The notes below the pieces were generated by a model. That model did no database searches and had not been told where the DNA came from. It saw only the letters and a program-made list of their open reading frames with translations. Shown here one piece after another: positions 1 through 64,000 of a stretch of DNA of 64,000 nucleotides; position 1 is the first letter of the stretch; the number at the start of each line of letters is the position of its first letter. Both the position numbers and the translations under genes were made by a program. Source of the DNA: Halovivax ruber XH-70 (GTDB taxonomy: Archaea > Halobacteriota > Halobacteria > Halobacteriales > Natrialbaceae); NCBI RefSeq assembly GCF_000328525.1, contig NC_019964.1, forward strand, positions 930,001 through 994,000. Direction: 5' to 3'.

Positions 1-6
1 GTTCAC

Positions 7-468
7 TCACTGCCGCTCCGGCTGTGGCCCGCCGCCCGTCTGAGCCTCCTGTGCGTCGCTCCATCCGCCGGCGTCGACGACCTCGAACAGCTTTCGCCAG
101 TTCTGCGTGTCCTCGCTCTCGGGAAGCTGGTTTCGAAGCTGTTCGAAGTCCGACCCGGGCACCTGCTCGCGGACCAGATCGATGATCACCCGGGTGTGGT
201 AGGCGACGGTGGCCTTGTCGCGTCCCTCGATCTCGCTGGCCCGGTCCAGAAACTCCGCCCAGTCGAATCGCTGGCCGTGTTCGTCGACGGCACCGGTCAG
301 GTACCACTTGATCTCCATCGGGAGCGACGCCGCCAGATCGGCTGCGTTCTCGGCGGGAATACGCTGACCGAGCGGGTACAGCGTCGCCCGGATCGCTCGC
401 ACGGTTTCTCCGGTTCCCGGGAGTTCGAGTCGGTGCTGTACCTCACCTGTGAACTCGTTGAAGTTCAT
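7..468 (-). CDS. DUF2267 family protein
   Basis: This 153-aa acidic protein matches the DUF2267 pattern of two similar helical halves. The first half has ETVRAIRATLYPLGQRI followed by the AADLAASLPMEIKWYL segment. The second half has VIIDLVREQVPGSDFEQLRNQLP and ends in NWRKLFEVV. I chose the ATG at 468 because the DUF2267 homology begins directly at MNFNEFTGEV; an in-frame start at 498 would add ten residues with no family match. No catalytic function is known for the family, and its members often sit near stress genes. The gene is transcribed away from the CBS gene, and its stop lies six bases into the window. The family call is fairly sure; the role is unknown. Confidence 0.85.
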   Translation of the reverse strand: MNFNEFTGEVQHRLELPGTGETVRAIRATLYPLGQRIPAENAADLAASLPMEIKWYLTGAVDEHGQRFDWAEFLDRASEIEGRDKATVAYHTRVIIDLVREQVPGSDFEQLRNQLPESEDTQNWRKLFEVVDAGGWSDAQEAQTGGGPQPERQ

Positions 469-498
469 ACCCAAACCGCCCACGACCACCCTCATCAC

Positions 499-965
499 TG
501 CTAGTGGTACGTGTTAGGCCGAACGAACGTCTCGCGATCGGGTCTTTGCACCGATTCCTGCTGACACCGGTCTGCTCACAACGGGTCGAAACCCGCGCTC
601 GCATTCGGGGTTGCACCGCCCAGGCGGGACAGTCGGGGTCGTGTTATATACTCCTCGACACCGTTCGATCAGTCCGACGGCGGACGGGAGAACCCGCTTG
701 CGCCGGGTATCGGACCGTCGATCGTTGTCGAAGCCCGCACACTGAGACAAACTCGCTCGCACGGTCTGCCCGATCGTCGGGAGCGACTGGCAGCTGGCGT
801 GGGCGGCGCGATCGAACACGAACGGTACGGGCCGGCGCGACTCAACGCAACGGTCCGCTCGCGGCTGTCCGAGTACCCGTCCACGATGTGACCGTCGGCG
901 CGTCGCACGTGGACCGACGGTGGACGAGCGGTGGACCGTCTTCCGAACGACCCGCTTACAGATCC
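499..965. other. Intergenic region between divergent genes
   Basis: This stretch separates the DUF2267 gene (leftward) from the CBS gene (rightward). Long open frames cross it on both strands, but they are Arg/Ser-rich and look like high-GC artefacts. A TATA-like TTATATA at about 645-651 is the only promoter-like AT-rich patch, and it is too far from either start for a leaderless transcript. I see no RNA gene or repeat here. Confidence 0.4.
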
Positions 966-2180
966 ATGGACATCGAAGATATCGTTTCGACCGAGTATGT
1001 CGAGTTCGACCCCAAGACACCCGTCTCGAAGCTCGCCGGGGCGTTCGCGGACTCCGAGGTCACCGGGGTCGTCGTGCACGGCGACGAGTTCGACGGCGTC
1101 GTCACCAGGCGCCAACTCGCTCGCTCGCACGTACAGCCCGGACAGACGATCGGATCGCTCGTCTGGCACGTCCCGCGACTCACACCGGACGAGGACGTCC
1201 GCCACGTGGCGCAGTTGATGATCGACAGCGACTCGCAGTTGCTCCCCGTGTTCGACGGTCAGCACCTGGCCGGCGTCGTCACCGCCGACGACATCCTGCG
1301 GGCGGTCCAGCCGTTTCTCGACGCGGCGACGGTCGCGGAGGCGCACACGGCGGACCTCGTGACGCTCGACCCGGACTCGACGCTGGGCGACGCGCTCTCC
1401 CTGTTTCGCGAGGAGCACATCACACACCTTCCAGTGGTCGAGGACGACGCCGCTGTCGGCGTGTTGAGCCTCTACGACGTGACCGACCTGACGGTCAGGG
1501 CCGAAGTACAGAGCCAGGGTGGCGACGCTGGTGGTGTCGACCCGTTCGGCGGCGAACTCGCGGACAGCACCGGTCGGACCCACGGTGGATTCGGCGCCCG
1601 TGAGGGAGAGAGCGATCGGATGCTCGATTTGCCCGTCCGAGACGTGATGGCGTCGCCGGTCCGGACGATTCACCCCGACGAGACGCTCGAGGTTGCCGTC
1701 GACGAGATGTTCGACGTCGGCGGCTCGTCGCTCGTCGTCACGACCGACGGGTCGCCTCACGGCATCGTCACGACGACGGACGTGCTCGACTCGTTGACGT
1801 GGGAAGCCGAGGGCAATCGGGCGGTCCAGGTCTACGGGACGGATCTGATCGACGACACGACTTACGAGGACATCGTTCAGATGGTCGATGGGTTCGACGA
1901 TCGAGACCACGGCATGTCGATCCTGGACGCGAAGGTCCACCTGCACGAACACGACGAGCGCCGTCGCGGCGTGCCGCTCTTGCTCGCGCGGATCAGGCTG
2001 CACACCGACCGCGGACTCTACATCGCCTCCGGTGAGGGCTACGGGGCGACGCAGGCGCTGAACGAGGTGCGGGACGTCCTCGAACGACAGATCCGCGATC
2101 GGAAGACCCGCGGCCGATCGAAGAAGCCGCCGGACGAGGCGTTCTGGGAGAAGCGCTTCGGCTGGTTGCTAGAGGAGTGA
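966..2180 (+). CDS. Four-CBS-domain protein with C-terminal HPF/RaiA-like domain
   Basis: This 404-aa protein has four CBS repeats (roughly residues 1-55, 60-118, 122-178 and 222-282), which bind adenosyl ligands. A linker at 180-220 is rich in Gly and Asp. The last 100 residues (about 300-400) read like the ribosome hibernation fold: an alternating strand pattern around AKVHLHEHD and ARIRLHTDRG, then IASGEGYGATQAL and a helix with VLERQIRDRK, as in bacterial HPF. I placed the start at the ATG at 966, where the first CBS repeat begins; the same frame is open back to 504 but that part is not protein-like. I infer an energy-sensing ribosome hibernation or silencing factor. Confidence 0.8.
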   Translation: MDIEDIVSTEYVEFDPKTPVSKLAGAFADSEVTGVVVHGDEFDGVVTRRQLARSHVQPGQTIGSLVWHVPRLTPDEDVRHVAQLMIDSDSQLLPVFDGQHLAGVVTADDILRAVQPFLDAATVAEAHTADLVTLDPDSTLGDALSLFREEHITHLPVVEDDAAVGVLSLYDVTDLTVRAEVQSQGGDAGGVDPFGGELADSTGRTHGGFGAREGESDRMLDLPVRDVMASPVRTIHPDETLEVAVDEMFDVGGSSLVVTTDGSPHGIVTTTDVLDSLTWEAEGNRAVQVYGTDLIDDTTYEDIVQMVDGFDDRDHGMSILDAKVHLHEHDERRRGVPLLLARIRLHTDRGLYIASGEGYGATQALNEVRDVLERQIRDRKTRGRSKKPPDEAFWEKRFGWLLEE

Positions 2181-2198
2181 GGCACGCCGAGAACACCA

Positions 2199-2348
2199 TC
2201 ACTCCGAGTATCCCTCCTGAAGAAAGGTTCCTTCCGTCTCGTAGATCGACACCAGCTCGGCGATGAACTCCTCGTAGGTCTCGTCCGTCTCGGTGTGCTC
2301 GTCGAGTCGTTCTCTGAGGTCGTCGCTGATCGTTATCGTGTGGGGCAT
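2199..2348 (-). CDS. Small antitoxin-like protein (49 aa)
   Basis: A 49-aa protein starting MPHTITISDDLRERL and ending LQEGYSE. The N-terminal strand followed by a helix and a second acidic helix (ETYEEFIAELVSIYETEG) resembles VapB/RHH-type antitoxins and a haloarchaeal family of orphan small proteins. A close paralogue lies at 6155-6298. No toxin gene is adjacent. Upstream on the minus strand, a TATA-like GTATTTTGTC lies 40-50 bases before the ATG. The gene is certainly protein-like; antitoxin activity is only an inference. Confidence 0.7.
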   Translation of the reverse strand: MPHTITISDDLRERLDEHTETDETYEEFIAELVSIYETEGTFLQEGYSE

Positions 2349-2491
2349 GGATGGAGCGCTCTGGTGGTGGGAGTCATGCGGCCGACCGACAAAATACCCT
2401 GCCGCCGATGGGGGCCGATACGATCCTCGGCTCGCTCGCCGCAGGGTTGTTTCGGCCCGCGTCGGAACCTGCCCAAAACGACGGTACCTGG

Positions 2492-3262
2492 TTACGACTC
2501 GGGCCGTCGACGACGCCGGGCGAGCCAGTAGCCGATCCCCGCGAGTCCGATCGCTCCGGCTATCGTCGCGATCCGTCGAGCCCGTCCGGCCGCCGCCTCG
2601 CCGACCACGGGTTCGACGGGGGTGCCGTCGCGGGTCGGCGTTCCGATCGTGACGGTTCGCGACCCGCCGCCCGCCGCCGTCTCGACGACAACTGCGTCGC
2701 TCTCGGTCGCCTGGGTGTCTGCGCCGGATTCGACGAACGCGGCGAAGTCCGCCGTGAAGGCCTCGACCTCGTCCCAGTCTGTGTACTCGTAATTGCGCGA
2801 GGTGTCCGTGTCGCCGGTCGTCACGGCCGAGACGAGCCTGAAGGCCGCGCGGGTCGGCCAGTCGTACTCGGTGTAGGTGACGGCGCCGGGAAACAGCCCG
2901 ATCCGGTCGGGGACCCAGTCCGTCGCCTCGGCGAGGGCGTCCACCCACTCGATCGCCCCGCTCTGGGCCCACTCCGAGGGGAGGATCGAGGCGAACGAGA
3001 GCTGGACGAACGCGGTCGGCTTCTCGCGGAGCGTCTTCGCGTGTTCACCGACGAAGGAGACGATCTCCGGGACGTGGGCGCGGTTGACGACCGGCGAGGC
3101 GACCACGATCCCGTCGTAGTCGATTTCCGGCAGGGTCGTCGCGTCCCGGACGTCGGTTCTGGTGACGCTGTGGCCCCGTTCTGCGAGGACGCGCTCGACG
3201 AACCGCGCGACCTTCGCGGTCTGTCCCGTTTCACTGCCGTAGACGATGAGGAACGACGCCAT
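2492..3262 (-). CDS. Flavodoxin-domain protein, HemG-like, C-terminal membrane anchor
   Basis: A 256-aa protein. Residues 1-178 form a flavodoxin fold with the FMN phosphate loop YGSETGQT at 8-15, and DYDGIVVASPV in the position typical of HemG-type menaquinone-dependent protoporphyrinogen oxidases. A low-complexity linker (about 180-225) leads to one predicted transmembrane helix, IAGAIGLAGIGYWLA, followed by a positive tail RRRRRPES. This suggests a membrane-tethered flavoprotein, probably donating or accepting electrons. Haem synthesis is possible but unproven, because many haloarchaeal paralogues of this type have no assigned substrate. The gene stands alone on the minus strand. Confidence 0.8.
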   Translation of the reverse strand: MASFLIVYGSETGQTAKVARFVERVLAERGHSVTRTDVRDATTLPEIDYDGIVVASPVVNRAHVPEIVSFVGEHAKTLREKPTAFVQLSFASILPSEWAQSGAIEWVDALAEATDWVPDRIGLFPGAVTYTEYDWPTRAAFRLVSAVTTGDTDTSRNYEYTDWDEVEAFTADFAAFVESGADTQATESDAVVVETAAGGGSRTVTIGTPTRDGTPVEPVVGEAAAGRARRIATIAGAIGLAGIGYWLARRRRRPES

Positions 3263-3382
3263 GGGAGATCGTCGGCGACTACGTCGGCCACCGTCCTAAA
3301 GCCGCCACCGGCGATGGGCCCGTTTGGCCGCGCCCCGACCGGTCAGAAACTATTCAACGGGCGGACCACTCGTTCGGCGTGC

Positions 3383-3871
3383 ATGTCGCTCGTCGTTCCG
3401 TTCGACGGTTCGGACCTCGCCTCGGCCGCGCTCGCTCGGGCCGTCCAGTTCGATTCGATCCTGGACGAGGGCGTACTCGTGATCAGTATCGTTCCCGTCG
3501 GAAACGTCGACTACGCTGTCGCCCGGGGCTGGATCGACGAGTCGGACGCGTTCGACCGCGACCGGATCCTCGCAGCGCTTCGCGACCGCGCCACCCAGAT
3601 AGCACCGGATGCGGCGTTTCACTACCGACTGACGGACCGCTACGCCCCGATCGGGACCATCGCCAACCAAATCCGTCAGTTCGCCCGGTCGAACGACGCG
3701 TCGATACTGTTCGTCGGGAGCGAGAACGCTGGCCGCATCGTCCGCGCCGTGTCGGTCGGTCAGAGCGTCTCTGCGGATCGAGCGTACGACACGATGATCG
3801 TGTCGCATCCGGAACCGGAACTGGTCGACCGATTGCGCGCCGGCCACGACCCGTCGCGGCCGTTCGAGTGA
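3383..3871 (+). CDS. Universal stress protein (UspA) family, single domain
   Basis: This 162-aa protein starts MSLVVPFDGSDLASAALARA, the usual first strand and helix of a Usp fold. It retains ILFVGSENAG, but the classical ATP-binding G-2x-G-9x-G-S/T signature is weak, so nucleotide binding is uncertain. The ATG at 3383 is preferred because the homology starts there; the open frame extends far upstream as a shadow of the flavodoxin gene. It is a stand-alone gene reading toward the convergent membrane-protein gene at 3893. Confidence 0.82.
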   Translation: MSLVVPFDGSDLASAALARAVQFDSILDEGVLVISIVPVGNVDYAVARGWIDESDAFDRDRILAALRDRATQIAPDAAFHYRLTDRYAPIGTIANQIRQFARSNDASILFVGSENAGRIVRAVSVGQSVSADRAYDTMIVSHPEPELVDRLRAGHDPSRPFE

Positions 3872-3892
3872 CCGACCGTCGGCGATCGGTCA

Positions 3893-5596
3893 CTAGCGAT
3901 CCGACGGCGACCCGGCGCCGGCTCGATCGGTACCGATCCGACTGGCTTCTTCCGTTTTCGACTCCGTCACCGCCTCCTGTCGAAGCACTTCCGACAGCGT
4001 GCTCGGGAACAACCGCTCGAGGAAGCCGGCGCCGAACGCCAGGAGCAGGACGAGCGGATAGTCGGCTTCGGCCATCCCGGCCGGCACGACCAGCCCGCCG
4101 AGGAGCGCGACGTAGAACGTGAGGGCAGCGACGGCGCCGATCAGGAGCCTGCTGACGGCGAGTTGCACGAGGATGGTCTCCGGCGGGAGGAGTTGCGAGA
4201 CGCCGCCACTGGCTTCCGATTCGGTCCGTTCCGAGACCGACCGCCAGTTCTGGAGGCTGCTCACGGCGGCGCCGAGCATCCCCGAGACGGCTACCGTCAC
4301 CACGACGAGTGCGCTGGCCGGTTCGGTGCCCCCGGGCTGCTGGAACGGACCCAGTCCGACCGCAATCACGATCCCCAGTACGAGCGTCAGTCCCGCCACG
4401 AACCCGTTCCAGAGCGTCAGCTGTTGTTCGATACTGGTCTCGCGTTCTATCGACGCGAGTTCCTCGTTCTGTAGCTGGATGAACGCGCGTCTGACGTTCC
4501 GAAGGCTGGGCCGTGGCGGACCCGGCGTCGTGACGTCGAGGAGCGATTCCACGTTGGCCTGCGTCCCTCGCGGCAGCGATTGGGCCTCGAGTTCGAGCAA
4601 CCGAACGAACCCCACGAGCTCCGAGTCGTCGGGAGAGACCTGATCGCCGGCCGTCTCTCCGAGGTGGGGCGAGTCGATCCCGTCGGTCGTCTCTGTTCCG
4701 GAGGCGGCGGAACTGTCTGGTGCTACCGCTGTCTCGTCGGAGGCTGCATCGGTCGCCTGGTCGTCGGCCGTTGCCTCCGTCTCGTCTCCGCCCGGTGAAC
4801 CCGTCTCGGCACTCCCTGCCCGCTTCGGTCCGCCCTCGCCCGTCACCGCGACCCGATCGAGACAGTCGTAGATGTCGGCCATGTTCCGTCGCGCGTTGGC
4901 GTAATAGAGCAGGAATCCTCGTTCGTCGCCGGCTCGAATGCGGTCGTCAGCCCGCGTCAGAAACGCCATCGCCTCGTCGATCGCAGCCGACCCTCGTTCC
5001 GCAGCGTGCGAGCCGTCGTGGAACCACTTCCGCTGGTTTTCGAGCCAGATTCGGTAGGCGTCACTGGAGACGAGGTACGCCTCCCGTTCGCGCGTCGTGA
5101 CCGTCGACCACCCGATCCCGGGCCGATCGACGATACTCGCGAGGAGGACGATCGCCCCGATCACGGCAGCGACGACGGCGACCGTCGGATCGGCGCCGCC
5201 AGCGTCGGGCCCGGCCAGTGGTCGGAGCGCCCACTGCGAGCCGACGGTCGTCCCCGCGACCAGGACGCCGAGTCCGACGATCTCTCGGATTCGAAGCCGC
5301 ATAGGCTGGGGCGCCGACCGCCGGCCGGATCGGTCGTACAGCAACGTGCAGCCGACGGCCAGCGCGACGAGCGTCCCGCCGAGGGTGAGCCACCCGCCGA
5401 TCGTCTCCGGGGCGAGCGTGGTTCCGAGTCGAGCGGCGAGACCGACGTAGAGCCCAGCCACGAGAAGCCCCGAGAACAGGGGCCGCCAGACACTGTTCAG
5501 GTCGGGCGCCGGTCGCGAGTCGGTGCCCGCAAGCGGTGGGCTGGGCTCGCCGCTCAGGTCGGCATCGTCGGCGTCCGCCGGTCTCTCGCGAGTCAT
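3893..5596 (-). CDS. Multi-pass membrane protein of unknown function
   Basis: This 567-aa protein has about four transmembrane helices in its N-terminal third (near residues 37-57, 64-86, 104-126 and 137-157). A soluble helical middle follows, around RIWLENQRKWFHDGSHAAERG, then a Ser/Thr/Asp-rich low-complexity linker (about 250-320), a second helical block, and four more membrane helices to GAGFLERLFPSTL near the C-terminus. The final block resembles the C-terminal membrane region of several uncharacterised haloarchaeal proteins. I do not recognise an enzymatic motif. The start is the first ATG at 5596, ahead of an acidic N-terminus. Function unknown. Confidence 0.75.
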   Translation of the reverse strand: MTRERPADADDADLSGEPSPPLAGTDSRPAPDLNSVWRPLFSGLLVAGLYVGLAARLGTTLAPETIGGWLTLGGTLVALAVGCTLLYDRSGRRSAPQPMRLRIREIVGLGVLVAGTTVGSQWALRPLAGPDAGGADPTVAVVAAVIGAIVLLASIVDRPGIGWSTVTTREREAYLVSSDAYRIWLENQRKWFHDGSHAAERGSAAIDEAMAFLTRADDRIRAGDERGFLLYYANARRNMADIYDCLDRVAVTGEGGPKRAGSAETGSPGGDETEATADDQATDAASDETAVAPDSSAASGTETTDGIDSPHLGETAGDQVSPDDSELVGFVRLLELEAQSLPRGTQANVESLLDVTTPGPPRPSLRNVRRAFIQLQNEELASIERETSIEQQLTLWNGFVAGLTLVLGIVIAVGLGPFQQPGGTEPASALVVVTVAVSGMLGAAVSSLQNWRSVSERTESEASGGVSQLLPPETILVQLAVSRLLIGAVAALTFYVALLGGLVVPAGMAEADYPLVLLLAFGAGFLERLFPSTLSEVLRQEAVTESKTEEASRIGTDRAGAGSPSDR

Positions 5597-5655
5597 CTCG
5601 ATCCGATCGTGATGTCGGCGTCACTCTGTCGCCGGCCACTGCCAGTCCCGACGAG

Positions 5656-6153
5656 TTACGGCGCGTAGGTCCCCGTCACCTGGGTTTGCGCGACGACGTG
5701 GTCCTCGATCGCGTTCCCGAGGGCCTCGGCCGACGCGCCCGTGGGCAGGCCGAGGTCGGTGTCGAGTGCGTACAGCTTGAACCGGTAGGTGTGTTCGCCG
5801 TCCGGTGGCTTCGGGCCGCCGTAGCCAACCTCGCCGAAGTCGTTCTCGCCCTCGACGGCGTCGGTCGGATCCCACGCTCGCGGGACCCCATCCCGCTCGG
5901 GGTCGAGGTTCCAGACGAGCCAGTGGACCCAGATCTTGCCGGCGGGGTCGACGGCGTCGGGATCGTCGACGACGAGGGCGAGCGACGTGGCGTCCTCGGG
6001 GACGCCGGCGATCTCGAGCGGCGGGTTGACGTTCCCGCCCTCGTAGGCGTGGGCGTCCGGAATCGGGTCGCCGTCGTCGAAGGCGGGACTCGACACCCGC
6101 AGCTCGCCCCGCTGGTCGGCGACCGACAGCGCGTGATTGTACGCGTCGCTCAC
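5656..6153 (-). CDS. YbhB/YbcL family PEBP-like (Raf kinase inhibitor-like) protein
   Basis: This 165-aa protein carries the phosphatidylethanolamine-binding-protein core: EGGNVNPPLEIAGVP, then SLALVVDDPDA, then KIWVHWLVWNLDP with the His-Trp pair of the ligand pocket, and EHTYRFKLYALD near the end. The bacterial and archaeal members have no settled function. The start codon is GTG at 6153, one base downstream of the stop of the small gene at 6155-6298, so the two are almost certainly co-transcribed and translationally coupled. Confidence 0.88.
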   Translation of the reverse strand: MSDAYNHALSVADQRGELRVSSPAFDDGDPIPDAHAYEGGNVNPPLEIAGVPEDATSLALVVDDPDAVDPAGKIWVHWLVWNLDPERDGVPRAWDPTDAVEGENDFGEVGYGGPKPPDGEHTYRFKLYALDTDLGLPTGASAEALGNAIEDHVVAQTQVTGTYAP

Positions 6154-6154
6154 G

Positions 6155-6298
6155 TCACGCTCCCTCCTGAAGGAATCGCCCCTCCTGCTCGTAGATCGCC
6201 ACCAGTTCTGTGAGGAACTCCTCGATCGTCTCGTCCTCCTCTAAGTGACCCTCGATCCGCGCGGTGAGGTCGTCGTCGAGTTCGATCGTCGTGGGCAT
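6155..6298 (-). CDS. Small antitoxin-like protein (47 aa), paralogue of 2199-2348
   Basis: A 47-aa protein (MPTTIELDDDLTARIEGHLE..., ending RFLQEGA) with the same strand-helix-helix plan and the same LQEG tail as the protein at 2199-2348. It is the first gene of a two-gene unit with the PEBP protein; the intergenic gap is one base. A TATA box lies 28 bases upstream, giving a leaderless message. No toxin partner is seen. It may be an orphan regulator of the RHH/AbrB size class; that is inference. Confidence 0.7.
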   Translation of the reverse strand: MPTTIELDDDLTARIEGHLEEDETIEEFLTELVAIYEQEGRFLQEGA

Positions 6299-6318
6299 CC
6301 GGAACCCGTACACCGACC

Positions 6319-6331
6319 AGATGAATAAAGG
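6319..6331 (-). promoter_or_regulatory. TATA box for the 6298-5656 unit
   Basis: On the minus strand CCTTTATTCATC is centred about 28 bases before the ATG at 6298, the spacing of leaderless haloarchaeal promoters. The same bases form the left part of the 25-bp repeat that recurs at 9659-9683, so a promoter fragment has been duplicated on the far side of the island. Confidence 0.5.
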
Positions 6332-6343
6332 CGCGGCCGTCGC
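6319..6343. repeat. 25-bp direct repeat, left copy
   Basis: AGATGAATAAAGGCGCGGCC is identical to 9659-9678; the following five bases match at four positions. The two copies flank the AT-rich block with the IS6 remnants and halocin-like gene. Here the repeat lies in its natural context as the promoter of the gene at 6298, so this copy is likely ancestral. Confidence 0.7.
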
Positions 6344-6755
6344 CGCACGATACCTCGACAAGAGTGAAGGGTTGAGTCGTGAACGATATTCACACATTGA
6401 AGCCGGTGAACTCGGTGATATCGCAACTGAAGCGCTTGAAGCGGTAGACGGTGAACTTGATCTACTGGTGAGTAGAGTCGCTTAGGTCCAAAAACGACCG
6501 GATAATGGCCAAGGTCGTGACTGCTTCTCCTGTGGGTATAGCAGCCCGTATGAGCCTGTGTGAAGGCCGGCGAAACCTCATCAGATCCTTCATGACGTTA
6601 TTAAATTGTATGTTCTAAAACTATATTTCATTGCCTGTTGGCTGATTTAGAACGTCCGCTTCTTTGTCTTGTACTAATCAACGTAATTGTCCAAAGACAC
6701 GGGTAAGCAAATGCGGCGATCAATTCAATCCCGTGCATAGTTGGTTAACTAACTA

Positions 6756-6998
6756 CTACTGCCCACTTGTTTTGAATATATTTATTGGAATAAATCTTCC
6801 AAACATAAACTTGAATATCAAAAGCAACCACACAGCATAGAACACGCTAACGGCTAAGAACCTCTCTGGAGTTTTGGGGGTGTAATCACTATACGGGAGA
6901 ATCACCGTCAGAAGACCGGTCAGGAGCATCGCTCCAGCTAATGCTCCAAGAATTTTTCCCATAACTATCGCAAAGTCTTTCGGGTCTCTCCAACGCAT
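6756..6998 (-). CDS. Small two-helix membrane protein, AT-rich
   Basis: This 80-aa protein has two hydrophobic segments, LGALAGAMLLTGLLTVIL (about residues 18-35) and VSVFYAVWLLLIFKFMFG (about 50-67), separated by a polar loop. It starts MRWRDPKDFA from an ATG at 6998. Its base composition is far lower in GC than the flanking chromosome, matching the island. I do not recognise the family. It might be an immunity or accessory protein for the halocin-like gene nearby, but nothing in the sequence shows this. Confidence 0.5.
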   Translation of the reverse strand: MRWRDPKDFAIVMGKILGALAGAMLLTGLLTVILPYSDYTPKTPERFLAVSVFYAVWLLLIFKFMFGRFIPINIFKTSGQ

Positions 6999-7230
6999 AG
7001 ATTATCTCCAATCTCCATCCTCTTAGTGATTGTGGATGATTATTAAAACGGAGTTAGAGTTATTTTTCACCTTGAATTTAGCATTACCACTTGCCATTAG
7101 GGTTTTTCGTTGGGGAATTGATGGTAATCAAAATCAGTTGGTACCTGTCATCGCTACAGGTTCGCCCGTAATACCCGGCGCTGTTCAGATTAGAGAGTAA
7201 AGGAGCGAGGCGGTGGCAGTTTTAGTGGAC

Positions 7231-7920
7231 TTGCCGAAAACCACTCGTCTCACAGGCTACAGCCAGACGTTCAGTTAGGTTTTGTGGAGCGCGAAGCGGC
7301 ACCGGGCGAGCTGATACGCCTCCGTATTCACCTGCATCTGCGTTGGGTGCCGCTTGCAGATATTGTTCCCATCCTGGAGAAATCCGGTGTCAAACGCGCC
7401 CGGTCAACGATCAACAACTGTGTGCAAAAGGCCGACTTACAGCCCAAAAGCCGGAAATAGCCGAATCACGTCGCTCTCGACAAGACCGTGAGCCACCTCA
7501 TTGATCAGCGTACTGGCTGTACGCCGCGGTCGATTCTGAGACGAACGAATTCTTGAACGTCAGGCTTCTTTCCGACGCGAAATACTGCTGTCACGGAGTT
7601 TTTCTCTACGAATTTAGCGAGAAACACGACATCGATGACGTCCTGAGAACTGCGGTGCAGCTCTTGTGGGCTCACAAGCCGCATGAGTCTTGCGAACACC
7701 GCGTTTTTCATTGACTCTGGACCCTGTCTTCTCGCCAAATTACACCGCCGAGGCTTCCGATTTCGACACGAACGACACGGTATTCGAAACGCTATCGAGC
7801 GTGACTTTCAGGAGATCAAACGCCGCACCTACCAGTTCAGCAATTGCTTCAGAAAGGCCGATCCGAAGACCGCCGGAAACTGACTCCAGAACTATGCATA
7901 CCTATCGAATTACTCGAACT
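7231..7920 (+). pseudogene. IS6-family transposase remnant, left copy
   Basis: Reading through several frameshifts and stops, the strand encodes the order expected of haloarchaeal IS6 transposases: PKTTRLTGYS, then LGFVEREAAP, DIVPILEKSGVKRARSTI, VQKADLQPKS, NHVALDKTV, LYAAVDSETNEFLNVRL, then RHERHGIRNAIERDFQEIKR and RRTYQFSNCF. A TGG-to-TGA change interrupts the end and several frame changes lie in the middle, including the DDE region. It is beyond doubt a pseudogene. Confidence 0.8.
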
Positions 7921-8001
7921 GAACAATACTGTATCTCTCTGGCACACTTTGTATGGGTTTAGTATATTGAAAATCACAGTCTCAAGTATGATCTTGTAAT
8001 T

Positions 8002-8931
8002 TTAGATAGGTACTTGGTCAGCGAATTCATCAATTATGTCCGTTACAATATCTACAACCGCTTCCCCCGTACACTGGCCCACATTGAAACAGCCGATATC
8101 TGCCAAAATAGTTGCAACCGGTACGGCAGGAAATCCGAGGCACACTAGGAAGGCACAAGCGACAAAAACCGGTGGTGCACTTACAGTGAGGCCACAGGGT
8201 ACGCATCCGACTGCTTCAACGATACAAAAGATAATGTCATCTTGATCACAAGATGATTGCACCCCCGTGCCGTTCGAACTACCTGAGAAGTGAGTAGTTT
8301 CACGGTCGGTTATCTCTAATCCAGATTTAGCGGCAGCCAATCCCTTCTGTTTCGTTGCAAGCTGTGCCTTAGCAGGTTCCGCTTGGACGCGGTCAAATCG
8401 ACGATTTTCGGTGTCGATATGGCTAATCGAAACCTTTCCAGTCTCCGGTTGAACGGCTACAGTTGTGTTCCCTCGATCCAACGCTCTTGTATCAATGGAG
8501 TTGAGGAATACCTCAGTCTCTTCATCGGTTGCAGTCCGCGTCAGAACCGTTTTATCGTCCGTTACCCTCAACTGTGCTTGAGTTCCTTCAACCCAGTCAT
8601 CGTCCACGCCGGGAACCCAGTTGTTGAAATAGAATCTTGCGGCATCTGTCTCTTCTGGTGGGCGGGTAAGAACTGTACCGTGATTTGCAGGAATAACGAC
8701 AACGCTTCGATCTCCCCCAACCACACGGGCGCTCTCTGCACTTAATTTAAGACTCGGTACCTCTCTTTTGAGTCTTTTTATATGTTGTGATTGTAGCAAC
8801 TGATCAATATCAACGGATGCCTCTTTTGGAGATGCACCGACTGCGGCAGTCATTCCAATGAGTGATGCCCCACCAGAGGCCGCAATATTCCTTAGAACTT
8901 TTCGTCGATGTGGGTTGTTGTTTCCTCCCAT
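8002..8931 (-). CDS. Tat-exported halocin C8-like precursor (8-Cys hydrophobic C-terminus)
   Basis: A 309-aa protein. A Tat signal is visible at the N-terminus (RRKVLRNIAASGG, hydrophobic to about residue 33). The middle 180 residues are polar. From residue 228 a hydrophobic C-terminal domain carries eight cysteines (228, 236, 243, 246, 259, 264, 281, 287), including the CVPCG pair. This plan (Tat signal, large pro-domain, about 80-residue Cys-rich hydrophobic C-terminus) matches the precursor of halocin C8, where the C-terminus is released as the antimicrobial peptide and the pro-part gives immunity. Halocin C8 itself has ten cysteines, so the peptide would differ. The gene is AT-rich and lies between two IS6 remnants. 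Activity is not shown. Confidence 0.7.
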   Translation of the reverse strand: MGGNNNPHRRKVLRNIAASGGASLIGMTAAVGASPKEASVDIDQLLQSQHIKRLKREVPSLKLSAESARVVGGDRSVVVIPANHGTVLTRPPEETDAARFYFNNWVPGVDDDWVEGTQAQLRVTDDKTVLTRTATDEETEVFLNSIDTRALDRGNTTVAVQPETGKVSISHIDTENRRFDRVQAEPAKAQLATKQKGLAAAKSGLEITDRETTHFSGSSNGTGVQSSCDQDDIIFCIVEAVGCVPCGLTVSAPPVFVACAFLVCLGFPAVPVATILADIGCFNVGQCTGEAVVDIVTDIIDEFADQVPI

Positions 8932-8955
8932 CGCGTCAGTATGTATTTCTTCCCT

Positions 8956-8968
8956 GTATATAAATTTT
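8956..8968 (-). promoter_or_regulatory. TATA box of the halocin-like gene
   Basis: On the minus strand TTTATATACAGGG is centred 30 bases before the ATG at 8931, the normal distance for a leaderless haloarchaeal message. It suggests the gene still has its own functional promoter despite the decay of the flanking transposases. Confidence 0.6.
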
Positions 8969-9119
8969 TAATTTCTAACGGCAGTGCTAGCCATTGAATA
9001 GCTAATCCATTTAATGGCCACGTGTACTCGAAGAACCGATTCGGCCAAGACCAACTTCCCAGTTATCTCGTAGATCTCCTGGGCGAGAGTGGTTAGGGTC
9101 GCGAGCAATTTGGCGAACA

Positions 9120-9638
9120 CCGCCTTGCACTCTTGGACGTCACCAAGATCATCGTGAACACATTCTGTTTAGTCCGTCGTCAGTTGACATCGTCGACACG
9201 ACTGGCTCACAACTGGGTGTATATGGTGGAAATACAGCCAAAACCGGGACAAAATCCGGATCACGTTGCGGTCAACTATACGGTGAGCGGTACTGGCTGT
9301 ACGCCACAGTCGATACGGACATGAACGAATTGCACCATACATAGCTTGTACCAACCAGAAACAAGGCAATACCGAGCGCGTTCTTCGCTGAAGTGCGGGA
9401 CAAACACGATGTCGACGATGCAAACTACCTTATCGATGGCGATCAGTCGCTGCAGCACGCCTGTCAGCGTCCAATTTTCAGATACGAGAGACGCGCCGAA
9501 CGAAATAGCGTCGAACGAGTCTTTCGAGAAATCAAACGATGGATGTCTTCGTTTTCCAACCCGTTCAGTCAGGCGCGACGAGGAACCTCTGACCAGTGGA
9601 TACGATCGCTAGCATTTGTATGGAATCAGCTTATCTGA
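9120..9638 (+). pseudogene. IS6-family transposase remnant, right copy
   Basis: The remnant retains EIQPKPGQNPDHVAVNYTV in one frame, then after frame changes VRDKHDVDDANYLIDGD, FRYERRAERNSVERVFREI, MSSFSNPFSQA and DQWIRSLAFVWNQLI with a normal stop at 9638. These are the C-terminal motifs of haloarchaeal IS6 transposases, including the glutamate of the DDE triad (NSVERVFREI). The N-terminal third is degraded. It has the same orientation as the left copy. Confidence 0.8.
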
Positions 9639-9658
9639 AAATGACCCCCTATACTGAC

Positions 9659-9683
9659 AGATGAATAAAGGCGCGGCCATCGC
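9659..9683. repeat. 25-bp direct repeat, right copy
   Basis: This matches 6319-6343 at 24 of 25 positions and begins about ten bases after the right terminal repeat of the IS6 remnant. Here it has no gene behind it, so it is the displaced copy. The 3.3-kb spacing is too large for an 8-bp IS6 target duplication and suggests recombination between relatives or a larger duplication. Confidence 0.65.
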
Positions 9684-9782
9684 GTCCCGTGGTGTGTTGG
9701 GTGGCGATGGTGGGGTTCACGGAACAGTCACCTCACAGGACCGGCCGACGCCGAAAACACATCCTTTCCTACTAGTCGTCGA

Positions 9783-9795
9783 TAATTATATTATG
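9783..9795 (+). promoter_or_regulatory. TATA box of RNA/zinc-finger cassette A
   Basis: TAATTATATTATG is a strong TATA region in otherwise GC-rich DNA. It predicts transcription starting near 9814, just ahead of the first stem of the RNA element at 9817. The equivalent box in cassette B (62358-62367) has the same spacing to its own first stem. Confidence 0.6.
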
Positions 9796-9813
9796 CTTCG
9801 CTTCGATGTGCTG

Positions 9814-9966
9814 AACGGAAGCCACGCTCTCCATCACCTGCGCGGGGACATGCGTCTCAGAAATGTCCCGGGTGCTACTACCACCCGAGACGTGGTTTCC
9901 GAAAACCCTGCGGGGTTTTCAGTCACCATGATACGAAACTCACCATCGAGACAAAAAGGTCTCGCA
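9814..9966 (+). ncRNA. Candidate structured RNA element, copy A
   Basis: Four stems can form. P1 pairs 9817-9826 with 9891-9900 (ten pairs, one G-U) and encloses P2, 9869-9874 with 9882-9887. P3 pairs 9901-9908 with 9913-9920 around a TGCG loop and abuts P1. P4 pairs 9947-9952 with 9959-9964 around AAAAAG. The second copy at 62207-62337 forms the same four stems, and changes in P1 and P3 preserve pairing. It may be a structured mRNA leader or a separate small RNA; no T-rich terminator follows, which favours a leader for the downstream genes. I do not know an Rfam family for it. Confidence 0.65.
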
Positions 9967-10068
9967 CAGCAGTGGCATCGACAGCCGAAGCGCTACCCCG
10001 AATTCGTCTGGGATTCGAAACTCGGCGGGGATCTGCTTCTCAGCCTCGGCAATCTGAAGGTGAATTGA
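9928..10068 (+). CDS. Small basic ORF coupled to zinc-finger gene, copy A (46 aa)
   Basis: The frame starts at an ATG just after stem P3, begins MIRNSPSRQKGLA and is rich in Arg, Lys and Gln. It ends one base before the zinc-finger ATG. In cassette B the same frame begins MFRNTPSRQKGLA and its stop overlaps the next ATG. Of the first 13 residues 11 are identical, and the nucleotide differences there are partly silent. It may be a leader peptide that couples translation, or a real small protein. P4 lies within its first codons, so part of the conservation may be structural. Confidence 0.45.
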   Translation: MIRNSPSRQKGLAQQWHRQPKRYPEFVWDSKLGGDLLLSLGNLKVN

Positions 10069-10069
10069 G

Positions 10070-10297
10070 ATGGGTCGCTACGAGTACGACGAGCCGTTGC
10101 CGGATGAGCCGTGCGAGCGCTGTCGCACCGATCTGACGGAGACGCACTGGGCCAAACTCCGGGCTGTCCACGACGGGCCATCCGCCAGCGGGTATCGAGA
10201 TTCGGAGAAGCGGGTTTGCGTGGATTGTCTCGCGGCGCTCGGGATGCTGGAGTTCGAGATGAACGGTGCAGCTGGGGGTGGACAGAGATCGGTGTGA
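10070..10297 (+). CDS. Small zinc-finger protein, cassette A
   Basis: A 75-aa protein with two Cys pairs, CERC at 15-18 and CVDC at 50-53, giving Cx2C-x31-Cx2C, almost certainly one zinc site. The protein at 61860-62096 has the same spacing and similar flanks (CYRC... and CCPDCAAAMNLSEF against CVDCLAALGMLEFE). A purine-rich GAAGGTGA lies 7-14 bases before the ATG, a usable ribosome site, consistent with translation from a leader. Such haloarchaeal micro-proteins are mostly uncharacterised; RNA or protein binding is plausible. Confidence 0.7.
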   Translation: MGRYEYDEPLPDEPCERCRTDLTETHWAKLRAVHDGPSASGYRDSEKRVCVDCLAALGMLEFEMNGAAGGGQRSV

Positions 10298-10561
10298 GGT
10301 GACCGCCGACGGTTAGGTTGGGGGACTTACCTAGTACCGTTCCATCGATGGTCGTGAACACGACCGGTTGAGTTGGGTTTTCTGTTGTTGCCGGTTGGTC
10401 TGTTACTTTTGAGCCGTCTCTATGATTAGAGGGGTTACGCGATTTTATCTCGGGAAGTCGCGTGTTCTGCTATCTTCCGTGAACACGATGAATTTGGTTG
10501 CGTGTGCATAATTGGGACCCGGATTTTCTTAGCGTGTGACCCTTGGGTGACTATTGAGAAG

Positions 10562-11602
10562 CTACTGGACTATTGTTACTCTGGTCTCCAAATTAGAATC
10601 CTCTTCGCTAAGACTCATTTTGAATTCCGGGGCATTTTCGATCCTCCTTTCTGGATCGTATATGAATATTAATAGCTTCTCACAGCTGGAGTCCTTTCGA
10701 TACAACTCTTTATCTTCAGCCAAGGCTATCCGTATCGACTCCATTGTCCTATTTTCAGAGGGCCGCTTAACCTCAATTCCAATACCGTACTCCTCTAGGA
10801 GGAAATCAATACGGGGATTCTTTCCCGCATGCCGTTTGAAGTACTCTTCGGCCCTAACATCATCGAAGTATAGCTTCAGAAGGCCATGTAGTAAGTATTG
10901 AACATCGTATTCATCCTGCATTGAGACTGGATCCCTTTCTCGACTCCGGTTTTGTAGTGGTGTTGCAATTTGGTCAAATCTCTCAAAAAGAAATTCCACT
11001 TTATCCACTGCTGAGCGCTGAATTGCTGTAGGATCATCTTGGTCTGCCCAATCGACTTCTTGGGAATATTCAGTTTTAAGGAAATCTACAAAGGTGTAGT
11101 ATAGTTCAATGAGATTGTTGTGATTCTCCATTTGGCCTTCCGAAATTTTGTCAGATGGTGGAATTCTAAATTTCCAATCCCTACCTTCTGACGGCCAAAA
11201 ATCAAAATAAAATTCTCCAATGGTCATTCCAAGAGATTCAAAACCATAATTCGAGGATTGTTCTCTTTCTGATTGAAATGATGTGCTCACTTTCTCCTTC
11301 TCAGAGAAGGTTCCGTCGAAGGAAGTAAGTTCCTTTGAAAAAATCGGCTTTGATTTAGATTCAAGGAACTCAAATAGTACCTCCACAAGCCCCTCAAAAT
11401 CATCATAGTTTATATTGTCCATTTCGAGGGTTTTAGAAGATATTTCCTTTGGTTCTTGGCTACTTCCTTTCAAAACAGCTACTGTCTTTTTGAAGCGCAA
11501 GTAAACCCCGTCACCTATATCTTCTATTGCGACCTCCACGACTATTGACTGATTAGGGTCAGGATTAGACGTATAATCGATTGAAGAAATGTACTGGCGC
11601 AT
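10562..11602 (-). CDS. Solitary PD-(D/E)XK nuclease, DpnII/MboI-type domain
   Basis: A 346-aa AT-rich gene. The C-terminal 120 residues carry the DpnII/MboI restriction-nuclease pattern: YDVQYLLHGLLKLYFDDVR, then RIDFLLEEYGIGIEVKR with Asp266 and the Glu277-x-Lys279 of the PD-(D/E)XK centre, then KLLIFIYDPERRIENA. The N-terminal 200 residues form an unidentified domain. No methyltransferase is adjacent, so it is not an ordinary restriction-modification pair. It could be an orphan defence nuclease. The ATG at 11602 was chosen; the open frame runs to 11674 without supporting features. Confidence 0.7.
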   Translation of the reverse strand: MRQYISSIDYTSNPDPNQSIVVEVAIEDIGDGVYLRFKKTVAVLKGSSQEPKEISSKTLEMDNINYDDFEGLVEVLFEFLESKSKPIFSKELTSFDGTFSEKEKVSTSFQSEREQSSNYGFESLGMTIGEFYFDFWPSEGRDWKFRIPPSDKISEGQMENHNNLIELYYTFVDFLKTEYSQEVDWADQDDPTAIQRSAVDKVEFLFERFDQIATPLQNRSRERDPVSMQDEYDVQYLLHGLLKLYFDDVRAEEYFKRHAGKNPRIDFLLEEYGIGIEVKRPSENRTMESIRIALAEDKELYRKDSSCEKLLIFIYDPERRIENAPEFKMSLSEEDSNLETRVTIVQ

Positions 11603-12033
11603 TACACCACAGTTGGGGAGCAGGAATATCAATGTTTTTTGAAGGTGCAGAGCTATCCCACTGGAAATAATCATAGTATTCGATAATTTCGCGCCCCTTT
11701 CGAACCTGCGGGGACGTGGTGCGACCCCTTTTTCTGCTGGGGCGGCCAGCGGCGCGGCGGTTAGTTTGGGACCTTGGCCGTAGCCACACGCTGTGCTGTA
11801 GGTTCACGGCCCATTCCAGTCCTTTCCAAAAGTCCACCGTCTCTCCTGAGCTTTCCCTGCTGTCTACTATAGATCCGCAACAACATCCAGACACCCGCGC
11901 CACCTCCAACATTCATCCCTCAAACCTGTAGCGAAAACAATTATAATGGGCTAAATTAAATATGTGGGCATCGATGGCTTTTAGGAACTCTCCCCTTCCC
12001 AAAATCCGCACTGTCCCCGCGGAGGGCAGATAG
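11603..12033. other. Non-coding stretch between nuclease and toxin genes
   Basis: Composition changes from AT-rich to GC-rich here. AAACAATTATAATGGGCTAAATTAAATATG (described by position, 11935-11963) is a double TATA-like patch, probably the promoter of the toxin gene at 12034. A reverse frame at 11565-11912 is Arg/Ser-rich and not protein-like. I see no RNA gene or mobile element in it. Confidence 0.4.
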
Positions 12034-12804
12034 ATGGGCCGGAAGAAGCGCCGGAAGCGCGCCGACCGGGAGCGCTCAACCGAGCGCGACAGCGCCGGCG
12101 ACGAGGAGCGCGACGCAGCGTCGGCCCTCGGTACCCCGCTGGGCATGCCGGATGCGCCAATCCCGGATTCCCCGATGCCCGACGCGCCCATTCCGGACGC
12201 GGGCGTTCCCGACATGGGGATGCCAGGAGCGTCGATGGCAGACTGCAATGGAGCGACGGGTGACGCGTCGCTGGCACAGAATCAAGCAGGGCCGGACCTG
12301 CGAATTCAGCGGACTCCACGTGATACAGAGCCTGATGGCTTCGAGCCATCGATCTCTGACTACCAGGGGCAGCACGTCGACATCGGTGACAAGGTTCGCC
12401 GGATCGCCCACGAGAAGGATGACTGGGATCACAACCAGCTTGGGGAATCAGTCGGAGACGTCCGCGAAACGCTCCAGAAAGTCATCACAGACCCTGATGA
12501 AGTGTACGGTGGAACCAGAGCGAGCGATGACGCGACAGTTCGGGTCTACGTCTCCGAAGTGGCCGGTGGCGATGGTCCCGTCGTCGTATTCGCGCTCGTC
12601 GTCGACGGTCGACTCATCACGTCGTTCGTCCCGGCAGGTGAAGCACATCCCGGAGCGCCGTACGAAGACGTGTACGATCGCGACAAGGCAACCACGTACA
12701 TTATCAGGGAAGTGCTACAGAAGGCAAGTGGTCACTCGCCGATGACGAAAGTAGACGAATTCGACCAACTGATTACCCAGATCGAGGAGGGCGAATCCAT
12801 ATGA
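12034..12804 (+). CDS. Probable polymorphic toxin with BECR/RelE-like C-terminal nuclease domain
   Basis: A 256-aa protein. Residues 1-20 are very basic (GRKKRRKRADRER). Residues 38-68 are a Met-Pro-Asp repeat (MPDAPIPD units). The C-terminal part (about 115-235) reads as ETLQKVITDPDEVYGG, then VRVYVSEVAGGDGPVVVFAL, then DGRLITSFVPAG: the helix, NPD-like turn and strand order of barnase-EndoU-colicin-RelE type RNase toxins. The next gene overlaps by four bases (ATGA), as an immunity gene would. A TAG stop directly precedes the ATG and GGAGG lies about 12 bases upstream, so the start is secure. Nuclease activity is inferred from pattern only. Confidence 0.55.
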   Translation: MGRKKRRKRADRERSTERDSAGDEERDAASALGTPLGMPDAPIPDSPMPDAPIPDAGVPDMGMPGASMADCNGATGDASLAQNQAGPDLRIQRTPRDTEPDGFEPSISDYQGQHVDIGDKVRRIAHEKDDWDHNQLGESVGDVRETLQKVITDPDEVYGGTRASDDATVRVYVSEVAGGDGPVVVFALVVDGRLITSFVPAGEAHPGAPYEDVYDRDKATTYIIREVLQKASGHSPMTKVDEFDQLITQIEEGESI

Positions 12805-13235
12805 TCGAGTTCACGCTTCGGGAACTGTCCCCGAGTACAGACTGGTACGAGGTGTCCGGCGGGATGGCTCCCGACGAGATCCAGTACACCATCAGGACCG
12901 ACGAGCAGAAGATCCAGCAACAGGACTCACTGACGGCACTGCTCGGTCTCTATCTCGCTGCAGAAGACGGGTCCGACGCTGACGTTGGGGAACTCGCGGC
13001 GTACGAGTTGCAGGAATCGGACGACACCGTCCAGCTCGGTGGTCGCGTCTTCTCCGACGTCATCACAATCGTTGGTGACACCGAAACCCTACACCGGGCG
13101 ATGCGGCCGTTCCTTTCGACGCTCTTCGAACGGCTAGACGAACAGAGTACGTCTTCGCAACGGAACGAGGCCTTCGCGTACCTCTCGTCGACCTTCGGCG
13201 TCGATATGGACACGATCTATACCGACCTGGTTTGA
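12801..13235 (+). CDS. Putative immunity protein for the 12034 toxin
   Basis: A 144-aa acidic protein whose ATG overlaps the stop of the upstream gene. It has mixed strands and helices, starts MIEFTLRELSPSTDWYEVSG and contains DTVQLGGRVFSDVITIV in the middle. No known immunity family is recognised. Size, acidity and the four-base overlap with a basic toxin-like protein are what support the call. It could instead be an unrelated partner protein. Confidence 0.55.
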   Translation: MIEFTLRELSPSTDWYEVSGGMAPDEIQYTIRTDEQKIQQQDSLTALLGLYLAAEDGSDADVGELAAYELQESDDTVQLGGRVFSDVITIVGDTETLHRAMRPFLSTLFERLDEQSTSSQRNEAFAYLSSTFGVDMDTIYTDLV

Positions 13236-13392
13236 GGCAACCGGGAGGTGTCGGTTGTCTCTCCACACCGAGGCTGAAACCGTGACCTGACACTGACCCG
13301 GAATCCGGAAGCACAGATTCGCAGCTACGGCCCTCCTCTGGCCGGCGCGTTCACCCCGCTCGTTTAATCCGGCAGACGGTGTAAGACGGGCG

Positions 13393-14052
13393 ATGGACGA
13401 CTCGAATCCGTCGACGACCGGTTCGGACTCGTTCCGGACGATCGACGTCGGCGACGTCGAACTGGAGGGCGACCTCCGTGTGCCCGAGGGGGCGAGCGGC
13501 CTCGTGCTGTTCGCCCACGGCAGCGGCAGCAGTCGGCACAGCCCGCGGAACAACTTCGTCGCCGAGCGCCTGCGCGATCGCGGCGTCGGCACGCTCCTGT
13601 TCGACCTGCTGACGGAGGCGGAGGATCGCGACCCCGACGCGCGGTTCGACATCGACCTCCTCACGGAACGGCTGGTCGGCGCGACCGAGTGGGTTCGCGA
13701 GCGCTCGGACGTCGGCGACCTCGCCGTCGGCTACTTCGGGTCGAGCACCGGGGCGGCGGCCGCTCTCCGTGCGGCGGCCCGGCCGGAGACGGACGTCGGC
13801 GCCGTCGTCTCGCGCGGCGGTCGCGTCGACATGGCCGAGGCCGTCCTCGGGGACGTCACGGCGGCGACGCTGTTCGTTGTCGGCGGGGCCGACCACCCCG
13901 TCCGCGAGTGGAACGAGGCGGCCTTCGAGCAACTCGGCGGCGACCGCTCACTCGAGGTCGTCCCCGGCGCGGGACACCTCTTCGAGGGGGAAGGGCAACT
14001 CGAGACGGTCGCAGACCACGCCGCCGACTGGTTCGCCGAGCACCTCGCCTGA
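13393..14052 (+). CDS. Alpha/beta hydrolase, dienelactone-hydrolase-like
   Basis: A 219-aa protein. FAHGSGSSRHSPRN forms the oxyanion-loop region, GYFGSSTGAAAAL holds the nucleophile Ser, and GAGHLFEGEG near the end holds the catalytic His; ATLFVVGGADHPV supplies the acid. This gives a complete Ser-Asp-His triad. The usual annotation is dienelactone hydrolase family or phosphoribosyltransferase-linked hydrolase; the substrate is unknown. The TSUP gene starts eight bases after its stop, so they are probably co-transcribed. Confidence 0.85.
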   Translation: MDDSNPSTTGSDSFRTIDVGDVELEGDLRVPEGASGLVLFAHGSGSSRHSPRNNFVAERLRDRGVGTLLFDLLTEAEDRDPDARFDIDLLTERLVGATEWVRERSDVGDLAVGYFGSSTGAAAALRAAARPETDVGAVVSRGGRVDMAEAVLGDVTAATLFVVGGADHPVREWNEAAFEQLGGDRSLEVVPGAGHLFEGEGQLETVADHAADWFAEHLA

Positions 14053-14059
14053 GGCGACC

Positions 14060-15334
14060 GTGACCCGAGACGACGGCGGCCCGGCGGACGAAGACGACGG
14101 GAGGGAGGCGGGAGACGATTCCGCGACGGACAGGGACGAACCCGACCCGGATACCGACGACTATCTCCTCGACGAGTCCGGTGCGAGCACCGACGAGCGC
14201 GACGTGGACGACGGCTCTGCGAACGGCGTGACCGGCGGGTTCGGCGAACGGGCGGCCGAACTGGGCGTCTCGCGGGAGCAACTGGGTGAGCGAGCGACCG
14301 AGTTGGGCGTCACCCCCGAGGAGCTCGGCGTCGAGACGTACGAACCGGACACGGGGCCCCGCGCCGAAGAGCTTCCCTCGGACGAACCGCCTCGGCGGAT
14401 CGGCGTGGAGGCCGAGGCGCTGGACCGGACCCGAACGCCGGCGGAGCGGCTCCGCCTGCCGCGGGCCACTCTGGTTCGCCTCACGGTCCTCGTCACCGTC
14501 TACGTGGCCGTTCTCGCCGTCCTCGTTGCGCCCGGCGGCCCGTTCGCCTTTCCGATCGTGCCGGTCGTCGTGGTCGTCGCCTTCGTCTTCGAGACGACCG
14601 ATTCCGCGGCGGGGATGGGATTCGGGACGGGCCTGGCGCCGTTGTTGTTCGTCCTCGGGTACGACCCGTTGCAGATCGTGCCTGTGCTACTGGTTTCCGA
14701 GACGGTCACGGGCCTCGTCGCCGGTCTCGTTCACAACGACCTCGAAAACGTGACCCTCTCCGTGCGTCCGCTCTCCGAGGAGACGAAGCTGCTCGGGCTG
14801 CTCGTCGTTACCGGGTCGGCCGCCGTCGTGGCGTCGGTCGTCCTGGCCCACGACGCGATCGGGCTCTCGAGGGACACGATTCGGACCTACGTCTCGATCC
14901 TCGTTTTGGTCATGGGTGCGACCGGCCTGGCCAGAGCGAAATTGCGGACGCGCATCGAGTACCGCCCTGCCAGGCTCGCGGCGTTCGCGCTACTCGCCGG
15001 GACGAACAAGGGCATTGGTGGGGGCGGTTACGGTCCCGTCGTCACGCTCGGCCAGATCCTCTCCGGTGTATACGAGAAGAGCGCCGTCGCCATCACCACG
15101 CTCGCGGAGGGTATCGTTTCGTTCGTCGGCGTCGTCGCGTTCTTCGTTCTGCTGTACCGTGGCACCGACGTCGATCTGATCCTGCTGCCGTCGATCTTTG
15201 CCGGTGGATTCCTTGCGGCGATCGTCGGTCCCTACCTCGTCCGCGTCGTTCCGAACACCGTCTGGCGCTACGTGATCCCGTTGTACGCGTTCGGAATCGG
15301 GATCCTGGGGCTGGCGTTCGGTCTGGGGGTTTGA
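14060..15334 (+). CDS. TSUP family (TauE/SafE) sulfite/anion exporter-like permease
   Basis: A 424-aa protein from a GTG at 14060. The first 120 residues are an acidic cytoplasmic region with a short repeat (ERAAELGVSREQLGERATELGVTPEELG, given here in part) of about 14 residues. The rest has about eight membrane helices with the TSUP-type VVTGSAAVVASVVLAH and LLAGTNKGIGGGGYGPV segments. TSUP proteins export sulfite, sulfoacetate or other organosulfur anions. The long N-terminal extension is unusual for the family. It follows the hydrolase by eight bases. Confidence 0.8.
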   Translation: MTRDDGGPADEDDGREAGDDSATDRDEPDPDTDDYLLDESGASTDERDVDDGSANGVTGGFGERAAELGVSREQLGERATELGVTPEELGVETYEPDTGPRAEELPSDEPPRRIGVEAEALDRTRTPAERLRLPRATLVRLTVLVTVYVAVLAVLVAPGGPFAFPIVPVVVVVAFVFETTDSAAGMGFGTGLAPLLFVLGYDPLQIVPVLLVSETVTGLVAGLVHNDLENVTLSVRPLSEETKLLGLLVVTGSAAVVASVVLAHDAIGLSRDTIRTYVSILVLVMGATGLARAKLRTRIEYRPARLAAFALLAGTNKGIGGGGYGPVVTLGQILSGVYEKSAVAITTLAEGIVSFVGVVAFFVLLYRGTDVDLILLPSIFAGGFLAAIVGPYLVRVVPNTVWRYVIPLYAFGIGILGLAFGLGV

Positions 15335-15390
15335 GGGACGACGAGCGTAGGGGGGCCACTGGACGTCTGCCGTCACGAAAGAACAGGGTT

Positions 15391-15981
15391 TCACACGCCG
15401 CGAGATTTCTCTCCCGGCTCTGGGACGTGTCTCTCCATCCTGCGGGTACCGTACGCGACGGCGATCATCGAGACCCCGGTCACGAACAGGCTCGCGCCCA
15501 CAAGCACGCCGACGACCCAGACAGCGTCGACGGGGAACCCTGCCCACAGGAGTCCGGCCAGGACGAGCGAGAGTACGCCGCTGGCCGCGACCCAGCCACG
15601 GCCCGAGCCGCTTCCCATGCGGAGGCTCGCCACGACCTCGGTCAGTCCGTCGACCAGTAGGTAGGCGATAGCCAGCAGCGTCAAGCTCGCGAGACCGATC
15701 AGCGGGTTGGCCAGGATGAGGAGGCCGGCGACGATCGTGACCCCGGCGAGTGCCGCTTGCCAGAGCGACCCTGCCCACCCGTCGGTCGTGAACGCGTGTC
15801 CGGCGTGAACGACGCCGCCGACGAGGAGCGCGGCGCCAAGGACGTACGCGAGCGCGATGCCGGTACCGAACGGGAGCGCGGCCGCGATCAGTCCCAGTAC
15901 GGCGATCAGTCCGCCCGCAATCGCGAGCGGGCGCCAGTTCGTCTCGATCGATTCTTCGGTGCCTGGTGTGATGGTGCTCAT
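15391..15981 (-). CDS. HdeD family (DUF308) membrane protein
   Basis: A 196-aa protein with six membrane helices in three pairs. It starts at WRPLAIAGGLIAVLGLIAAALP and contains the typical LANPLIGLASLTLLAIAYL segment after residue 90. It matches the HdeD/DUF308 acid-resistance membrane family, whose role in archaea is unknown. I took the ATG at 15981 as start because the frame upstream (to 16323) is Arg-rich and not protein-like. It stands alone, convergent with the TSUP gene. Confidence 0.82.
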   Translation of the reverse strand: MSTITPGTEESIETNWRPLAIAGGLIAVLGLIAAALPFGTGIALAYVLGAALLVGGVVHAGHAFTTDGWAGSLWQAALAGVTIVAGLLILANPLIGLASLTLLAIAYLLVDGLTEVVASLRMGSGSGRGWVAASGVLSLVLAGLLWAGFPVDAVWVVGVLVGASLFVTGVSMIAVAYGTRRMERHVPEPGEKSRGV

Positions 15982-16118
15982 GACTCTCAGTAGTGAGCAC
16001 GCGTCGGAGGGACGTAATACCCTATACAATCTTACAATATTTGTGAGTTGACAACAACCGGTTGGATCGGACCGACGATCGGTATCTGGCCCGACGGTGG
16101 CAGCCGGCCCGACGGCGG

Positions 16119-17300
16119 CTACACCCGTTCGATCAGCGTCGCGATGCCCTGTCCGAAGCCGATGCACATCGTCGAGAGTCCGTACCGACCGTCGCAGGCC
16201 TCGAGCTGGTAGGGAAGCTTGCCGACCAGCGCCGCCCCGGTCGCGCCGAGCGGGTGGCCGTGGGCGATGGCGCCGCCCCAGACGTTCGTCCGCTCCCAGT
16301 CGGCGCCCGTCTCGTCGAGCCACGCGGCGACGACGGAGGCGAAGGCCTCGTTGACCTCGAAGCGGTCGATGTCGTCGACGGTGAGATCGTTGCGTTCGAG
16401 GAGTTCTGCCGTCGCCGGGATCGGCCCCGTGAGCATGGTGATCGGATCGACGCCGACGACCTGCGTGTCGACGATGCGCGCGAGGGGGTCCCAGCCGTAG
16501 CGCTCGCAGGCCTCACCGGAGGCGATCAGCGTAGCCGCAGCGCCGTCGACGATCCCGGAGGCGTTGCCGGCGTGGACGACGCCTTCGCCCTCCTCGCGGA
16601 AGGCCAGTGGGAGCTCGCCCAGCGTCTCGCGGTCGGTCTCCGGGCGCGGGTGTTCGTCGCGTTCGACGATGCGCTCCTCGCCGTCGACCGTGACCTCGAC
16701 TGCAATCAGCTGCTCGTCGTAGTGGCCCGCCTCGTCCGCCTGGCCCCATCGGCGCTGGGAGTCGACGGCGAGCCCGTCGAGTTCGTCGCGTGTACAGTCC
16801 CACTGCTCGGCGATGCGTTCGGCTCCCTCGCCCTGCGTCGTTAGTTCGTCGACGTGCTCGAAGTACGTCTCCGTCACGCCCGTCTCGGCGGCGTAGGTGT
16901 CCGCGTCGGCCGCCGAATCGGCCCCCATCGGAACGCGAGTCATGTGTTCGACGCCGCCGGCGACGAGGACGTCGGCCAATCCGCCGCGAATCTGGCCCGC
17001 GGCGAAGTTGATCGCCTGCTGGCCGGAGCCACACATCCGATTCAGCTGGACGCCGGGGATCTCCTCGCCCCACCCGGCAACGAGTGGGGCTAGCCGACCA
17101 ACGTTCATCCCCTGCTCGCCGATCGGCGTCACGCAGCCGTAGACGACGTCCTCGGGGTACCCGCTCTGGGAGAAGTCGTTTCGATCCTCGAGGGCTTCGA
17201 GCGGCGTCGCCGCGAGATCCTGGGCGTGGAAGTCTCGAAACGATCCGCCCCGCTTACCGAAGGGGGTGCGAACGGCGTCGACGATGTAGGCGTCTTGCAT
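16119..17300 (-). CDS. Thiolase (acetyl-CoA C-acyltransferase)
   Basis: A 393-aa protein, full length for the family. The acyl-accepting Cys is in NRMCGSGQQA (Cys90), the catalytic His in GHPLGATG (His349), and the deprotonating Cys in CIGFGQG (Cys379); NEAFAS is also present. It catalyses reversible Claisen condensation or thiolysis of acyl-CoA. It could act in beta-oxidation or in acetoacetyl-CoA formation for the mevalonate pathway; no neighbouring fatty-acid or haloarchaeal MaoC gene decides this. Confidence 0.92.
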   Translation of the reverse strand: MQDAYIVDAVRTPFGKRGGSFRDFHAQDLAATPLEALEDRNDFSQSGYPEDVVYGCVTPIGEQGMNVGRLAPLVAGWGEEIPGVQLNRMCGSGQQAINFAAGQIRGGLADVLVAGGVEHMTRVPMGADSAADADTYAAETGVTETYFEHVDELTTQGEGAERIAEQWDCTRDELDGLAVDSQRRWGQADEAGHYDEQLIAVEVTVDGEERIVERDEHPRPETDRETLGELPLAFREEGEGVVHAGNASGIVDGAAATLIASGEACERYGWDPLARIVDTQVVGVDPITMLTGPIPATAELLERNDLTVDDIDRFEVNEAFASVVAAWLDETGADWERTNVWGGAIAHGHPLGATGAALVGKLPYQLEACDGRYGLSTMCIGFGQGIATLIERV

Positions 17301-17522
17301 GGTCGAGCGTAGGCGTGACCCGAGTTTACGCTTTGGGTCGCGGTGGTGGTGGTGTCTTCCGACCGTTCAGTGTGAAAACCGGAGGCGGTGCCGTACTGGC
17401 GATCCTCGGTCAGGCAGCTGGAATCGCCGAACGCAGGTCGAACACGGTCCGATCAGTCGAGGATGGTGATATTCGTGCGCGCAGGGAATACGCCTTTGCG
17501 CCTCGATACCGTGGGGCGTGAC

Positions 17523-17885
17523 ATGGAATGGCACCGGTTCGAAACGACGCTCGCGAGGCAACAATTCGCCGGAGACGAGTCGATTCCGAGTGACGTGTTC
17601 GACATTCTCTCCAGCGAAGATGCCCGGTACACCGTTTACGCGCTCGCACACGACCCGGACCAGACACTCTCACAGCTCGCGGACTTCGTCGTCGGGTTCA
17701 CCGCGATGCGTTCAGGAACGATCACGACACCCGCGGATCACGAAAACGTCCGCATTCGCCTTCACCACGCCGTGTTACCCAAACTTGACGCGGCCGGGTA
17801 CGTCACCTACGATCGGTCGAGCCGGACGATCGAGGCTGCACCCCGTCACGATACGGTGAACGCGGCGCTTGGACTCGCGAGGTGA
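17523..17885 (+). CDS. Winged-helix protein of the DUF7344 type
   Basis: A 120-aa protein with a winged-helix pattern: DVFDILSSEDARYTVYALAH, then TLSQLADFVVG, then RIRLHHAVLPKLDAAGYVTYDRSSRTIEAA. This is the layout of the haloarchaeal DUF7344 domain, which usually accompanies DICT or GAF sensor proteins. The DICT gene begins six bases after its stop, so this is a two-gene operon, probably DNA-binding regulator plus sensor. The start at 17523 fits the fold; upstream codons in frame are not convincing. Confidence 0.8.
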   Translation: MEWHRFETTLARQQFAGDESIPSDVFDILSSEDARYTVYALAHDPDQTLSQLADFVVGFTAMRSGTITTPADHENVRIRLHHAVLPKLDAAGYVTYDRSSRTIEAAPRHDTVNAALGLAR

Positions 17886-17891
17886 GCTAGC

Positions 17892-18620
17892 GTGGACTCG
17901 CTCAGTGACGCCGTGGCATCCGTCGAAGCCCGCCGGCGCACGCTCTGGGTCTACGCGGCATCAGAATCGACCGCGACGGCGCTGTCGGCGCAGTTTTCGA
18001 CCCGGAACGTCCAGGTCAGACACCGGCCGATTCCGGCGAGCGACGAACCGGGATTCCTGCTCGTGCGGGACGCGGCCGGCGACTTCCGTGGCGCGATCGG
18101 ACTCGACCGGCTGGATGCGCTCCTCTCGCCCGAACTCCACCCGCCGTGGGAACTCGACGAATCCGTCGACACCGCGGCTATCTTCTCGTTTCTCGACAAC
18201 ACGCTCTTTACGTCTGCAAGTCGACGACAGCTCCTCGCGGTGACCCGCGAGATCGAGGAGCGGGCGTGGCGGACTGCCACTGGTCGGCTCGTCGCCGGCT
18301 TCCAGACGGCAGCGGCGTTCGCCGACCAACTGGCCATCTACGATCGGTTCGCGACCGAGACGGACCTGACCGTGCGCGTCCTCGTCGCCGACGAGTGGGA
18401 CGACGACTTGCCGCCGGGTATCGACGTCGTCGACGAGGTCGGTGGCGAGGTCGACGCGTTCTGGTTCGTCTGTTTCGACGGCGACGAGACCGGTCGAAAC
18501 GCCTCCGCGATCGTCGCCGAGGAGCGCGATCCCGGCCGGTACCGGGGGTTCTGGACGGACGACCCGGATCGTATCACTGAATTCGCGGCGTACCTCGAGG
18601 CGACGTACGGTCGGCGGTGA
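17892..18620 (+). CDS. DICT sensory domain protein
   Basis: A 242-aa protein with a GTG start. The order VEARRRTLWVYA, a helical middle with REIEERAWRTATGRLVAGFQ, and DLTVRVLVADEWDDDLP near residue 155 is the DICT (diguanylate cyclase and two-component associated) layout that is common in Halobacteria. The last part has DAFWFVCFDGDE and RYRGFWTDDPD. It probably senses a signal and works with the winged-helix protein encoded just upstream. The ligand is unknown. Confidence 0.78.
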   Translation: MDSLSDAVASVEARRRTLWVYAASESTATALSAQFSTRNVQVRHRPIPASDEPGFLLVRDAAGDFRGAIGLDRLDALLSPELHPPWELDESVDTAAIFSFLDNTLFTSASRRQLLAVTREIEERAWRTATGRLVAGFQTAAAFADQLAIYDRFATETDLTVRVLVADEWDDDLPPGIDVVDEVGGEVDAFWFVCFDGDETGRNASAIVAEERDPGRYRGFWTDDPDRITEFAAYLEATYGRR

Positions 18621-18796
18621 GGCTGACTCGAGGTGCAGTCGATCACGGTTTCGCCTGCGACCGAACCCGGTCTGACGGCTCGGTTAGTGCAAATCCAGTA
18701 TGTGGTCAGCAAGCCGATACCGCCCCGAGCTGGCGAGCCCGACGAATCGTCCTGCCCGTCCCCGCCCTTCATCGGGCTGGGTCGCGAACGAACACT

Positions 18797-19462
18797 ATGC
18801 GATCGCTTTCGAAAGCCGCTCTCGTTGGTGCCGCCGCGCTCACCGGCTGGATCGCCTGGGGCGTCTACACCACCCGGTCGACCGAGGCGATCCCGTACGC
18901 ACGCCGGCGATCCGTGGACGGACTGGAGATCCGAACTTATCCGCAAACGGTTCGTGTCGAGACGACGGCGTCGAACCAGCGGGAGGCGTTCCGTCGACTC
19001 TACCGGTACATAACTGGGGCGAACGAGGGTTCCTCGACGCTTTCGATGACCCGCCCCGTCGAATCCCGGCGCGGCGATTCGATTGCGATGACTGCGCCCG
19101 TTCGAACGGAGACGAGGGAGGGCGCCGAGATGCAGACGCACGGACCGTCCCCGCCTGGCGACGACAAGGTGCGACTGTCGTTTTACCTTCCCCCGTCGAT
19201 CGACCCGGAGTCGGCGCCGAAACCAACCGATCTTGCCGTCTCGCTCGCGATCGACCAGCCGAGGACGGTTGCCGTGAAACGGTTCTCCTGGTACACACCG
19301 GCCTGGCGTGTCGATAGTCTGGGACGAACGCTGTTGCGAGCGGTCGAACGAGCAGGTTACGAACCCGTCGACGCCCCGTTCCTGTTGCGCTACGACGATC
19401 CGTGGACCCCGCCGTTCATGCGTCGTAACGAAGTCGCGGTCGAGGTCGACGCGAGTCCGTGA
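18797..19462 (+). CDS. SOUL family haem-binding protein
   Basis: A 221-aa protein. An N-terminal hydrophobic stretch (KAALVGAAALTGWIAWGVY) anchors or exports it. The SOUL pattern follows: GLEIRTYPQTVRVETTAS, then AFRRLYRYITGANEGSSTLSM, then the conserved MTAPV, and KRFSWYTPAW. SOUL proteins bind haem or porphyrin and have a proposed transport or storage role. It stands alone between the DICT gene and the Cys-rich secreted gene. Confidence 0.88.
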   Translation: MRSLSKAALVGAAALTGWIAWGVYTTRSTEAIPYARRRSVDGLEIRTYPQTVRVETTASNQREAFRRLYRYITGANEGSSTLSMTRPVESRRGDSIAMTAPVRTETREGAEMQTHGPSPPGDDKVRLSFYLPPSIDPESAPKPTDLAVSLAIDQPRTVAVKRFSWYTPAWRVDSLGRTLLRAVERAGYEPVDAPFLLRYDDPWTPPFMRRNEVAVEVDASP

Positions 19463-19725
19463 GCAACGGGGGCGTGTACTCCGCTTGTCTGGGTGGCCCG
19501 GGCCGAGACCGCGCCCCTGACCGGCCGGTTGAGCCACCGCGTCGTCCATCGCCCTCGATCGGACTATTTGTTTCTTTAACTCAATGAATCTTCTCGGCCG
19601 GCTATTTTAACTTGGCTGCCTTAGGTCGCCTTCCCGTTGAAATATCTCTGCTATCTGAATTAAAAACTAAAAAAATGAGAAAGTCAGGTAATTTTTTACG
19701 TTCCCTTGCGCTATCTCATCACGCA

Positions 19726-20169
19726 ATGTCCGATGACAATAACGTCCTCCGGAGAACGGTCTTGAAATCGACTGGTGCAGTGGTCGCTGGCGGCGGCCTC
19801 GTCGGAGCCTCCCAGGCCGCTGCTGCCTCGCCCGACTCGAAAGCATCCGATGACGAGGCCCACGTCGTGGAGGTAGGGCCGGCCCGAACGGAGTGTGAGT
19901 CGATTCCGCTCCTCCCTATTTCGGTCGAGGTCTGTGTGACGTTCGAGGACGACAATATCGAGGTCTGCGGCATCCTCAACGACGGGACGGTCAAAGAGTG
20001 TGTGTCGCTGACCGACGGTAACTTGTGTCGGAACTGGAAACTCAGTCTCTTCGGTAACTCCGTCAGTATGGAGGCGTGCGCCGCCACCGATCTGTCGGAA
20101 GTGACGGTTACCGTCGAAGGGTGCACGTGGAGCGGGTGCGAGTCGCACACCGTCACGTTCAAGCGATAA
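19726..20169 (+). CDS. Tat-exported cysteine-rich small protein
   Basis: A 147-aa protein. The N-terminus LRRTVLKSTGAVVAGGGLVG is a Tat signal with an AAAA cleavage region near residue 35. The mature part, about 110 residues, has eight Cys (57, 70, 81, 92, 101, 118, 133, 138) in alternating beta-type segments such as VEVCVTFEDDNIEVCGIL. Four disulphides would give a compact stable protein. I do not recognise the family. It could be a halocin-like or surface-binding protein. It lies in a locally AT-rich patch; TAATTTTTT at 19690-19698 may be its TATA box. Confidence 0.72.
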   Translation: MSDDNNVLRRTVLKSTGAVVAGGGLVGASQAAAASPDSKASDDEAHVVEVGPARTECESIPLLPISVEVCVTFEDDNIEVCGILNDGTVKECVSLTDGNLCRNWKLSLFGNSVSMEACAATDLSEVTVTVEGCTWSGCESHTVTFKR

Positions 20170-20490
20170 CAACCCACCTTCGCACCATCGGGTATTTTTT
20201 TGCAACTCTCGTCGACACGTATCGATCCGGGTCACCTATCTCTCGACGAGTGGCGGCTCTCTCGGTGAATCTTGCATTCTCACTAATGGTTGATTCGCGC
20301 TTTCCGTTCTCGTCTCACGGCTACCGTACTTGCCGCCGGTCCGTGATTTCGTCTCCGTCAAATATCGGAACGCCCTCGCCCTCGCGCGGCGATCGGTCCC
20401 GTCGAATCGGATCGGAAGGTCCGCGGATCTATTCGGAGCGACGGTCGCGTCACGGATCTCAGAGTGGCGCGGTTGTCGCTCCGGTTCCGC
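20170..20490. other. Intergenic region with terminator
   Basis: A T-tract at 20195-20201 directly follows the Cys-rich gene and probably terminates it. The rest, to the stop of the DUF1059 gene, shows no protein-like frame, RNA gene or repeat. Confidence 0.4.
20191..20201 (+). terminator. Poly-T terminator of the Cys-rich gene
   Basis: GGTATTTTTTT lies 22 bases after the stop codon at 20169. Archaeal termination is commonly driven by such T-runs with no hairpin needed. Confidence 0.5.
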
Positions 20491-20664
20491 TCAGGCCGTC
20501 TGTAAGTACTCCGAGCGAAGTTCGTCGTCCGAGTACTCCGATCCGTGGACCGTTTTCATGTGGTTTCGTGCCAGTTCCAGCGCCTCGTCCTCGTCTTCCG
20601 ATTGGACGACGAAGTGGCAGTCGTTGACCGCTGATTCGCAGTCGAGTTTGTGTACTTGTGCCAT
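20491..20664 (-). CDS. DUF1059 family small protein
   Basis: A 57-aa protein (MAQVHKLDCESAVNDCHFVV..., ending LRSEYLQTA). The DUF1059 hallmarks are present: Cys at 9 and 16, SEDEDEALELARNHMKTVHG, and an acidic C-terminus. The gene is complete from ATG at 20664 to TGA at 20491. Its function is unknown. A purine run (GA)9 lies nine bases before its ATG on the coding strand. It lies downstream of, and on the same strand as, the AhpD-like gene at 20728-21138 and may share its transcript. Confidence 0.85.
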   Translation of the reverse strand: MAQVHKLDCESAVNDCHFVVQSEDEDEALELARNHMKTVHGSEYSDDELRSEYLQTA

Positions 20665-20672
20665 GATCTTAT

Positions 20673-20690
20673 TCTCTCTCTCTCTCTCTC
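20673..20690. repeat. (TC)9 dinucleotide repeat upstream of DUF1059 gene
   Basis: An 18-base perfect TC run (GA on the coding strand of the DUF1059 gene), immediately upstream of its start. An identical (TC)9 run lies at 34736-34753. It may slip during replication. Confidence 0.7.
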
Positions 20691-20727
20691 GTTTCCGTTC
20701 TCTTCACGCTCTATCTCTGCTTCTCCC

Positions 20728-21138
20728 TTAGTCACCCGCGGCCGCGCCGGCCTGGACGTGGGTCGCGATCTGTTCGGCCTCCTCGTAGAACGTGTCGACG
20801 TCGTAATCTTGCGCCTGGATCATCGCGCTGTATCGCGGCGTGTAGCTCGCGAGGAACGCGAGTTCCGATAGTTCCGCCTCGGAGGCGCCGTGGAGCTGTG
20901 CGACGCCCTTGTGGAAGTGTCTGCAGTACTCGCAGCCGATCGCGGCGGCGACCGCGAGCCCGACGAACTCGCGGACCTTCGGGTCGATCGCACTCTCGCC
21001 GAAGAGGAATCGCTTCATCGTCGGCCACTCGTTTACGAGCGCCTGCTCCGGAAGTCCGTCGAGGAAGCCGGGAACGAATCCCAACGATTCCTCGATATCC
21101 GCTCTCGTCTCGCCGTACGGTGTCGTGTTGGTCGCCAT
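20728..21138 (-). CDS. Carboxymuconolactone decarboxylase/AhpD-like protein
   Basis: A 136-aa protein with the AhpD-type active site in AAAIGCEYCRHFHKGVAQLHGAS: Cys-x2-Cys and a downstream His. This suggests thiol-based peroxide reduction or a related redox role rather than carboxymuconolactone decarboxylation. The ATG at 21138 begins MATNTTPYGETR, the region where homology starts; an in-frame ATG at 21174 would add 12 residues. It could be co-transcribed with DUF1059. Confidence 0.85.
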   Translation of the reverse strand: MATNTTPYGETRADIEESLGFVPGFLDGLPEQALVNEWPTMKRFLFGESAIDPKVREFVGLAVAAAIGCEYCRHFHKGVAQLHGASEAELSELAFLASYTPRYSAMIQAQDYDVDTFYEEAEQIATHVQAGAAAGD

Positions 21139-21528
21139 CGTCTTCTCCCCCAGTGGTGACCGGTTCACATGCATGTCATATGGTACCGTCCACCACTGAC
21201 CCTACACGAATAGTCTACTTAGAACTAACCGACAACGAGAACGAGTAACGTCGCTGTCCAGTTCTGGGGGCGTCGCCAATTCGTGTGATCACTGGAGGCG
21301 CGTTCGGGTCTCTTCGACGCCGCAATACGACGCACTCAGCTCGAAGCCATCTTTCCTACTCAAATCAGGATGACCGTCTCGCGGGTGGTCGGTGCCCGTC
21401 AATCGCGGAGTCGGTTGAGCGTCGTAGCCGCCTGCGGAAACACGGACTATTCAGGCGTCAGGACAGTCGCGTCGAAGCCGAAAAACGTTCTTCACCCGGA
21501 CGCGCCAACGCTCGGTTACGATCCAGTA
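21139..21528. other. Intergenic region
   Basis: It contains the upstream region of the AhpD-like gene (leftward) and of the small membrane protein (rightward). Frames that cross it are Arg/Ser-rich and not protein-like. I see no RNA gene. Confidence 0.35.
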
Positions 21529-21765
21529 ATGTTGGACGACCGCTCCACGCTCGAGGCGATGTTTCGAACTCACCCGATCGAAAGCACACTGTACACCGTG
21601 TTACCGGCGGCCCTTGCAGTCGTCCAACTGTTAAGCAGTGTCGTGACGGAACTGTCCCACACGGTTGCGCTCGCGTTCGCCGTCGTGCTGGTCGGCTACG
21701 CCTGGCTGGTCACGAGCTACAGTGTGGCGCGGTTTCGACGGCGGCGGCTCGATGGACTGGTCTGA
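21529..21765 (+). CDS. Small two-helix membrane protein
   Basis: A 78-aa protein starting MLDDRSTLEAMFRTHPIEST. Two hydrophobic helices follow (VLPAALAVVQLLSSVV and VALAFAVVLVGYAWLVTSY), then a basic RFRRRRLDG tail on the cytoplasmic side. The composition is ordinary for the chromosome. The family is not recognised. Confidence 0.55.
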   Translation: MLDDRSTLEAMFRTHPIESTLYTVLPAALAVVQLLSSVVTELSHTVALAFAVVLVGYAWLVTSYSVARFRRRRLDGLV

Positions 21766-22029
21766 CGCGGCGAGTACAGTCGATCCGGTTTGCAGAACGC
21801 CCGGCCCGTGCCGGTTTACAGAACGTCCGACTCGTGGCGCTTATTCAGAACGACCGAGTCGGGCTTGCCTGCACCGATCAGATTTTCGGACGTGCTCTGT
21901 CTGCCAGTATCTCTTCCCGCCCCAGCACCATCAGGGTCTGCTTGCCAGGACCCAGGACGTCGTAAGGCGACGTTTCAGGATGACGCAAGCAACGCGACTT
22001 TCGCCAGCCGACGGGTTTGGACATCTGTT

Positions 22030-22497
22030 ATGGGAGACACTGACACGCTACGGGCGGACGGCGGCGCGGAGCGAGCGGGTGGCGACACGGGATACGGTGG
22101 CGACGCGGAACGCAACGTCCTCAACACGGACGTACTGCAGTGGGTGAGCGCGCTCGCCGCGATCGTGGGCCTGTGGCTCGTCGCCTCGCCCTTCCTGTAC
22201 GAGGCGACGGATGCGGCGTACTGGAACAACACCCTCGTCGGAACCGGTATCTTCGCGCTCGCGGGGTACAACTTCTACCGCCTCTCGAAAGACCACCTGG
22301 CGAGCGTCGGCGTGGCATCGCTGGCCATCCTGCTCGGCCTGTGGGCGGTCGTCTCGCCGTACCTGATCGACATGGGTAGCTCGGTACTCTCGACGAGTAC
22401 GATCGTCTCCGGTCTCGCTGTCGCGGCGCTTTCGGCCTACAGCGCCTACGCGAACAGCCGGGCCGACGTGCCCGACAGAGCGGGCGCGCGGGTCTGA
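22030..22497 (+). CDS. SPW repeat membrane protein
   Basis: A 155-aa protein. After a 30-residue polar N-terminus it has two SPW-type repeats: WVSALAAIVGLWLVASPFLY and SLAILLGLWAVVSPYLID, each a helix pair with the Ser-Pro motif. Four membrane helices in all. Function of SPW proteins is unknown. It ends in a polar tail. The ATG at 22030 fits the domain boundary. Confidence 0.82.
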   Translation: MGDTDTLRADGGAERAGGDTGYGGDAERNVLNTDVLQWVSALAAIVGLWLVASPFLYEATDAAYWNNTLVGTGIFALAGYNFYRLSKDHLASVGVASLAILLGLWAVVSPYLIDMGSSVLSTSTIVSGLAVAALSAYSAYANSRADVPDRAGARV

Positions 22498-22670
22498 CGG
22501 TCGATCGGTGGACGGACCGGCCGGGGGAGCGGTCTCCCCCGATCGAATCGGTCGCGACTGTCTGGGGGAGTTACAGCCCGATTGAGCTGTTGGTTGGTGT
22601 GGACAGTTTCGTTTTTACGTGGAGTGGTACTGGTACACCGAGTCGTCGCGCCAGCAGTGTCTGCTGGAGT

Positions 22671-22684
22671 TTAGGCTAACCTAA
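22671..22684. promoter_or_regulatory. DtxR/SirR-type iron operator 1
   Basis: TTAGGCTAACCTAA is a perfect TTAGG-N4-CCTAA palindrome, matching the half-sites recognised by DtxR-family metal regulators (Idr/SirR in haloarchaea). It lies 84 bases before the GTG at 22768. The same palindrome recurs at 23874 and 25959, each in front of an iron-transport gene, which confirms its role by position. Confidence 0.75.
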
Positions 22685-22767
22685 ATTATATGGTCGGGCC
22701 GTGCGAACGACCGCTCGATGAGGCCAGAGACCGATTGTCCGGACGGCTCTAGTCGGGGGCGGTAGTC

Positions 22768-23709
22768 GTGGTTGGAACGACGCTCGTCGAGTTGCGGCAG
22801 TACATCGAGTCGCTCGCGAGCGAGGCTGGTGACTTTTCACTCGTCTGTTGCCGAACTGGCGACCGACCGGTCCCGGCGGTCGGTCATCGGTTCGACAGTC
22901 GAGCGATCGCCCGACGGGCGGCGCGTGCAACCGACTGCTACCGATCGGCGCTTCGACGGTACGATCCGCGGCTTCCGTACTACGATATTATCGTCTGTCA
23001 GGGTCCGTTGGTCGACTCGCCACAGCCGGCACAGTCGGACGCCATCGTCGCTGAAGCGGACTCGGACACCGGGGCGTGGTCGCTTTCGGAACCGGTGATC
23101 AATCGCACCCACTCGGGGATCGACCACCGGGCCCTCGCGGAGTTCTGTCATCGGGTTGCAGGGACCGTGTTCGAGGCGCTCAGCGACAGCGGGTTCGATT
23201 CCGTCGAGACGGCCGTCATGGATGAGTACGTTCGACTCGCCGAGACCGTCGTCGATCCGGACGAGCTGTGCCTCCGCTTGCTCGAGAGTATGGCGACCGA
23301 ACTCGACGAGCGGCTGTCGGCCGAGGAAACGCGGACCGTACTCGCGTGCGCTGCGACTCGATTACCGGAACCCGAGACGACCGGTGATCCACTGCGGTGT
23401 ACGTTCGACTCGTTGCGCGAGTGCGGGCTGTTCGGTCGGTACGTTCGGTCACTCGGGACAGCCGATGCCGGTACCCGGACGCGATCGGTCGTCGTCCGAA
23501 TCGCCGAGTACGCCCTCTCACCACGGCGTGGTGTCCTTCCAACGCTTCCGATCGCCCTCGAACTGTATCGCCACGGTGGAGAGTCGGTCCCTTCGTCGAT
23601 CCGTGTACAGCCAGTCGACGACGACTGGGAGTTCACGTTCGAGTTGCGGACGGCTGGAGTGGACGTGGACGATTCGGGTGGTCTTCTCAGTGCGCCGATC
23701 TCTCGCTGA
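22768..23709 (+). CDS. Unknown protein under iron control (DUF7551-like)
   Basis: A 313-aa soluble protein. It starts at a GTG and opens TTLVELRQYIESLASEAGDF. The middle has FDSVETAVMDEYVRLAETVVDPDELCLRLLESMA (in two helices), and the end is beta-rich (DWEFTFELRTAGVDVDD). I think it belongs to a haloarchaeal family numbered around DUF7551/7552, which often occurs next to siderophore or haem uptake genes; the number is from memory. The iron operator upstream and the Fec genes after it support a role in iron acquisition or its control. No enzyme motif is visible. Confidence 0.65.
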   Translation: MVGTTLVELRQYIESLASEAGDFSLVCCRTGDRPVPAVGHRFDSRAIARRAARATDCYRSALRRYDPRLPYYDIIVCQGPLVDSPQPAQSDAIVAEADSDTGAWSLSEPVINRTHSGIDHRALAEFCHRVAGTVFEALSDSGFDSVETAVMDEYVRLAETVVDPDELCLRLLESMATELDERLSAEETRTVLACAATRLPEPETTGDPLRCTFDSLRECGLFGRYVRSLGTADAGTRTRSVVVRIAEYALSPRRGVLPTLPIALELYRHGGESVPSSIRVQPVDDDWEFTFELRTAGVDVDDSGGLLSAPISR

Positions 23710-23873
23710 GGGCTCTCTGTGCTCGCATGCGGTCGACTGGGTGCCTGGGATCCGTCGTGCAATCGGCTTATCCAAGGGGTCCGGGCCGGGAAATGTGTCC
23801 GGATCGTGTTATTGCGGACGTATACGTTGCATAGCGGTGTCGACAGGCCCGAATCGGAACGCCTTTAGGGATT

Positions 23874-23887
23874 TTAGGCTATCCTAA
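23874..23887. promoter_or_regulatory. DtxR/SirR-type iron operator 2
   Basis: TTAGGCTATCCTAA (TTAGG-N4-CCTAA) ends one base before the permease ATG at 23888, so it overlaps the transcription start of a leaderless message. Regulator binding would block initiation. Confidence 0.75.
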
Positions 23888-25009
23888 ATGATAATGGCAG
23901 CGGCACGGTCGGTCGGGGAACGCGACACGATGCCTGACCGCGACGGCTGGCTGACGCGCACACTCGTCACGTTCTGTCTGGCGAGTGCGGCAGTCACGCT
24001 GGTAGCCGGATACGTCCAGACGACGTACGGCGACTATCCGATGACTCGCCTCGAAGTGTTGTCGGCGGTGTTCGATCCGGCCATCTGGTTCGACGTCGAC
24101 GTCTGGCAGGCGTTTCTGTTGGGATCCGAGCTTCCAGCTCACATGGACGACGTCGGCACCCTGGTCGTCTGGGATCAGCGGGTACCGCGCGTCCTCGTCG
24201 GGATCATCACCGGTGCGACGCTCGCAGTTTCCGGGGCGATCTTCCAGGCGGTGACGCGCAACGAACTGGCGAGTCCGTTCGTCCTGGGTGTGAGCTCGGG
24301 TGCCGGGTTCGCCGTCCTCGCGACGCTGATCGTCTTCAGCGGGCTGGCGACCTTGCTCCCACTGTTCGCGACGATCGGCGGGGCCGTCGCCTTCCTGACG
24401 GTCTACGCGATCGCCTGGAAGGGCGGTACCAGTCCCGTCCGGCTCGTCCTGGCCGGCGTGATCGTCAACATGGTCTTTCAGTCGCTTCAGCAGGGGCTGT
24501 TCTTCTTCGCCGACGACCTTGGCGTCGTCCAGACGGCGGTCTCGTGGCTGACTGGCTCGCTCACGGCGACCGGCTGGGAGGAAGTCAGGATCGCGTTGAT
24601 TCCTGGGATCGTGGCGATCGCACTCGCCCTCGCGGGTGCGCGCCAGCTCAACGTGCTGGTGCTCGGCGAGCGAACTGCGCAGTCGCTTGGCATGAACGTC
24701 GAACGGACGCGATTTCTGCTGTCGGTGGTCGCGATCGTGGCGGCGAGTGTCGCCATCGCCGTCGCAGGTATCGTCAGCTTCTTCGGCCTCGTCGTTCCCC
24801 ACATCGTCCGAAACACGGTCGGGGGCGACTACCGCCGCGTGATCCTCGGATGTGTCTTCGCGGGCCCAGCGCTGATGGTCGTCGCCGACGTCGGCGCGCG
24901 ACTCGCCCTGTCCGGCACGCAACTCCCGGTCGGCGTCGTCACGGGCGTCGTCGGCGGGCCGTACTTCCTCTACCTGATGCGCCGGAACCAGTCGATGGGT
25001 GAACTCTGA
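23888..25009 (+). CDS. Iron-siderophore ABC transporter permease (FecCD family)
   Basis: A 373-aa integral membrane protein with about nine to ten helices. FecCD motifs include WDQRVPRVLVGIITGATLAV near residue 96, ELASPFVLGVSSGAGFAVL and GIVSFFGLVVPHIVRN, followed by DYRRVILGC and GTQLPVGVVTGVVGGPYFLYL. It forms a homodimeric channel with the next gene's ATPase. Its stop overlaps the next start by one base (TGATG). The N-terminus could also begin at 23894 or 23930. Confidence 0.92.
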   Translation: MIMAAARSVGERDTMPDRDGWLTRTLVTFCLASAAVTLVAGYVQTTYGDYPMTRLEVLSAVFDPAIWFDVDVWQAFLLGSELPAHMDDVGTLVVWDQRVPRVLVGIITGATLAVSGAIFQAVTRNELASPFVLGVSSGAGFAVLATLIVFSGLATLLPLFATIGGAVAFLTVYAIAWKGGTSPVRLVLAGVIVNMVFQSLQQGLFFFADDLGVVQTAVSWLTGSLTATGWEEVRIALIPGIVAIALALAGARQLNVLVLGERTAQSLGMNVERTRFLLSVVAIVAASVAIAVAGIVSFFGLVVPHIVRNTVGGDYRRVILGCVFAGPALMVVADVGARLALSGTQLPVGVVTGVVGGPYFLYLMRRNQSMGEL

Positions 25010-25875
25010 TGACAGGAACTGACTCCGACGTGGTCGACCCGGACGAGGCATCGATCGGGCTCACCGACGAGGACGGCGTCGCCGTCCAGAGCGCACTCGT
25101 CGGCGACGATCTCGACCTTCGATACCCGACGAGCGACGAATCGGTCGTCGAGTGTGCCCGTCTCGACGTACCCGAGGGGGCGATCACCGCGCTGGTCGGC
25201 CCGAACGGGAGCGGCAAGTCGACGCTGCTGAAGGCGCTCTCCGCCCATCTCGAACCGGTGGCCGGGTCTGTCAGGATCCACGGCGAGGACCTCGACTCGT
25301 TCGGTGGCAAGGAACTGGCCCGCGAACTCGGTGTCCTCTCCCAGGAGAATGACTCGGTCGGCTCCATCTCGGTCGAGGACCTCGTCTACCACGGTCGGTA
25401 TCCGTACCGCGGGTTCTTCGAGGGTGTGAGTGCGGCCGACCACGAGGCGGTCGACCGGGCGTTCGAACTCGCTGGGATCGACCACCTCCGGGAGACGGAA
25501 CTGGGCCAACTGAGCGGCGGCCAGAAACAACTGGCCTGGATCGCGATGGTCCTCGCCCAGGAGACCGACGTCCTCCTGCTCGACGAGCCGACCACGTTCC
25601 TGGACGTCCACCACCAGTTTCGCGTCCTCGAAACGATTCGCCAGCTGAACGAACAGCAGGGCGTCACCGTCGCCGTCATCCTCCACGACATCTCGCAGGC
25701 GGCCCGCTTCGCCGACTACCTGATCGCGATGTGCGACGGCGAACTGTACGACTGGGGCCCGCCAGAAGAGGTCGTCACCGAGTCGCTACTCGCCGACGTC
25801 TTCGGCGTCGAAGCGACGGTCAGAACGGAGCCCGACCTGCAGGTGTTGCCGAGACGGGCGCTGCCAGAGCGGTAA
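25009..25875 (+). CDS. Iron-siderophore ABC transporter ATP-binding protein (FecE family)
   Basis: A 288-aa ATPase. Walker A is GPNGSGKS at 64-71, the signature is LSGGQKQ, Walker B is VLLLDEPTTFLD, and the H-loop is ILHDISQAARFADYL. The N-terminal 30 residues are an acidic extension beyond the normal FecE start; a later start is possible. It is translated with the upstream permease through a one-base overlap. Confidence 0.92.
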   Translation: MTGTDSDVVDPDEASIGLTDEDGVAVQSALVGDDLDLRYPTSDESVVECARLDVPEGAITALVGPNGSGKSTLLKALSAHLEPVAGSVRIHGEDLDSFGGKELARELGVLSQENDSVGSISVEDLVYHGRYPYRGFFEGVSAADHEAVDRAFELAGIDHLRETELGQLSGGQKQLAWIAMVLAQETDVLLLDEPTTFLDVHHQFRVLETIRQLNEQQGVTVAVILHDISQAARFADYLIAMCDGELYDWGPPEEVVTESLLADVFGVEATVRTEPDLQVLPRRALPER

Positions 25876-25958
25876 GTTGTGTTCGGATATCGTTTCGTAT
25901 CCAGGTGATCGGCACGAATCTGCCCCGAACCGGCCACTTTCGGAACGCTTTTGTAAAT

Positions 25959-25972
25959 TTAGGCCAACCTAA
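25959..25972. promoter_or_regulatory. DtxR/SirR-type iron operator 3
   Basis: TTAGGCCAACCTAA (TTAGG-N4-CCTAA) ends five bases before the ATG of the binding protein at 25978, showing that this gene has its own iron-controlled promoter even though it follows the permease-ATPase pair. A TATA-like TTTTGTAAA lies directly upstream. Confidence 0.75.
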
Positions 25973-25977
25973 AATCG

Positions 25978-27108
25978 ATGACCGACGATTCGCGGATGAC
26001 CAGACGAACCGTCCTTCGAACGGGAGTGGCCGCGGCAGGGGTAAGCGCATTGGCCGGGTGTCTCTCCGAGTTTGGTGACGAGGGTGACGAGGGTGACGGG
26101 AGTAACGGCGACGAGACGTACACCGTCTCGATGCCGCCGGTGGGTGCGGTCGAGTTCGACACCGTCCCCGAGTCGTGGGCGGCGAACAACGGGAGCTGGG
26201 CGGACATGGGGATCGCGCTGGGGCAGTCGCCACCCGAAGCACTGTATCTCGCCTCGCGCTATCACACCCAGTACTACGACGAGATTCCCGGTGTGAGCGT
26301 CGACAAGGGCGACATGACGTCTCTCTGGGAGGGCGAACTGACACCGGAGAAGTTCATGGGGCTCGCCGAGGACGTCGACGTGTTCGTCAACGATCCGAAC
26401 TTCATTCTCGGCCGGACCTCGGGCTGGGAGCAGAGCGATATCGACCTGATCGAGCAGACGGGCACACCCTTCTTCGCCAACAGTATCTTCTCGAGAGGCT
26501 ACGACTGGCACGACTACGAGTACCTCTCGCTGTACGAGGCGTTCGAGAATCTCGCCGAACTGTTTCAGGAGACCGAACGCTACGAGGCGTTCGCGGCCCT
26601 TCACGACGAGTTCCAGGAGACGCTCTCGGAGATCGTTCCACCCGAGGGAGAGCGCCCGAGCGTCGCGATCATGTGGGCGACCGAGGCGAGTCTGGGCGAG
26701 TTCTCGCCGTACCTCATCGACGAGGGGACGAGTTTCAAGCAGTGGCGAGAGCTGGGTGTCGTCGACGCATTCGCCGAGACGGACGTTCGGGACTTCCACA
26801 ACTCACGCGGTGCGGTCGGCTACGAGACGCTCCTCGACATCGATCCCGACGTGATTCTCTTCCGTGGGCAAGAGGCGAAGACGGCCGCCGAGTTCCAGGA
26901 CACGATCGTCTCCGCCCTGGAATCTGACAACACGGCGCGGAAGCTCTCTGCGGTCGAAAGCGGCGACGTCTACCGCGGCGGGCCGCTCTATCAGGGGCCG
27001 ATCACGAACCTCGTGGTGACCGAGCGCGCGGCGAGACAACTCTACGACGTCGAGGAGGACCTGTTCGATCGGCAGCGAGTTGCCGAGATCGTCGACGGAG
27101 AGTTATAG
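25978..27108 (+). CDS. Iron-siderophore substrate-binding lipoprotein (FecB/BtuF-like)
   Basis: A 376-aa protein. RR at 9-10 with TVLRTGVAAAGVSALAGC gives a Tat signal and a lipobox with Cys28. An Asp/Gly linker (EFGDEGDEGDG) follows, then two lobes of a periplasmic-binding-type fold joined by a helix, as in class III siderophore binders: FDTVPESWAANNGSWADMG in the first, SVAIMWATEASLGEFSPYL in the second. The N-terminal lobe is modified from the standard HPER pattern, so it may bind ferric siderophore or haem. It is the external receptor for the transporter. Confidence 0.9.
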   Translation: MTDDSRMTRRTVLRTGVAAAGVSALAGCLSEFGDEGDEGDGSNGDETYTVSMPPVGAVEFDTVPESWAANNGSWADMGIALGQSPPEALYLASRYHTQYYDEIPGVSVDKGDMTSLWEGELTPEKFMGLAEDVDVFVNDPNFILGRTSGWEQSDIDLIEQTGTPFFANSIFSRGYDWHDYEYLSLYEAFENLAELFQETERYEAFAALHDEFQETLSEIVPPEGERPSVAIMWATEASLGEFSPYLIDEGTSFKQWRELGVVDAFAETDVRDFHNSRGAVGYETLLDIDPDVILFRGQEAKTAAEFQDTIVSALESDNTARKLSAVESGDVYRGGPLYQGPITNLVVTERAARQLYDVEEDLFDRQRVAEIVDGEL

Positions 27109-27232
27109 CGCCCCTGCAAGAATCGAGCGAATCGGATCCAACCCGACCGGCCTGCCGGGTTCTGGCGCTGCGTTCTGTCCGGTACGGGACGGGTGTGGAG
27201 CGATCCTCGCGTAACGGCTGAATGTGACGGCC

Positions 27233-27889
27233 TCAGGACGTATCGTCACCTTCTTCGATGCGACGATCGAGGAGTCCTGCCACGCCGTCGAAGTACCCGG
27301 TGGCCCACAAAGCGACGAGTACCGCCCCGACGGCGTTGTAAATCAGATCGAAGACGATGTCGTCGGTCCCGTATTGCGCCAGGACGGGTTCGCCGCCGAG
27401 CATGCTCGCGAAGCCGGCCGAGGCAAATTCTGCGATCTCCCAGAGGACGCCGAACGCCAGGACGAAGACGAGGATGAACACGAACCGGAACTCGCCGGGG
27501 AGGTCGACTGCTTCGCTCGAGCGATCGATCGCGTCGACGATGGCGTACCCCGCTCCGGCGACGAGTGTCGCCGAAACCGTGTGCGTGACCGAATCGTACC
27601 AGCCGAACATCGTGTACGGACCGAGTGCACCCACCGCGTGGAGGACGGCGGCGATCGAAATCCACGCAGCCAATCCGACGTCCATCTGGTGATCGTAGAG
27701 ACGACCGAGCACCCACGGCAGAGTCGTGATGGCCAGCGGAATGCCGGCGTTGATGAGGAGCGTGAGGTTTACCGTCACGACCGCGTAGCCGACGATCAAT
27801 CCGAGCAGGAGCTGTATCCCGTGGACGAACTGCCACCCTCGTCGGGACGAAACTGGTCCCTCGCTCGTACCCTCGTCTGCGACCGTCAC
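27233..27889 (-). CDS. DUF2238/YjdF-like membrane protein
   Basis: A 218-aa membrane protein with about six helices, containing MFGWYDSVTHTVSATLVAG and GVLWEIAEFASAG, a Glu/His arrangement typical of the YjdF (DUF2238) family. Its N-terminus is soluble and acidic. The ATG overlaps the stop of the upstream gene (27886-28461) by four bases, so the two are translationally coupled. Confidence 0.78.
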   Translation of the reverse strand: MTVADEGTSEGPVSSRRGWQFVHGIQLLLGLIVGYAVVTVNLTLLINAGIPLAITTLPWVLGRLYDHQMDVGLAAWISIAAVLHAVGALGPYTMFGWYDSVTHTVSATLVAGAGYAIVDAIDRSSEAVDLPGEFRFVFILVFVLAFGVLWEIAEFASAGFASMLGGEPVLAQYGTDDIVFDLIYNAVGAVLVALWATGYFDGVAGLLDRRIEEGDDTS

Positions 27890-28461
27890 GCGCTCTCACC
27901 CGACCCGTCGAGCGCGACGTCGTCCCGTCGAACGACGTACGTCACGAAGAAGACGCCGCCGAGCCCGCCGAACGCCGTCGCGAGAATCAGGTCCCACATG
28001 ACTTCCCCCGTCGACGTGAGGAAGGTGGTTCCGACGAGCGTATCCGAGAGCCACTGGCCGATCACCCAGACGGCGGCGACGGCCATCGTCGCGATCACGA
28101 CGAACGCCGCCGCGAACCGCGGCGTCATCTCGACGGGCGTGTACGCGTCGAGCTCGACGGTGACCAGCAGGGCGATCGCGGCGACGGTGAGAAATCCCGC
28201 GGCCGGGAACGCGCCGACGAGGCGAACCCAGATCGGAACGGCAGCGACGAGCAACACGACCCACGGCGCCACCACGAGCGGGGTCCCCCTCGCGACAGCT
28301 GGGAGGACGGCGAGTGCGACGATCGTCCCCGAGAGCCCGGCCCAGAGATACGCACCCTGCACGAGCGTGGCGATCGTGGCCGCGATCAGACCGACCACGA
28401 CTGCCCAGCTGCGGAGGGCGGTCCCGCGCTCGGTCGTCAGCAACTCGTTTCCGTCGGTCAT
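27886..28461 (-). CDS. Multi-pass membrane protein, partner of 27233
   Basis: A 191-aa protein with about five membrane helices (SWAVVVGLIAATIATLVQGAYLW, then three tightly spaced, then DLILATAFGGLGGVFFVTYV). I placed the start at 28461 (MTDGNELLTTERG); the same frame is open to 28545 with an Arg/Ser-rich extension that looks non-coding. It is the first gene of a pair with the DUF2238-like protein. Function unknown. Confidence 0.65.
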   Translation of the reverse strand: MTDGNELLTTERGTALRSWAVVVGLIAATIATLVQGAYLWAGLSGTIVALAVLPAVARGTPLVVAPWVVLLVAAVPIWVRLVGAFPAAGFLTVAAIALLVTVELDAYTPVEMTPRFAAAFVVIATMAVAAVWVIGQWLSDTLVGTTFLTSTGEVMWDLILATAFGGLGGVFFVTYVVRRDDVALDGSGESA

Positions 28462-28771
28462 TCGGCTCCGCGTGTCTTCCGAAATGCCGTTGGACGGCCG
28501 TGTCTTCGACGGGACGGCGTTCGACGGGCACGGATCGGCCACCATCGCCGCGTCGGTCGTCGGTGGACGCCGGGTCGCCGGTACATGAATAGGTACCTGC
28601 CTACCGCCCGACGGAAATCACTCCGGCTTTCACGGGCCGTGTCTGCAAGGCAAACGTGACTCGCAACCCGGAATATGCGGGCCTCCGGTGTGGAGACGCG
28701 CGTTTCGATTTCGTGTTACCTCACCGGCCATTCACGCCACGTTTATTGTTGTTACGGCCAGAATTCCGTGC

Positions 28772-29257
28772 ATGATTGACGGATCTTCCATCGCGGACAC
28801 CGCCACTCCGATCGCACTGGCCGTTCTTGCGGGCGGTCTGCTCGTCGGAGGGTACGGCCTCGTCGCTGGCCCGGGTGGGACCGGACTGTCGTTCGTCTGG
28901 GGCGGGCTGGTGGTACTCTCCGCACTCGGTATCGGCGCTCTCGGCTGGCGATCCCTTCGCGAACGTGATACTGACGAACCCGAACAGCCGATTCCCACGC
29001 CGCCACTGCCAGACCCACTCCGCCGCGAAGTCCGGGACGAGCGTGCGGACGGCAACTGTGAGTTCTGCCGGACCGAGTCCGACTCGCTGTCGGTCGAACA
29101 CGTCACGCCGCGGGCCGACGGGGGTGCGAACGTTCGAACGAATCTCGTCGCACTCTGCCCCACGTGTGTCGAAAAAGTCGACGACGGAGTGTACGCCCGC
29201 TCCGAACTCCGGGATTCGGTTCGACGCCAGGAACACCCCGAGAAGACGATGCTGTAG
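28772..29257 (+). CDS. Membrane-anchored HNH-type zinc nuclease-like protein
   Basis: A 161-aa protein. Two N-terminal hydrophobic segments (ALAVLAGGLLVGGYGLVAG and FVWGGLVVLSALGIGALGW, residues about 15-60) are followed by an HNH motif: CEFC at 96-99, SLSVEHVTPRADGG with His110, then NLVALCPTC with Cys129 and Cys132. This four-Cys and one-His HNH plan is usually DNA-cleaving. Membrane anchoring is unusual and suggests a role at the membrane, such as DNA uptake or defence; that is inference. Confidence 0.75.
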   Translation: MIDGSSIADTATPIALAVLAGGLLVGGYGLVAGPGGTGLSFVWGGLVVLSALGIGALGWRSLRERDTDEPEQPIPTPPLPDPLRREVRDERADGNCEFCRTESDSLSVEHVTPRADGGANVRTNLVALCPTCVEKVDDGVYARSELRDSVRRQEHPEKTML

Positions 29258-29309
29258 TCGAAATTCCGCTGTCTCGCCGAACGAGACTGCTGTTGGGTCG
29301 ATCCCCGAG

Positions 29310-30059
29310 CTATCGGACGACCGGCCCGCGCAGTCGGATCGGCTCGTCGTGCGGTCGGCCCGAGACGGCGACGGCCCGGAGCGTCTCGTCGCTCGTCACC
29401 TCCACCTGGCGGCCGTTCGTGATCGGGAGGACGTCGCCCTCGCCGAACGAGTGGCCGTCGACGGCGCCCGTCCCGTCGGTGCCGAACAGGAAGCCGGCCC
29501 ACTCCTCGTCGGGCGTCCAGGTCCAGGCGTCGGTGACGTGGACGTCTACGTACTCCATCGGGGTGTGCAGGTCGAACGGCGAACCGTCGCCGACGACGGT
29601 CGTCACGGTCGCTCCGGGTTTCACGTCTGTCGGTAACTCGGCTGCGGTCGCGTCCGCGTACCCCGGCTCGGCGTCTTTCGCCTCGGGTGGGAGGTTGATC
29701 CAGAGCTGGAGGCCGGAACAGGCCGCGTCGTCGGCCGGAAACTCCGAGTGACTGATTCCCCGCCCGGCGGTGATGTACATTGCCTCGTTCTCGCTGGCCG
29801 TGTGTTCGACGCCGAGGGAATCTTCGTGCTCCATCCCACCCTCGAGCATGTACGAGACGATCTCGAATCCCTCGTGGCGATGCATCGGAAAGCCACGATC
29901 TGGGTCGATGAAAAAGCGTTCGAAGAGGACGAACGGGTCCAGACTCGACTGATAGGCGTTCGTCGGGAAGGCGCGAGTGGCGGTGACGCCGGGCCCGTGC
30001 TGGACGCGCTGGCCAGCGATCGGGCTCGGTCGGTCGCCCGCAGCTGTCGGTGGTGTCAT
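29310..30059 (-). CDS. Pirin family protein
   Basis: A 249-aa bicupin. The N-terminal cupin has FPMHRHEGFEIVSYMLEGGMEHEDS (metal ligands His-x-His and Glu), and EAMYITAGRGISHSE. The C-terminal cupin has DLHTPMEYVDVHV. Pirins have quercetinase or regulatory roles. ATG at 30059; the open frame continues upstream without homology. The gene is between the HNH gene and a lipoprotein gene, with no clear operon. Confidence 0.88.
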   Translation of the reverse strand: MTPPTAAGDRPSPIAGQRVQHGPGVTATRAFPTNAYQSSLDPFVLFERFFIDPDRGFPMHRHEGFEIVSYMLEGGMEHEDSLGVEHTASENEAMYITAGRGISHSEFPADDAACSGLQLWINLPPEAKDAEPGYADATAAELPTDVKPGATVTTVVGDGSPFDLHTPMEYVDVHVTDAWTWTPDEEWAGFLFGTDGTGAVDGHSFGEGDVLPITNGRQVEVTSDETLRAVAVSGRPHDEPIRLRGPVVR

Positions 30060-30170
30060 ACCCGGACAGACGTGGCTAACGGGGAAAAGCACGCGCCTCG
30101 GGTGAGCGATTGCTGGTTCCGCTCGATGCTGGCCCGCCACCTCGACCAATCTAACTGGAGCGCAGGCGGC

Positions 30171-31010
30171 TCAGGTTTCCGGATCGTACTGCTCGCGGTG
30201 GATAACAACCTGCCCGTCCGCTTCGAGGAGCAGTGTGACGACGATCTCGTCCCCGTCGGGATCGAACGGGGTCGTCGCTTCGGTGACCGGCGGGAGGGTA
30301 TCGCCGTCTTGTTGCCAGTAGCTGCTGTCGTCCCCGACGCTTTCGGCATAGACCCGGAGTTCCTCGGCAGCGACCTCGCCAGCGCCGTCCAGGGAAACCG
30401 TTGCTCGCTCGCGCTCCTCGTCGAACGTGACGTCGGTGACGATGTCGTAGGCTTCGTCCTCGACGGGTTCGGCGTCGATTTCCATCGACTGGCCGTACGG
30501 GAAGAAGACGGTCCACTCGCCGTCTTCCGTGAGGAGGACTATCTCTTCCGTCCGTTCGACCGGGAGGCCATCTTCGGTGGTTTCGACCGTCGAACTGGCG
30601 AGCACCGCCGACTCTCCCTCGATAGCCGCCTCGAGCGAGGTGTCCTCACCCTCGAACCAGAACGCGACCGACTGCCGGTCGCTCAGGGTTTCCGGATCGA
30701 ACGACTCGTCGACGATCTCGTGTTCGGCGTCAGCCTCCGGCGCCGGTTCGTAGCTAAATCCACTCTCGTCGCTCTCGACGCGGTTGTACGGGTGTGCCGA
30801 GTGCAGGTACTCGCGGATCGCGTCCGGATCGTCCGACTGCGCTGCCTCGTAGTACGATTCGAGGACGGAGAGTGCCGGGTGGTCGTCGGACGAACTCGTC
30901 TCGCTCGTAGGCGAGTCATCGTCGTCCGGTGCCGTGAACTGCTCGAGACAGCCACTCAGGGAGAGGCTTCCAACTGTCGCCACCGAGAGGAGAACGCGTC
31001 GTCGATCCAT
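30171..31010 (-). CDS. Lipoprotein of unknown function
   Basis: A 279-aa protein. The N-terminus MDRRRVLLSVATVGSLSLSGC is a Tat lipoprotein signal with the lipobox Cys at 21. A Ser/Asp-rich linker follows (DDDDSPTSETSSSDDH). The rest reads like two NTF2-like or SnoaL-type segments: SVLESYYEAAQSDDPDAIREYLHS near residue 48, and EWTVFFPYGQSMEI. It may bind a small molecule at the outer face of the membrane. Family not recognised. Confidence 0.7.
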   Translation of the reverse strand: MDRRRVLLSVATVGSLSLSGCLEQFTAPDDDDSPTSETSSSDDHPALSVLESYYEAAQSDDPDAIREYLHSAHPYNRVESDESGFSYEPAPEADAEHEIVDESFDPETLSDRQSVAFWFEGEDTSLEAAIEGESAVLASSTVETTEDGLPVERTEEIVLLTEDGEWTVFFPYGQSMEIDAEPVEDEAYDIVTDVTFDEERERATVSLDGAGEVAAEELRVYAESVGDDSSYWQQDGDTLPPVTEATTPFDPDGDEIVVTLLLEADGQVVIHREQYDPET

Positions 31011-31248
31011 ACCGATTCTATATATGTTCCGAAGGTAAAAATTACGATAGTGAGCGTCTTTTGAACCTGTTCACTTCGAGCTGCACGCGATCCTGTCCCA
31101 ATCCGTCATTGTGCCTGTTGGACCTGGAAAGATTTTGCCGACAGCGCTCTTGCGAGTCACTCCGAAATCGCTACTCGCTGGCGCTGCAAGCGATCGGTTG
31201 AAACACGACACTCACGTCTGTTGTATTCGAATCAACCGGAAAACGAAT

Positions 31249-31322
31249 GGGCGCTGCAGGATTTGAACCCGCGACAGCTTGGTCCGAAGCCAAGTACTCT
31301 GTCCAGACTGAGCTAAGCGCCC
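31249..31322 (-). tRNA. tRNA-Arg (anticodon TCG)
   Basis: On the minus strand GGGCGCT pairs with AGCGCCC as acceptor stem; the anticodon arm is CTTGG-CTTCGGA-CCAAG, giving TCG; the T arm has GGTTCAAATCC. Length is 74 nt. It reads arginine codon CGA. No intron is seen and no CCA is encoded. Confidence 0.95.
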
Positions 31323-31540
31323 TCGGTCTGTTTTGGGTCGCAAACGTACGTTTTCGCCGCACCTTTAAGACGGTTTCTCTTTCGAGCCTCTGATTCGGTT
31401 GTGAGTGCCCGTCCAGACGGTTTCGCTGCGACCTCTCGTCCGTCGGGTCGCTCACTCTCCAGTCACGCTGATGACGGCCGAAGTGGGCCCCTTCGGAGGC
31501 AAACGATCATGGTGCTCTGCGACCAATTCTCGCCTATATC

Positions 31541-32437
31541 ATGTTCGATCGAATTCTTCTCGCCGTCGACGGCAGTGACGAGGCGCGCCACGCCGCGGCA
31601 CGTGGGCTGGATCTCGCCGAGGCGTTCGAGGCGACAGTCGACGCGCTGTTTGTCGTGGACGACTCGGCGCTTCGTCTCACGCGCTCGTCGGGTGAACGGG
31701 AACGGCTTCGAGAACGGGGCGACGAAGTTCTCGCGGACGTCGAGTCACTCGCTGCCGAGCGCGATCGCTCGATCACCACCACGGTGGTCGAGGGCGCTCC
31801 CGCGACGGCGATCGGCGAGTACGCGACCGAGAACGCGGCGGATGCGATCGTCGTCGGGCGCCAGGGGATGACGGGGCTGGGGAAACGACTGCTGGGCGGC
31901 GTGACCGAACGACTGCTTCGCGGGTGCAACGTCCCGGTGTTCGTCGTCCCGGCGGACGACGATCTGACGACGGGCGAGGAGGACTACGAAACCGTTCTCG
32001 TGCCGACCGACGGCAGCGACCCGGCCGCAGCGGCGGCCGACTACGGCAGTGCGATCGCAGGGCGAACAGGCGCCGCGTTACACGTGCTCAACGTCGTCGA
32101 CGTCCAGGCGGCCGGCGGTCTGTTCAGTGCAGGTGGCCTCGAGTCGGAATTCCTCGAACGGCTCGAAGCGCGTGGCCACGAAATCGTCGACGACGCGGTC
32201 GCGGATCTCGACGCCGAGCAGTCGACCCTCGACGTCACGACGGCCGTCGAACGGATCTCGTCTCACCAGGGCGTCGCTCCGGGAATCCGCGAGTACGCCG
32301 AGGAAAACGCGGTCGATCTCGTCGTCATGGGTTCTCGGGGTCGCTCCACCGTCGGTCGGCAGTTATTGGGCAGTGTCGCTTCGACGGTGTTGCGCACGGT
32401 TTCTGTCCCGGTACTCGTCGTCTCTCGGGCGCCCTAG
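31541..32437 (+). CDS. Tandem universal stress protein (two Usp domains)
   Basis: A 298-aa protein. Domain 1 (residues 1-145) starts MFDRILLAVDGSDEARHAA and has VGRQGMTGLGKRLLGGVTERLL; domain 2 (about 150-298) starts YETVLVPTDGSDPAAAA and ends VVMGSRGRSTVGRQLLGSV. Both keep the ATP-binding G-2x-G-9x-G-S/T motif, in contrast to the single-domain Usp at 3383. It is likely an ATP-binding stress protein; its transcript stands alone. Confidence 0.9.
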   Translation: MFDRILLAVDGSDEARHAAARGLDLAEAFEATVDALFVVDDSALRLTRSSGERERLRERGDEVLADVESLAAERDRSITTTVVEGAPATAIGEYATENAADAIVVGRQGMTGLGKRLLGGVTERLLRGCNVPVFVVPADDDLTTGEEDYETVLVPTDGSDPAAAAADYGSAIAGRTGAALHVLNVVDVQAAGGLFSAGGLESEFLERLEARGHEIVDDAVADLDAEQSTLDVTTAVERISSHQGVAPGIREYAEENAVDLVVMGSRGRSTVGRQLLGSVASTVLRTVSVPVLVVSRAP

Positions 32438-32616
32438 TTTCCATCGACTGTTTACGGTTCCAGCGCATCCGCGTCCGACCCGATTGGTGTAATCCGAATC
32501 GATCGACCGATCCCAGACGGCCGATCCAGCCCTGGTACTTGAGGGTGTGGTGGGTTCCGGTAACTGTGGGAAAGGCCGTGACCCTTACGTACTCCCGTCG
32601 TCTGGTACTAGGTACC

Positions 32617-32799
32617 ATGTCCGCGAAGGACGCAGCAGTCGATCCGTCGATGGCTGCACCGGGCGACGACCTCGAACTCCTCTCCGACGAGGACGGTCGG
32701 TGGACCATCGTCCCGGTAGCGGCCGAGGGAGACGAGCGGCTCACCCAGTGGCTCACCGTCGACGCGGACACACTTTTCGAACTCGACGACTGGCGGTAA
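32617..32799 (+). CDS. Small haloarchaeal protein (DUF7511-like)
   Basis: A 60-aa acidic protein, MSAKDAAVDPSMAAPGDDLE..., with LLSDEDGRWTIVPVAAEGDE and a DTLFELDDWR end. The pattern matches the small haloarchaeal family I remember as DUF7511. Function unknown. ATG at 32617 follows a TAC-rich upstream region. It is probably a monocistronic gene ahead of the prenyltransferase. Confidence 0.65.
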   Translation: MSAKDAAVDPSMAAPGDDLELLSDEDGRWTIVPVAAEGDERLTQWLTVDADTLFELDDWR

Positions 32800-32907
32800 C
32801 GGGACCGCCTCTGCGGTCGGGGCCAACCCCCGAATTTGTCGTCCACCCGTCGGTTCGACCGCCACGGCATCGGACCCTTTTTAGCGGTTCGCTCGCCAGA
32901 CTGACCC

Positions 32908-33762
32908 ATGACGGCGGTCGAGACCGGACGGGGACTGTGGGAGCTGTTACGTCCAGTGAACGCTATCGCCGCTGCCGTCCTCACGGCGATCGGCGCGTTT
33001 GTCGCGGGTGGACTCGTCGAGGCACCACTGGCCGTCGGCGCGGCCGCGGCGGCGACGTTCTTCGGGACGGGCGCGGGGAACGCGATCAACGACTACTTCG
33101 ATCGGGAGATCGACGCCCACAACAAGCCAGACCGCCCCATTCCACGGGGTGCCGTCTCGCCACGTCAGGCACTCTGGTACGCGATGGCGTGCTTCGCCGC
33201 GGCCGTCGTACTCGCGTTGACGCTCCCGGTACTCGCGATCGGAATCGCCCTGTTCAATCTGCTCGCCCTGATCAGTTACACGCAGGTGTTCAAGGGCCTG
33301 CCCGGAGCGGGCAACGTCGTCGTCGCCTACCTGGGCGGCAGTACGTTCCTCTTCGGTGCGGCAGCCGCGGGACGGATCGGGCCAGCGGTGGTCCTCTTCG
33401 CGCTCGCGGCGCTCTCGACACTCAGCCGAGAAATCGTCAAGGACGTTGAAGACATCGCGGGCGACCGTGCCGAGGGGCTCAACACGCTCCCGATCGCGAT
33501 CGGCGAGCGACGTGCCCTCTGGATCGCCGTCGGCGTGCTCGCGATTGCGATTCTCGCGAGCCCGATCCCGTACCTGACCGAGGCGTTCGGGCTGGCCTAC
33601 CTGCTCGTGCTCGTCCCGGCGATCGCGTACATGGCCTACGCAGCGTGGACGAGCCTCACGGACCCGGCTCGCGGCCAGCACCACCTGAAGTACGGCATGT
33701 TCCTGGCGGCGCTCGCGTTCGTGATCGGGCGACTGAGTGTGTCGGTTCCGGCACTGGCATGA
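32908..33762 (+). CDS. Geranylgeranylglycerol-phosphate geranylgeranyltransferase-like UbiA prenyltransferase
   Basis: A 284-aa membrane enzyme with about eight helices. The two Asp-rich motifs of UbiA enzymes are present: NDYFDREIDAHNKPDRPIP and KDVEDIAGDRAEGLNTLPI. The first matches the archaeal digeranylgeranylglyceryl phosphate synthase (DGGGP synthase), which adds the second prenyl chain in archaeal membrane lipid synthesis. Other UbiA substrates (menaquinone) are possible but the motif details favour lipid biosynthesis. Confidence 0.88.
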   Translation: MTAVETGRGLWELLRPVNAIAAAVLTAIGAFVAGGLVEAPLAVGAAAAATFFGTGAGNAINDYFDREIDAHNKPDRPIPRGAVSPRQALWYAMACFAAAVVLALTLPVLAIGIALFNLLALISYTQVFKGLPGAGNVVVAYLGGSTFLFGAAAAGRIGPAVVLFALAALSTLSREIVKDVEDIAGDRAEGLNTLPIAIGERRALWIAVGVLAIAILASPIPYLTEAFGLAYLLVLVPAIAYMAYAAWTSLTDPARGQHHLKYGMFLAALAFVIGRLSVSVPALA

Positions 33763-34072
33763 TGACTGCCGGCTGGACACTGCTCGATGGCCGATCGTAA
33801 CTGGTAGTCCAGTCGTTGGAGGTCGCCAGCGCGATCTCTGGGCGGGAATCGCCCGGCCCTCACCATCAGACGTCGACCGGCCTGCGATACGATGTCTCAC
33901 GAGGCAGTGGAGCTGCCGCTGGCGCCCTCTCACGGTGATTAACGATAGAAACCATCTTCCGTGCCTCTGTGTTATCAAAAGGAATATAACCTGTTCACTG
34001 TATCACTCTGGATAGGTACCAGTGGAATCACGCGCTCGCTGTGGTGGACGCCGAGAGGAAGTGTAATCTGCC
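33763..34072. other. Intergenic region
   Basis: This spacer holds the promoter of the ATPase gene at 34073. AAAAGGAATATAAC around 33976-33989 is TATA-like but sits some 90 bases before the ATG, so a short leader is possible. I see no protein-like frame, RNA gene or repeat. Confidence 0.35.
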
Positions 34073-34696
34073 ATGTATGACCTCCCTGACGTCCCGTCGG
34101 CCGACGATCTCGACGCTGGAACGAACGTTCTCGTCGCGGGGCCGCCGCTGACCGGCAAACGCGATCTCGCGATCGAGGCGTTGGCGAGCGGCGCGAACCG
34201 TGGAGATGGGTCGATCATCGTCACGACGAAAGACAGTGCGGACAAGGTGCTCGACGATTTCACCGAGGCCGTGGGTGTCACAGACCCCGACGTCGGCATC
34301 GTCGATTGCGTGACGAAACAGCGCGGGATCGGGACCGTCGACGACGATCCGCGCATCAAGTACGCCTCGTCGCCGGTCGACATGACCGGCATCGGGATCA
34401 AACTCTCCGAGTTCCTCCAGGAGTTCTACGAGAACCGCTCGCTCACGGAGAATCGCATCCTCTTGCACTCGATCTCCACGCTGCTCATGTACTCGGATCT
34501 CCAGACCGTCTTCCGATTCCTCCACGTCTTCACCGGCCGCATCCAGAGTGCCGACGCCCTCGGGCTCTGTGTGATCGACTCGACCGCCCACGACGACCAG
34601 ACGATGAACACGCTCAAACAGCTCTTCGACGTCGTCGTCGAGATCGAAGACGGCGAGGGCGACCAGCCGAAGATTCGAACGGCAGGTCTCTCCTGA
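34073..34696 (+). CDS. RecA-superfamily ATPase (GvpD/RAD55-like)
   Basis: A 207-aa protein. AGPPLTGKRDLA near residue 22 is Walker A (PPLTGK); Walker B is GLCVIDSTAHDDQT. It has the haloarchaeal GvpD/RAD55-like (KaiC-related) pattern. The usual RAD55 DNA-repair role is not supported by extra motifs; a regulatory ATPase is more likely. It may share a transcript with the CoA-binding protein downstream across a 127-base spacer that contains a (TC)9 tract. Confidence 0.75.
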   Translation: MYDLPDVPSADDLDAGTNVLVAGPPLTGKRDLAIEALASGANRGDGSIIVTTKDSADKVLDDFTEAVGVTDPDVGIVDCVTKQRGIGTVDDDPRIKYASSPVDMTGIGIKLSEFLQEFYENRSLTENRILLHSISTLLMYSDLQTVFRFLHVFTGRIQSADALGLCVIDSTAHDDQTMNTLKQLFDVVVEIEDGEGDQPKIRTAGLS

Positions 34697-34735
34697 TCGC
34701 CGACCGGCGCAGTGGCCCGCCGTATCGCGTATCGT

Positions 34736-34753
34736 TCTCTCTCTCTCTCTCTC
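34736..34753. repeat. (TC)9 dinucleotide repeat
   Basis: A perfect 18-base TC run, identical in length to the one at 20673-20690, lies in the spacer between the ATPase and CoA-binding genes. Confidence 0.7.
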
Positions 34754-34823
34754 GTACTCACACTCTCTCGCACGTCGCGCTCTGTCCCCGAACGTTTTCA
34801 CGCTCCCGCGCGAGCCTCTGGGT

Positions 34824-35234
34824 ATGCCTGTCGAGACTGACGCGGCCCTCAGGGAGATTCTCGGCCACAAGCGCGTCGGGGTGGTCGGCTGTTCGACCAC
34901 GCCCGGGAAAGCAGCCCACGACGTGCCCGCCTACTTGCAGCGACACGGGTACGAGATCGTTCCGATCAATCCGACCGCGCAGGAAGTTCTCGGACGCGAC
35001 GCCGCCGACTCGCTCACGGCGGTCGACACCGAACTTCCGCTCGTCTGCATCTTTCGGCCGAGCGACGAGGTCGCGGGAATCGTCGACGAGGCGATCGATC
35101 GCGGCGACGTTCGCGTGGTGTGGACCCAGCTGGGCATACGCGATCCAGAGGCTGCCAAACGGGCCGAAGACGCGGGGCTCTCCGTCGTCCAGGATCGGTG
35201 CATGAAAGTCGAGCACGGCCGCCTCTGTGGGTGA
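34824..35234 (+). CDS. CoA-binding domain protein (YccU-like)
   Basis: A 136-aa Rossmann-fold protein. It starts with the helix REILGHKRVGVVGCSTTPGK, then HDVPAYLQRHGYEIVPINPT and the GRDAADSLTAV segment, and ends DRCMKVEHGRL. This matches YccU/CoA-binding proteins related to succinyl-CoA synthetase alpha. No acyl-CoA synthetase partner is beside it. Function unknown. Confidence 0.88.
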   Translation: MPVETDAALREILGHKRVGVVGCSTTPGKAAHDVPAYLQRHGYEIVPINPTAQEVLGRDAADSLTAVDTELPLVCIFRPSDEVAGIVDEAIDRGDVRVVWTQLGIRDPEAAKRAEDAGLSVVQDRCMKVEHGRLCG

Positions 35235-35264
35235 CTGAATGCAAAATCCCGTTGTGTCGGTTCC

Positions 35265-35948
35265 TTACAGCGGGAGGGCGGCCCGGAGGATTGAGGCGTA
35301 CAGCGTCGGACTTCGTCGTCGCGACCCCGTCAGCGCCGTTTCGAGCGCGTCCCCGGCGTCCGTCTCGATCCCGGCGCCGTGGCCGACGAGGACCCGCTGT
35401 GGATCGAACCCGGACAGCCGCTTCCGTGGCGGCCAGAGTCGCCGTGCCGGGTGGACGCCGAGCCGTTCCCCGTCCGTTCGAAAGTACGACACGGTCCCGA
35501 CGCTCTCCGGGACGACCAGCGTCTCCGTCGCCGGATCGAAGAGCGCGACCTCCTGCCAGAACCGGCTGCGCGTGACCACCTGACTCCGAATCCCGGTGTC
35601 GGCCAGTTCCGCGCCGAAGCGTCTGACCGGGGCATCGAGTTCCGACTCGACGCCGTCGAACCAGTCGGGCAGCCAGACCGCGACGTCGTGGCGCGTCGCG
35701 ATCGCCGCGGCGTCGCGTTTGTGCCGGTCGAGCCCGACGACGACGCCCGCGACGGACCCGCGCTCGGCGAGCAATTCGTCGAGCCCCTCTCCGTCGACCG
35801 GATCGATCACCCAGACCGCGTCGTCGACGACGAGTGCGTGACTCGCTCGCTGCATCCGCTCGTCGGGGTGGGCGATCCAGCTGAAGCCGCCGTCGAAGTC
35901 GGCGACCACTTGCAACTCGGTCGTGGCGTCGTCAGTCCGGATCGTCAT
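35265..35948 (-). CDS. Metallo-beta-lactamase-fold-like protein, degenerate
   Basis: A 227-aa protein with the opening of a beta-lactamase-type fold: GGFSWIAHPDERMQRASHALVVDDAVWVIDPVDG (in two parts) and SVAGVVVGLDRHKRD. The HxHxDH zinc motif seems missing (GLDRHKRDAAAIA keeps only parts), but a VLVGHG near the end is retained. It may be a non-catalytic relative or use a different metal site. ATG at 35948, preceded by unlikely codons. Stands alone. Confidence 0.65.
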   Translation of the reverse strand: MTIRTDDATTELQVVADFDGGFSWIAHPDERMQRASHALVVDDAVWVIDPVDGEGLDELLAERGSVAGVVVGLDRHKRDAAAIATRHDVAVWLPDWFDGVESELDAPVRRFGAELADTGIRSQVVTRSRFWQEVALFDPATETLVVPESVGTVSYFRTDGERLGVHPARRLWPPRKRLSGFDPQRVLVGHGAGIETDAGDALETALTGSRRRSPTLYASILRAALPL

Positions 35949-36210
35949 ACCGTTCGTACGAGACGGACGATACAAAGATGGCTCGCCGTCGGAGGGGGCA
36001 GGTAGCTGTCCTGATACCGGGTCGCTCTCCTGGCACCGAGTCGACTACCTGGGTCCGGGTGGTCCCTGGGTTGGCTCGTTTCCGTGGATCCAAGCCGTTT
36101 TCCTGGGTTCCGGTTTCGCTACTGCTTCTCATGGCTCCCGCTGGCGATTCCTTCGCCAGATCCGGCGGACCGGCCTATTCATTTCACCGCTCCACAGGTA
36201 TTATGACTTA

Positions 36211-36220
36211 GTAGTACTAC
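36211..36220. promoter_or_regulatory. Palindrome upstream of thiC, possible operator
   Basis: GTAGTACTAC is a perfect 10-bp palindrome ten bases before the thiC ATG at 36230, near where a leaderless transcript would start. It could bind a thiamine regulator such as ThiR; the operator of that protein is not known to me. No TPP riboswitch is visible upstream. Confidence 0.4.
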
Positions 36221-36229
36221 CTAGTGATC

Positions 36230-37663
36230 ATGCCGCGTACCCAACGCCAGGCAGCCAGGGACGGAACGATTACACCGGAAATGGAACGCGTCGCCGAGCG
36301 GGAAGGGTGTGAGCCCGATCGCGTGCGAGAGGCGGTCGCCACGGGCCGGGCAGTGATCCCGGCGAATCACGCCCATACCGCGCTCGATCCGATGATCATC
36401 GGCGAGGCGTTCGCGACGAAGGTGAACGCGAACATCGGGAACAGCGAGACGACCAGCGACATCGAGGCGGAGCGCGAGAAACTACACACGGCGGTTCACT
36501 ACGGTGCGGACACAGTGATGGATCTCGGGACGGGAGCCGACCTCGACACGATCCGCGAGGATCACCTCGATCGATCACCGGTTCCGCTGGGAACCGTTCC
36601 ACTTTACGAGGCGGTCAAGCAGGCCGGCGATCCGGCAGCCCTCACGCCCGAGCTACTCCTGTCGGTCATCGAGAAGCAGGCCCGACAGGGCGTCGACTAC
36701 ATGACGATCCACGCGGGCATTCTCGCCGAGCACCTGCCGCTCACCGAGGGGCGCAAGACGGGGATCGTCTCGCGCGGCGGTTCGATCGTGGCGAAGTGGA
36801 TGGAAGCGCACGGCGAACAGAATCCGCTGTTTTCCGTCTACGACGACATCTGCGAGCTCTTCGCGACCCACGACGTCACCATCAGTCTCGGCGATAGTTT
36901 GCGACCCGGTTGTCTGGCCGACGCCTGTGACGAGGCCCAGTACGCCGAACTCGACACGCTGGGTGAACTCACCCGACGGGCCTGGGATCACGGTGTACAG
37001 GTCATGATCGAGGGGCCCGGCCACGTGCCGATGGACCGCATCGCGGAGAACGTCGAGCGCCAGCGACGCGTCTGCGACGGCGCGCCGTTCTACGTGCTCG
37101 GCCCCCTCGTCACGGACGTCGCCCCCGGCTACGACCACATCACGAGCGCCATCGGCGCCGCCATGGCTGCACAGGAAGGCGCTGCGATGCTCTGTTACGT
37201 GACCCCGAAAGAACACCTCGGGCTCCCCGACCGGGAGGACGTTCGCGAGGGACTCGCGGCCTACCGGATCGCCGCCCACGCCGGCGACGTCGCGAACGGT
37301 CGCCCCGGCGCCCGCGACTGGGACGACGCCCTTTCGGAGGCGCGCTACGCCTTCGACTGGACTGAACAGTTCGCGCTCGCCCTCGATCCCGAACGCGCTC
37401 GGGAGTACCACGACCAGACCCTCCCCGGCGACAACTACACCGACGCCCGCTTCTGCTCGATGTGTGGCGTCGAGTTCTGTTCGATGCGCATCGACCAGGA
37501 CGCCCGAGAGGATGGCGATCTCGCCGCACTGACCGCTGACACGGACCTCGACGACTCCCCTGCGTCGGCGGTCAATCGACCGCCCGTCGGCACGCACGAT
37601 GGCGAGCTCGGTCGCACGGCCGACGACCGGTCGGCGCCCGACACGCCTGCGGCCAACGAGTGA
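36230..37663 (+). CDS. thiC: Phosphomethylpyrimidine synthase (HMP-P synthase) ThiC
   Basis: A 477-aa radical-SAM enzyme converting aminoimidazole ribotide to HMP phosphate in thiamine synthesis. Hallmarks: [55 protein letters not shown], and the C-terminal iron-sulfur motif [14 protein letters not shown], where Cx2Cx4C binds the cluster. The C-terminus carries a 40-residue acidic tail after this. I took the ATG at 36230; a GTG at 36224 is an alternative two codons earlier. Confidence 0.95.
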
Positions 37664-37765
37664 TCGTCTCGGTGCGTCGCTGGCCACTCCACTCGCCGTA
37701 CTGGGTGAGCGAATTGGTGGGCCGTTGTCGCCACGACTAAACCATCCCCCGCCGTTCGGGCGTGC

Positions 37766-38746
37766 ATGAACAACGGAACACTCACGGCGTCGGTCAGGCT
37801 CGTCGATGCCTTCACCGACGAGCCACTCGCCGGCAACCCCGCCGGCGTCGTCTTCGAGGCCGACGAACTCGTCGACGAACAGCGCCAGGCGATCGCGAAC
37901 GAACTCTCGGTCAGCGAGACGGCGTTCGCGAGTGAGAGTGACGACGCCGACTATCGCCTTCAGTACTTCACGCCGACCCAGGAGGTCGACCTCTGCGGGC
38001 ACGCGACGATCGGGACGCTGGTCGCGGCGCACGAAACCGGCCGATTGGAACCGGGGACGGCGACCATCGAGACCAACGTCGGGGTGCTTGACGTCGATAT
38101 CGAACCCGACGGAACCGCGTGGATGACCCAGGACGCTCCCACGATCCGTGAGGTCGATCTCGGCTACGACCGCGTCGCCGAGGCGCTCGGGGTCGAGGTC
38201 GCTGCCCTCGAAGGTGTTGGCGCCGACCTTCCCCTGGCCGTCTCGTCGACGGGATTGCCCTTCCTGATGGTCCCCATCACCTACCTGCAGGACGTCGGCG
38301 GGGCCGACCCCGACATGGCAGAGATCGAGACGCTGGCGGACGAGTTCGACGCGACCGGCATCTACCTCTTCACGTTCGACGCCCTCGAGGCCGACTCGAC
38401 GGTACACGGGCGGATGTTCGCGCCAGGTGCAGGGGTTCCCGAAGATCCCGTCACCGGGACTGCGAGCGGCGCGGTGGGGGCGTACCTGCGTCGATTCGGG
38501 GCCTTCTCCGGCGACACCGGCGGGACGGTCACGGCGGGCACCGGCGGCGACACGAGCGTCGCCGTCTCGATCGACGAGTCGGCCCCGACGGAACTCGTGA
38601 TGGAACAGGGCCACTACGTCGATCGTCCCGGTCGCGTCCGGGTCCGCGTCGACGGTGACGTTCGCGTCGGTGGGCACGGAATCGTCTCGATGACCGGTGA
38701 GCTGGCGGTTCCGTCAGTCGCCGAGGACGACATTATCGAACCCTGA
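37766..38746 (+). CDS. PhzF family isomerase-like protein
   Basis: A 326-aa protein with the diaminopimelate-epimerase-like PhzF fold: VDAFTDEPLAGNPAGVVFEA, then SVSETAFASESDDADYRLQYFTPTQEVDLCGHATIGT (in parts), and EDPVTGTASGAVGAYLRRFG. The catalytic Glu in SETAF is kept. No phenazine genes are present; archaeal members have unknown substrates. The gene reads toward the convergent DUF5817-like gene. Confidence 0.9.
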   Translation: MNNGTLTASVRLVDAFTDEPLAGNPAGVVFEADELVDEQRQAIANELSVSETAFASESDDADYRLQYFTPTQEVDLCGHATIGTLVAAHETGRLEPGTATIETNVGVLDVDIEPDGTAWMTQDAPTIREVDLGYDRVAEALGVEVAALEGVGADLPLAVSSTGLPFLMVPITYLQDVGGADPDMAEIETLADEFDATGIYLFTFDALEADSTVHGRMFAPGAGVPEDPVTGTASGAVGAYLRRFGAFSGDTGGTVTAGTGGDTSVAVSIDESAPTELVMEQGHYVDRPGRVRVRVDGDVRVGGHGIVSMTGELAVPSVAEDDIIEP

Positions 38747-38772
38747 GAACCACTTTCGGCCGCCCGACACGC

Positions 38773-39297
38773 CTACAGCAGTCGATACCGCCCGCGACTC
38801 TCACTGGCGTCGCCCGTTCTGACGAGCTTCTCGAGCGCCCGTTCGGTGTACGACGAGGGAACGCCGCGCTCCTCGGCGTAGGCGATCGCCTCGTCGGCGG
38901 TCGGCCGGTCGAGTTCCTCGATCGCCCGTTCGACGATCTCCTTGCGACTTCCACTGCTGGTCGACCCACGGGGGTCGCGCTCGCCAGCCGCTGTCACTTC
39001 GTCGACGTCGAGCCCGGATTCTGCGAGGAACGTCTCGTCGTCGACGACGCCGTCTTCGACCTGTGATTCGAGCTCCGAGACCGAGTCCACGCTCGCGAAC
39101 GCCTCGCCCTCGTCCTGGCGATTCGCGAGCATCGACGCGCGCACCTCGCGTGCGTGATCGGCGTCTTCGGTCTCGACGAACTTCTTTCGGGCATCGAACG
39201 GCCGGCGAGAGCCACAGCGCGGACACTGACTCGTCTCCGATCGCCCCTCGACGATCCAGAGGGTGGAACACTCGCTACAGCCGACCACCGCGTACAT
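38773..39297 (-). CDS. Zinc-ribbon plus winged-helix protein (DUF5817-like)
   Basis: A 174-aa protein. The N-terminal 35 residues form a zinc ribbon: VVGCSEC then SQCPRCGSRRPF. The C-terminal third has a winged-helix pattern (IVERAIEELDRPTADEAIAYAEERGVPSSYTERALEKLVR, in parts, then GRYRLL). A haloarchaeal family I remember as DUF5817; probable nucleic-acid binding. The start at 39297 begins MYAVVGCSEC. It ends 26 bases after the PhzF gene, convergent. Confidence 0.8.
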   Translation of the reverse strand: MYAVVGCSECSTLWIVEGRSETSQCPRCGSRRPFDARKKFVETEDADHAREVRASMLANRQDEGEAFASVDSVSELESQVEDGVVDDETFLAESGLDVDEVTAAGERDPRGSTSSGSRKEIVERAIEELDRPTADEAIAYAEERGVPSSYTERALEKLVRTGDASESRGRYRLL

Positions 39298-39558
39298 ATC
39301 TGGTCGTTCTCCCGGATGCCTGTTGAATATCTCGGTCACGGTTCCGATTTTCCGAACGCGTGTCGCGTCCGTGGTGCGGCAATTCGTTATCTTCCGTCTG
39401 GTGCGGCAATGCGTCGTCTCCCTCCGGCTGTGTCGCCGGTCGCACAGCCGTGATCGGTTAGAAACAAGTGACTGACGAGGGCGTCAGCGAAATGACAACC
39501 TATTTGGAGCCACCGTTGTGACACTCACGAGAACTGTGGGCGAGGCTCAACGATAGCT

Positions 39559-40548
39559 ATGACTGCAATACGAACCGACGGACTGACGAAACGATTCGGC
39601 GATCTCACGGCCGTCTCCGGGCTCGACCTCGAGATCGAGGAGGGGGAAGTCTTCGGCTTTCTGGGACCCAATGGCGCAGGGAAGTCGACGACGATCAACA
39701 TGTTGCTCGATTTCACCCGGCCGACGGCGGGCTCGGCGACGGTTCTGGGATACGACGCCCAGGCGGCGTCTGACGAGATCAGCCAGCGGGTCGGTATCCT
39801 TCCCGAGGGGTTCTCGGTGTACGACCGTCTCACGGGACGAAAACACATCGAGTTCGCGATCGAGACGAAAGGTGCCGATCAGTCGCCGGACGACCTCCTG
39901 GCGCGCGTCGGTCTCTCGCCCGAGGACGGCGACCGCGCTGCGGGCGGCTACTCCAAGGGGATGCGCCAGCGCCTCGCGACCGGCATGGCCCTCGCGGGGG
40001 ATCCGGATCTGCTCATCATGGACGAACCCTCGACCGGGCTCGACCCGACGGGGATCAACGAGATGCAGGATCTCGTCCGGGCGGAGGCCGAACGCGGGAC
40101 GACCGTGTTCTTCTCGAGTCACATCTTAGAACACGTCGAGGCGGTCTGCGACCGCGTTGGGATCCTCCGCGCGGGCGAACTCATCGCGCTCGATACGATC
40201 GAGGGGTTACGCGCATCCGTCGGCGGCGGCGCGACGATGACGGTCACGGCCGCGAACACGCTCGACGGTGTCGTCGACGCTGTCGCCGCGATCGATGGCG
40301 TCTCGAACGTCACGGCGACCGGCCATCGACTCGAGGCGTTCGTCGAGCGACCCGCGGCGAAACCGCTCGTCGTCACGACCGTCGCCGACGCCGGCGTCGA
40401 GCTGACGGACCTCCGTATCGAGGAGACGTCACTCGAGTCGATGTTCACCACGCTGATCGAAGGTGACGATGCCCCGGCCACGACGCTCGCCGGTGACGTC
40501 GAGTCGGCGCCGGATCGAAGGGTGGCGAACGCCGGAGGTGACGAATGA
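39559..40548 (+). CDS. ABC transporter ATP-binding protein
   Basis: A 329-aa ATPase with GPNGAGKSTT (Walker A), SKGMRQRLATGMAL (signature), LLIMDEPSTGLDP (Walker B), and SSHILEHVEAVCDR (H-loop). The last 80 residues are an extra domain with an ACT-like pattern (VDAVAAIDGVSNVTATGH), as in NosF/gliding-type exporters. Its stop overlaps the permease ATG by four bases. Substrate not evident. Confidence 0.9.
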   Translation: MTAIRTDGLTKRFGDLTAVSGLDLEIEEGEVFGFLGPNGAGKSTTINMLLDFTRPTAGSATVLGYDAQAASDEISQRVGILPEGFSVYDRLTGRKHIEFAIETKGADQSPDDLLARVGLSPEDGDRAAGGYSKGMRQRLATGMALAGDPDLLIMDEPSTGLDPTGINEMQDLVRAEAERGTTVFFSSHILEHVEAVCDRVGILRAGELIALDTIEGLRASVGGGATMTVTAANTLDGVVDAVAAIDGVSNVTATGHRLEAFVERPAAKPLVVTTVADAGVELTDLRIEETSLESMFTTLIEGDDAPATTLAGDVESAPDRRVANAGGDE

Positions 40549-41411
40549 CGGGTCACACGCTCACCGTGGCGAAGAAGGACTTCGCCGACGCGGGCCGTTC
40601 GAAACTGCTGTGGTCGATCATCGGCCTACTCGTTGGCCTTTCAGCGCTCGGCTACATCATCGTCTGGGCGACCGGCGAGGACATCGCGGCCGGCGAAATG
40701 CTCGGCTTCCTCGCGATCCCGCTCGGTGTCCTCGTCCCCATCGCCGCCCTCATCGGCGGCTACATGGCCATCGTCGGCGAACGCCGGTCGGGGAGCCTGA
40801 AACTCTTGCTCGGTCTTCCGCCGAACCGCGCCGACGTGGTCTTCGGCAAGCTCCTCGGTCGTGCCGCGGTGATCGGTCTCGCAGTCGTCCTCTCGTTCGC
40901 GGTCGCGCTGGTCCTGAGCGTCGTGCTGTTCGGTGGCGCACCGATCGTCGATCTGGCGTCGCTGGGAGCGTTGTCGGTCCTCTACGGCTTCGCGTTCGTC
41001 GGCCTCGCGGTCGGCGTCTCCGCCGGCGTCGCCTCGCGCGGCCGTGCGATGGCGCTCACCGTCGGCACGTTCATGATCTTCTTCGCGTTCTGGGAACTGC
41101 TCACCGCCGGCGTCTACTACTTCGCGCACGACGGATTCCCGCCCGCACAGCCGGAGACCTGGTACCTCTTCGCCCAGCAGCTGAACCCGCTTCAGTCCTT
41201 CGCGTACGCCGCCTCGACGCTGGTCGAGAGCCAGGTGTTCCCGGTCATGTTCCGGTTCAACCTCGATCAGACGTTCGCGGCGCCGGCCGACCGCGTCGCC
41301 GGCGACACCCCGTTCTTCCTGCAGGAGTGGTTTGGCGCCCTGCTACTGCTGGTCTGGGTCGTCGTCCCGGTCGCCATCGGCTACTATCGGTTCGAGAAGG
41401 CCGACCTGTAG
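40545..41411 (+). CDS. ABC transporter permease (ABC-2 type)
   Basis: A 288-aa protein with six membrane helices typical of the NosY/ABC-2 exporter group: FLAIPLGVLVPIAALIGGYMAI, RRSGSLKLLLGLPPNRADVVFGK and later ALLLLVWVVVPVAIGYYRF. It forms an export unit with the ATPase just upstream through a four-base overlap. Substrate unknown. Confidence 0.88.
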   Translation: MTGHTLTVAKKDFADAGRSKLLWSIIGLLVGLSALGYIIVWATGEDIAAGEMLGFLAIPLGVLVPIAALIGGYMAIVGERRSGSLKLLLGLPPNRADVVFGKLLGRAAVIGLAVVLSFAVALVLSVVLFGGAPIVDLASLGALSVLYGFAFVGLAVGVSAGVASRGRAMALTVGTFMIFFAFWELLTAGVYYFAHDGFPPAQPETWYLFAQQLNPLQSFAYAASTLVESQVFPVMFRFNLDQTFAAPADRVAGDTPFFLQEWFGALLLLVWVVVPVAIGYYRFEKADL

Positions 41412-41441
41412 GCCCGACGGCTGTCTGATTCGTCCCGGTCG

Positions 41442-41684
41442 TCACTCGGTCCAGCGAATCTCGTACTCCAGTTCGTAGCGCTGTTCGCCGGTTTCTGAAT
41501 CGGTGAGCCGCTCGAGTTCAACCTCGAACCGAGCCTCGTCTGGCACACCGGTCCGGTAATCGTCGGTCGGACTGTCGAGTGCGACCGTCCCGTCTTCGAT
41601 CTGTTCGGCGGCCGCGACGAGTGCGTCGGCGATTTCGGTTCGTGACCGGACTTCTTCCGTCTTGAACAGTACTTCTTCGGGCAT
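41442..41684 (-). CDS. Amphi-Trp domain protein
   Basis: An 80-aa protein: MPEEVLFKTEEVRSRTEIAD..., ending ELEYEIRWTE. The amphi-Trp pattern (helix-strand-strand, then ...EIRW at the C-terminus) is complete. Function unknown. ATG at 41684; the open frame extends to 41780 with no homology. Stands alone, convergent with the permease. Confidence 0.8.
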   Translation of the reverse strand: MPEEVLFKTEEVRSRTEIADALVAAAEQIEDGTVALDSPTDDYRTGVPDEARFEVELERLTDSETGEQRYELEYEIRWTE

Positions 41685-42146
41685 GGTGGAACCGACGTCG
41701 AACAATGCCAAATGAGTAGGAGGTCGTTCCCACTGCGTGACACTCGATTGGTGGCGGTCGCGACCCGATCGATCGGCCATCGGGAGGTGGGTGACACCAG
41801 TAGTTGCGCCGGCGACGAGGGTAGCGACCCACCGCTATCCATGCTCGTGCTGGGCTTTCTCTGTACAATCTGTGTTCGTCGTCCTGGCCACGACGGCGAT
41901 GACTGACTGACTCCTCCCGTGATGGCGATGGTCGAGTGACGACTCCGATTCCCGTCGGCACGAACGCACCTGTCGCCGTGTCGAGTCGGTATGCCGGCCA
42001 CAGAAAAATTTCCCGTCGGCGTCGAATCGCGGGTACGCGAGCGTCTCGATATCGTCAGAACGCCAGGCGTTCTGACTGCGTGAGTGGCTCTCTACGAGAG
42101 TCGCTCGATGTTCTGGCGGCTCCGCCGCCAGAGGACGAGAAGCGTT
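41685..42146. other. Intergenic region with four consecutive hairpins at icd 3' end
   Basis: The left 370 bases show nothing recognisable beyond shadow frames. The right 100 bases hold four back-to-back perfect or near-perfect hairpins: 42054-42076, 42082-42106, 42113-42131, and 42136-42162, the last one overlapping the icd stop. The icd gene reads leftward into them, so they form its 3' untranslated region and terminator. Confidence 0.6.

Positions 42147-42162
<16 letters not shown>
42054..42162 (-). terminator. Array of four hairpins at icd 3' end
   Basis: H1 42054-42064 with 42066-42076 (11 pairs, drawn fully paired; realistic loop is shorter). H2 42082-42092 with 42096-42106 (11 pairs, two G-U). 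H3 42113-42120 with 42124-42131 (8 pairs). H4 42136-42143 with 42155-42162 (8 pairs), across the stop codon at 42147-42149. CTCGATGTTC recurs at 42104 and 42159, so part of the array may be a duplication of the gene's end. Function as terminator or mRNA stabiliser is inference. Confidence 0.5.
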
Positions 42163-43409
<1,247 letters not shown>

Positions 43410-43482
43410 CTCGTCTGTAACTCCCGTTACCGCGCCTAAAAGCGCATCCATTTCCGCGCGAGATCCCGCAAGTGTTGCCCGT

Positions 43483-43851
43483 TCAGGCGGCCAGCCCCGT
43501 GGAGACGACCCCGACGTTCCAGCCGGTGACGGCCGTCCCGACGACCGCCAGCGCGAACGGAATAGCGACCCGTTTGGGCGTCGAGATCGCTCGCCAGAGG
43601 CCGTAGAACGCCGCCAGCGTCGCTCCCTTCGCGGCGAGCAAGCCGACCGGCCCGTACCGCTCGACGAGCGGGGCCACGACGGGGCCGACCTCGACGGCCT
43701 CTACACCCCAGAGCCCGATACCCGTCGTGATGGCGTCGCCGACGCCGTAGAAGCAGAGCGCGATCACCCAGAGCGTGCGCTCGTGACCGCGGAGCCACGC
43801 GACCCAACTGCTCGCCGGCCCGTCGTCGTGATGCACTGGTCGCCTCACCAT
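43483..43851 (-). CDS. DUF5658 family membrane protein
   Basis: A 122-aa protein with four helices: ERTLWVIALCFYGVGDAITTG, then VGPVVAPLVERYGPVGLLAAKGATLAAFYGLW (in parts), then VAIPFALAVVGTAVTGWNVGVV. The GDAITT...EVGP layout matches DUF5658, a haloarchaeal membrane family without known function. The start at 43851 fits the N-terminal polar region. It stands alone, 73 bases from icd. Confidence 0.75.
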   Translation of the reverse strand: MVRRPVHHDDGPASSWVAWLRGHERTLWVIALCFYGVGDAITTGIGLWGVEAVEVGPVVAPLVERYGPVGLLAAKGATLAAFYGLWRAISTPKRVAIPFALAVVGTAVTGWNVGVVSTGLAA

Positions 43852-44001
43852 TTCGAGACGAGCGGCAAAGTCCCACCGGTTAGCCGCTGATTCCCGTCGC
43901 CAGCGCGATCCACCGTCGGGAATAGCGGCCACGCTGTGGGGAGACCGCCGCGCTGTAGGGAGACCGGGACGATTATTCCATCGCGGTGGTAGTCTCCGTG
44001 C

Positions 44002-44979
44002 ATGCAGGTCATCGTCCACGGGGGCGCAGGGAGCCAGCCCGAAGAACCGGAACCGAGACAGGCGGTCCTCGACGACGCTGCCGAGACCGGGACGGCAGCC
44101 GAGGCACCGCTCGACGCGGTCGAGGCGGCCATCAGCGTGCTCGAATCGTCACCGCGGTTCAACGCTGGAGTCGGCGGTGCCGTCCAGTCGGATGGCGTCG
44201 TCAGAACAGACGCGGGCGTCATGACCGACGACCGGGCCGTTGGCGCTGCGTGTTCCATGCCAGGCGTCGAACACGCTGTCAGCGTCGCCAGACTCGTCAT
44301 GGAAGAGACGCCACACGGGTTCGTCGCCGGTGAGCACGCCGTCTCGCTGGCCGAGGCGTTCGACGTCGAGACCGGCGTCGACCTCTGGTCCGAACGCACC
44401 CGCGAGAAGTGGGCGGAACTCGACCCACCGGCCGGCGGTCCGCGCGAGCACCTGGACTGGATCGCGGACAAGTACGGCCGGTCGGATCCGGACGGCCGCG
44501 ACGCCGAGGCGGACGGCTCGACCACGGCGAACGCGTCGGCCTCACCGACCGACTCGTCCACGACGGCCGACGGCTCCCGGACACCGGGTGTCGACGACGA
44601 GCACGACCACGACACCGTCGGTGCCGTCGCCCGCGACGGCGACCGGATCGCGGCGGCGACCTCGACGGGTGGGCGATGGCTCGCGTTCGCGGGCCGCGTC
44701 GGCGACGTTCCGCAGGTCGGCTCCGGCTTCTACTGCTGTCCGGCGGCAGGAGTCAGCGCCACGGGCGCCGGGGAGGACATCGCCCGGGTCACGCTCTCGC
44801 GACGGGTTGCCCGCCACATCGAGCGCGGGCTCGACGCCGACGCGGCGACGACGCTCGCGATGGAGGAGTTCGGCGAACTCACCGGCGCAAACGCCGGCGT
44901 CATCGCCATCGACGCGGACGGGACCGTCGGATCGGCGTTCAACAGCGAGGGGATGCAGACGGCTGTGGCCTGGGACTGA
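44002..44979 (+). CDS. Isoaspartyl peptidase/L-asparaginase (Ntn hydrolase)
   Basis: A 325-aa Ntn hydrolase precursor. The N-terminus MQVIVHGGAGSQ and PRFNAGVGGAVQSDGVVRTDA are the family's first conserved blocks; the autocleavage site is HDTVGAVARDGDRIAAATSTGG, where the Thr of DTVGA becomes the nucleophile. A low-complexity Ser/Asp linker of about 30 residues lies just before the cleavage site, longer than usual. It hydrolyses beta-aspartyl peptides or asparagine. Confidence 0.92.
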   Translation: MQVIVHGGAGSQPEEPEPRQAVLDDAAETGTAAEAPLDAVEAAISVLESSPRFNAGVGGAVQSDGVVRTDAGVMTDDRAVGAACSMPGVEHAVSVARLVMEETPHGFVAGEHAVSLAEAFDVETGVDLWSERTREKWAELDPPAGGPREHLDWIADKYGRSDPDGRDAEADGSTTANASASPTDSSTTADGSRTPGVDDEHDHDTVGAVARDGDRIAAATSTGGRWLAFAGRVGDVPQVGSGFYCCPAAGVSATGAGEDIARVTLSRRVARHIERGLDADAATTLAMEEFGELTGANAGVIAIDADGTVGSAFNSEGMQTAVAWD

Positions 44980-45029
44980 GGGGACGGGCTGCAGGCCCTG
45001 CTTTCTAAACTAATCAGCTGTCGAAGTGA

Positions 45030-47333
45030 TTAGCTGTCGGCCGAGTTTTCGTTGAGTATTCGGGCGTCTCGCCTTGCACGATCCATGAATATCGTGTGTG
45101 CGTCGACGGGGTCGTCGCCTGCAGGAACGGGTTCGTACGAGCCGTCGCTTCGCATCACCCACCGGTTGCGTTCGTCTGCGAGCAGCGTCTCGAGGATCGC
45201 GTCGAGTCGGTCACGCAACGGGCGAGCCTCGACCGGGACGAGCGTCTCGATGCGGTCGTCGAGATTCCGTTGCATCCAGTCGGCCGAGCCGACGTAGTAC
45301 CGCTCAGAGCCACCGTCGCGTGCGTAGACGATCCGCGAGTGTTCGAGGAATCGACCGACGATGCTGTGGACGGTGATCGTCTCGCTGATCCCGCCGATTC
45401 CAGGGCGGAGTCGGCAGATTCCCCGAACCAGGCAATCGATCTCGACGCCGGCCATCGACGCCCGGTACAGTTCGCGAATCAACGCCGGATCTTCGAGTCG
45501 GTTCACCTTAACGATTAGTCGCGCATCGTCGCCGGCTCGCGCGCGTTCGGCCTCCGCTCGAATCACCGCTCGCAGTCGCTCTCGTAATTCGACCGGAGCG
45601 ACCAGCAACGCCTCGTAGTCGCCGTGTAAGGTCTGTCCGGTGTAGTAGTTGAAGAGTCGGACTAGGTCACGACCGATCGCTGGATCGGCGGTCAACAATC
45701 CGAGATCCTCGTACCCCTTCGCGGTTTCGGAGTGGTAGTTGCCGGTCCCGATGTGGGAGTAGAGTCCGACGCCGTCGGCTTCGTCGCGAACGACGAGTGC
45801 GGCCTTGCTGTGGGTCTTGTACCCGATGGTGCCGTAGGCGACGTGGATCCCCTCCGCCTCGAGCCGTTCGACCCACTCGAGATTGTTTTGCTCGTCGAAT
45901 CTGGCAGCGAGTTCGACCATCACCGCGACCTGTTTCCCGTTTCGTGCGGCTGTGAGGAGACTCTCGATGACCCGTGAATCGCTCGCCGTTCGATAGATAG
46001 CGGCCTTGATCGCGAGCACGTCGGGGTCTCTCGCCGCCTTCTCGAGGAACCGACAGACCGTCTTCTCGAACGAGTGATAGGGATGGTGGAGGAGGACGTC
46101 GTTCGCCCGGATCGCGTCGAAGATGGTCCGTTTCTCGTCGCGAGCGGCGGCCGCCAGACGAGGGTGGGGCTGGGGCGTCCACTCCGGCCCGGAGAGGTCG
46201 GGCCGGTCGAGCGACGCGATCCGGTTGAAGTCGCGGTACTCGAGGGGGCCGGGGAGTGAGAACACCTGTCGATCGGTCAGGTCGAGCTCCCGCGCGAGGA
46301 TGTCGACGATCGCCTCGGGCGCATCGGGTTCGATCTCGAGGCGGACGACGTTCCCGAACCGTCGCCGGTCGAGGATCGACTCGGTCGCCTCGATCATGTC
46401 GTCGGCCTCCTCCGCGCGACTCACTTCGGCGTTTCTCGTCACGCGGAACAGCGCGGTGTCGACGATCTCGACGTCGGGGAACAACAGGTCGAGGTTCGAT
46501 CGGACGACGTCTTCGAGGAGCACGAACTGCGATCCGGGCTCGAACGACACGAAGCGCTCGCGGTTGCGCGGGATCTTGATGCGCGAGAACGTGACGCCGT
46601 CGTCACAATCACGTCTCGTGAGGACAGCCAGCGAGAGGCTCTGGTTCGAGATGAACGGGAACGGGTGGGCCGGGTCGAAGGTCAGCGGGGTCAGGGTCGG
46701 GAGGATCGACTCTTCGAACGTCGATCGAGCCGCGTTCGCCGCGGCCGGTGAGAGGGCGTCGTAGTCGACGATGTCGATCCCGTTGGCCGCCAGGGCTGGA
46801 CGAATTTCCTCACTGTAACAGCGTGCCTGGGCGGCCAGAATGGCGCCTGCTTCGGAGAGTGCGTCCGTCAATCGCTGGTCCGTCGTTCGGCCGGCTGGGG
46901 AGCGCTCGTCCGATCCTGATCGGAGCCGACGATCGAGACCGCCGATCCGTTTCCGGACGAACTCGTCGAGGTTGGCCGTCAGTATGGCCAGGAACCGAAC
47001 TCGTTCGAGCAGTGGATTCGTCTCGTCGCGTGCTTCGGCGAGGACGCGACGCTGGAAGGCGAGTTCGCTTTGCTCGCGGTCGAGATAGAACACGGGATCG
47101 GTCAGGTCGCCGTCGTCGAGTCGCTCGTCCGTCGCTCGCTCGGCGCTGTCGGGACGGGCAGGCTCGTCTTCGACCATGGATCGGAACGTGATCGCGTTCC
47201 CGTCGCCCTCGGTAGCGTCGGATACGTCCGCGGACGAGTCGGCTGTCTCATTGTGTCCGGAGCCGGCGGCCGTCGATCGACCGTGACTCGATTCTCCATC
47301 CTGTACAGGCTCTGCCTGGTCACCACCCTCCAT
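45030..47333 (-). CDS. ppk: Polyphosphate kinase 1
   Basis: A 767-aa enzyme. Blocks of PPK1 are clear: YLDREQSELAFQRRVLAEARD near the N-terminus, then LLHHPYHSFEKTVCRFLEKAARDPDVLAIKAAIYR (in parts), YGTIGYKTHSKAALVVRDE with the catalytic His, GTGNYHSETAKGYEDLGLLT, and the second-domain HSIVGRFLEHSRIVYARDGG. It makes and degrades polyphosphate from ATP. The start at 47333 lies 11 bases from the stop of the phosphatase gene, with GAGGTGAGGGGA as ribosome site; an ATG at 47177 (MVEDEPARPD) is a shorter alternative, giving 715 aa, closer to the family's normal length. Confidence 0.93.
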   Translation of the reverse strand: MEGGDQAEPVQDGESSHGRSTAAGSGHNETADSSADVSDATEGDGNAITFRSMVEDEPARPDSAERATDERLDDGDLTDPVFYLDREQSELAFQRRVLAEARDETNPLLERVRFLAILTANLDEFVRKRIGGLDRRLRSGSDERSPAGRTTDQRLTDALSEAGAILAAQARCYSEEIRPALAANGIDIVDYDALSPAAANAARSTFEESILPTLTPLTFDPAHPFPFISNQSLSLAVLTRRDCDDGVTFSRIKIPRNRERFVSFEPGSQFVLLEDVVRSNLDLLFPDVEIVDTALFRVTRNAEVSRAEEADDMIEATESILDRRRFGNVVRLEIEPDAPEAIVDILARELDLTDRQVFSLPGPLEYRDFNRIASLDRPDLSGPEWTPQPHPRLAAAARDEKRTIFDAIRANDVLLHHPYHSFEKTVCRFLEKAARDPDVLAIKAAIYRTASDSRVIESLLTAARNGKQVAVMVELAARFDEQNNLEWVERLEAEGIHVAYGTIGYKTHSKAALVVRDEADGVGLYSHIGTGNYHSETAKGYEDLGLLTADPAIGRDLVRLFNYYTGQTLHGDYEALLVAPVELRERLRAVIRAEAERARAGDDARLIVKVNRLEDPALIRELYRASMAGVEIDCLVRGICRLRPGIGGISETITVHSIVGRFLEHSRIVYARDGGSERYYVGSADWMQRNLDDRIETLVPVEARPLRDRLDAILETLLADERNRWVMRSDGSYEPVPAGDDPVDAHTIFMDRARRDARILNENSADS

Positions 47334-47343
47334 TCCCCTCACC

Positions 47344-48039
47344 TCACCTCGACCCCCAGTGAGACACGATCTTCGCCGACGCTCGCTCCTGGTGGGGCTG
47401 ACCATCGACCGTGACGAACCGCTCGTTCGTGAGGTCGTAGGCGGCGAGTTGCCCACCGTAGACACACCCGGTATCGAGCCCGACGATCCACTCGTCCTCG
47501 ATTGGGTCGGAGAGCACGGTGTGGCCGAAGAAGACGCGCGGTGGGCCCTCGTAGCGCTCGAACCAGAACGGACCATCGTAGCCGTCGCCAGTCGGCGAGC
47601 GCATCGTCTGTAGCTCGTCGCGCGTGTGTGCGTGCACCTCACGTTCGGGATCGAGGCCGCCGTGAACGACCAATCCACCGTCCCATCGGATCGCATCGGG
47701 GAGCGTGCGCAGGTACGCCCGCTCCGATGGCCCCACGGAGGGACAGGTGATCTCCTCGTCGAGGAGTTTCTGCTCGTTGTTCCCTCTGACGGCAAGCATG
47801 TTCTCGTGTCGTCGGACGAATCGAACGACGCTCCCGCCGTCGGGTCCTTTCCGAACGAGGTCACCGACGAACAGGACGAGGTCATCATCGTCGACGCCGA
47901 TCGTGGTGACCAAATCGTCGAGCGCGCCTCGACAGCCGTGGACGTCTCCGATCACGTACACGTTGTCCCAGGTTGTAGGCTCGATCCAGTGTTCAACGAA
48001 CGGGACGGCTGTGTCTCCGTACGAAGCGGTGCGCAGCAC
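47344..48039 (-). CDS. Calcineurin-like metallophosphoesterase (PPP family)
   Basis: A 231-aa phosphatase. GDVHGC near residue 31, GDLVRKGPDGG, GNNEQKL and VVHGGLDPEREVHAH give the PPP family metal-binding motifs (the asparagine of GNNE replaces GNHE). It is similar to diadenosine tetraphosphatases and Ser/Thr phosphatases. It is transcribed ahead of ppk in the same operon with ten bases between them, suggesting a role in phosphate or nucleotide turnover. Confidence 0.9.
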   Translation of the reverse strand: MLRTASYGDTAVPFVEHWIEPTTWDNVYVIGDVHGCRGALDDLVTTIGVDDDDLVLFVGDLVRKGPDGGSVVRFVRRHENMLAVRGNNEQKLLDEEITCPSVGPSERAYLRTLPDAIRWDGGLVVHGGLDPEREVHAHTRDELQTMRSPTGDGYDGPFWFERYEGPPRVFFGHTVLSDPIEDEWIVGLDTGCVYGGQLAAYDLTNERFVTVDGQPHQERASAKIVSHWGSR

Positions 48040-48228
48040 GAGGGAATTTCCGACACATACCTGTATTACGCTTTATATGATTGGTACTGAGGAGTTGGGT
48101 GGCATCAGTATCGCTCAGTGGTCTCTATACCAGTACATATCTGGTCGCGGCAGATCGGACGGTGTTGCGACGCCAGGTTCGACTGGCGGAGACGCAATCT
48201 CTTTTTGTCGACCCACCAAACCCCACCC

Positions 48229-49125
48229 ATGGCTGATTCCGAAGTCGATCTCGAGACCGAGCAGTACGCAAAGCATCGCGAGGCGGGCGAGATCCTGGCG
48301 CAGGTGCGCGAGGAGACGGCCGATCGCGTCGAGGTAGACGTCTCGCACCTGGAGGTCGCCGAGTACGCCGAGGACAGGATTCGAGAACTCGGTGGGAAAC
48401 CCGCGTTCCCGGTCAACATCTCGATCGACGAGGAGGCCGCGCACGCGACGCCGAGCATCGACGACGAGACCACGTTCGGGGAGGAGATGATCAATCTGGA
48501 CATCGGCGTTCACGTCGACGGCTGGCTGGCCGACACGGCGATCACGGTCGATCTCTCCGGCCACGACGACCTGGCCGAGGCACCGGCTGCGGCGCTCGAG
48601 GCCGCGCTCGACATGATCGAACCCGGTGTGGAGACGGGCGAGATCGGCGCCGAGATCGAGTCGGTCATCGACGACTACGGGTTCAACCCGGTCGTCAATC
48701 TGACCGGTCACGGCCTCGGACACTGGGAACAACACACCAGTCCGACGATTCCCAACCGGGCAGTCTCGCAGGGGACGACCCTCGAAGTTGGTGACGTCGT
48801 CGCGATCGAACCGTTCGCGACCGACGGCGGCGGCAAGGTCACCGAGGGCGCCTCCGAGGAGATCTTCTCGCTCGAACGGGAGGGGACGATCCGGAACCGG
48901 CAGGCCAGACAGGCGTTAGACCAGATCACCGAGGAGTTTCGGACGCTGCCGTTCGCGACTCGGTGGCTCGAGACCGGCCGGGCCGAGATGGCACTCCGGC
49001 GGCTGAAGCGAAACGACATCGTCCACGGCTATCCCGTCCTCAAAGAGGACGACGGCTGTCTCGTCAGCCAGAAAGAACACACGATCATCGTGACGCCGGA
49101 CGGCTGTGAAGTGACGACAGCGTAA
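48229..49125 (+). CDS. map: Methionine aminopeptidase, type II
   Basis: A 298-aa enzyme. It has FPVNISIDEEAAHATP, INLDIGVHVDGWLADTAIT (metal Asp pair), NLTGHGLGHWEQH (metal His), AIEPFATDGGGK and HTIIVTPDGCE. This order matches the archaeal type II Met aminopeptidase, which removes initiator Met. The insert of about 60 residues characteristic of type II follows the HG metal site. ATG at 48229; upstream frame is shadow. Confidence 0.93.
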   Translation: MADSEVDLETEQYAKHREAGEILAQVREETADRVEVDVSHLEVAEYAEDRIRELGGKPAFPVNISIDEEAAHATPSIDDETTFGEEMINLDIGVHVDGWLADTAITVDLSGHDDLAEAPAAALEAALDMIEPGVETGEIGAEIESVIDDYGFNPVVNLTGHGLGHWEQHTSPTIPNRAVSQGTTLEVGDVVAIEPFATDGGGKVTEGASEEIFSLEREGTIRNRQARQALDQITEEFRTLPFATRWLETGRAEMALRRLKRNDIVHGYPVLKEDDGCLVSQKEHTIIVTPDGCEVTTA

Positions 49126-49317
49126 CCGCGCTCGTCGCTCGTTCGGGTGCGTCCCTGCCCGTTTTCCCGATCGTGGCGTTGCTCGCCTGTCCACCCTCGG
49201 TCGTGCGGTTGCTCGGTTCCCCCGTTCACCGTAGTTTGGTACGAGGGGGAGGCTACCGACACCCAGCCGATGGGCGGTCGCGATCGTCCAGGCCTCGTTG
49301 GGTTTCGTCCGGTCGGG

Positions 49318-49518
49318 TCAGGCGTTGTTCATACGCTGGCTCCTGCGAGCGCCACAGCGTTGGCACTCCGTGACCCGGTAGGGCTCACGCGAGAACTGCG
49401 CGTTCTCCTCCTTTCTGCTCTCGGTACGAATCTGGACCGAGACATCGTGGAGGGTATCGAGGTCGCAGTCCTCGCAGTGCTCGGTAAGCCCGCTGAAATT
49501 GTTGTCAGTCGTTGCCAT
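49318..49518 (-). CDS. Zinc-finger micro-protein
   Basis: A 66-aa protein with two Cys pairs: CEDC at 15-18 and CQRC at 52-55 (CGAR follows). It is acidic then basic, ending RRSQRMNNA. It resembles the haloarchaeal micro-protein family I remember as DUF7835. The second pair is in a TECQRCGARR context like ribosomal zinc ribbons. It has a normal leaderless promoter (TATA centred 28 bases upstream), unlike the two cassette zinc fingers. Confidence 0.72.
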   Translation of the reverse strand: MATTDNNFSGLTEHCEDCDLDTLHDVSVQIRTESRKEENAQFSREPYRVTECQRCGARRSQRMNNA

Positions 49519-49826
49519 CACGATGATACTCTTCGTACATAGTGTATAAATCCGCGTTTGATTTCGAGGACTGATTCGCAAAACCACGAGACTGCGACGG
49601 CATCGATCGAATAACTGCTCAGGAAGTCCAATATCGTTTACCAACTGATCTAAGACCGTAAAATCCGCTTGGTGTGGGCGTAATTACAGTTTCCTCAGTT
49701 GGTATTATCGTCGGGTGCCAGTGGCCGACCTTCGCCTGGTACGACGTGGCAGTGGTGGCCCACATAGAGGCGTGCGGCCCGACGGTGGACAGGGGAACTT
49801 TAGCCCCGGGTCGCCGAGAGAGCGGT
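49519..49826. other. Intergenic region with divergent promoters
   Basis: Between a leftward zinc-finger gene and a rightward HIT gene. GTATAAA at 49544-49550 is the minus-strand TATA of the zinc-finger gene. I see no RNA gene or repeat; frames crossing it are not protein-like. Confidence 0.4.
49544..49551 (-). promoter_or_regulatory. TATA box of the zinc-finger micro-protein gene
   Basis: On the minus strand TTTATAC is centred about 28 bases before the ATG at 49518, giving a leaderless transcript. Confidence 0.5.
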
Positions 49827-50366
49827 ATGGAGCAGGTGTTCGCGCCGTGGCGCATCGAGTGGGTCGATCGCGACCGAAGCGAGGACGACGAGGGGTGTAT
49901 CTTCTGTCGACTGCCGGAAGAGACGGCCGACCGCGACAACTACGTCGTGGCTCGAAGCCCACGCAGTTTCGTCCTCATGAACAACTATCCGTACAACCCG
50001 GGTCACGTGATGGTCATTCCGCGGACGCACACGGGTGAATACGCGGCGCTCGACGAGGAAACGTTGCTCGATCACGCGCGATTGAAACAGCGAACCTTCG
50101 AGGCGCTCGACGCGGCACTTGGGGTCGACGGGTACAATGCGGGGTTGAACCTGGGAAACGCAGCTGGCGGTTCCATCGACGATCACGTGCACACGCACGT
50201 CGTCCCGCGCTGGGGCGGCGACACCAACTTCATGCCCGTCATCAGTGACACCAAGGTCATCGTCCAGGCGATCGAAGACACCTACGACGCACTTCACGAA
50301 GCCTTCGCGAATTTCGACGACGCGACGGTCCCGGGGGAAGGTCGGGCGGTCGAGTTCGAGTGGTAG
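49827..50366 (+). CDS. HIT family hydrolase
   Basis: A 179-aa protein. Zinc-binding EGCIFCRLPEE near the N-terminus, NNYPYNPGHVMVIPRTHTGEY in the middle, and the triad IDDHVHTHVVPRWGGD (HxHxHxxxxW) at about residue 120. It is a nucleotide-binding HIT hydrolase of the Ap4A phosphorylase-like type, common in haloarchaea. ATG at 49827 precedes the family region directly. Confidence 0.92.
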   Translation: MEQVFAPWRIEWVDRDRSEDDEGCIFCRLPEETADRDNYVVARSPRSFVLMNNYPYNPGHVMVIPRTHTGEYAALDEETLLDHARLKQRTFEALDAALGVDGYNAGLNLGNAAGGSIDDHVHTHVVPRWGGDTNFMPVISDTKVIVQAIEDTYDALHEAFANFDDATVPGEGRAVEFEW

Positions 50367-50464
50367 TCGCCGGTGGCGCCACTCGGTGAACAGCGTCACT
50401 CGGTGAAACCGGTGTTTCAGCGGGTCGGCCGAGTCGGCCAGGCAGAAATTGGAAGCGGGCGTCG

Positions 50465-51718
50465 CTACAGTGGCTCGGCGAACGCATACATCGTCTCGTT
50501 TGCCGTCACTTCGAGATCGACGAAGTCGCCGGGTTCGAGGCCGTACTCGCTCGCCGACTGGACGATGAGTTGCCGATAGGCCGAGTCACGACACTTCACC
50601 GAGTCGCCGGTTCCCTCCTCGACGACGAGGACGTCCTCGCGTGTCTCGCCCACCATATCGGCGTATGCCTCGCGGACGAGCTCGCGCTTGACCTCGCTCA
50701 TCTCGGACGAGCGTTCCTTCTTGATGGTCCCGCCGAGGCCCTTCATGTCGGCGGCGTCGGTTCCCGGGCGCTTCGAGAAGCGCGTGACGTTGATCTTCTC
50801 CGGACGGGTCTCCCGAAGCAGGGCCATCGACTGGGCGTGGTCGTGGTCGGTCTCGGTGGGGAAGCCGACGATGAAGTCCGTCGAGAGCGTCCAGTACTCG
50901 AGCGCGTCGTCGAACGTTTCCACGACCTCGACGTATTCTTCGACCTGGTGCTGTCGGCGCATGTCGCCGAGGACGTCGTCCGAGCCCGACTGCACGGGTG
51001 CGTGCAGGAAGTCGTACAGTTCCTCGTTGTCGGCGAAGACGCTGGCGAGTTTTTCCCGGATGCCGTGGACGCCCTTCGGGTTGGCCATCCCGATCCGGAC
51101 CCGGAAGTCGCCCTCGATCGCACAGATACGTTCGAGGAGGCGGTGGAGCTTGCGCTCGCCGTCGTCCCAGCCGTAGACACCGGTGTCCTGGCCGGTGATG
51201 CGCAGTTCCTTCGCGCCAGCGTGGACCAGTGCGCGGGCTTTCTCGACGTTTTCCTCGATCGACGGCGAGTCGATCTTGCCGGTGGCGTGCTTGGTGATGC
51301 AGTACGAGCAGTCTGACATACAGCCGCGCGCGATCGGCAGAATGCCGACGACACCGTCCAGGATGGGCTCGGCGTCTGGCGTCGTCGTCGGGCATTCACC
51401 GTTCGTGACGGCCTCGGGGACCTCGTCCCAGTGGAGGACGTCGGCATCCACGCCGGCGTTTACGAACTCCTCGCCCTGGGCGAGGGCCATGCAGCCGGTG
51501 ACGTAGAGGTCGGCCGTCTCGTCGGCCAGTTCCTCGGCTCGGCGGAGCATGTTCCGCTCGGTCTTCTCGACGACCGTGCAGGTGTTGAGGATGGCTACGT
51601 CTGCCTCGTCGACCCCGTCGACCCGGTGGTGGCCCGCGTCGCGGAGTCGCCGCTCGATCTGGCGGCTCTCCCCACGATTGGACGTACAGCCGTACGTCTC
51701 GATGTGGTACCGGGCCAT
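50465..51718 (-). CDS. tRNA methylthiotransferase, archaeal MtaB/CDKAL1-like
   Basis: A 417-aa radical-SAM enzyme. The N-terminal UPF0004 domain has ETYGCTSNRGESRQIERRL, VAILNTCTVVEKTE and LYVTGCMA (three cluster Cys). The radical-SAM motif is GCMSDCSYCITKHATG (Cx3Cx2C). A C-terminal TRAM domain ends in FVDLEVTANETMYAFAEP. It methylthiolates N6-threonylcarbamoyl-adenosine at tRNA position 37. ATG at 51718 starts the homology. Confidence 0.92.
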   Translation of the reverse strand: MARYHIETYGCTSNRGESRQIERRLRDAGHHRVDGVDEADVAILNTCTVVEKTERNMLRRAEELADETADLYVTGCMALAQGEEFVNAGVDADVLHWDEVPEAVTNGECPTTTPDAEPILDGVVGILPIARGCMSDCSYCITKHATGKIDSPSIEENVEKARALVHAGAKELRITGQDTGVYGWDDGERKLHRLLERICAIEGDFRVRIGMANPKGVHGIREKLASVFADNEELYDFLHAPVQSGSDDVLGDMRRQHQVEEYVEVVETFDDALEYWTLSTDFIVGFPTETDHDHAQSMALLRETRPEKINVTRFSKRPGTDAADMKGLGGTIKKERSSEMSEVKRELVREAYADMVGETREDVLVVEEGTGDSVKCRDSAYRQLIVQSASEYGLEPGDFVDLEVTANETMYAFAEPL

Positions 51719-51815
51719 GTTCGTGGGGTACTGGGGGCCGGCGGGCCAAAAGCCCGACGTTTCCGCTTGCTCGCACAGCGCACCTCGCGGCTGGGTCCGC
51801 GAGAGCGGGTCCACC

Positions 51816-52835
51816 TCACGACGTCTCGAACGGGCTCGCCTGCCGATCCCAGTACTCGTCTAACACCTCGACGGCGGCGAGCAGCGCACCCAGCACGACG
51901 GGGCCGTAAAACAGCCCCATGATCCCGAACGCGTAGGCGCCGCCGAGCACGCCGAGGATGATGACCGCCGGATTGATGCGCGCGTAGCGGTCGACGACGA
52001 CCGGCCTGAGGTAGTCGTCGGAGATACTCACGATGATGGCACTGTAGAGGAAGAGCGCCCCCGCGAGGTAGGTGTCGCCGATGGCGTACAGGTAGACCAC
52101 GGCCGGCCCCCAGATCATGAAGGCACCGACGAGCGGAACCAGTGCGAGGATCATCATGACGACCGTCCAGAAGGCGGCGTTCGGGACGCCGGTCAGGATG
52201 AGCCCGAGGCCGGCGAGGAGTCCCTGGACGAACGCGATGAAGACGTGGCCCACCAGCACGGCCCGCATCACGGCGTCGATCCGTTCGAAGAACCGATCCT
52301 GCAGGTCGGGTGGCAGTGGGGTCATCTCTCGAAGCCAGGCGACGAGTCGGTGCCCGTCTTTGAGGAAGTAGTACAGCACGAACAGCGCCGTGCCGAGGCC
52401 GATCAGGGTGTGGGTAATCTGGGCAAATATCTGGGTCGTCTGTCCGAGGAGGACGTCGCCGATCCGTTCGGCAATTTCGCCGGCCAGCGCAGCGAGGTCC
52501 ACCTGGTACCCCGTCCAGTCGGCGATCAGCCGTTCGACCTCCTGTAACTGGTCGGCGCTCGGATCGACGTCGCCCGCGAACGCGACGGCATCCTCCGCGA
52601 CGAGGGCGGCGATCACTGAAATCGGGACGACGAACACCGCGACGGCGAGGATCGTCAGAGCGAATGCCGCGACACCGGGTGTGGTTCGCCGTTCCAGTGG
52701 TCCCTGAAGTGGTCTGAGGACGTACGCGAGCAAAATCGCCAGCAGTACGTACTGGACGAACGGCAGGAGGAGCAACACGGAGAGGAAGGCGAGCACGGCG
52801 ATGATCGTGACGAGCGTCCCGGTCGCTCTGTCCAC
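51816..52835 (-). CDS. AI-2E family (PerM-like) transporter
   Basis: An integral membrane protein of about 339 aa with eight helices: LVTIIAVLAFLSVLLLLPFVQYVLLAILLAYVLRPLQGPLE (in parts), LRPVVVDRYARINPAVIILGVLGG, and ALLAAVEVLDEYW near the end. This matches the AI-2E/PerM family (possible Na+/H+ antiport or quorum-signal transport). I took the GTG at 52835 as start because the family begins 10-15 residues before the first helix; an ATG at 52937 would add 34 residues without homology. Confidence 0.85.
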   Translation of the reverse strand: MDRATGTLVTIIAVLAFLSVLLLLPFVQYVLLAILLAYVLRPLQGPLERRTTPGVAAFALTILAVAVFVVPISVIAALVAEDAVAFAGDVDPSADQLQEVERLIADWTGYQVDLAALAGEIAERIGDVLLGQTTQIFAQITHTLIGLGTALFVLYYFLKDGHRLVAWLREMTPLPPDLQDRFFERIDAVMRAVLVGHVFIAFVQGLLAGLGLILTGVPNAAFWTVVMMILALVPLVGAFMIWGPAVVYLYAIGDTYLAGALFLYSAIIVSISDDYLRPVVVDRYARINPAVIILGVLGGAYAFGIMGLFYGPVVLGALLAAVEVLDEYWDRQASPFETS

Positions 52836-52983
52836 TCGTGTAACACCCGGGTGATCGACACCGCCGAACCGCGTAAACCCATGGCACCGACGATCGTCGT
52901 CACCGCCCGTACGCAGACCCTGGCCGTCCGCCGACACGAGCGGTGGGCACGGTGCGGTGAATGGGGTAGCTCGCTGAGCCGCC

Positions 52984-53150
52984 CGCGTGAATTGATCACG
53001 ATGCCTGTCCGCTCGCGTGAACTGGGCACGATGCGTGCCCGCCCACGTGACCCGGTCACGATGCTCTCTGCCCGTGTGAACTGATCACGATGCGTGCCGC
53101 CCGCGTGAATCGATCGGCGAGCCGAACCGTCCGCATGGACTGATCGAGTA
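52984..53150. repeat. Six-copy 30-bp tandem repeat (minisatellite)
   Basis: Units begin at 52984, 53014, 53044, 53073, 53102 and 53132. The consensus is close to CGCGTGAACTGATCACGATG followed by about ten bases, with 29-30 bp spacing; later copies decay. There are no spacers, so it is not CRISPR. It sits between the AI-2E-type gene and the DUF547 gene. A 10-residue period appears in both strands' frames, but no protein is supported. Confidence 0.75.
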
Positions 53151-53265
53151 GGGTGCCCATACACCTGTCCCGGTCCAGTAGCCGACCCGTTATCTTGGGT
53201 CGGTCGCGAGAGTCAGGATTGGTCACAGACCTCTTTCAATAGGGCTGGCATCGAACACCGACCGA

Positions 53266-53973
53266 ATGTCGACCCAGCTCGATCCGCTCTCCGTCTCCGC
53301 TGACCTGCTGTACTCGGTGAAGACGGATCGCGAATCGACTTCGCTTCGGTCCCAGCTCGCCGGCCTCGATCCCGACCGGCTAGAGCGGTCGCTCTCGACC
53401 CGGCCACGACGGCTCGCGTTCTGGCTCAACGTCTTCAACGCGTTCGTCCAGCTCCTCATCGAAGACCACGGTGCGCGACTGAGCGACTCCCGGTTCGATC
53501 GCTGGGCGTTCTTCTCCCGCGATCGATTCGAGATTGCGGGGACCAGTCTGAGTCTCAACGACGTTCGCGACGGGATACTTCGTCACTCCCGGGCGCGATG
53601 GGGTTGGGGGTACGTGCCGCGATTGTTTCCCTCGTCCTTCGAACGGCGGTTTCGACTGGCCGCGTGTGATCCGCGCGTTCACTTCGCCCTCTCTGGGGCT
53701 GGCGAGCACTCTCCACCGGTGACGATTTATTCACCGCCGGACGTCGACGACGAACTCGACGTCGCCACCGAGTGGTTCCTGGCGGAGACCGTGACGTACG
53801 ACCGCGAGCGTGACCTCGTCGCTATCCCTCACCTCTTCCGACGGTATCGCGGGGACTTCGGCGGCCTCGACGGCATCCGGGACTTTCTCGCCCGGTACGA
53901 TGCGCTTCCCAACCCATCGACCGCGATCGAGTACGCCCAGCACGACTGGACGGTCGACGCGCGCCGCTGTTGA
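53266..53973 (+). CDS. DUF547 family protein
   Basis: A 235-aa protein with the DUF547 pattern: RLAFWLNVFNAFVQLLI (with NxFN), FEIAGTSLSLNDVRDGILR (helix), DPRVHFALSGAGEHSPP (with HFAL), and TYDRERDLVAIPHLFRRYRGDFG. In the family a conserved His and Cys site suggests a cysteine or zinc peptidase-like fold, but activity is unknown. ATG at 53266. The next gene starts 98 bases after its stop. Confidence 0.85.
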   Translation: MSTQLDPLSVSADLLYSVKTDRESTSLRSQLAGLDPDRLERSLSTRPRRLAFWLNVFNAFVQLLIEDHGARLSDSRFDRWAFFSRDRFEIAGTSLSLNDVRDGILRHSRARWGWGYVPRLFPSSFERRFRLAACDPRVHFALSGAGEHSPPVTIYSPPDVDDELDVATEWFLAETVTYDRERDLVAIPHLFRRYRGDFGGLDGIRDFLARYDALPNPSTAIEYAQHDWTVDARRC

Positions 53974-54070
53974 GGAGGACGTCCCTGCCACCGATTTCAC
54001 GACTCCTCCCCCTCGACTGCCGGTGACTCCGATCCGAACGTTTTTCGCGACTGCCCGTATCGAGTCGGTC

Positions 54071-54889
54071 GTGACTGACTCGATCGACGTCCTCGATCGT
54101 GACGGGCGCCGGTGCGTCAACTGCGACACGGCCCTGACGGCCGATCGCGATCCCGACGCGTCCGTCTGGGATCCCGGCGAACGCCACAGTGGGGCCGAAA
54201 TGGTGACTGTCTGTGCCGACTGTGCGGCGCTTCTCGACGGAGCGACCCCGGCGTGGCGAGATCGCCTGGCCGGCGACCCGGCCGCTGGTGGGATGGGGTT
54301 CCTTCGAACCGTGACGAAGACCCAGGGGAGCGTGGTCGCGGATATCGCGGCGCTCGCGACCGAGACGACCGGCGGGCTGGACGACGACGATGGTCGCCGC
54401 GAGTACCGCGACGGGCGGCGACGGAGCGCTCTCGGCCTGGCTGTCGTCGATCGACACCTGGCGGCTGCCGGCGTCGACCGGTCCGCGCTCGACCCGCTGG
54501 GCACCGATCCGTCGGCAGACGAATACGCCGTCTCCGAGCCCGTGCTGGCCGACACGGACCTCGACCGGGCCACCGTGGAGGCGTTCGAGACGGTCCTGAA
54601 CACTGCGACGGCCCTCCAGCGCCAGCTTCGAACGGTTCTCGGTCTCGTCGAGACCGCCGTCTCCGTGGAGGGACGCTGCCACGTCTGTCTTGAGTCGATC
54701 CTCGGGACCGAGGCCTGTCCATCGTGCGGAACGGCCGTGCGAGACGCCGATCAGTGGCGGGACGACACCGGTGAACTCGACACCGCCGGCCTGTATCGCG
54801 CGATCACGTCCCACCTCGAAACGGCGTCGGAGACGACGACGCAACTCACCGACCAGGCTGCGTCGCTCGCCGACCGCCTCGCGGTGTGA
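54071..54889 (+). CDS. Zinc-binding protein with HNH-like N-terminus and zinc-ribbon C-terminus
   Basis: A 272-aa protein from a GTG at 54071. N-terminus DGRRCVNCDTALTAD and MVTVCADCAALLDG give two Cys pairs that resemble an HNH cage but lack the catalytic His. The C-terminus has GRCHVCLESILGTEACPSCG, a zinc ribbon, followed by a helical tail. The centre is helical (EAFETVLNTATALQRQLR). It may be a DNA- or RNA-binding protein. Not recognised as a named family. Confidence 0.7.
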   Translation: MTDSIDVLDRDGRRCVNCDTALTADRDPDASVWDPGERHSGAEMVTVCADCAALLDGATPAWRDRLAGDPAAGGMGFLRTVTKTQGSVVADIAALATETTGGLDDDDGRREYRDGRRRSALGLAVVDRHLAAAGVDRSALDPLGTDPSADEYAVSEPVLADTDLDRATVEAFETVLNTATALQRQLRTVLGLVETAVSVEGRCHVCLESILGTEACPSCGTAVRDADQWRDDTGELDTAGLYRAITSHLETASETTTQLTDQAASLADRLAV

Positions 54890-55008
54890 CGTCTCGCTAG
54901 CTAGTGTGCCACCCTGTTCGTCACTGAGCCCGTGGTAGCCCGCACGAACCTGATTCAATTTCGGCGAGGCGAGCCAACCGTTTTGCCGGCAGTCGTGGTT
55001 CGCCGCGT

Positions 55009-56358
55009 ATGGCCACGGCGACGCCGAACGTCCTCTTGATCCACTGCCACGATCTCGGTCAGTATCTCGGTTGCTACGGGGCTCCGATCGAGACGCCGAA
55101 CGTCGACGCGCTTGCGGCGGAGGGCGTTCGATTCGAGAATCACTTCGGGACGGCACCGCAGTGTTCGCCCAGTCGCGGCAGTCTCATGACCGGGTGCTAC
55201 CCGCACGTCAACGGACTCATGGGGCTCGCTCACGGGGAGTGGGAGCTAAATGACGACGAACGCATTCTGCCGCACTACCTCGCCGAGGCTGGCTACGAAA
55301 CGCACCTCTTCGGGCTCCAGCACATCACGCAGGACACCGACCGGCTGGGATACGAGTACGTCCACTCCGAAGGGAATCTGTATCCGGGGGTCTCGCCTGC
55401 CGTCCACCAGGTCAACCGGGCGACGAACGTGACCGACGTCGTGACGACGTTCCTCGAGAAGCGTGCGTTCGACGCGCCGTTTTTCGCGTCGGTGGGCTTC
55501 TTCGAACTGCACCGGGTCGAAGAGTCCAACGGCCGATACGGGTTCCAGCGCGGTCGCTACGATGCCGACGATCCGGACGACGTCGGGCCCCTCTCGTACC
55601 TTCCAGATCGCCGCGGGATCAGGCAGGACCTTTCGGAGATGCACGGCATGGTCTACGCGATCGACGACGCCGTCGGCCGCATTCGGACGTGCCTCGCAGA
55701 GACTGGCCTCGACGAGGAGACGCTCGTCGTCTTCACGACCGAGCACGGCATCGCGTTCCCCCGCGCGAAAGGGACGTGCTACGACCCCGGGGTCGAAGCC
55801 GCGCTGATCATGTCCCACCCCGAACTCGCGAGCGGTGGCCGCGAGTTCGACGCTCTCGTCAGTAACGTCGACGTCACCCCGACGCTGCTCGATCTGCTCG
55901 ACGTCCCATTGCCGACTGCGGTCAACGGTCGGAGCTTTCGACCGCTACTCAGTGGTGCGGATGACGAACACCGCGACGAACTCTTCCTCGAGATGACCTG
56001 GCACGACATGTACAACCCGATTCGTGCCATTCGAACTGACCGATTCAAGTACATCCGCAACTTCTGGTACCTCCCGCGGGTGTACCTGCCGAGAGACGTC
56101 TTTGCGAGCGAGTCCGGGCGCGAAGTTCGCGAGGCCTACGCCGTCCCGACTCGTCCGTTCGAAGAACTCTACGACCTTTACGAGGGTCCTACCGAAGTGG
56201 ACAACGTGGCGAACGAGCCCCGATACGAGGATCGCCGGCGCGACCTCGCCGAGCGACTTCACACCTGGATGGTCGAGACCGACGACCCCCTCCTCGACGG
56301 GCCGATACCGCCCGGTGACTTCGATACCATCATGGCGTGGCCGACCGACGCCGGGTAA
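55009..56358 (+). CDS. Sulfatase family (alkaline phosphatase fold) enzyme
   Basis: A 449-aa protein. NVLLIHCHDLGQYLGCYG forms the first metal loop; the nucleophile site is FGTAPQCSPSRGSLMTG with Cys52 in the CxPxR context, which is converted to formylglycine. TTEHGIAFPRAKGT and SNVDVTPTLLDLLDVP complete the fold. It is a soluble sulfatase, without a signal peptide, so the substrate may be intracellular. No dedicated formylglycine-generating enzyme is in view. Confidence 0.9.
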   Translation: MATATPNVLLIHCHDLGQYLGCYGAPIETPNVDALAAEGVRFENHFGTAPQCSPSRGSLMTGCYPHVNGLMGLAHGEWELNDDERILPHYLAEAGYETHLFGLQHITQDTDRLGYEYVHSEGNLYPGVSPAVHQVNRATNVTDVVTTFLEKRAFDAPFFASVGFFELHRVEESNGRYGFQRGRYDADDPDDVGPLSYLPDRRGIRQDLSEMHGMVYAIDDAVGRIRTCLAETGLDEETLVVFTTEHGIAFPRAKGTCYDPGVEAALIMSHPELASGGREFDALVSNVDVTPTLLDLLDVPLPTAVNGRSFRPLLSGADDEHRDELFLEMTWHDMYNPIRAIRTDRFKYIRNFWYLPRVYLPRDVFASESGREVREAYAVPTRPFEELYDLYEGPTEVDNVANEPRYEDRRRDLAERLHTWMVETDDPLLDGPIPPGDFDTIMAWPTDAG

Positions 56359-56414
56359 CGGGCTGCCGGTCGCCACACTCCCGCTGGAACGCCGTCACGT
56401 TGCTGACCGGCGGC

Positions 56415-57386
56415 TCACTCGTCTCGAACGATCGCGACGCTCGCCAGTTTGTCGCCAGCCATGACGGTCGCCTCCCGGGTGAGCGCGTACAGGATCCCCG
56501 CGCGATCGGTGGCGACGTTCTGGAGTGTCTCGTACGTCGTCGGATCGTAGACCGTCCCGACGGCGGCGCCGGCCGGGATCGAGTCGCCGAGTTCGAGCGT
56601 CTCCTTCGGGCGGAACAGCCCCGACGCCGACGCGGTGACCTGCCCGAGATGGTTTCTGGCGACGGTCTGGTCTCGTGCTGGGACGGAACCATCGAGCATC
56701 CCGAGGTGTCGGCAGACGTCGAGCAGGCCGTCGACACCCGCCTCGACGACGTCGTCGACGATCTCGCGATTGTGGGCGAGTTCGGGAGTGATAGCCGGGA
56801 TCCCCTCGCGGTCGGCGACCACGCGGAGCTTGCCGGCGAAGCCGCGACGATGCCACTCGTCGGTGGCGTCCTCACCGGCTTCCTCGCCCAGCAAGAGGTC
56901 GGTGCCAAACGCGTTGGCGAGTGCGCGCGACCGATCACTTCCGTCGAGATAGACGACGTGCGGGTACATGTCGGGACTGCCGGTGTGGAGGTCGACGACG
57001 GCGTCCGCGCGCTCGACGTACTCCCAGAGCGTGGCCGCCATGCGCTGGTGGAGCGATCCCTCGTCGTCACCCGGCCAGACCCGGTTCATGTTCGGGTTGA
57101 CGCTGTCGATGATCTCGGGCGTGGTGTAGGAGACGCGATCGAACGTGAGCGGATTCGCGACGGGGACGGCCACGATTCGCCCGGCGAGGCCGTTTCGCGG
57201 GAGCCGATCGTGAAACCGGCGGAGGACGGCCGTTCCGTTGACCTCTCGTCCGTGCTGGGCGGCCTGAACGTATAGCGTGGGGCCGTCAGTTGCCCCATCG
57301 TAGGTGTGAATCGTCGTCGCAACCTCGACGCCGGAGGGGAGCGTCGCCAGCGAGATGCGCGCTGCAGTGTGGGTGCCTGCGGCCAT
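56415..57386 (-). CDS. Succinylglutamate desuccinylase/aspartoacylase-like deacylase
   Basis: A 323-aa M14-type metalloenzyme. QAAQHGREVNGTAVLRRF has the zinc His-Glu pair, NPLTFDRVSYTTPEIIDSVNPNMNRVWPG (in parts) contains the substrate-binding NxxxR, and VVDLHTGSPDMYPHVVYLDG the third zinc ligand. It probably removes an acyl group from an amino acid. The beta-barrel C-terminus after residue 240 (DSIPAGAAVGTVYD) is typical. ATG at 57386. Confidence 0.88.
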   Translation of the reverse strand: MAAGTHTAARISLATLPSGVEVATTIHTYDGATDGPTLYVQAAQHGREVNGTAVLRRFHDRLPRNGLAGRIVAVPVANPLTFDRVSYTTPEIIDSVNPNMNRVWPGDDEGSLHQRMAATLWEYVERADAVVDLHTGSPDMYPHVVYLDGSDRSRALANAFGTDLLLGEEAGEDATDEWHRRGFAGKLRVVADREGIPAITPELAHNREIVDDVVEAGVDGLLDVCRHLGMLDGSVPARDQTVARNHLGQVTASASGLFRPKETLELGDSIPAGAAVGTVYDPTTYETLQNVATDRAGILYALTREATVMAGDKLASVAIVRDE

Positions 57387-57504
57387 GCCAGGGTCTTCCA
57401 CGGACGGCGGTATGTACGTATGGGGAACTGGTCACGTCGAAGAGAGGTATCGGTCCGGGAGTCCGTCTGGCGGAACTGAGCGAGCGTGAACGCCTTCCGT
57501 ATCA

Positions 57505-57640
57505 ACTTCCCCGGCCTGAAGGCCGGCGTTTGTCGGTGAACTCCCGGTTTGGCCTATGGAGAGGCAGGCGTAAATTCGCCGTTCCCGTTCAGCGTTCCCG
57601 ACTTCAGGGCGAGTTGATTGGTCGCCCCTCCGGACGGAGA
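57505..57640 (-). ncRNA. Candidate TnpB guide RNA (reRNA/omega RNA)
   Basis: In IS1341 elements the guide RNA covers the 3' end of tnpB and runs to the right end of the element. Here the region after the stop at 57554 contains the strong GGCC hairpin (57509-57524), and the guide would be bases just beyond about 57500. The 5' limit is an estimate. Confidence 0.45.
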
Positions 57641-58792
57641 CTTCTGCTCCGACCGGAGTAGTTTCGTTGCAACGTTTTTCGCGGCGTTGTAGTCTGCGTG
57701 AACCTCGTAGCCACACTTCTGACAGCAGAACTCGGCTTGTGACGTTCGGTTCTCGCGGAGTGTCGTCCCGCACTTTGAACAGCGTTGAGACGTGTATGCC
57801 GGATCGACCTGTTTAGTTCGGATGCCGAACTCGGCGGCTTTGTACTCGACATACTCGTACAGTTGACGGAACGCCCAACTGTGAAACTTCTTCGCACCGA
57901 GCATTCGGTCCCGAATATCGGTCAGGTCCTCGAAGGCGATGTGAGAACAGTCGTGCGTGATCGCCTCTTGAACCAACGCTTTCGAGATTCGGTGCAGTAC
58001 GTCGTTGTTCCACCGCCGCTCTCGGTTCCCGATCTGGTCGATGGTTCTGTGTGCCGACTCCGTGCCGGTCTGTTGCAACGATCCACGGATCCGTTCGTAC
58101 TCGTCTCGGCGGTGATTGAACAGCCCACCGGAGTAGAACGTTCCCGTGCTTGTGACGGCGATATTCTCCACGCCTAAATCTACGCCGAGAACCGTTCCGT
58201 TCTCGGCCTCTCCCAACTCCGTTTCCGGTTCGTCGCGTTCTACCGTGACGTGAAGGTAGTAGTCGCCACCGTCGCGGTCGTAGTGCAGTGTCGCGCCTTT
58301 CGCTTCCCACCCGTCCCCGCTAAGATACTGCCGTTGCGGGCAGTCTTCGTCCGGTGGGTAAACGAATTCGGCACGAACCCGGCCACCGTAGGCTGCGAGC
58401 GTGCAGTAACCCGACTCGTCGCCATCCGTGAAGTACGACACCGCGTTGGTGTTGTACGTCATCGTCGGAGCGGTGAACGTCGGTTTGCCTGCCCGCTTGC
58501 CGGCCTTCATACGTTCGACCGCACTCCGAAGGCTGTCTGCCGCGAGATTGACTGCACCGATGCATAGATCCGAGTGTAGACCGGTGTCTTCGCGGATTTG
58601 TTTGTAGACGAGTGACTGAAGGTGCGACCTTGCTGTGATAACGTAGCCGTCCTCGTTGCGTTCCCAGCCCCGGTCTACGAACTGCTGGGCGACCTCCCGA
58701 AACGTTAGCATCGTTCGCTTGAGATCGTCTCGCCGGTCGTCCGGGATGGTGAGTTTGACGCGGGCGGTACGCTTCAATGCCACATACCACAA
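57554..58792 (-). CDS. tnpB: TnpB (RNA-guided nuclease), IS1341 group
   Basis: A 412-aa protein. It begins with a basic domain (ARVKLTIPDDRRDDLKR). The RuvC catalytic residues are intact: Asp in VLGVDLGVENIAV, Glu in HIAFEDLTDIRD, Asp in YEVHADYNAAKNVA. The zinc finger is RCSKCGTT with CCQKCGYE. The first codon is TTG at 58792; GTG at 58783 (VALKRTARV) is a possible alternative start. It is likely active as a guided nuclease with an RNA from its 3' end. Confidence 0.9.
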   Translation of the reverse strand: MWYVALKRTARVKLTIPDDRRDDLKRTMLTFREVAQQFVDRGWERNEDGYVITARSHLQSLVYKQIREDTGLHSDLCIGAVNLAADSLRSAVERMKAGKRAGKPTFTAPTMTYNTNAVSYFTDGDESGYCTLAAYGGRVRAEFVYPPDEDCPQRQYLSGDGWEAKGATLHYDRDGGDYYLHVTVERDEPETELGEAENGTVLGVDLGVENIAVTSTGTFYSGGLFNHRRDEYERIRGSLQQTGTESAHRTIDQIGNRERRWNNDVLHRISKALVQEAITHDCSHIAFEDLTDIRDRMLGAKKFHSWAFRQLYEYVEYKAAEFGIRTKQVDPAYTSQRCSKCGTTLRENRTSQAEFCCQKCGYEVHADYNAAKNVATKLLRSEQKSPSGGATNQLALKSGTLNGNGEFTPASP

Positions 58793-58933
58793 GTGGTTGT
58801 GTAGTGTTATAATCGTCGGGGGGTTGGCCAGGTGTTGAACGGCGGTTATGGAACAGAGCGTACGCGATTCCCGCCCACCGTGAACGGCGGTATTCCCTCG
58901 CTGTTAAAAGGTGGCGACCGATAGTCGACTACT

Positions 58934-59398
58934 GTGACGGCTGTTTCCCTGGACAACTTCGACCACGACTCCCACATGCGTCGGACGTTCGCGCTCGCCA
59001 ACGAGGCCGCCGAGCGAGGTGACGAGCCCTTCGGGAGCGTCCTCGTTCGAGACGACGAGATCGTCCGTGAGGCGTCGAACCGGATCGTCACCGAGGACGA
59101 CATCCGCCGGCACCCGGAACTACACCTCGCCCACCTGGCAGTCCGCGAGATGACTCCCGGGGAACGCGCGGAGACGGTGATGTACACCAGCACGGAACCG
59201 TGTCCGATGTGCGCCGGCGGGATGGCCACGGCCGGGTTCGCTCGGGTCGTCTACAGCGTCGGTGCCGAGGATCTCGCCGCCCTCACCGGTGGGACACCCT
59301 CCGTCCGTGCGGCAGACGTCCTGGGTGACCGAACCGACGTCGTCGGTCCCGTCCTGCTCGAGGAAGGACTCGCCGTCCACGAGTCGTACGGCTGGTGA
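58934..59398 (+). CDS. Nucleoside deaminase (CDA/GuaD/TadA superfamily) with HPE motif
   Basis: A 154-aa deaminase. The zinc site has HPE (RRHPELHLAHLA) in place of the usual HAE, exactly 30 residues before the first Cys of EPCPMCAGGMA, the spacing of TadA and GuaD. So His and Glu are likely catalytic, with Ala replaced by Pro. The substrate may be guanine, cytosine or a tRNA base. GTG start at 58934; no other family start lies upstream. Confidence 0.82.
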   Translation: MTAVSLDNFDHDSHMRRTFALANEAAERGDEPFGSVLVRDDEIVREASNRIVTEDDIRRHPELHLAHLAVREMTPGERAETVMYTSTEPCPMCAGGMATAGFARVVYSVGAEDLAALTGGTPSVRAADVLGDRTDVVGPVLLEEGLAVHESYGW

Positions 59399-59479
59399 CC
59401 ACGTTCGACGCCGCGGGTGGGCGACTCGCGGGTTCGTCGAATCACCACCGTTTTCACCGCCCGTCCCGTCGGCGCGGAC

Positions 59480-60028
59480 ATGGGAAACCCAACGGCAACC
59501 CTGCACACGAGTGAGGGCGACATCGAGATCGAACTGTACGAAGAGCGGGCTCCGCGAACCGTGGAGAACTTCCTGAACCTGGCCGAGCACGATCCGGCGG
59601 CCGACGACGAACCCGCTCCCGACACGACGACCTGGACCGACCCCGAGTCCGGCGAGACACGCGGTGACTCGCTGTACGCCGGCGTCCCCTTCCACCGCGT
59701 CATCGAGGGCTTCATGATCCAGGGCGGTGACCCGACGGGAACTGGCCGCGGCGGCCCCGGCTACGAGTTCGACGACGAGTTCCACGACGAACTCCGCCAC
59801 GACGGCCCCGGCAAACTCTCGATGGCCAACTCCGGCCCCAACACGAACGGCTCGCAGTTCTTCATCACCCTCGACGCCCAGCCCCACCTCGACGACCGAC
59901 ACGCGGTCTTCGGCGAGGTCACCGACGGCATGGACGTCGTTAGCGACATCGGCTCGACCGACGTCGACGCCAACGACAAACCGACCGACCCGATCACGAT
60001 CGACTCCGTCACCCTCGACGACGAGTAA
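59480..60028 (+). CDS. Cyclophilin-type peptidyl-prolyl isomerase
   Basis: A 182-aa cyclophilin. It starts [22 protein letters not shown], then [49 protein letters not shown] (in parts; active Arg in FHRV and FMIQGGD), [26 protein letters not shown] and [14 protein letters not shown]. It catalyses proline cis-trans isomerisation in protein folding. An acidic insert near residue 45 is typical of haloarchaea. Confidence 0.93.
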
Positions 60029-60307
60029 GTCCCACTCCCTGCATTCCGCTTCGGAGTGAATAGAAATATTAATGGTTCTTGATCCCAACCGTCGAAGTAC
60101 CTGACGAGAGTCAGGGATGGGGGGTCGGTGAAGCTGATGGGGGTCCGCTTCGCCGACGTTTTTCTCTTTCGGACAGGTACCTTGCCTTCCAGTCGCTTCG
60201 CTCCTACCACTGGCAAACTCTCACCAAAAACCGCACCAGCAATGCGCCGCCCAACCGAACACCGAAACACCCATCCACACCCCCAAGCAATGGGCAGATG
60301 CATTCCC

Positions 60308-60392
60308 GCGAGGGTAGCCAAGCAAGGCCAACGGCGGTGGGCTTAAGACCCGCTCCCGTAGGGGTCCTTGGGTTCAAATCCCAACCCTCGCA
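60308..60392 (+). tRNA. tRNA-Leu (anticodon TAA)
   Basis: GCGAGGG pairs with CCCTCGC as acceptor stem; the anticodon arm is GTGGG-CTTAAGA-CCCGC (anticodon TAA), followed by a long variable arm and T arm GGTTCAAATCC. A class II tRNA of 85 nt for codon UUA. Its 3' end is repeated at 60493-60516. Confidence 0.95.
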
Positions 60393-60786
60393 TTTGTGCT
60401 GCGAGCAATTCGCGAGCAGCGGCAATCGAGAAGGGATTTGAACCACGCGAGTCGCAGCGACCGAGCGAAGCGAGGGCGACCGTCTCGCCATCGGGTTCAA
60501 ATCCCAACCCTCGCATGCGAGAGACGAACGTCAGTGAGTCTCTCGGTTTTGCGAACGGCGAGCGGAGCGATCCGTGAGCGTCTCGAACGAACGTGAGAGA
60601 CGTGTCTGCGTAACGCGGGATTTGAGGACGTCAGTCGTAGCCCGCGCAGGGAACGTGGTGGGTAAGCAGGACGGTTTGGGCGTAGCTTGAACCTCATCAG
60701 TCACCGGCGTGATCCGACATCACATTCGAGTTGGAGGGTGTGATGAATTTGAAGAAGTTAGGAAAATTAGAACAATCTTCTATATG
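60393..60786. other. Region between tRNA-Leu and Tat lipoprotein, island edge
   Basis: This holds a repeat of the tRNA 3' end at 60493-60516 and a second T-arm-like GGTTCAAATCCC on the minus strand (about 60434-60446). Composition becomes AT-rich after about 60700. It looks like a scar of integration at tRNA-Leu. No gene is visible. Confidence 0.5.
60493..60516. repeat. 24-bp repeat of tRNA-Leu 3' end (att-like)
   Basis: GGGTTCAAATCCCAACCCTC and the four following bases are identical to 60370-60393 in tRNA-Leu. Integrases of haloarchaeal elements use tRNA 3' ends as attachment sites. It is 123 bp after the first copy, so an element between them would be gone; this may mark the edge of the AT-rich island to the right. 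Confidence 0.7.
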
Positions 60787-61728
60787 TTACATGCTGCAGC
60801 GATCGAATGCTGTGTTTCCTTCTTGGGCGTAATATTCGGCGTCGTTCCAGTTCCTACGATTCGCCGCGGCGGCGGACTTTGCCCAGTAATCTGTACCTTC
60901 TCGTAGTGCATCCACATAACAACGCGTCTCCACAACATCAGATTCAAATGACGCTGGCAGATCTGGGTCGTTTTCCAATTCGGAGAGTCGTCCCTCACTT
61001 TGTGCAAACGTATCTCTCGCTTCTTCAAACTTCTCTTGGGAACTATGCCAATTTTCGGCTTCATAATCCTCGAACCCACCCATGAGAACTGGCATTCCCT
61101 CGGCGAAGAGATCAAAACTGTTTATCAATTCTCCTACAACATTCAACGTTTCTTCTTCAAATTGCAGCTCATCGCCAAGATCTTCTACCTCCAATCGGCC
61201 CTCTTCGTCCAATAGTTCCTGATCTATGTCATTATACGCTGATTGGGTTTCAGTCAGCGCTTTTTCGGTTTCGTCAAATCCCGACACGCACTCCTTAATT
61301 TTCTTGTTTGCATCTTCCCACCTTTCGGCCGAAGATAGTGAACCGAAACTGTCCATGCAATGCTTCTGATCAACTAATAATGCGTTATAACTCGCTGCTT
61401 TGCGCTGGTATTTTGCAATGGCCTCTGCATTGTCTATTTTTGCCGACAGTTCATCATCCGCACCGCTTTTCGCCTCATCTAAATGCTGCTCGGCAGAATT
61501 GACACGGCGGTGAATCTCTTCCTTGTTAAATGAATCCGGCAACTCTTCCTGCGAACCGTATTCGTTGAAAACTTCACTATTTTGCTTGAGTAAGTCAACC
61601 GCACTATTGTACTCCTCGGCAGAATTATTGGCTTGCTCCCCGTCAGTGAGACATCCAGCTGCTGACGCAGTTACTCCAGCTACAATCGTGGCGCACCCAC
61701 CACGAAGCATTGTCCGTCTAGTGTACAT
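60787..61728 (-). CDS. Tat lipoprotein, helical, AT-rich island gene
   Basis: A 313-aa protein with a Tat lipoprotein signal (YTRRTMLRGGCATIVAG..., lipobox Cys in AAGCLTDG). The mature part is helical with many Glu/Asn/Ser residues (coiled-coil-like stretches HLDEAKSGADDELSAKI, EEARDTFAQSEGRLSEL). Two more Cys occur in the C-terminal half. The family is not recognised. The composition is AT-rich, consistent with transfer. ATG at 61728 (a TTG at 61731 precedes it). Confidence 0.7.
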   Translation of the reverse strand: MYTRRTMLRGGCATIVAGVTASAAGCLTDGEQANNSAEEYNSAVDLLKQNSEVFNEYGSQEELPDSFNKEEIHRRVNSAEQHLDEAKSGADDELSAKIDNAEAIAKYQRKAASYNALLVDQKHCMDSFGSLSSAERWEDANKKIKECVSGFDETEKALTETQSAYNDIDQELLDEEGRLEVEDLGDELQFEEETLNVVGELINSFDLFAEGMPVLMGGFEDYEAENWHSSQEKFEEARDTFAQSEGRLSELENDPDLPASFESDVVETRCYVDALREGTDYWAKSAAAANRRNWNDAEYYAQEGNTAFDRCSM

Positions 61729-61859
61729 CAATTACAAATAGAAATGATATGTTGCTAAATAGTTGTTGCGAAAGGTTCGGACACCCATTCACAAATGAAT
61801 ACTATGTGGTAGCCCACGGCATGTTTTATAAACCATGTGAATTTGGCATCTTATATTTC

Positions 61860-62096
61860 CTAACCCCGACGAGCGTGTGCTTTCAATCGCTCCGAGAACT
61901 CGGAGAGGTTCATCGCGGCGGCACAGTCCGGACAACAGAACCGCTCCGCGGTCTGGTAGTCGTGTGAGAGCGCGGCCGGCGGCTCGGAGACGAGCCGAAA
62001 GAGCCGCGCCGGTGCCACGTCCCGATCACACCGATAGCACTCCTGATCGTGAGCCGTATCGCCGGTCCCGTCACGCTCTCGCTCGACGGATTTCAT
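61860..62096 (-). CDS. Small zinc-finger protein, cassette B
   Basis: A 78-aa protein with CYRC at 20-23 and CPDC at 55-58 (Cys54 also present), giving the same Cx2C-x31-Cx2C spacing as cassette A. It starts at ATG 62096 (GAGGTG lies about six bases upstream); the same frame is open to 62150. Its ATG overlaps the stop of the small upstream reading frame (62093-62245). It is rich in Arg and Glu. Confidence 0.7.
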   Translation of the reverse strand: MKSVERERDGTGDTAHDQECYRCDRDVAPARLFRLVSEPPAALSHDYQTAERFCCPDCAAAMNLSEFSERLKAHARRG

Positions 62097-62245
62097 CCGA
62101 GCACCTCGCAGTTCTGTCGGTCGAACTGCTCGAAGCGACTCGGCCCCCAATCCCGGAAAACGAAGCTTCGAGACGGGTAGCGATACGACTCTCTAGGCAA
62201 CGGCCGTGCGAGACCTTTTTGTCTCGATGGTGTGTTGCGGAACAT
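62093..62245 (-). CDS. Small basic ORF coupled to zinc-finger gene, copy B (50 aa)
   Basis: The frame begins MFRNTPSRQKGLA, is rich in Arg and Ser, and ends with a TGA that overlaps the zinc-finger ATG (ATGA). It corresponds to 9928-10068 in cassette A. Conservation fades after about 25 residues but RYP and FV elements persist. Evidence for a real peptide is the shared start, shared first residues and shared coupling; P4 of the RNA lies in the same codons. Confidence 0.45.
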   Translation of the reverse strand: MFRNTPSRQKGLARPLPRESYRYPSRSFVFRDWGPSRFEQFDRQNCEVLG

Positions 62246-62337
62246 GGCTGACAAAATCCCGTGAAGGATTTGGAAGCCACGTCTCGGGTGCTCTAACACC
62301 CGGGGCACTTTCGTACCCGTGCGGACGCGGCTTCCGT
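62207..62337 (-). ncRNA. Candidate structured RNA element, copy B
   Basis: On the minus strand P1 pairs 62335-62324 with 62283-62272 (12 pairs, one G-U), enclosing P2 62302-62297 with 62290-62285. P3, 62271-62266 with 62259-62254, begins directly after P1 as in copy A. P4 is 62226-62221 with 62214-62209 (the same CGAGAC/GTCTCG). Relative to copy A, G-U/G-C and A-U/G-U changes in P1 and an A-U to U-A flip in P3 keep pairing. Confidence 0.65.
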
Positions 62338-62357
62338 GCGAATGGTCGACGTAATGG

Positions 62358-62367
62358 ATAATATAGC
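62358..62367 (-). promoter_or_regulatory. TATA box of RNA/zinc-finger cassette B
   Basis: CTATATTATC on the minus strand predicts a start near 62337, at the first base of P1. Cassette A has the same geometry. Confidence 0.6.
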
Positions 62368-62467
62368 TACTGGTTAGCGGATAGGATCAAGCGAACAGTG
62401 ACCCAAATAGAATGGCTGGTCGTGCTCTCGAACCTGGTCACTCCAGCTTGCAGAACTGGTGCATTCG

Positions 62468-63118
62468 CTACCGATGCGCCGATCGCTCGACGTACGCGTC
62501 GATCACTTTCTGCTCGGCACGTCGGAGGTGTTCGGCCGCCGTTCGGCGGGTGACGTCCAGCTCCGTCCCGATGGCCTCGGCGGTCACCTCGCGCGGTCGC
62601 TCGTAGTAGCCGCGTTCGTGGGCGGTCGTGAGCGCTTCCCGTTGCCGTGGTGACAGCGTCGGCGCCGTGTCGAACGGGGACCGCCCCCGGTTTTCACCCG
62701 CGTCCGGCTGGTCGAACGAGCGCTTGGATTCGACGGTGACCGAACTCTCGTCGACGAGATCGCGGTACAGCGCTGTGAGGTCGTCCGGGTCGAGTGCGAG
62801 CACCTGGACGAGCTTGGTACCGCGTTCGTACCGTAGCGGCGGGACGAGGAGACACCCGTGTCGCCGGAGGGAGCGATCCACAGTGCCGCCCTCCTCGCCG
62901 AGGCAGTCCGCGGTGACGGCCAGGGTTCGATCGCCGCGGTCGATTCGGTCACCGACGCCGACACGTTCGTCGACAGCCGCGAGGACGGCGGTCGGGTCGC
63001 CGCGGATCGAGAGCAGGTCCGCGTGGTCGTTACACCAGAGTGCGACGGTGGTGTCGGTCCCGGCCGTCGGCTCGCCGTACGGACCGGCGGGTTCGAGGCG
63101 GAACGTCGCTTCGTGCAT
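62468..63118 (-). CDS. Bat-like helix-turn-helix (HTH_10) regulator
   Basis: A 216-aa protein. The N-terminal 150 residues form the bacterio-opsin-activator (bat) type sensor fold seen in haloarchaeal regulators ([11 protein letters not shown] start, then [19 protein letters not shown]). The C-terminal 55 residues are the HTH_10 DNA-binding domain: [23 protein letters not shown], then [28 protein letters not shown] (in parts). It is divergent from hutU with an 84-base spacer and likely controls histidine degradation. Confidence 0.85.
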
Positions 63119-63202
63119 GCAGGCGACTCGTCCCGGACGTACTTCAACCCACCTCCATGCGGTGGGGTGAGACGTTTTGACGGACGCGGTCGAGAGACAG
63201 GT

Positions 63203-64000
63203 ATGCAGGACACTTCCGAGCCGTTCGACCGTGGTGAGCCCAGCGACACCTGGCGGGCGTACCAGGGTGCGTCGACTGGCACCGAGATCGAGTGCGAGGG
63301 GTGGCGTCAGGAGGCCGCCCTCCGGATGCTCAACAACAACCTCGATCCCGAGGTGGCCGAGAAACCCGAGGAGCTCGTCGTCTACGGCGGGACCGGGAGC
63401 GCGGCCCGGAGCTGGGATGCCTACGACGCCATCGTCGAGGAGTTGCGGGATCTCGCGGACGACGAGACGCTGCTCGTCCAGAGCGGCAAGCCAGTCGGGC
63501 GCTTTCGGACGCACGAGCGGGCCCCGCGGGTGCTGATCGCCAATTCGAATCTCGTGGGGAAGTGGGACGACTGGGAGCACTTCCACGAGCTCGAAGCCGA
63601 GGGCAAGATCATGTACGGCCAGATGACCGCGGGGTCGTGGGCGTACATCGGCACGCAGGGGATCATCCAGGGAACCTACGAGACGCTCGCCGCGCTCGCA
63701 CGCGCAGAGTACGACGAGACGGACCTCGAGGGTCGCATCGTCGTCACCGGTGGGCTCGGCGGAATGGGCGGCGCCCAGCCGCTGGCCGTCACCATGAACG
63801 GCGGCGTCTGCATCGCGGCGGAGGTCGACGAGGAGCGCATCGACCGCCGGATCGAGACGGGCTACTGTCAGGAGAAGACCGACGACCTCGACGAAGCCAT
63901 CGAGCGCGCCGAGGCGGCCGCCGCGGCGGGTGAATCGTACAGCGTCGGCGTGCACATGAACGCCGCGGACATGCTCGAAGCGATGCTCGAACGCGAGTTC
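63203..64000 (+). CDS. hutU: Urocanate hydratase (partial, runs off window)
   Basis: The first 266 codons of urocanase: [30 protein letters not shown] (in parts), [71 protein letters not shown]. These NAD-binding and active-site blocks are intact. It converts urocanate to imidazolone propionate in histidine degradation. The gene continues past 64000. The start at ATG 63203 follows a short GAGA-rich stretch. Confidence 0.95.

Follow-up and report, generated by a model that had tools for sequence, protein, structure and literature searches.

A predicted halocin S8-family precursor gene and a candidate immunity gene in Halovivax ruber XH-70

The precursor gene and its surroundings

The window analysed here, a 64-kb stretch of the 3.22-Mb single-contig genome of Halovivax ruber XH-70, carries at positions 8002-8931 (minus strand) an open reading frame of 309 aa that starts with ATG and runs without interruption. 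Residues 1-33 (8833-8931, minus strand) read as a twin-arginine (Tat) signal region with an RRKVL motif (MGGNNNPHRRKVLRN...AVGA) and a predicted cleavage point, and the arginine pair of the motif is invariant in the alignment of all full-length relatives. A pro-region of about 190 residues follows (residues 34-225; 8257-8832, minus strand). The final 82 residues of the protein are hydrophobic and contain eight cysteines, at positions 228, 236, 243, 246, 259, 264, 281 and 287. This layout agrees with the first-pass annotation of the gene, which had described a Tat signal, a large pro-region and a hydrophobic C-terminus of about 80 residues with eight cysteines. The same annotation had called the gene intact and preceded by a good TATA box, and both points hold. 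The box, TTTATATA when read on the minus strand (8957-8964), lies 25 nt before the ATG, which is the distance expected of a leaderless haloarchaeal transcript. Both of the nearest relatives (loci L122 and L045) keep it at an equivalent site, and the Halobacterium gene for halocin S8 has a similar AT-rich box upstream.

Full-length relatives of the precursor were found at 62, 33 and 32% identity, and the pairwise dN/dS between the gene and its Natrarchaeobaculum copy is 0.36. The reading frame is therefore not a chance one, and 8002-8931 is a genuine gene. Scans of the 309-aa protein against Pfam and NCBIfam gave no meaningful match, and a sequence search of the PDB with the precursor found none. 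Pattern-based scans likewise gave no match, whether the genome contigs were scanned with the precursor as a single protein or the viral contigs with the family alignment.

A gene for a membrane protein of 80 aa, predicted to have two helices (6756-6998, minus strand), lies 1 kb from the precursor gene, on its 3' side and on the same strand, with an insertion sequence between the two. This insertion sequence is an IS6-family remnant (7177-7930, plus strand) that has kept both ends, and its transposase is broken by several in-frame stops and a frameshift. On the other side of the precursor, an ISH29-like IS6-family remnant at about 9208-9646 (plus strand) is truncated at its 5' end, and its 3' part alone is left. 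The IS6 transposase profile PF13610 fails to detect either broken copy; both were recognised via annotated plasmid copies. The gene had earlier been placed inside a dead composite transposon with both flanking IS6 transposases broken. The broken state of the two copies is borne out, but the composite structure is not, as the copies belong to different IS6 subgroups (the left is nearest a Natrinema-type copy and the right nearest ISH29, the two being 68% identical over 138 bp only) and no 8-bp target-site duplication was seen. A 26-nt direct repeat (96%; window 6318-6343 and 9658-9683, 3,340 bp apart) flanks the membrane-protein gene and the precursor. In addition, two similar small proteins are encoded on the minus strand at 2199-2400 and 6155-6397, with the common pattern I..DDL..R...H...DET.EEF..ELV.IYE.EG.FLQEG.

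A block spanning 7092-9671 of the window is missing from the same-genus genome G071, where the sequences corresponding to window positions 6746-7091 and 9672-10547 are adjacent (locus L113). The breakpoints of this block do not coincide with the ends of the insertion sequences. The block was either gained in the host or lost in G071, and we lean towards loss or repeated reshuffling. If it had been gained inside a composite element, the linkage to the 80-aa gene in other genomes would be a coincidence, while loss in G071 would carry no such implication. Our first reading, in which the two genes form an ancestral pair with the insertion sequence inserted between them, competes with this empty site in the congener.

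True relatives of the precursor are present in roughly 8 of 391 genomes, rather than being ubiquitous beside housekeeping genes, and include copies in Natrarchaeobaculum, Haloferax larsenii, Haloferax mediterranei (pHME505) and Halorhabdus. The closest is the plasmid copy of Natrarchaeobaculum sulfurireducens, the one at 62% identity, whose host belongs to the same family (Natrialbaceae). The precursor is absent from all four same-genus genomes. This absence would suit a decaying, non-functional relic that came with mobile DNA, is unexpressed and has merely been spared so far, as would the frameshifts in the relatives at L045 and on pHME505, the truncations in those of G375 and G113, the decay of the adjoining IS copies and the low G+C of the island (43-53% around the precursor versus 63% for the window). 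We regard this as rather unlikely, since the 309-codon frame and the TATA box are intact beside IS copies with several stops, and the dN/dS of 0.36 also argues against it. Selection for the cargo, which had been suggested from the intact gene between broken transposases, is weakly supported, as the measured constraint covers mostly the history before the present arrangement.

Kinship with halocin S8

Halocin S8 and its precursor ProS8, from Halobacterium, were reportedly described by Price and Shand in 2000. A tblastn search of plasmids with the precursor matched 311-aa Halobacterium proteins at only 24% identity over 92% coverage (E 2e-14), in the records of Halobacterium salinarum pKBTZ03_437 and of megaplasmid 2 of Halobacterium sp. 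GN101. These products carry SDCNINSNTAADVILCFNQVGSCALCSPTLVGGPVP at residues 231-266, followed by a 45-residue tail; we take this 36-residue segment to be the halocin S8 peptide. Its calculated mass of 3581/3577 Da fits the published 3.58 kDa of halocin S8 (PMC8699383), and the identification is well supported. Halobacterium sp. GN101 is listed as the halocin R1 producer (PMC11509114), and we infer that the S8-type precursor on its megaplasmid is the halocin R1 determinant. This precursor is homologous to the gene in the window, and differs from it as that of halocin S8 does.

The likeness extends beyond the pro-region. When the C-termini were compared without it, S8 matched P0001 at an E value of 4.3e-5, the best of 2,499 sequences that included 50-fold shuffles, and the C-terminal profile of the family found S8 at E 3.2e-9, no shuffled sequence scoring better than 0.04. 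The cysteines are spaced 7-6-2-12-4-16-5 in the precursor and 12-6-2-13-4-17-9 in S8; in the alignment of the two, seven cysteines occupy invariant columns and the eighth pairs up by its place in the order. The two precursors are further alike in their length (309 and 311 aa), in the Tat signal and homologous pro-region, in a peptide that starts near residue 226-231, and in eight ordered cysteines of similar spacing. Apart from the low identity, they differ in the length of the peptide, 36 residues in S8 against about 30 predicted here, and in their neighbouring genes. By sequence, the precursor is a member of the halocin S8 family, and the S8 precursor is its closest characterised relative, albeit a distant one. 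Given this homology, the idea of a new peptide class put forward in the first-pass annotation finds no support. The gene brings a new host genus into the S8 family and, along with its relatives, provides a definite candidate for the immunity protein as well as a homologous pro-region for use in searches.

Alignment with the 36-residue halocin S8 predicts a mature peptide of approximately SSCDQDDIIFCIVEAVGCVPCGLTVSAPPV (residues 226-255; 8167-8256, minus strand), with four cysteines, which would be cut out from within the precursor; its end point is approximate. The residues before the predicted peptide read ..VQ, and those before halocin S8 read ..LQ. Residues 256-309, together with the stop codon (8002-8166, minus strand), make up a C-terminal tail with four cysteines, the equivalent of the 45 residues behind halocin S8, in which there are also four. 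An S8-type precursor might instead be cut once, with the whole C-terminus (residues 226-309, eight cysteines) as the active product. All eight cysteines are conserved in the family, those of the tail included, and the tail is conserved as much as the predicted peptide, which is itself no more conserved than the rest of the precursor. However, active halocin S8 has 36 residues and ends ahead of the tail, as judged from its published size (PMC8699383, PMC11509114), and a single cut appears improbable to us.

The downstream gene and a proposed mechanism

The 80-aa two-helix protein is encoded 3' of the precursor, on the same strand, in the window and at L122 and L045, so that a two-helix gene follows the precursor at all three closest loci despite their differing wider surroundings. 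The two other genomes are those of Natrarchaeobaculum, where the homologue stands 320 bp downstream of the precursor, and G091, where a transposase gene intervenes. Of about 382 genomes, 4 contain both the precursor and the two-helix gene (hypergeometric P 1e-5), although the copy in one of them, G113, is a precursor remnant that lies far from the two-helix gene. To our knowledge, halocin S8 has few described relatives and no known immunity gene. We consider the 80-aa protein most likely to be the immunity protein of the producer. It may be a neighbour instead of a partner, given the 1-kb gap and the insertion sequence that separate the genes in the window, and given that its family also occurs with no precursor nearby, in the congener G071 and in at least five other places. 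The pro-region had been proposed as the immunity protein in the first-pass annotation; this is a property of halocin C8 that finds no support here, and the membrane protein linked to the precursor has the better claim.

In H. mediterranei, Halobacterium and Halorhabdus, small membrane proteins of unrelated kinds come after the precursor, and a comparison of the downstream membrane proteins of different loci found no homology among them. Within 450 bp, small multi-helix ORFs lie on the 3' side of 14 of the 23 superfamily precursors and on the 5' side of 4 (Fisher P 0.006). The helices were counted with a simple rule based on hydropathy, and not every locus is independent of the others. The same counts at 22 C8-domain loci, to which both provisos apply, gave multi-helix ORFs 3' in 13 and 5' in 5, and none within 450 bp 3' at the three loci nearest halC8 itself (L017, L018 and L027). 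A membrane protein of about 300 aa with a GENRCE.CT motif was considered as a dedicated partner and dropped, its family being so widespread that 351 of 382 haloarchaeal genomes have it. This protein is found near S8-, wide- and C8-type precursors (L122 8079-8981, L123 3578-4537, L093 2300-3208 and L029 700-1497), and has no Pfam or NCBIfam name.

We think it probable that the locus encodes a microhalocin precursor of the S8 family together with a membrane immunity protein. Transcription of the precursor gene would start from a TATA promoter of its own, probably giving a leaderless transcript, and the product would be exported via the Tat pathway. Outside the cell, a first cut after the pro-region, between ..GVQ and SS or nearby, and a second cut about 30 residues on would free a peptide that is hydrophobic and acidic and is predicted to have two disulfides. 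The freed peptide may kill related haloarchaea, and the downstream two-helix protein on the same strand would most likely protect the producer. There are nine subtilase matches in the genome, and these subtilases could provide the processing protease. In H. mediterranei, halocin precursors are cleaved by subtilase-type proteases (PMC12893001). Compared by description, the scheme is like that of HapP (HFX_0892) and HalH4, in which an inactive secreted precursor is cut by an extracellular serine protease/halolysins (PMC12893001), whereas the activity of HapP resides, unlike that proposed here, in an N-terminal fragment.

The wider precursor family and halocin C8

A broader family of Cys-rich precursors in haloarchaea has a pro-region homologous to that of the precursor (hhalign probability 98.5%, E 2e-15; hmmsearch E 1e-10 to 2e-5). 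Members of this family are Tat-exported and end in another Cys-rich module, with no detectable likeness between their C-termini and that of the precursor. Two of them are present in the same genome (G000:102502 and G000:2518974), and some adjoin housekeeping genes. A secreted, Cys-rich product that serves as something other than an antibiotic, such as a signal or a surface protein, and that has ancestry in common with halocin S8 would fit a pro-region held in common with this commoner family, with its other Cys-rich C-termini and its occasional housekeeping neighbours. Yet the distribution of the precursor is sporadic, on plasmids and in IS-rich islands, and the homology to a known antibiotic runs directly through the peptide part, which leaves little room for such a role.

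The gene had first been described as halocin C8-like; a secreted halocin precursor with a Cys-rich C-terminus is what we also find, while homology to S8 takes the place of membership in the C8 family. Halocin C8 (ProC8) follows the same general plan of Tat export, a long pro-region and a hydrophobic Cys-rich C-terminus, but a C8-family precursor, in which the entire 80-residue C-terminus would be the antibiotic and the pro-region its immunity protein, is very hard to credit here: the curated C8 domain model TIGR04449, which picks up 43 of the 391 genomes from the class, has no match in the precursor or anywhere in the genome, profiles of the C8-domain precursors and of the precursor family have the Tat signal alone in common, the pro-region and C-terminus compared separately with 25 C8-domain precursors gave hhalign probabilities of 0.2% each and hmmsearch matches no better than shuffles, and there are eight cysteines as against 10 in C8, differently spaced. 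A Tat signal with a Cys-rich C-terminus by itself thus does not mean halocin C8.

More tentatively, microhalocins may be modular, one conserved pro-region being combined with varied Cys-rich modules, and the locus-specific 3' multi-helix proteins may serve specifically for immunity, in many C8-domain relatives as well. Besides the S8 type, the modules include a C..C..SPTGVGA..C type, which occurs in 17 further precursors examined, two of them in the Halovivax genome. C8-style immunity through the pro-region would then be exceptional, and the three halC8-like loci examined lack a 3' multi-helix gene.

In the Halovivax genome, the pro-region paralogue at L084 3985-5208 (G000:C1 near 102502), whose C-terminus carries another Cys-rich module, is followed after 3 bp, on the same strand, by a gene for a 69-aa two-helix membrane protein, and the two look like a second precursor-immunity pair. 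Beside the second wider-family relative in this genome, at L085 4933-5976 (G000:C1 near 2518974), stands a gene whose 165-aa product is conserved; this gene also adjoins the relative in L091.

Two Haloferax loci are also worth recording. H. mediterranei is reported to have further antagonistic precursors that are unidentified (PMC12893001). On its plasmid pHME505, the annotation of an S8-family precursor (L121 4956-5936) covers only a fragment of 111 aa, owing to a change of frame inside the gene, whose Cys-rich part can be read in another frame. In Haloferax larsenii, a single cluster (L077 7968-13226) holds two precursors that differ from each other, along with a related pair of multi-helix membrane proteins.

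Follow-up and report, generated by a model that had tools for sequence, protein, structure and literature searches.

Introduction

Translational riboswitches have a folded, conserved core in the 5′ part of the message that is closed by a stem, P1, and they act through a second pairing, incompatible with the first, that masks the site of initiation. Structured RNAs lying beside small genes, in multiple copies on plasmids, are also familiar from type III (ToxIN) and type I toxin-antitoxin loci. According to a 2021 paper (PMC8241225), experimental proof of natural riboswitches in archaea was then limited to a single case, which responds to fluoride; it comes from Thermococcus kodakarensis. On the protein side, PMC10716476 gives 43 of 282 Haloferax micro-proteins as carrying two C(P)xCG motifs, and SWIM zinc-finger proteins occur on haloarchaeal plasmids and in Halorubrum viruses (for example, BJ1 ORF10).

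Here we describe a leader element that precedes a small zinc-finger gene in a window of 64,000 nucleotides from the Halovivax ruber XH-70 chromosome. Like translational riboswitches it has a folded, conserved 5′ core closed by P1 and a predicted, mutually exclusive pairing at the initiation region; it differs in that the AUG rather than a Shine-Dalgarno site would be hidden, that a hairpin lies inside the coding region, that more than 20 copies per genome stand ahead of accessory genes, that it has no Rfam family and that it is known here from sequence alone. As generally described, ToxIN and type I loci differ from the leader, which is a single 5′ copy fused to the mRNA; it shows neither an array of RNA repeats nor homology to toxins, and its RNA includes the start codon. 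The zinc-finger proteins encoded by the second ORF (ORF2) resemble CPxCG micro-proteins such as HVO_0758 (PMC10716476) in being short and having two Cx2C-type motifs. However, they match no Pfam family above cut-off and are encoded by the second ORF after a structured leader, which also stands ahead of unrelated proteins. SWIM-type genes also lie behind the Haladaptatus copies and several other copies of the leader, and a family of virus proteins is related to them; the virus homologues sit inside operons, and the leader was sought in their flanks.

Results

A structured leader ahead of a small zinc-finger gene

Cassette A lies on the plus strand of the window and opens with a TATA box at 9786-9793 (TTATATTA). 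The leader RNA, including a hairpin within the first ORF (P5), covers 9816-9964 and scores 127.7 bits with covariance model R3 and 95.6 bits with model R2. The 5′ strand of P1 occupies 9817-9831 (GGAAGCCACG, C, TCTC; RNAfold and covariation), with 9817-9826 pairing with 9891-9900 and a TCTC/GAGA extension pairing 9828-9831 with 9887-9890. P1 encloses P2 at 9845-9869 (GGGACAT/ATGTCCC, 9845-9851 with 9863-9869), whose loop has a conserved GAAA on its 3′ side, and P3 at 9870-9886 (GGGTG/CACCC, 9870-9874 with 9882-9886); P4 follows directly after P1, at 9901-9920 (GAAAACCC/GGGTTTTC, 9901-9908 with 9913-9920). These three hairpins were each identified by RNAfold and by covariation. A sequence-only reading of the window had proposed the TATA box and stems P1 to P4, which were found in place, the stems folding as it described. 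All four stems are helices of the minimum-energy structure, at -51.7 kcal/mol (z -4.4; none of 200 shuffles was as good), these energies being computed for about 1 M NaCl and not for molar KCl.

The first AUG is at 9928, and the untranslated part is therefore about 112 nt; the structured leader of about 255 nt given by the earlier reading includes coding region, because ORF1 begins at this AUG. ORF1 (9928-10068, 46 aa, MIRNSPSRQKGLAQQ...) lies directly 3′ of the RNA and contains P5 at codons 7-13 (9947-9964; CGAGA-CAAAAAGG-TCTCG, identified by covariation). Its stop falls one base before the ATG of ORF2 (10070-10297), which on translation gives the 75-aa Cx2C-x31-Cx2C zinc-finger protein already recognised behind a small ORF. 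Across 183 copies of the leader an AT-rich box peaks at -30 to -25 from P1, starting 29-30 nt upstream, which is the usual archaeal spacing between TATA box and transcript start. Since the TATA box lies about 29 nt upstream of P1, known promoter geometry suggests that transcription would start at P1, which should form the 5′ end of the mRNA. Just 5′ of the cassette, at 9393-9638, is an 81-aa ORF that by eye resembles a transposase remnant.

The second locus, cassette B, lies on the minus strand at 61860-62367 and repeats the same order, as the earlier reading had noted. Its TATA box (TATATTA) is at 62359-62365 and the leader RNA with P5 at 62209-62336 (R3, 110 bits; RNAfold). RNAfold gives P1 at 62335-62324/62283-62272, P2 at 62318-62313/62308-62303, P3 at 62302-62296/62291-62285 and P4 at 62271-62265/62260-62254, and P5 is at 62226-62209. 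ORF1 (62093-62245, 50 aa, MFRNTPSRQKGLARP...) shares an ATGA overlap with ORF2 (61860-62096), which encodes a 78-aa zinc-finger protein. What did not hold is that these are a pair: a DNA search of the H. ruber genome, a single 3,223,876-bp contig, found 20 leader copies, and model R2 found 23 at E < 1e-7 together with one doubtful match. A typical H. ruber copy has a TATA box, the RNA, an ORF of 44-50 aa and then an overlapping or adjacent zinc-finger ORF. One copy (L130, genome 692107-692206, minus strand) looks decayed, with no recognisable TATA box, an altered P5 region and an ORF1 of 9 aa.

The leader belongs to an order-wide RNA family

Model R1, built from the 20 H. ruber copies, matched 59 of 101 Natrialbaceae genomes, representing 23 of the 29 genera, and the highest copy number seen in any of them is 32. 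With model R3, which was extended with distant members, matches at E <= 1e-4 were found in 246 of 392 sampled Halobacteriales genomes (72 of 95 genera), although the E-values are rough and these counts may include false matches among those below about 35 bits. Matches at about 35-50 bits were inspected by eye; almost all of them carry P1, an AUG, a TATA-like box and the P3 loop GUG..CAC, and at codons 9-11 either the hairpin or the motif of its loop, but one of them at least, L327, is doubtful. Carriers include two laboratory organisms, Haloarcula hispanica and Halobacterium salinarum. Outside the Halobacteriales, a search of a sample of the phylum with R3 gave one single match of 24 bits, which we treated as noise.

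No Rfam family matched the window leader or those of 14 diverse carriers at gathering or relaxed thresholds, in agreement with the earlier statement that no described riboswitch or RNA family fits, and no description of the element was found in the open-access literature. About 1.2 kb upstream of one leader copy, the segment L370:243-340 (minus strand) matches the skipping-rope RNA family below threshold (E 0.051; 26 bits, where the gathering score is 36.7).

In a 65-sequence alignment, 11 base pairs covary and 76 cells are changed on both sides, compared with 24 +/- 4 in shuffles; in a 131-sequence alignment the figures are 25 pairs and 231 cells, compared with 83 +/- 13. Covariation of P1 to P4 lies above every shuffled and every column-slid control. 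The earlier reading had staked its case on homologues with covariation, and the covariance-model homologues in the Halobacteriales genomes do covary. In P1 of alignment A5 there are 115 G-U pairs against 20 A-C mismatches, and this excess argues for an RNA of this strand and not folded DNA. The loop nucleotides of P2, P3 and P5 are strongly conserved, and the core loops (GAAA in P2 and GUG-YU...CAC in P3) are common to copies ahead of unrelated genes. We conclude that the leader is an undescribed, order-wide structured RNA family with covariation.

Genes behind the leader

Among 184 distinct copies, 140 precede a zinc-motif ORF (ORF2 in 101 cases and ORF1 in 39), 40 have neither and four are cut off; the sample is weighted to Natrialbaceae and the zinc-motif rule is crude. 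The protein type varies with genus: Cx2C-x31-Cx2C in Halovivax, CPxCG..PCGC in Natrinema and others, SWIM in Haladaptatus, and a HalOD1-like protein plus zinc ribbon in Halostagnicola (a weak match, E 0.022). Haladaptatus ORF1 scores 17.8 bits against the SWIM zinc finger PF04434 (cut-off 19.6, E 0.0024), and its RefSeq name is SWIM. Operons without a zinc motif encode phage-integrase-like, PadR-like, staphylococcal-nuclease-like and TnpB-domain ORFs, and on Haloarcula hispanica pHH126 the leader precedes an annotated SOSS-B (RPA-like) gene, whose start codon lies exactly at the position predicted by the model. A regulon restricted to zinc proteins was rejected on the 40 copies ahead of non-zinc genes. 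Likewise, a metal-specific sensor is not supported, since the same RNA precedes these integrase operons and PadR-like, staphylococcal-nuclease-like and SOSS-B genes, and neither is a zinc-specific trigger.

The window ORF2 protein matched no Pfam (at gathering score), NCBIfam or PHROGs family. Its AlphaFold model (mean pLDDT 64, core 70-80) is a hairpin and a helix; Foldseek found nothing significant for it, no noteworthy sequence relative turned up in the PDB, and no function follows from it.

In one branch of the leader, ORF2 encodes a protein of 306-324 aa (L351:2030-3001 and homologues in Halobacterium, Haloarcula and Natrinema plasmids) with a weak, below cut-off match to the RAMP superfamily (E 0.0067); its homologues are found in 21 haloarchaeal plasmid records. 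A 240-aa ORF directly behind another copy (L331:547-1266) has as its sole match the Cas12f1/TnpB TNB domain (E 5e-9), and is possibly a truncated TnpB-type regulator or a remnant. A TFB (transcription factor IIB) gene comes after each of the SWIM zinc-finger-like genes seen on plasmids of Haloferax, Halorubrum and Haloarcula (L397, L398, L403, L404 and L405), and the leader model has no match in these five stretches. Haladaptatus plasmids show an unusual paralogue expansion, with up to 27 SWIM-type protein loci on one plasmid (for example, NZ_CP085339.1).

A predicted alternative pairing at the start codon

The sequence of the P1 5′ strand recurs in the segment 5′ of the AUG, which gives the P1 3′ strand a choice of partners: the P1 5′ strand or the start-codon region. 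In cassette A the P1 3′ strand (9887-9900, GAGA + CGTGGTTTCC; RNAfold and permutation tests) would be the strand shared by the two states, and the pre-AUG segment with the AUG (ACCATG, 9925-9930) can pair with CGTGGT at 9891-9896, a helix that we term anti-P1.

The complementarity between the P1 3′ strand and the pre-AUG segment plus AUG averages 16.0 over 190 sequences, compared with 13.3 +/- 0.16 when pre-AUG segments are permuted among sequences and 10.3 when their letters are shuffled; when each distinct P1 3′ strand is represented by a single sequence (n = 58) the mean is 15.1, compared with 11.4 +/- 0.35 and a best of 12.6 in 500 permutations, these tests taking no account of kinship. 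It can be seen that the two segments come in matched versions: GGCUUC/GAAGCC, GGUCUUC/GAAGACC, GGGUUC/GAACCC, GGCUUUC/GAAAGCC, GUGUCUUU/GAAAGACA and AUGGCCUU/AAGGCCAU, as well as CGTAGC opposite GCAATG among Natrialbaceae and GTGTCTTT opposite GAAAGACA in Haloarcula. Covariation of the alternative helix is modest on the fixed alignment A5, with 76.0% compared with 74.9% of cells paired, because most rows are Natrialbaceae and the register shifts; the alternative stem of Halovivax copies can be as short as 5-6 bp.

When the P1 5′ strand was removed in silico the AUG region shifted into the alternative helix. Deletion of 14 nt of this strand lowered the unpaired probability of positions -5..+1 from 0.47 to 0.22, compared with a change from 0.58 to 0.48 when the pre-AUG segment was shuffled. 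In the Halobacterium salinarum copy and in copy L330 anti-P1 is already part of the minimum-energy fold. Two hallmarks of a translational riboswitch were found here: a covarying structure in the 5′ leader and, computationally and with the modest signal on A5, a mutually exclusive platform at the initiation site. We conclude that the family has a predicted, covarying alternative pairing able to hide the start codon. The earlier suggestion of a small RNA with a partner protein fits poorly with this, as the start codon and P5 lie at set spacing and the RNA would be able to sequester that start codon in cis.

A two-state leader and its possible trigger

The leader is probably a cis-acting, two-state, riboswitch-like mRNA element that controls translation initiation. 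In one state P1 would close the core of P2 and P3 and leave the AUG region free. In the other, the P1 3′ strand would leave its partner and pair just 5′ of the AUG, often including the AUG itself, with P4 as the top of the alternative hairpin and the start codon hidden. Shine-Dalgarno sites are rarely used by haloarchaeal genes, and hiding the AUG would therefore be a sensible block to initiation. In Natrialbaceae, where the short first ORF would typically stop on the start codon of the zinc-finger gene, the zinc-finger protein is probably made by termination-reinitiation because of this arrangement. The two pairings and their covariation, as well as the set geometry and the overlap of the ORFs, were obtained computationally; switching in cells and its ON/OFF direction are inferences. 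The trigger should be common to all copies, whether a small molecule, an ion or one trans-acting protein, because the core is common to unrelated proteins; autoregulation product by product is unlikely because the products are unrelated.

Tentatively, and with somewhat less than an even chance of being right, the family would be a new ligand-binding riboswitch class, specific to haloarchaea and the largest known in archaea. Its switch would consist of the P1 3′ strand and the start-codon region, and it would have reached many accessory and mobile-element operons. It is also possible, if rather doubtful, that the leader responds to protein: one putative host RNA-binding protein would bind the P2/P3 core, or P5, and govern how every copy is translated, and no small-molecule ligand would be involved. 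This reading differs from the ligand reading in the trigger and is compatible with the two-state mechanism. The sharing of the P2 GAAA and P3 GUG-YU...CAC loops between unrelated downstream genes would fit such a protein, and a hairpin at a set place close to the start codon is reminiscent of translational operators; however, the two-state pairing suits a riboswitch equally well.

We consider it unlikely that the balance of P1 and anti-P1 follows temperature or intracellular salt directly, with no specific ligand. Anti-P1 in the minimum-energy folds of the H. salinarum and L330 copies indicates that the two states are near in energy in some copies, but a thermometer or salt sensor would not need the strong conservation of the P2, P3 and P5 loops. 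Unlikely to a similar degree is a constitutive role, in which the 5′-terminal stem and P5 shield the mRNA from decay or position the ribosome and regulate nothing; P1 at the predicted 5′ end and P5 at a set spacing after the AUG would agree with this, but it leaves the covariation between the pre-AUG segment and the P1 3′ strand unexplained.

A hairpin within the first ORF

P5 spans ORF1 codons 7-13 as CGRGA-loop-TCYCG, at a set spacing after the AUG. Codon 8 is AGA with CTC at codon 12 in 65 copies and GGA or GGG with CCC in 58, and GGA occurs with CTC once. Codons 7-12 are conserved at third positions while the paired changes swap R..L for G..P, and at codons 10-12 the third positions are near-invariant although the amino acids vary. 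Other families rebuild the hairpin at the same codons with other stems (for example, GGGCGT/ACGCCC, GGGTCA/TGACCC and GGGGC/GCCCC), and these positions there encode unrelated residues; P5 was not evident in Haladaptatus and some other groups. The apparent peptide motif of ORF1 is M[IF]AYILPGYKRPAR or MFRKTPSRQKGLAR, but since paired changes swap amino acids to keep P5, this 'conserved leader peptide' is mostly an RNA hairpin. P5 is predicted to be part of the element, at a set distance inside the first ORF. ORF1 itself is probably translated, because it ends in an ATGA overlap with the ORF2 start in 55 of the 101 two-ORF copies with a zinc-like ORF2.

The case for a functional leader peptide weakened once its conserved motif proved to be P5, and attenuation through ribosome stalling by a basic ORF1 peptide is very unlikely. 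The ORF overlap would suit an attenuator, as would codons 2-6, where hydrophobic residues are kept and third positions are free; against this, it is codons 7-12 that are most conserved, and they keep their third positions rather than their residues, which are unrelated in other families.

Spread of the leader

The leader copies are lineage-specific paralogues and also occur on plasmids, but five of nine testable Halovivax asiaticus copies have flanks that match the H. ruber genome. We conclude that the family expands within lineages and is not hypermobile. A mobile recombination cassette, for which element ends were not defined, was disfavoured by this synteny and by the RNA-type G-U pairs. 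More broadly, a DNA-level element with hairpins of folded single-stranded DNA is most improbable: high copy number, lineage-specific paralogues, plasmids and nearby integrase genes would speak for one, but the G-U excess is strand-specific, the element has a fixed place between TATA box and AUG, no terminal repeats were noticed and the flanks are conserved with H. asiaticus. An origin from viruses was also set aside, as the core pattern has no exact match in IMG/VR and zinc fingers of the window type have none in PHROGs. In one genome (G361; L374-L380) about seven leader copies, some 80-90% identical, are found no more than several hundred bases from the start of a contig, as though assembly had stopped in the downstream gene, which is repeated.

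Discussion

With more than 20 copies in this genome and members in most haloarchaeal genera, the family has the look of a large and so far undescribed class of switches that turn small accessory and mobile-element genes on or off. If true, it would be an order-wide archaeal cis-regulatory RNA with up to 32 copies per genome. It would also mean RNA control of initiation in archaea without Shine-Dalgarno sites, through hiding of the AUG and by an element that lies partly within the gene. Many small zinc-finger genes that lack annotation, together with some genes of integrases and plasmids, are brought by the leader into what may be one regulon.

What the first reader, a model, noticed from the sequence alone, without database searches (positions are those of the whole stretch)
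9928..10072. Small reading frame translationally coupled to the zinc-finger gene in both cassettes
In A the 46-aa frame (MIRNSPSRQKGLA...) stops one base before the zinc-finger ATG. In B the 50-aa frame (MFRNTPSRQKGLA..., 62245-62093) stops in an ATGA overlap. Eleven of the first 13 residues are identical and both begin shortly after P3. This could be an attenuator-like leader peptide, with Arg/Gln/Lys codons in P4 as a sensor, or a true partner protein.
Basis: partly seen in the sequence, partly recalled or inferred. Interest (0 to 1): 0.75.

Follow-up and report, generated by a model that had tools for sequence, protein, structure and literature searches.

The report
Start-codon switch RNA with upstream ORF
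The small reading frame is the translated front end of a folded messenger-RNA leader, apparently not yet catalogued, that salt-loving archaea, often in 20-30 copies per genome, seem to use to hide or expose the start codon controlling a second, small zinc-binding protein gene.

Summary
In detail: both frames exist as stated and abut or overlap a zinc-finger ORF. They are 2 of about 20 cassettes in this genome, a family found in 77 of 125 genomes of its taxonomic family.

The frame is not an amino-acid-sensing attenuator and probably not a partner protein. Its conserved N-terminus is the shadow of an RNA hairpin, P4: codons 8/12 swap Arg/Leu (71 of 169) for Gly/Pro (68) to keep a base pair. Its tail evolves almost neutrally (pN/pS 0.80; wrong frames 1.01, 0.90; ORF2 0.38). 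What is kept is an open frame ending on the next gene's start, as for termination-reinitiation.

Upstream is a TATA-started three-helix RNA. Its P1 3' strand can pair with P1's 5' strand or with the start codon; the folds are nearly isoenergetic (median 0.7 kcal/mol), and the start region covaries with P1 (36 members of other families, 0 of 1000 permutations). A broader model finds it in 160 of 391 Halobacteria genomes, there on unrelated first ORFs. No Rfam match. Effector unknown; function inferred, not tested.

The parts
9787..9791 (+). TATA box of cassette A, 26-30 nt upstream of P1
   Evidence: A/T at 99-100% at -30..-26 from the P1 start in 207 upstream sequences
9817..9900 (+). Leader RNA domain of A: P1 9817-9826/9891-9900, P2 9845-9850/9864-9869, P3 9870-9874/9882-9886
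   Evidence: covariance model R1, 83.8 bits; covariation in A6 and A7
9891..9930 (+). Alternative start-sequestering hairpin of A: 9891-9896 (CGUGGU) pairs with 9925-9930 (ACCAUG), enclosing the small hairpin 9901-9920
9928..10068 (+). ORF1 of A, 46 aa, the finding
9947..9964 (+). P4 hairpin of A inside ORF1: 9947-9952/9959-9964
10070..10297 (+). ORF2 of A, 75 aa CxxC..CxxC protein
   Evidence: no Pfam or NCBIfam match up to E 1
62361..62365 (-). TATA box of cassette B
   Evidence: position as
62272..62335 (-). Leader RNA domain of B (short P2 form with GAAA loop)
   Evidence: R1, 45.5 bits
62241..62283 (-). Alternative start-sequestering helix of B: 62283-62275 with 62249-62241, 9 pairs read from the sequence
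62093..62245 (-). ORF1 of B, 50 aa
62209..62226 (-). P4 hairpin of B inside ORF1
61860..62096 (-). ORF2 of B, 78 aa CxxC..CxxC protein, starts in the ATGA overlap
   Evidence: weak sub-threshold Pfam matches only

Best explanation
The small frame (ORF1) is the translated 5' end of a cis-regulatory leader RNA. Transcription starts at or near the first base of P1. The 5' domain (P1, P2 with a GAAA loop, P3) can fold in two exclusive ways: the 3' strand of P1 pairs either with the 5' strand of P1, leaving the ORF1 start codon free (ON), or with the segment around the ORF1 AUG, which repeats the P1 5' strand, hiding it (OFF). When ON, ribosomes translate ORF1 through the P4 hairpin and terminate on the start codon of ORF2, where they reinitiate and make the zinc-ribbon (in some copies HalOD1-like) protein. 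The ORF1 peptide is mostly a by-product; its conserved residues 7-14 encode P4. SHOWN by sequence comparison: the RNA domain and its covariation, the exclusive start-region helix and its covariation, P4 covariation, fixed spacing, the overlap, the near-neutral tail. INFERRED: that ribosomes use ORF1, that ORF2 depends on it, which fold is ON, and that an effector sets the balance. The effector is probably common to all copies (small ligand, ion or a host protein) and not ORF2 itself, because unrelated ORFs share the leader.
For: Copies: 20 by BLAST and 21 by R1 in this genome; 77 of 125 family genomes; R2: 160 of 391 class genomes, 63 of 86 genera. Covariation of P1-P3: A6, 13 of 23 pairs and 85 cells with both sides changed, 0 of 500 shuffles; A7 with other families, 21 of 23 pairs, 137 cells, 0 of 500. 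Switch helix: ALT minus P1 energy median +0.7 kcal/mol, ALT better in 55 of 142; helix of 8 or more pairs including the AUG in 66 of 109, against 2.7% for other starts of the same loci; shortened P1 3' strand always with shortened start segment, 7 of 7 against 9 of 144, Fisher 3.7e-8; L211 and L223 carry GGUUU in P1 with GAAACC before the AUG; 36 members of other families: own duplex -10.32 against permuted -7.36 (sd 0.38), 0 of 1000. P4: 99 double-change cells, shuffled mean 20.8, 0 of 500. Coupling geometry: 108 of 143; H. volcanii pairs of this kind were strictly coupled in 9 of 9 tests (PMC6728339, passages). Peptide.
Against: No expression, probing or ligand data. Energies are for standard conditions, not molar KCl; in both window cassettes P1 wins clearly (A -58.6 against -54.4, B -60.4 against -56.1 kcal/mol), and in the 36 other-family members P1 is favoured by a median of 2.9. 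Nine copies have a shortened start segment with a full P1 strand. Eight of the 36 have only 3-4 contiguous pairs in the alternative helix (L276, L296, L297, L299, L302, L309, L311, L314). Permutation and shuffle tests are not corrected for relatedness; A6 and A7 were fitted to the model; L080-L197 were chosen by a pattern that fixes P3 and part of P1. 35 of 143 copies lack the second ORF at -4 to +2; 13 of these overlap by 8-17 nt, 22 do neither. 48 of 125 family genomes have no copy at R1's threshold. ORF1 tail pN/pS is slightly below the wrong frames, so weak selection on the peptide is not excluded.
Confidence: 0.7

Rival explanations
1. ORF1 encodes a functional small protein that partners the zinc-finger protein (a two-gene module).
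For: The frame is kept in 152 of 155 copies; codons 2-6 show pN/pS 0.42; B-type copies share RESYRYPS beyond P4.
Against: Tail pN/pS 0.80 (0.71-0.92) against 1.01 and 0.90 out of frame, ORF2 0.38; conserved core swaps R/L for G/P with the RNA pair; length 28-208 aa; other families put unrelated first ORFs behind the leader.
Confidence: 0.1
2. Amino-acid attenuator: ribosome stalling at Arg/Gln/Lys codons of P4 controls downstream expression.
For: Hairpin inside a short leader ORF; Lys AAA at codon 10 nearly invariant.
Against: The supposed sensor codons vary: codon 8 Arg/Gly/Asp, codon 9 Gln/Tyr/His/Leu, codon 11 Gly/Arg/His; downstream genes are not biosynthetic; the alternative pairing targets the start codon.
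Confidence: 0.05
3. Autoregulation: the ORF2 zinc-ribbon protein binds its own leader and shifts it to the OFF fold.
For: Most Natrialbaceae cassettes carry their own small zinc ribbon; the P3 stem GGGUG/CACCC is almost invariant in sequence, as for a protein site.
Against: The same leader precedes HalOD1-like, SWIM and TFIIB-repeat proteins, an operon with a Csm3-like protein and others; ORF2 sequences diverge while the leader does not.
Confidence: 0.25
4. The conserved RNA acts in trans as a small RNA and the ORFs are passengers, or the unit is merely a multiplying repeat.
For: High copy number (21-32 in five genomes of the genus); a copy on a viral contig.
Against: Many copies lie in matching flanks in this genome and in Halovivax asiaticus loci, i.e. 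are stably inherited; the start region covaries with P1 in cis; ORF2 is under purifying selection.
Confidence: 0.08

Closest known systems
Riboswitch-controlled translated leader of ppe2 in Mycobacterium tuberculosis (PMC11260477; abstract and one section read)
   Same: Structured leader, a short translated uORF, AUGA overlap, downstream translation mainly by termination-reinitiation with the uORF as ribosome landing pad.
   Different: Bacterial B12 aptamer with known ligand; here another RNA fold, archaeal, 1-30 copies per genome, ligand unknown, and the uORF's own start codon is the segment that covaries with P1.
Translational coupling by termination-reinitiation in Haloferax volcanii (PMC6728339; passages)
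   Same: AUGA overlaps in a haloarchaeon; coupling strict in 9 of 9 tested pairs.
   Different: Those are pairs of ordinary genes; no structured switch leader is described in the passages read.
[quoted passage not shown]
   Same: Archaeal leader presumed to act on translation.
   Different: Not the same family: no Rfam match here at E up to 1.
trp/his-type attenuator leader peptides (recalled)
   Same: Short leader ORF with alternative RNA structures.
   Different: No conserved regulatory codons, the switch touches a start codon, downstream genes not biosynthetic.

Membership tests
Termination-reinitiation coupled gene pair | Stop of the first ORF overlaps or lies within a few nt of the start of the second | tested here: met
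   108 of 143 at -4/-1/+1/+2
Termination-reinitiation coupled gene pair | Second ORF not translated when the first is interrupted | not testable with these tools
   needs reporter mutants
Riboswitch | Conserved structured domain supported by covariation | tested here: met
Riboswitch | Exclusive alternative fold touching an expression signal | tested here: met
   (comparative evidence, not probed)
Riboswitch | Direct binding of a small ligand | not testable with these tools
   no ligand proposed
Any described RNA family (Rfam 15) | Match to a model | tested here: not met
   window at gathering: only a tRNA; 4 loci at E up to 1: only a tRNA
Amino-acid attenuator leader peptide | Conserved regulatory codons in the leader ORF | tested here: not met
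   codons 8, 9, 11, 12 vary; only AAA at codon 10 fixed
Amino-acid attenuator leader peptide | Terminator/antiterminator | not tested
   no terminator scan was run on the leader
Ribosomal-protein leader | Downstream gene encodes a ribosomal protein | tested here: not met
   downstream proteins scanned gave HalOD1, SWIM, TFIIB repeat, viral families of unknown function or nothing; none ribosomal

The most novel reading that the evidence does not exclude
A Halobacteria-wide class of natural translational switch RNA, shared by chromosomes, plasmids, a virus contig and defence-associated operons (next to an HmaC-like ATPase, upstream of a Csm3-like protein), all read by one common effector; in Natrialbaceae it was multiplied and given a translated uORF so that a family of 20-30 tiny zinc-ribbon genes answers to one signal, and viruses copy the switch.
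Probability: 0.45. Interest if true: 0.9.

Novelty: new variant of a known kind. Interest (0 to 1): 0.78.

Why it matters
Few natural translational RNA switches are known in archaea (one experimentally determined by 2021 according to PMC8241225, passage). Here the expression platform appears to act on the start codon itself, and the covariation makes it testable in a genetically tractable group. The leader also gives a handle on dozens of unannotated small zinc-ribbon genes per genome and on virus and defence genes that share it. It is a clear case where a conserved micro-peptide is explained by RNA structure.

Tried and rejected
Rejected: Arg/Gln/Lys sensor; partner protein as main reading; recent mobility of all copies (one search shows matching flanks between this genome and Halovivax asiaticus loci); a phage-wide element (no match of cassette A in 50,697 phage records; no leader in Halorubrum virus Humcor1; one hit in viral contigs; a second, stricter viral pattern found none). 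A possible H-type pseudoknot (CGC..GCG around the P2 5' strand) was noticed by eye and not tested; short-P2 copies lack it. Rfam, Pfam, NCBIfam and PDB sequence searches gave no useful family for ORF1 or the window's ORF2s. Literature: seven answered searches; no listed title or abstract start describes this leader; this holds for those searches of an open-access library only. The 2017 large RNA-motif survey is not held; the 2010 one has no haloarchaeal term in its text.

Weak points kept: first-look RNA alignments A1-A3 misplaced P2 and were not used for counts; searches count 124, 144 and 109 distinct rows because different rules admit different rows; L222 was dropped as a false match; eight loci without a regular-expression hit were left out of the 155; 12 of the 155 (3 without start, 5 with masked N, 4 running off the locus) were left out of the 143. 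In one search the start codon was chosen by best duplex where more than one ATG was near, which slightly favours the own pairing. An early reading that other families have no short first ORF was too strong: 15 of the 36 have a first ORF of 33-71 codons, unrelated in sequence to ORF1 (lengths).

Full report
WHAT WAS CHECKED. The two frames exist as described. In A the frame runs 9928-10068 and the zinc-finger ORF starts at 10070 after one spacer base; in B the frame runs 62245-62093 and shares ATGA with the ORF starting at 62096. 11 of 13 N-terminal residues agree.

A FAMILY, NOT A PAIR. A BLAST of cassette A against its own genome gave 20 places, A and B among them; all 20 were fetched. Nearly all have the same layout: TATA box, helix P1, P2, P3, a small hairpin, ATG of a 44-50 codon frame, an in-frame hairpin P4, and a second ORF with two CxxC pairs whose start touches the first ORF's stop. 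In L021 the two ORFs are fused in frame; in L027 the leader sits on a single 147-codon ORF. A covariance model of the leader alone (R1, 11 sequences) finds 21 copies here and 24-32 in four other genomes of the genus, and copies in 77 of 125 genomes of the family. Named records show the family to be Natrialbaceae and the nearest relatives Halovivax; that the window is Halovivax ruber is my recall of its genome size, not a call.

THE FRAME. From all sources I collected 155 distinct cassettes; 152 have the ATG and a Lys/Arg at codon 10 with no length variation in between. Of 143 that can be judged, 96 have the 4-nt overlap and 12 more lie at -1, +1 or +2; arbitrary small ORFs of the same loci reach these positions in 476 of 2,321. 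Thirteen of the rest overlap by 8-17 nt. ORF2 is a CxxC protein in most, and HalOD1-like in Halostagnicola copies (three tested, sub-threshold Pfam E-values 1.4e-5 to 2e-3).

PEPTIDE OR RNA? Codons 7-14 hardly change even at synonymous sites (pS 0.042 against 0.273 in the tail), which points to RNA. The P4 pair formed by nt 21 and 34 is A-U in 72 and G-C in 68 of 169 distinct copies; this exchanges Arg8/Leu12 for Gly8/Pro12 together. Codon 10 is AAA in 166 of 169. Over the six P4 pairs 99 cells carry a change on both sides, against 20.8 in shuffles (0 of 500). After codon 14 the tail has pN/pS 0.80 (0.71-0.92) in frame, 1.01 and 0.90 in the wrong frames; ORF2 gives 0.38, 1.39 and 1.65. Indels in the tail show no multiple-of-three bias (29, 28, 23, alignment-dependent). 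So the tail is kept open and its stop kept in place, but its residues are nearly free.

THE SWITCH. Minimum-energy folds of single copies fell into two classes: one with P1, one in which the 3' strand of P1 pairs with the start region. The start region GAAGCCAUG repeats the P1 5' strand GGAAGCCACG. Forced folds differ by a median of 0.7 kcal/mol (mean 0.79, sd 3.65; 142 copies, ALT better in 55). Helices of 8 or more pairs containing the AUG occur in 66 of 109 distinct pairs, against 2.7% when the same strands meet 1,483 other start regions of the loci. Because part of my collection was chosen by a pattern fixing P3 and part of P1, I took 70 further copies by model only, of which L222 was dropped. 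In alignment A6, with these and 20 earlier loci, P1-P3 covary in 13 of 23 pairs. The start region follows: all 7 distinct copies whose P1 3' strand is shortened have a shortened start segment, against 9 of 144 others, and in L211 and L223 a G-to-A change is present in P1 and in the start segment. Own strands pair better than permuted ones (divergent set -10.90 against -10.13, 0 of 300).

BEYOND THE FAMILY. R1's weak matches in other families proved real. With them P1-P3 covary in 21 of 23 pairs, 137 cells, 0 of 500 shuffles. The rebuilt model R2 matches 160 of 391 class genomes, 63 of 86 genera. In 36 members from other families the start region is again largely a copy of the P1 5' strand, whatever that strand is: GGUCUUC/GAAGACC, GGUUGU/ACAACC, GGGUUC/GAACCC, GGCUGU/GCAGCC; eight of them have only 3-4 contiguous pairs. 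Own duplexes average -10.32, permuted -7.36 with sd 0.38, 0 of 1000; on 31 distinct combinations -10.20 against -7.32. Forced folds favour P1 by a median of 2.9 kcal/mol. The first ORF there is unrelated in sequence to ORF1; it has 81-302 codons in 21 and 33-71 codons in 15 of the 36, and in many it overlaps the next ORF by 4 nt. Among these genes are SWIM zinc-finger proteins, a TFIIB-repeat protein (L305), operons with a Csm3-like second gene (L272 protein E 1.4e-5; similar ORFs in L296, L302, L310 by eye) with an HmaC-like ATPase next to the leader in L296, and a viral-contig gene (L198; phrog_27279, E 4e-34). This is the strongest argument that the switch, not the peptide, is the conserved thing.

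PROMOTER. In 207 upstream sequences A/T is 99-100% at -30 to -26 from the first base of P1, so the RNA should begin at or next to P1.

HOW IT PROBABLY WORKS. P1 formed: start open, ORF1 translated, termination on the ORF2 start, reinitiation. P1 opened: start hidden, both ORFs off. Coupling at such overlaps is strict in H. volcanii (9 of 9 pairs, PMC6728339, passages), and a riboswitch-controlled uORF with AUGA reinitiation is established for ppe2 of M. tuberculosis (PMC11260477, abstract and one section). What sets the balance is unknown. Nearly invariant sequence in P3 and a conserved AAA stretch before the P2 3' strand suggest a binding site; unrelated downstream genes suggest a common effector. 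In both window cassettes the P1 fold is favoured by about 4 kcal/mol under standard parameters, so I expect ON as the resting state there, with little confidence.

VERDICT. Observation confirmed; leader-ORF reading right in outline, sensor-codon reading wrong, partner-protein reading unlikely. Novelty: an RNA class absent from Rfam 15 that works like a translational riboswitch with a coupled uORF; membership as a riboswitch stays open until a ligand is shown.

Noticed in passing
L275, L276, L298, L303, L304, L306, L313, 34 nt upstream of P1: In members outside Natrialbaceae a strong, sequence-variable palindrome lies between TATA box and P1 (score 8 or more in 7 of 35, against 0.3% of shuffles), like private operators for different repressors.
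   Followed up: partly
window 10562-11674 (-): Gene with a DpnII/MboI-type restriction-enzyme domain (Pfam PF18742, E 3.7e-38) just downstream of cassette A.
   Followed up: no
window 60308-60392 (+): tRNA-Leu (TAA) found by ARAGORN and by the permissive Rfam run but missed by the Rfam gathering run.
   Followed up: yes
L296, L302, L310, L272: Leader sits on a unit of a small zinc-binding or other short ORF plus a Csm3-like RAMP protein, beside an HmaC-like ATPase in L296; possibly a defence module.
   Followed up: partly
L155, L027, L021: Cassettes in which ORF1 is fused to a longer ORF, so that its codons are the first codons of that ORF.
   Followed up: no
L198 (IMG/VR contig), 8514-8577: A viral contig carries the leader directly on its own 154-codon gene, with a hairpin at the P4 position read by eye.
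   Followed up: partly
G261, G376, G394 (one genus of another family): At least 10 copies each of a distinct leader version with similar downstream ORFs in the loci read, a second multiplication.
   Followed up: no
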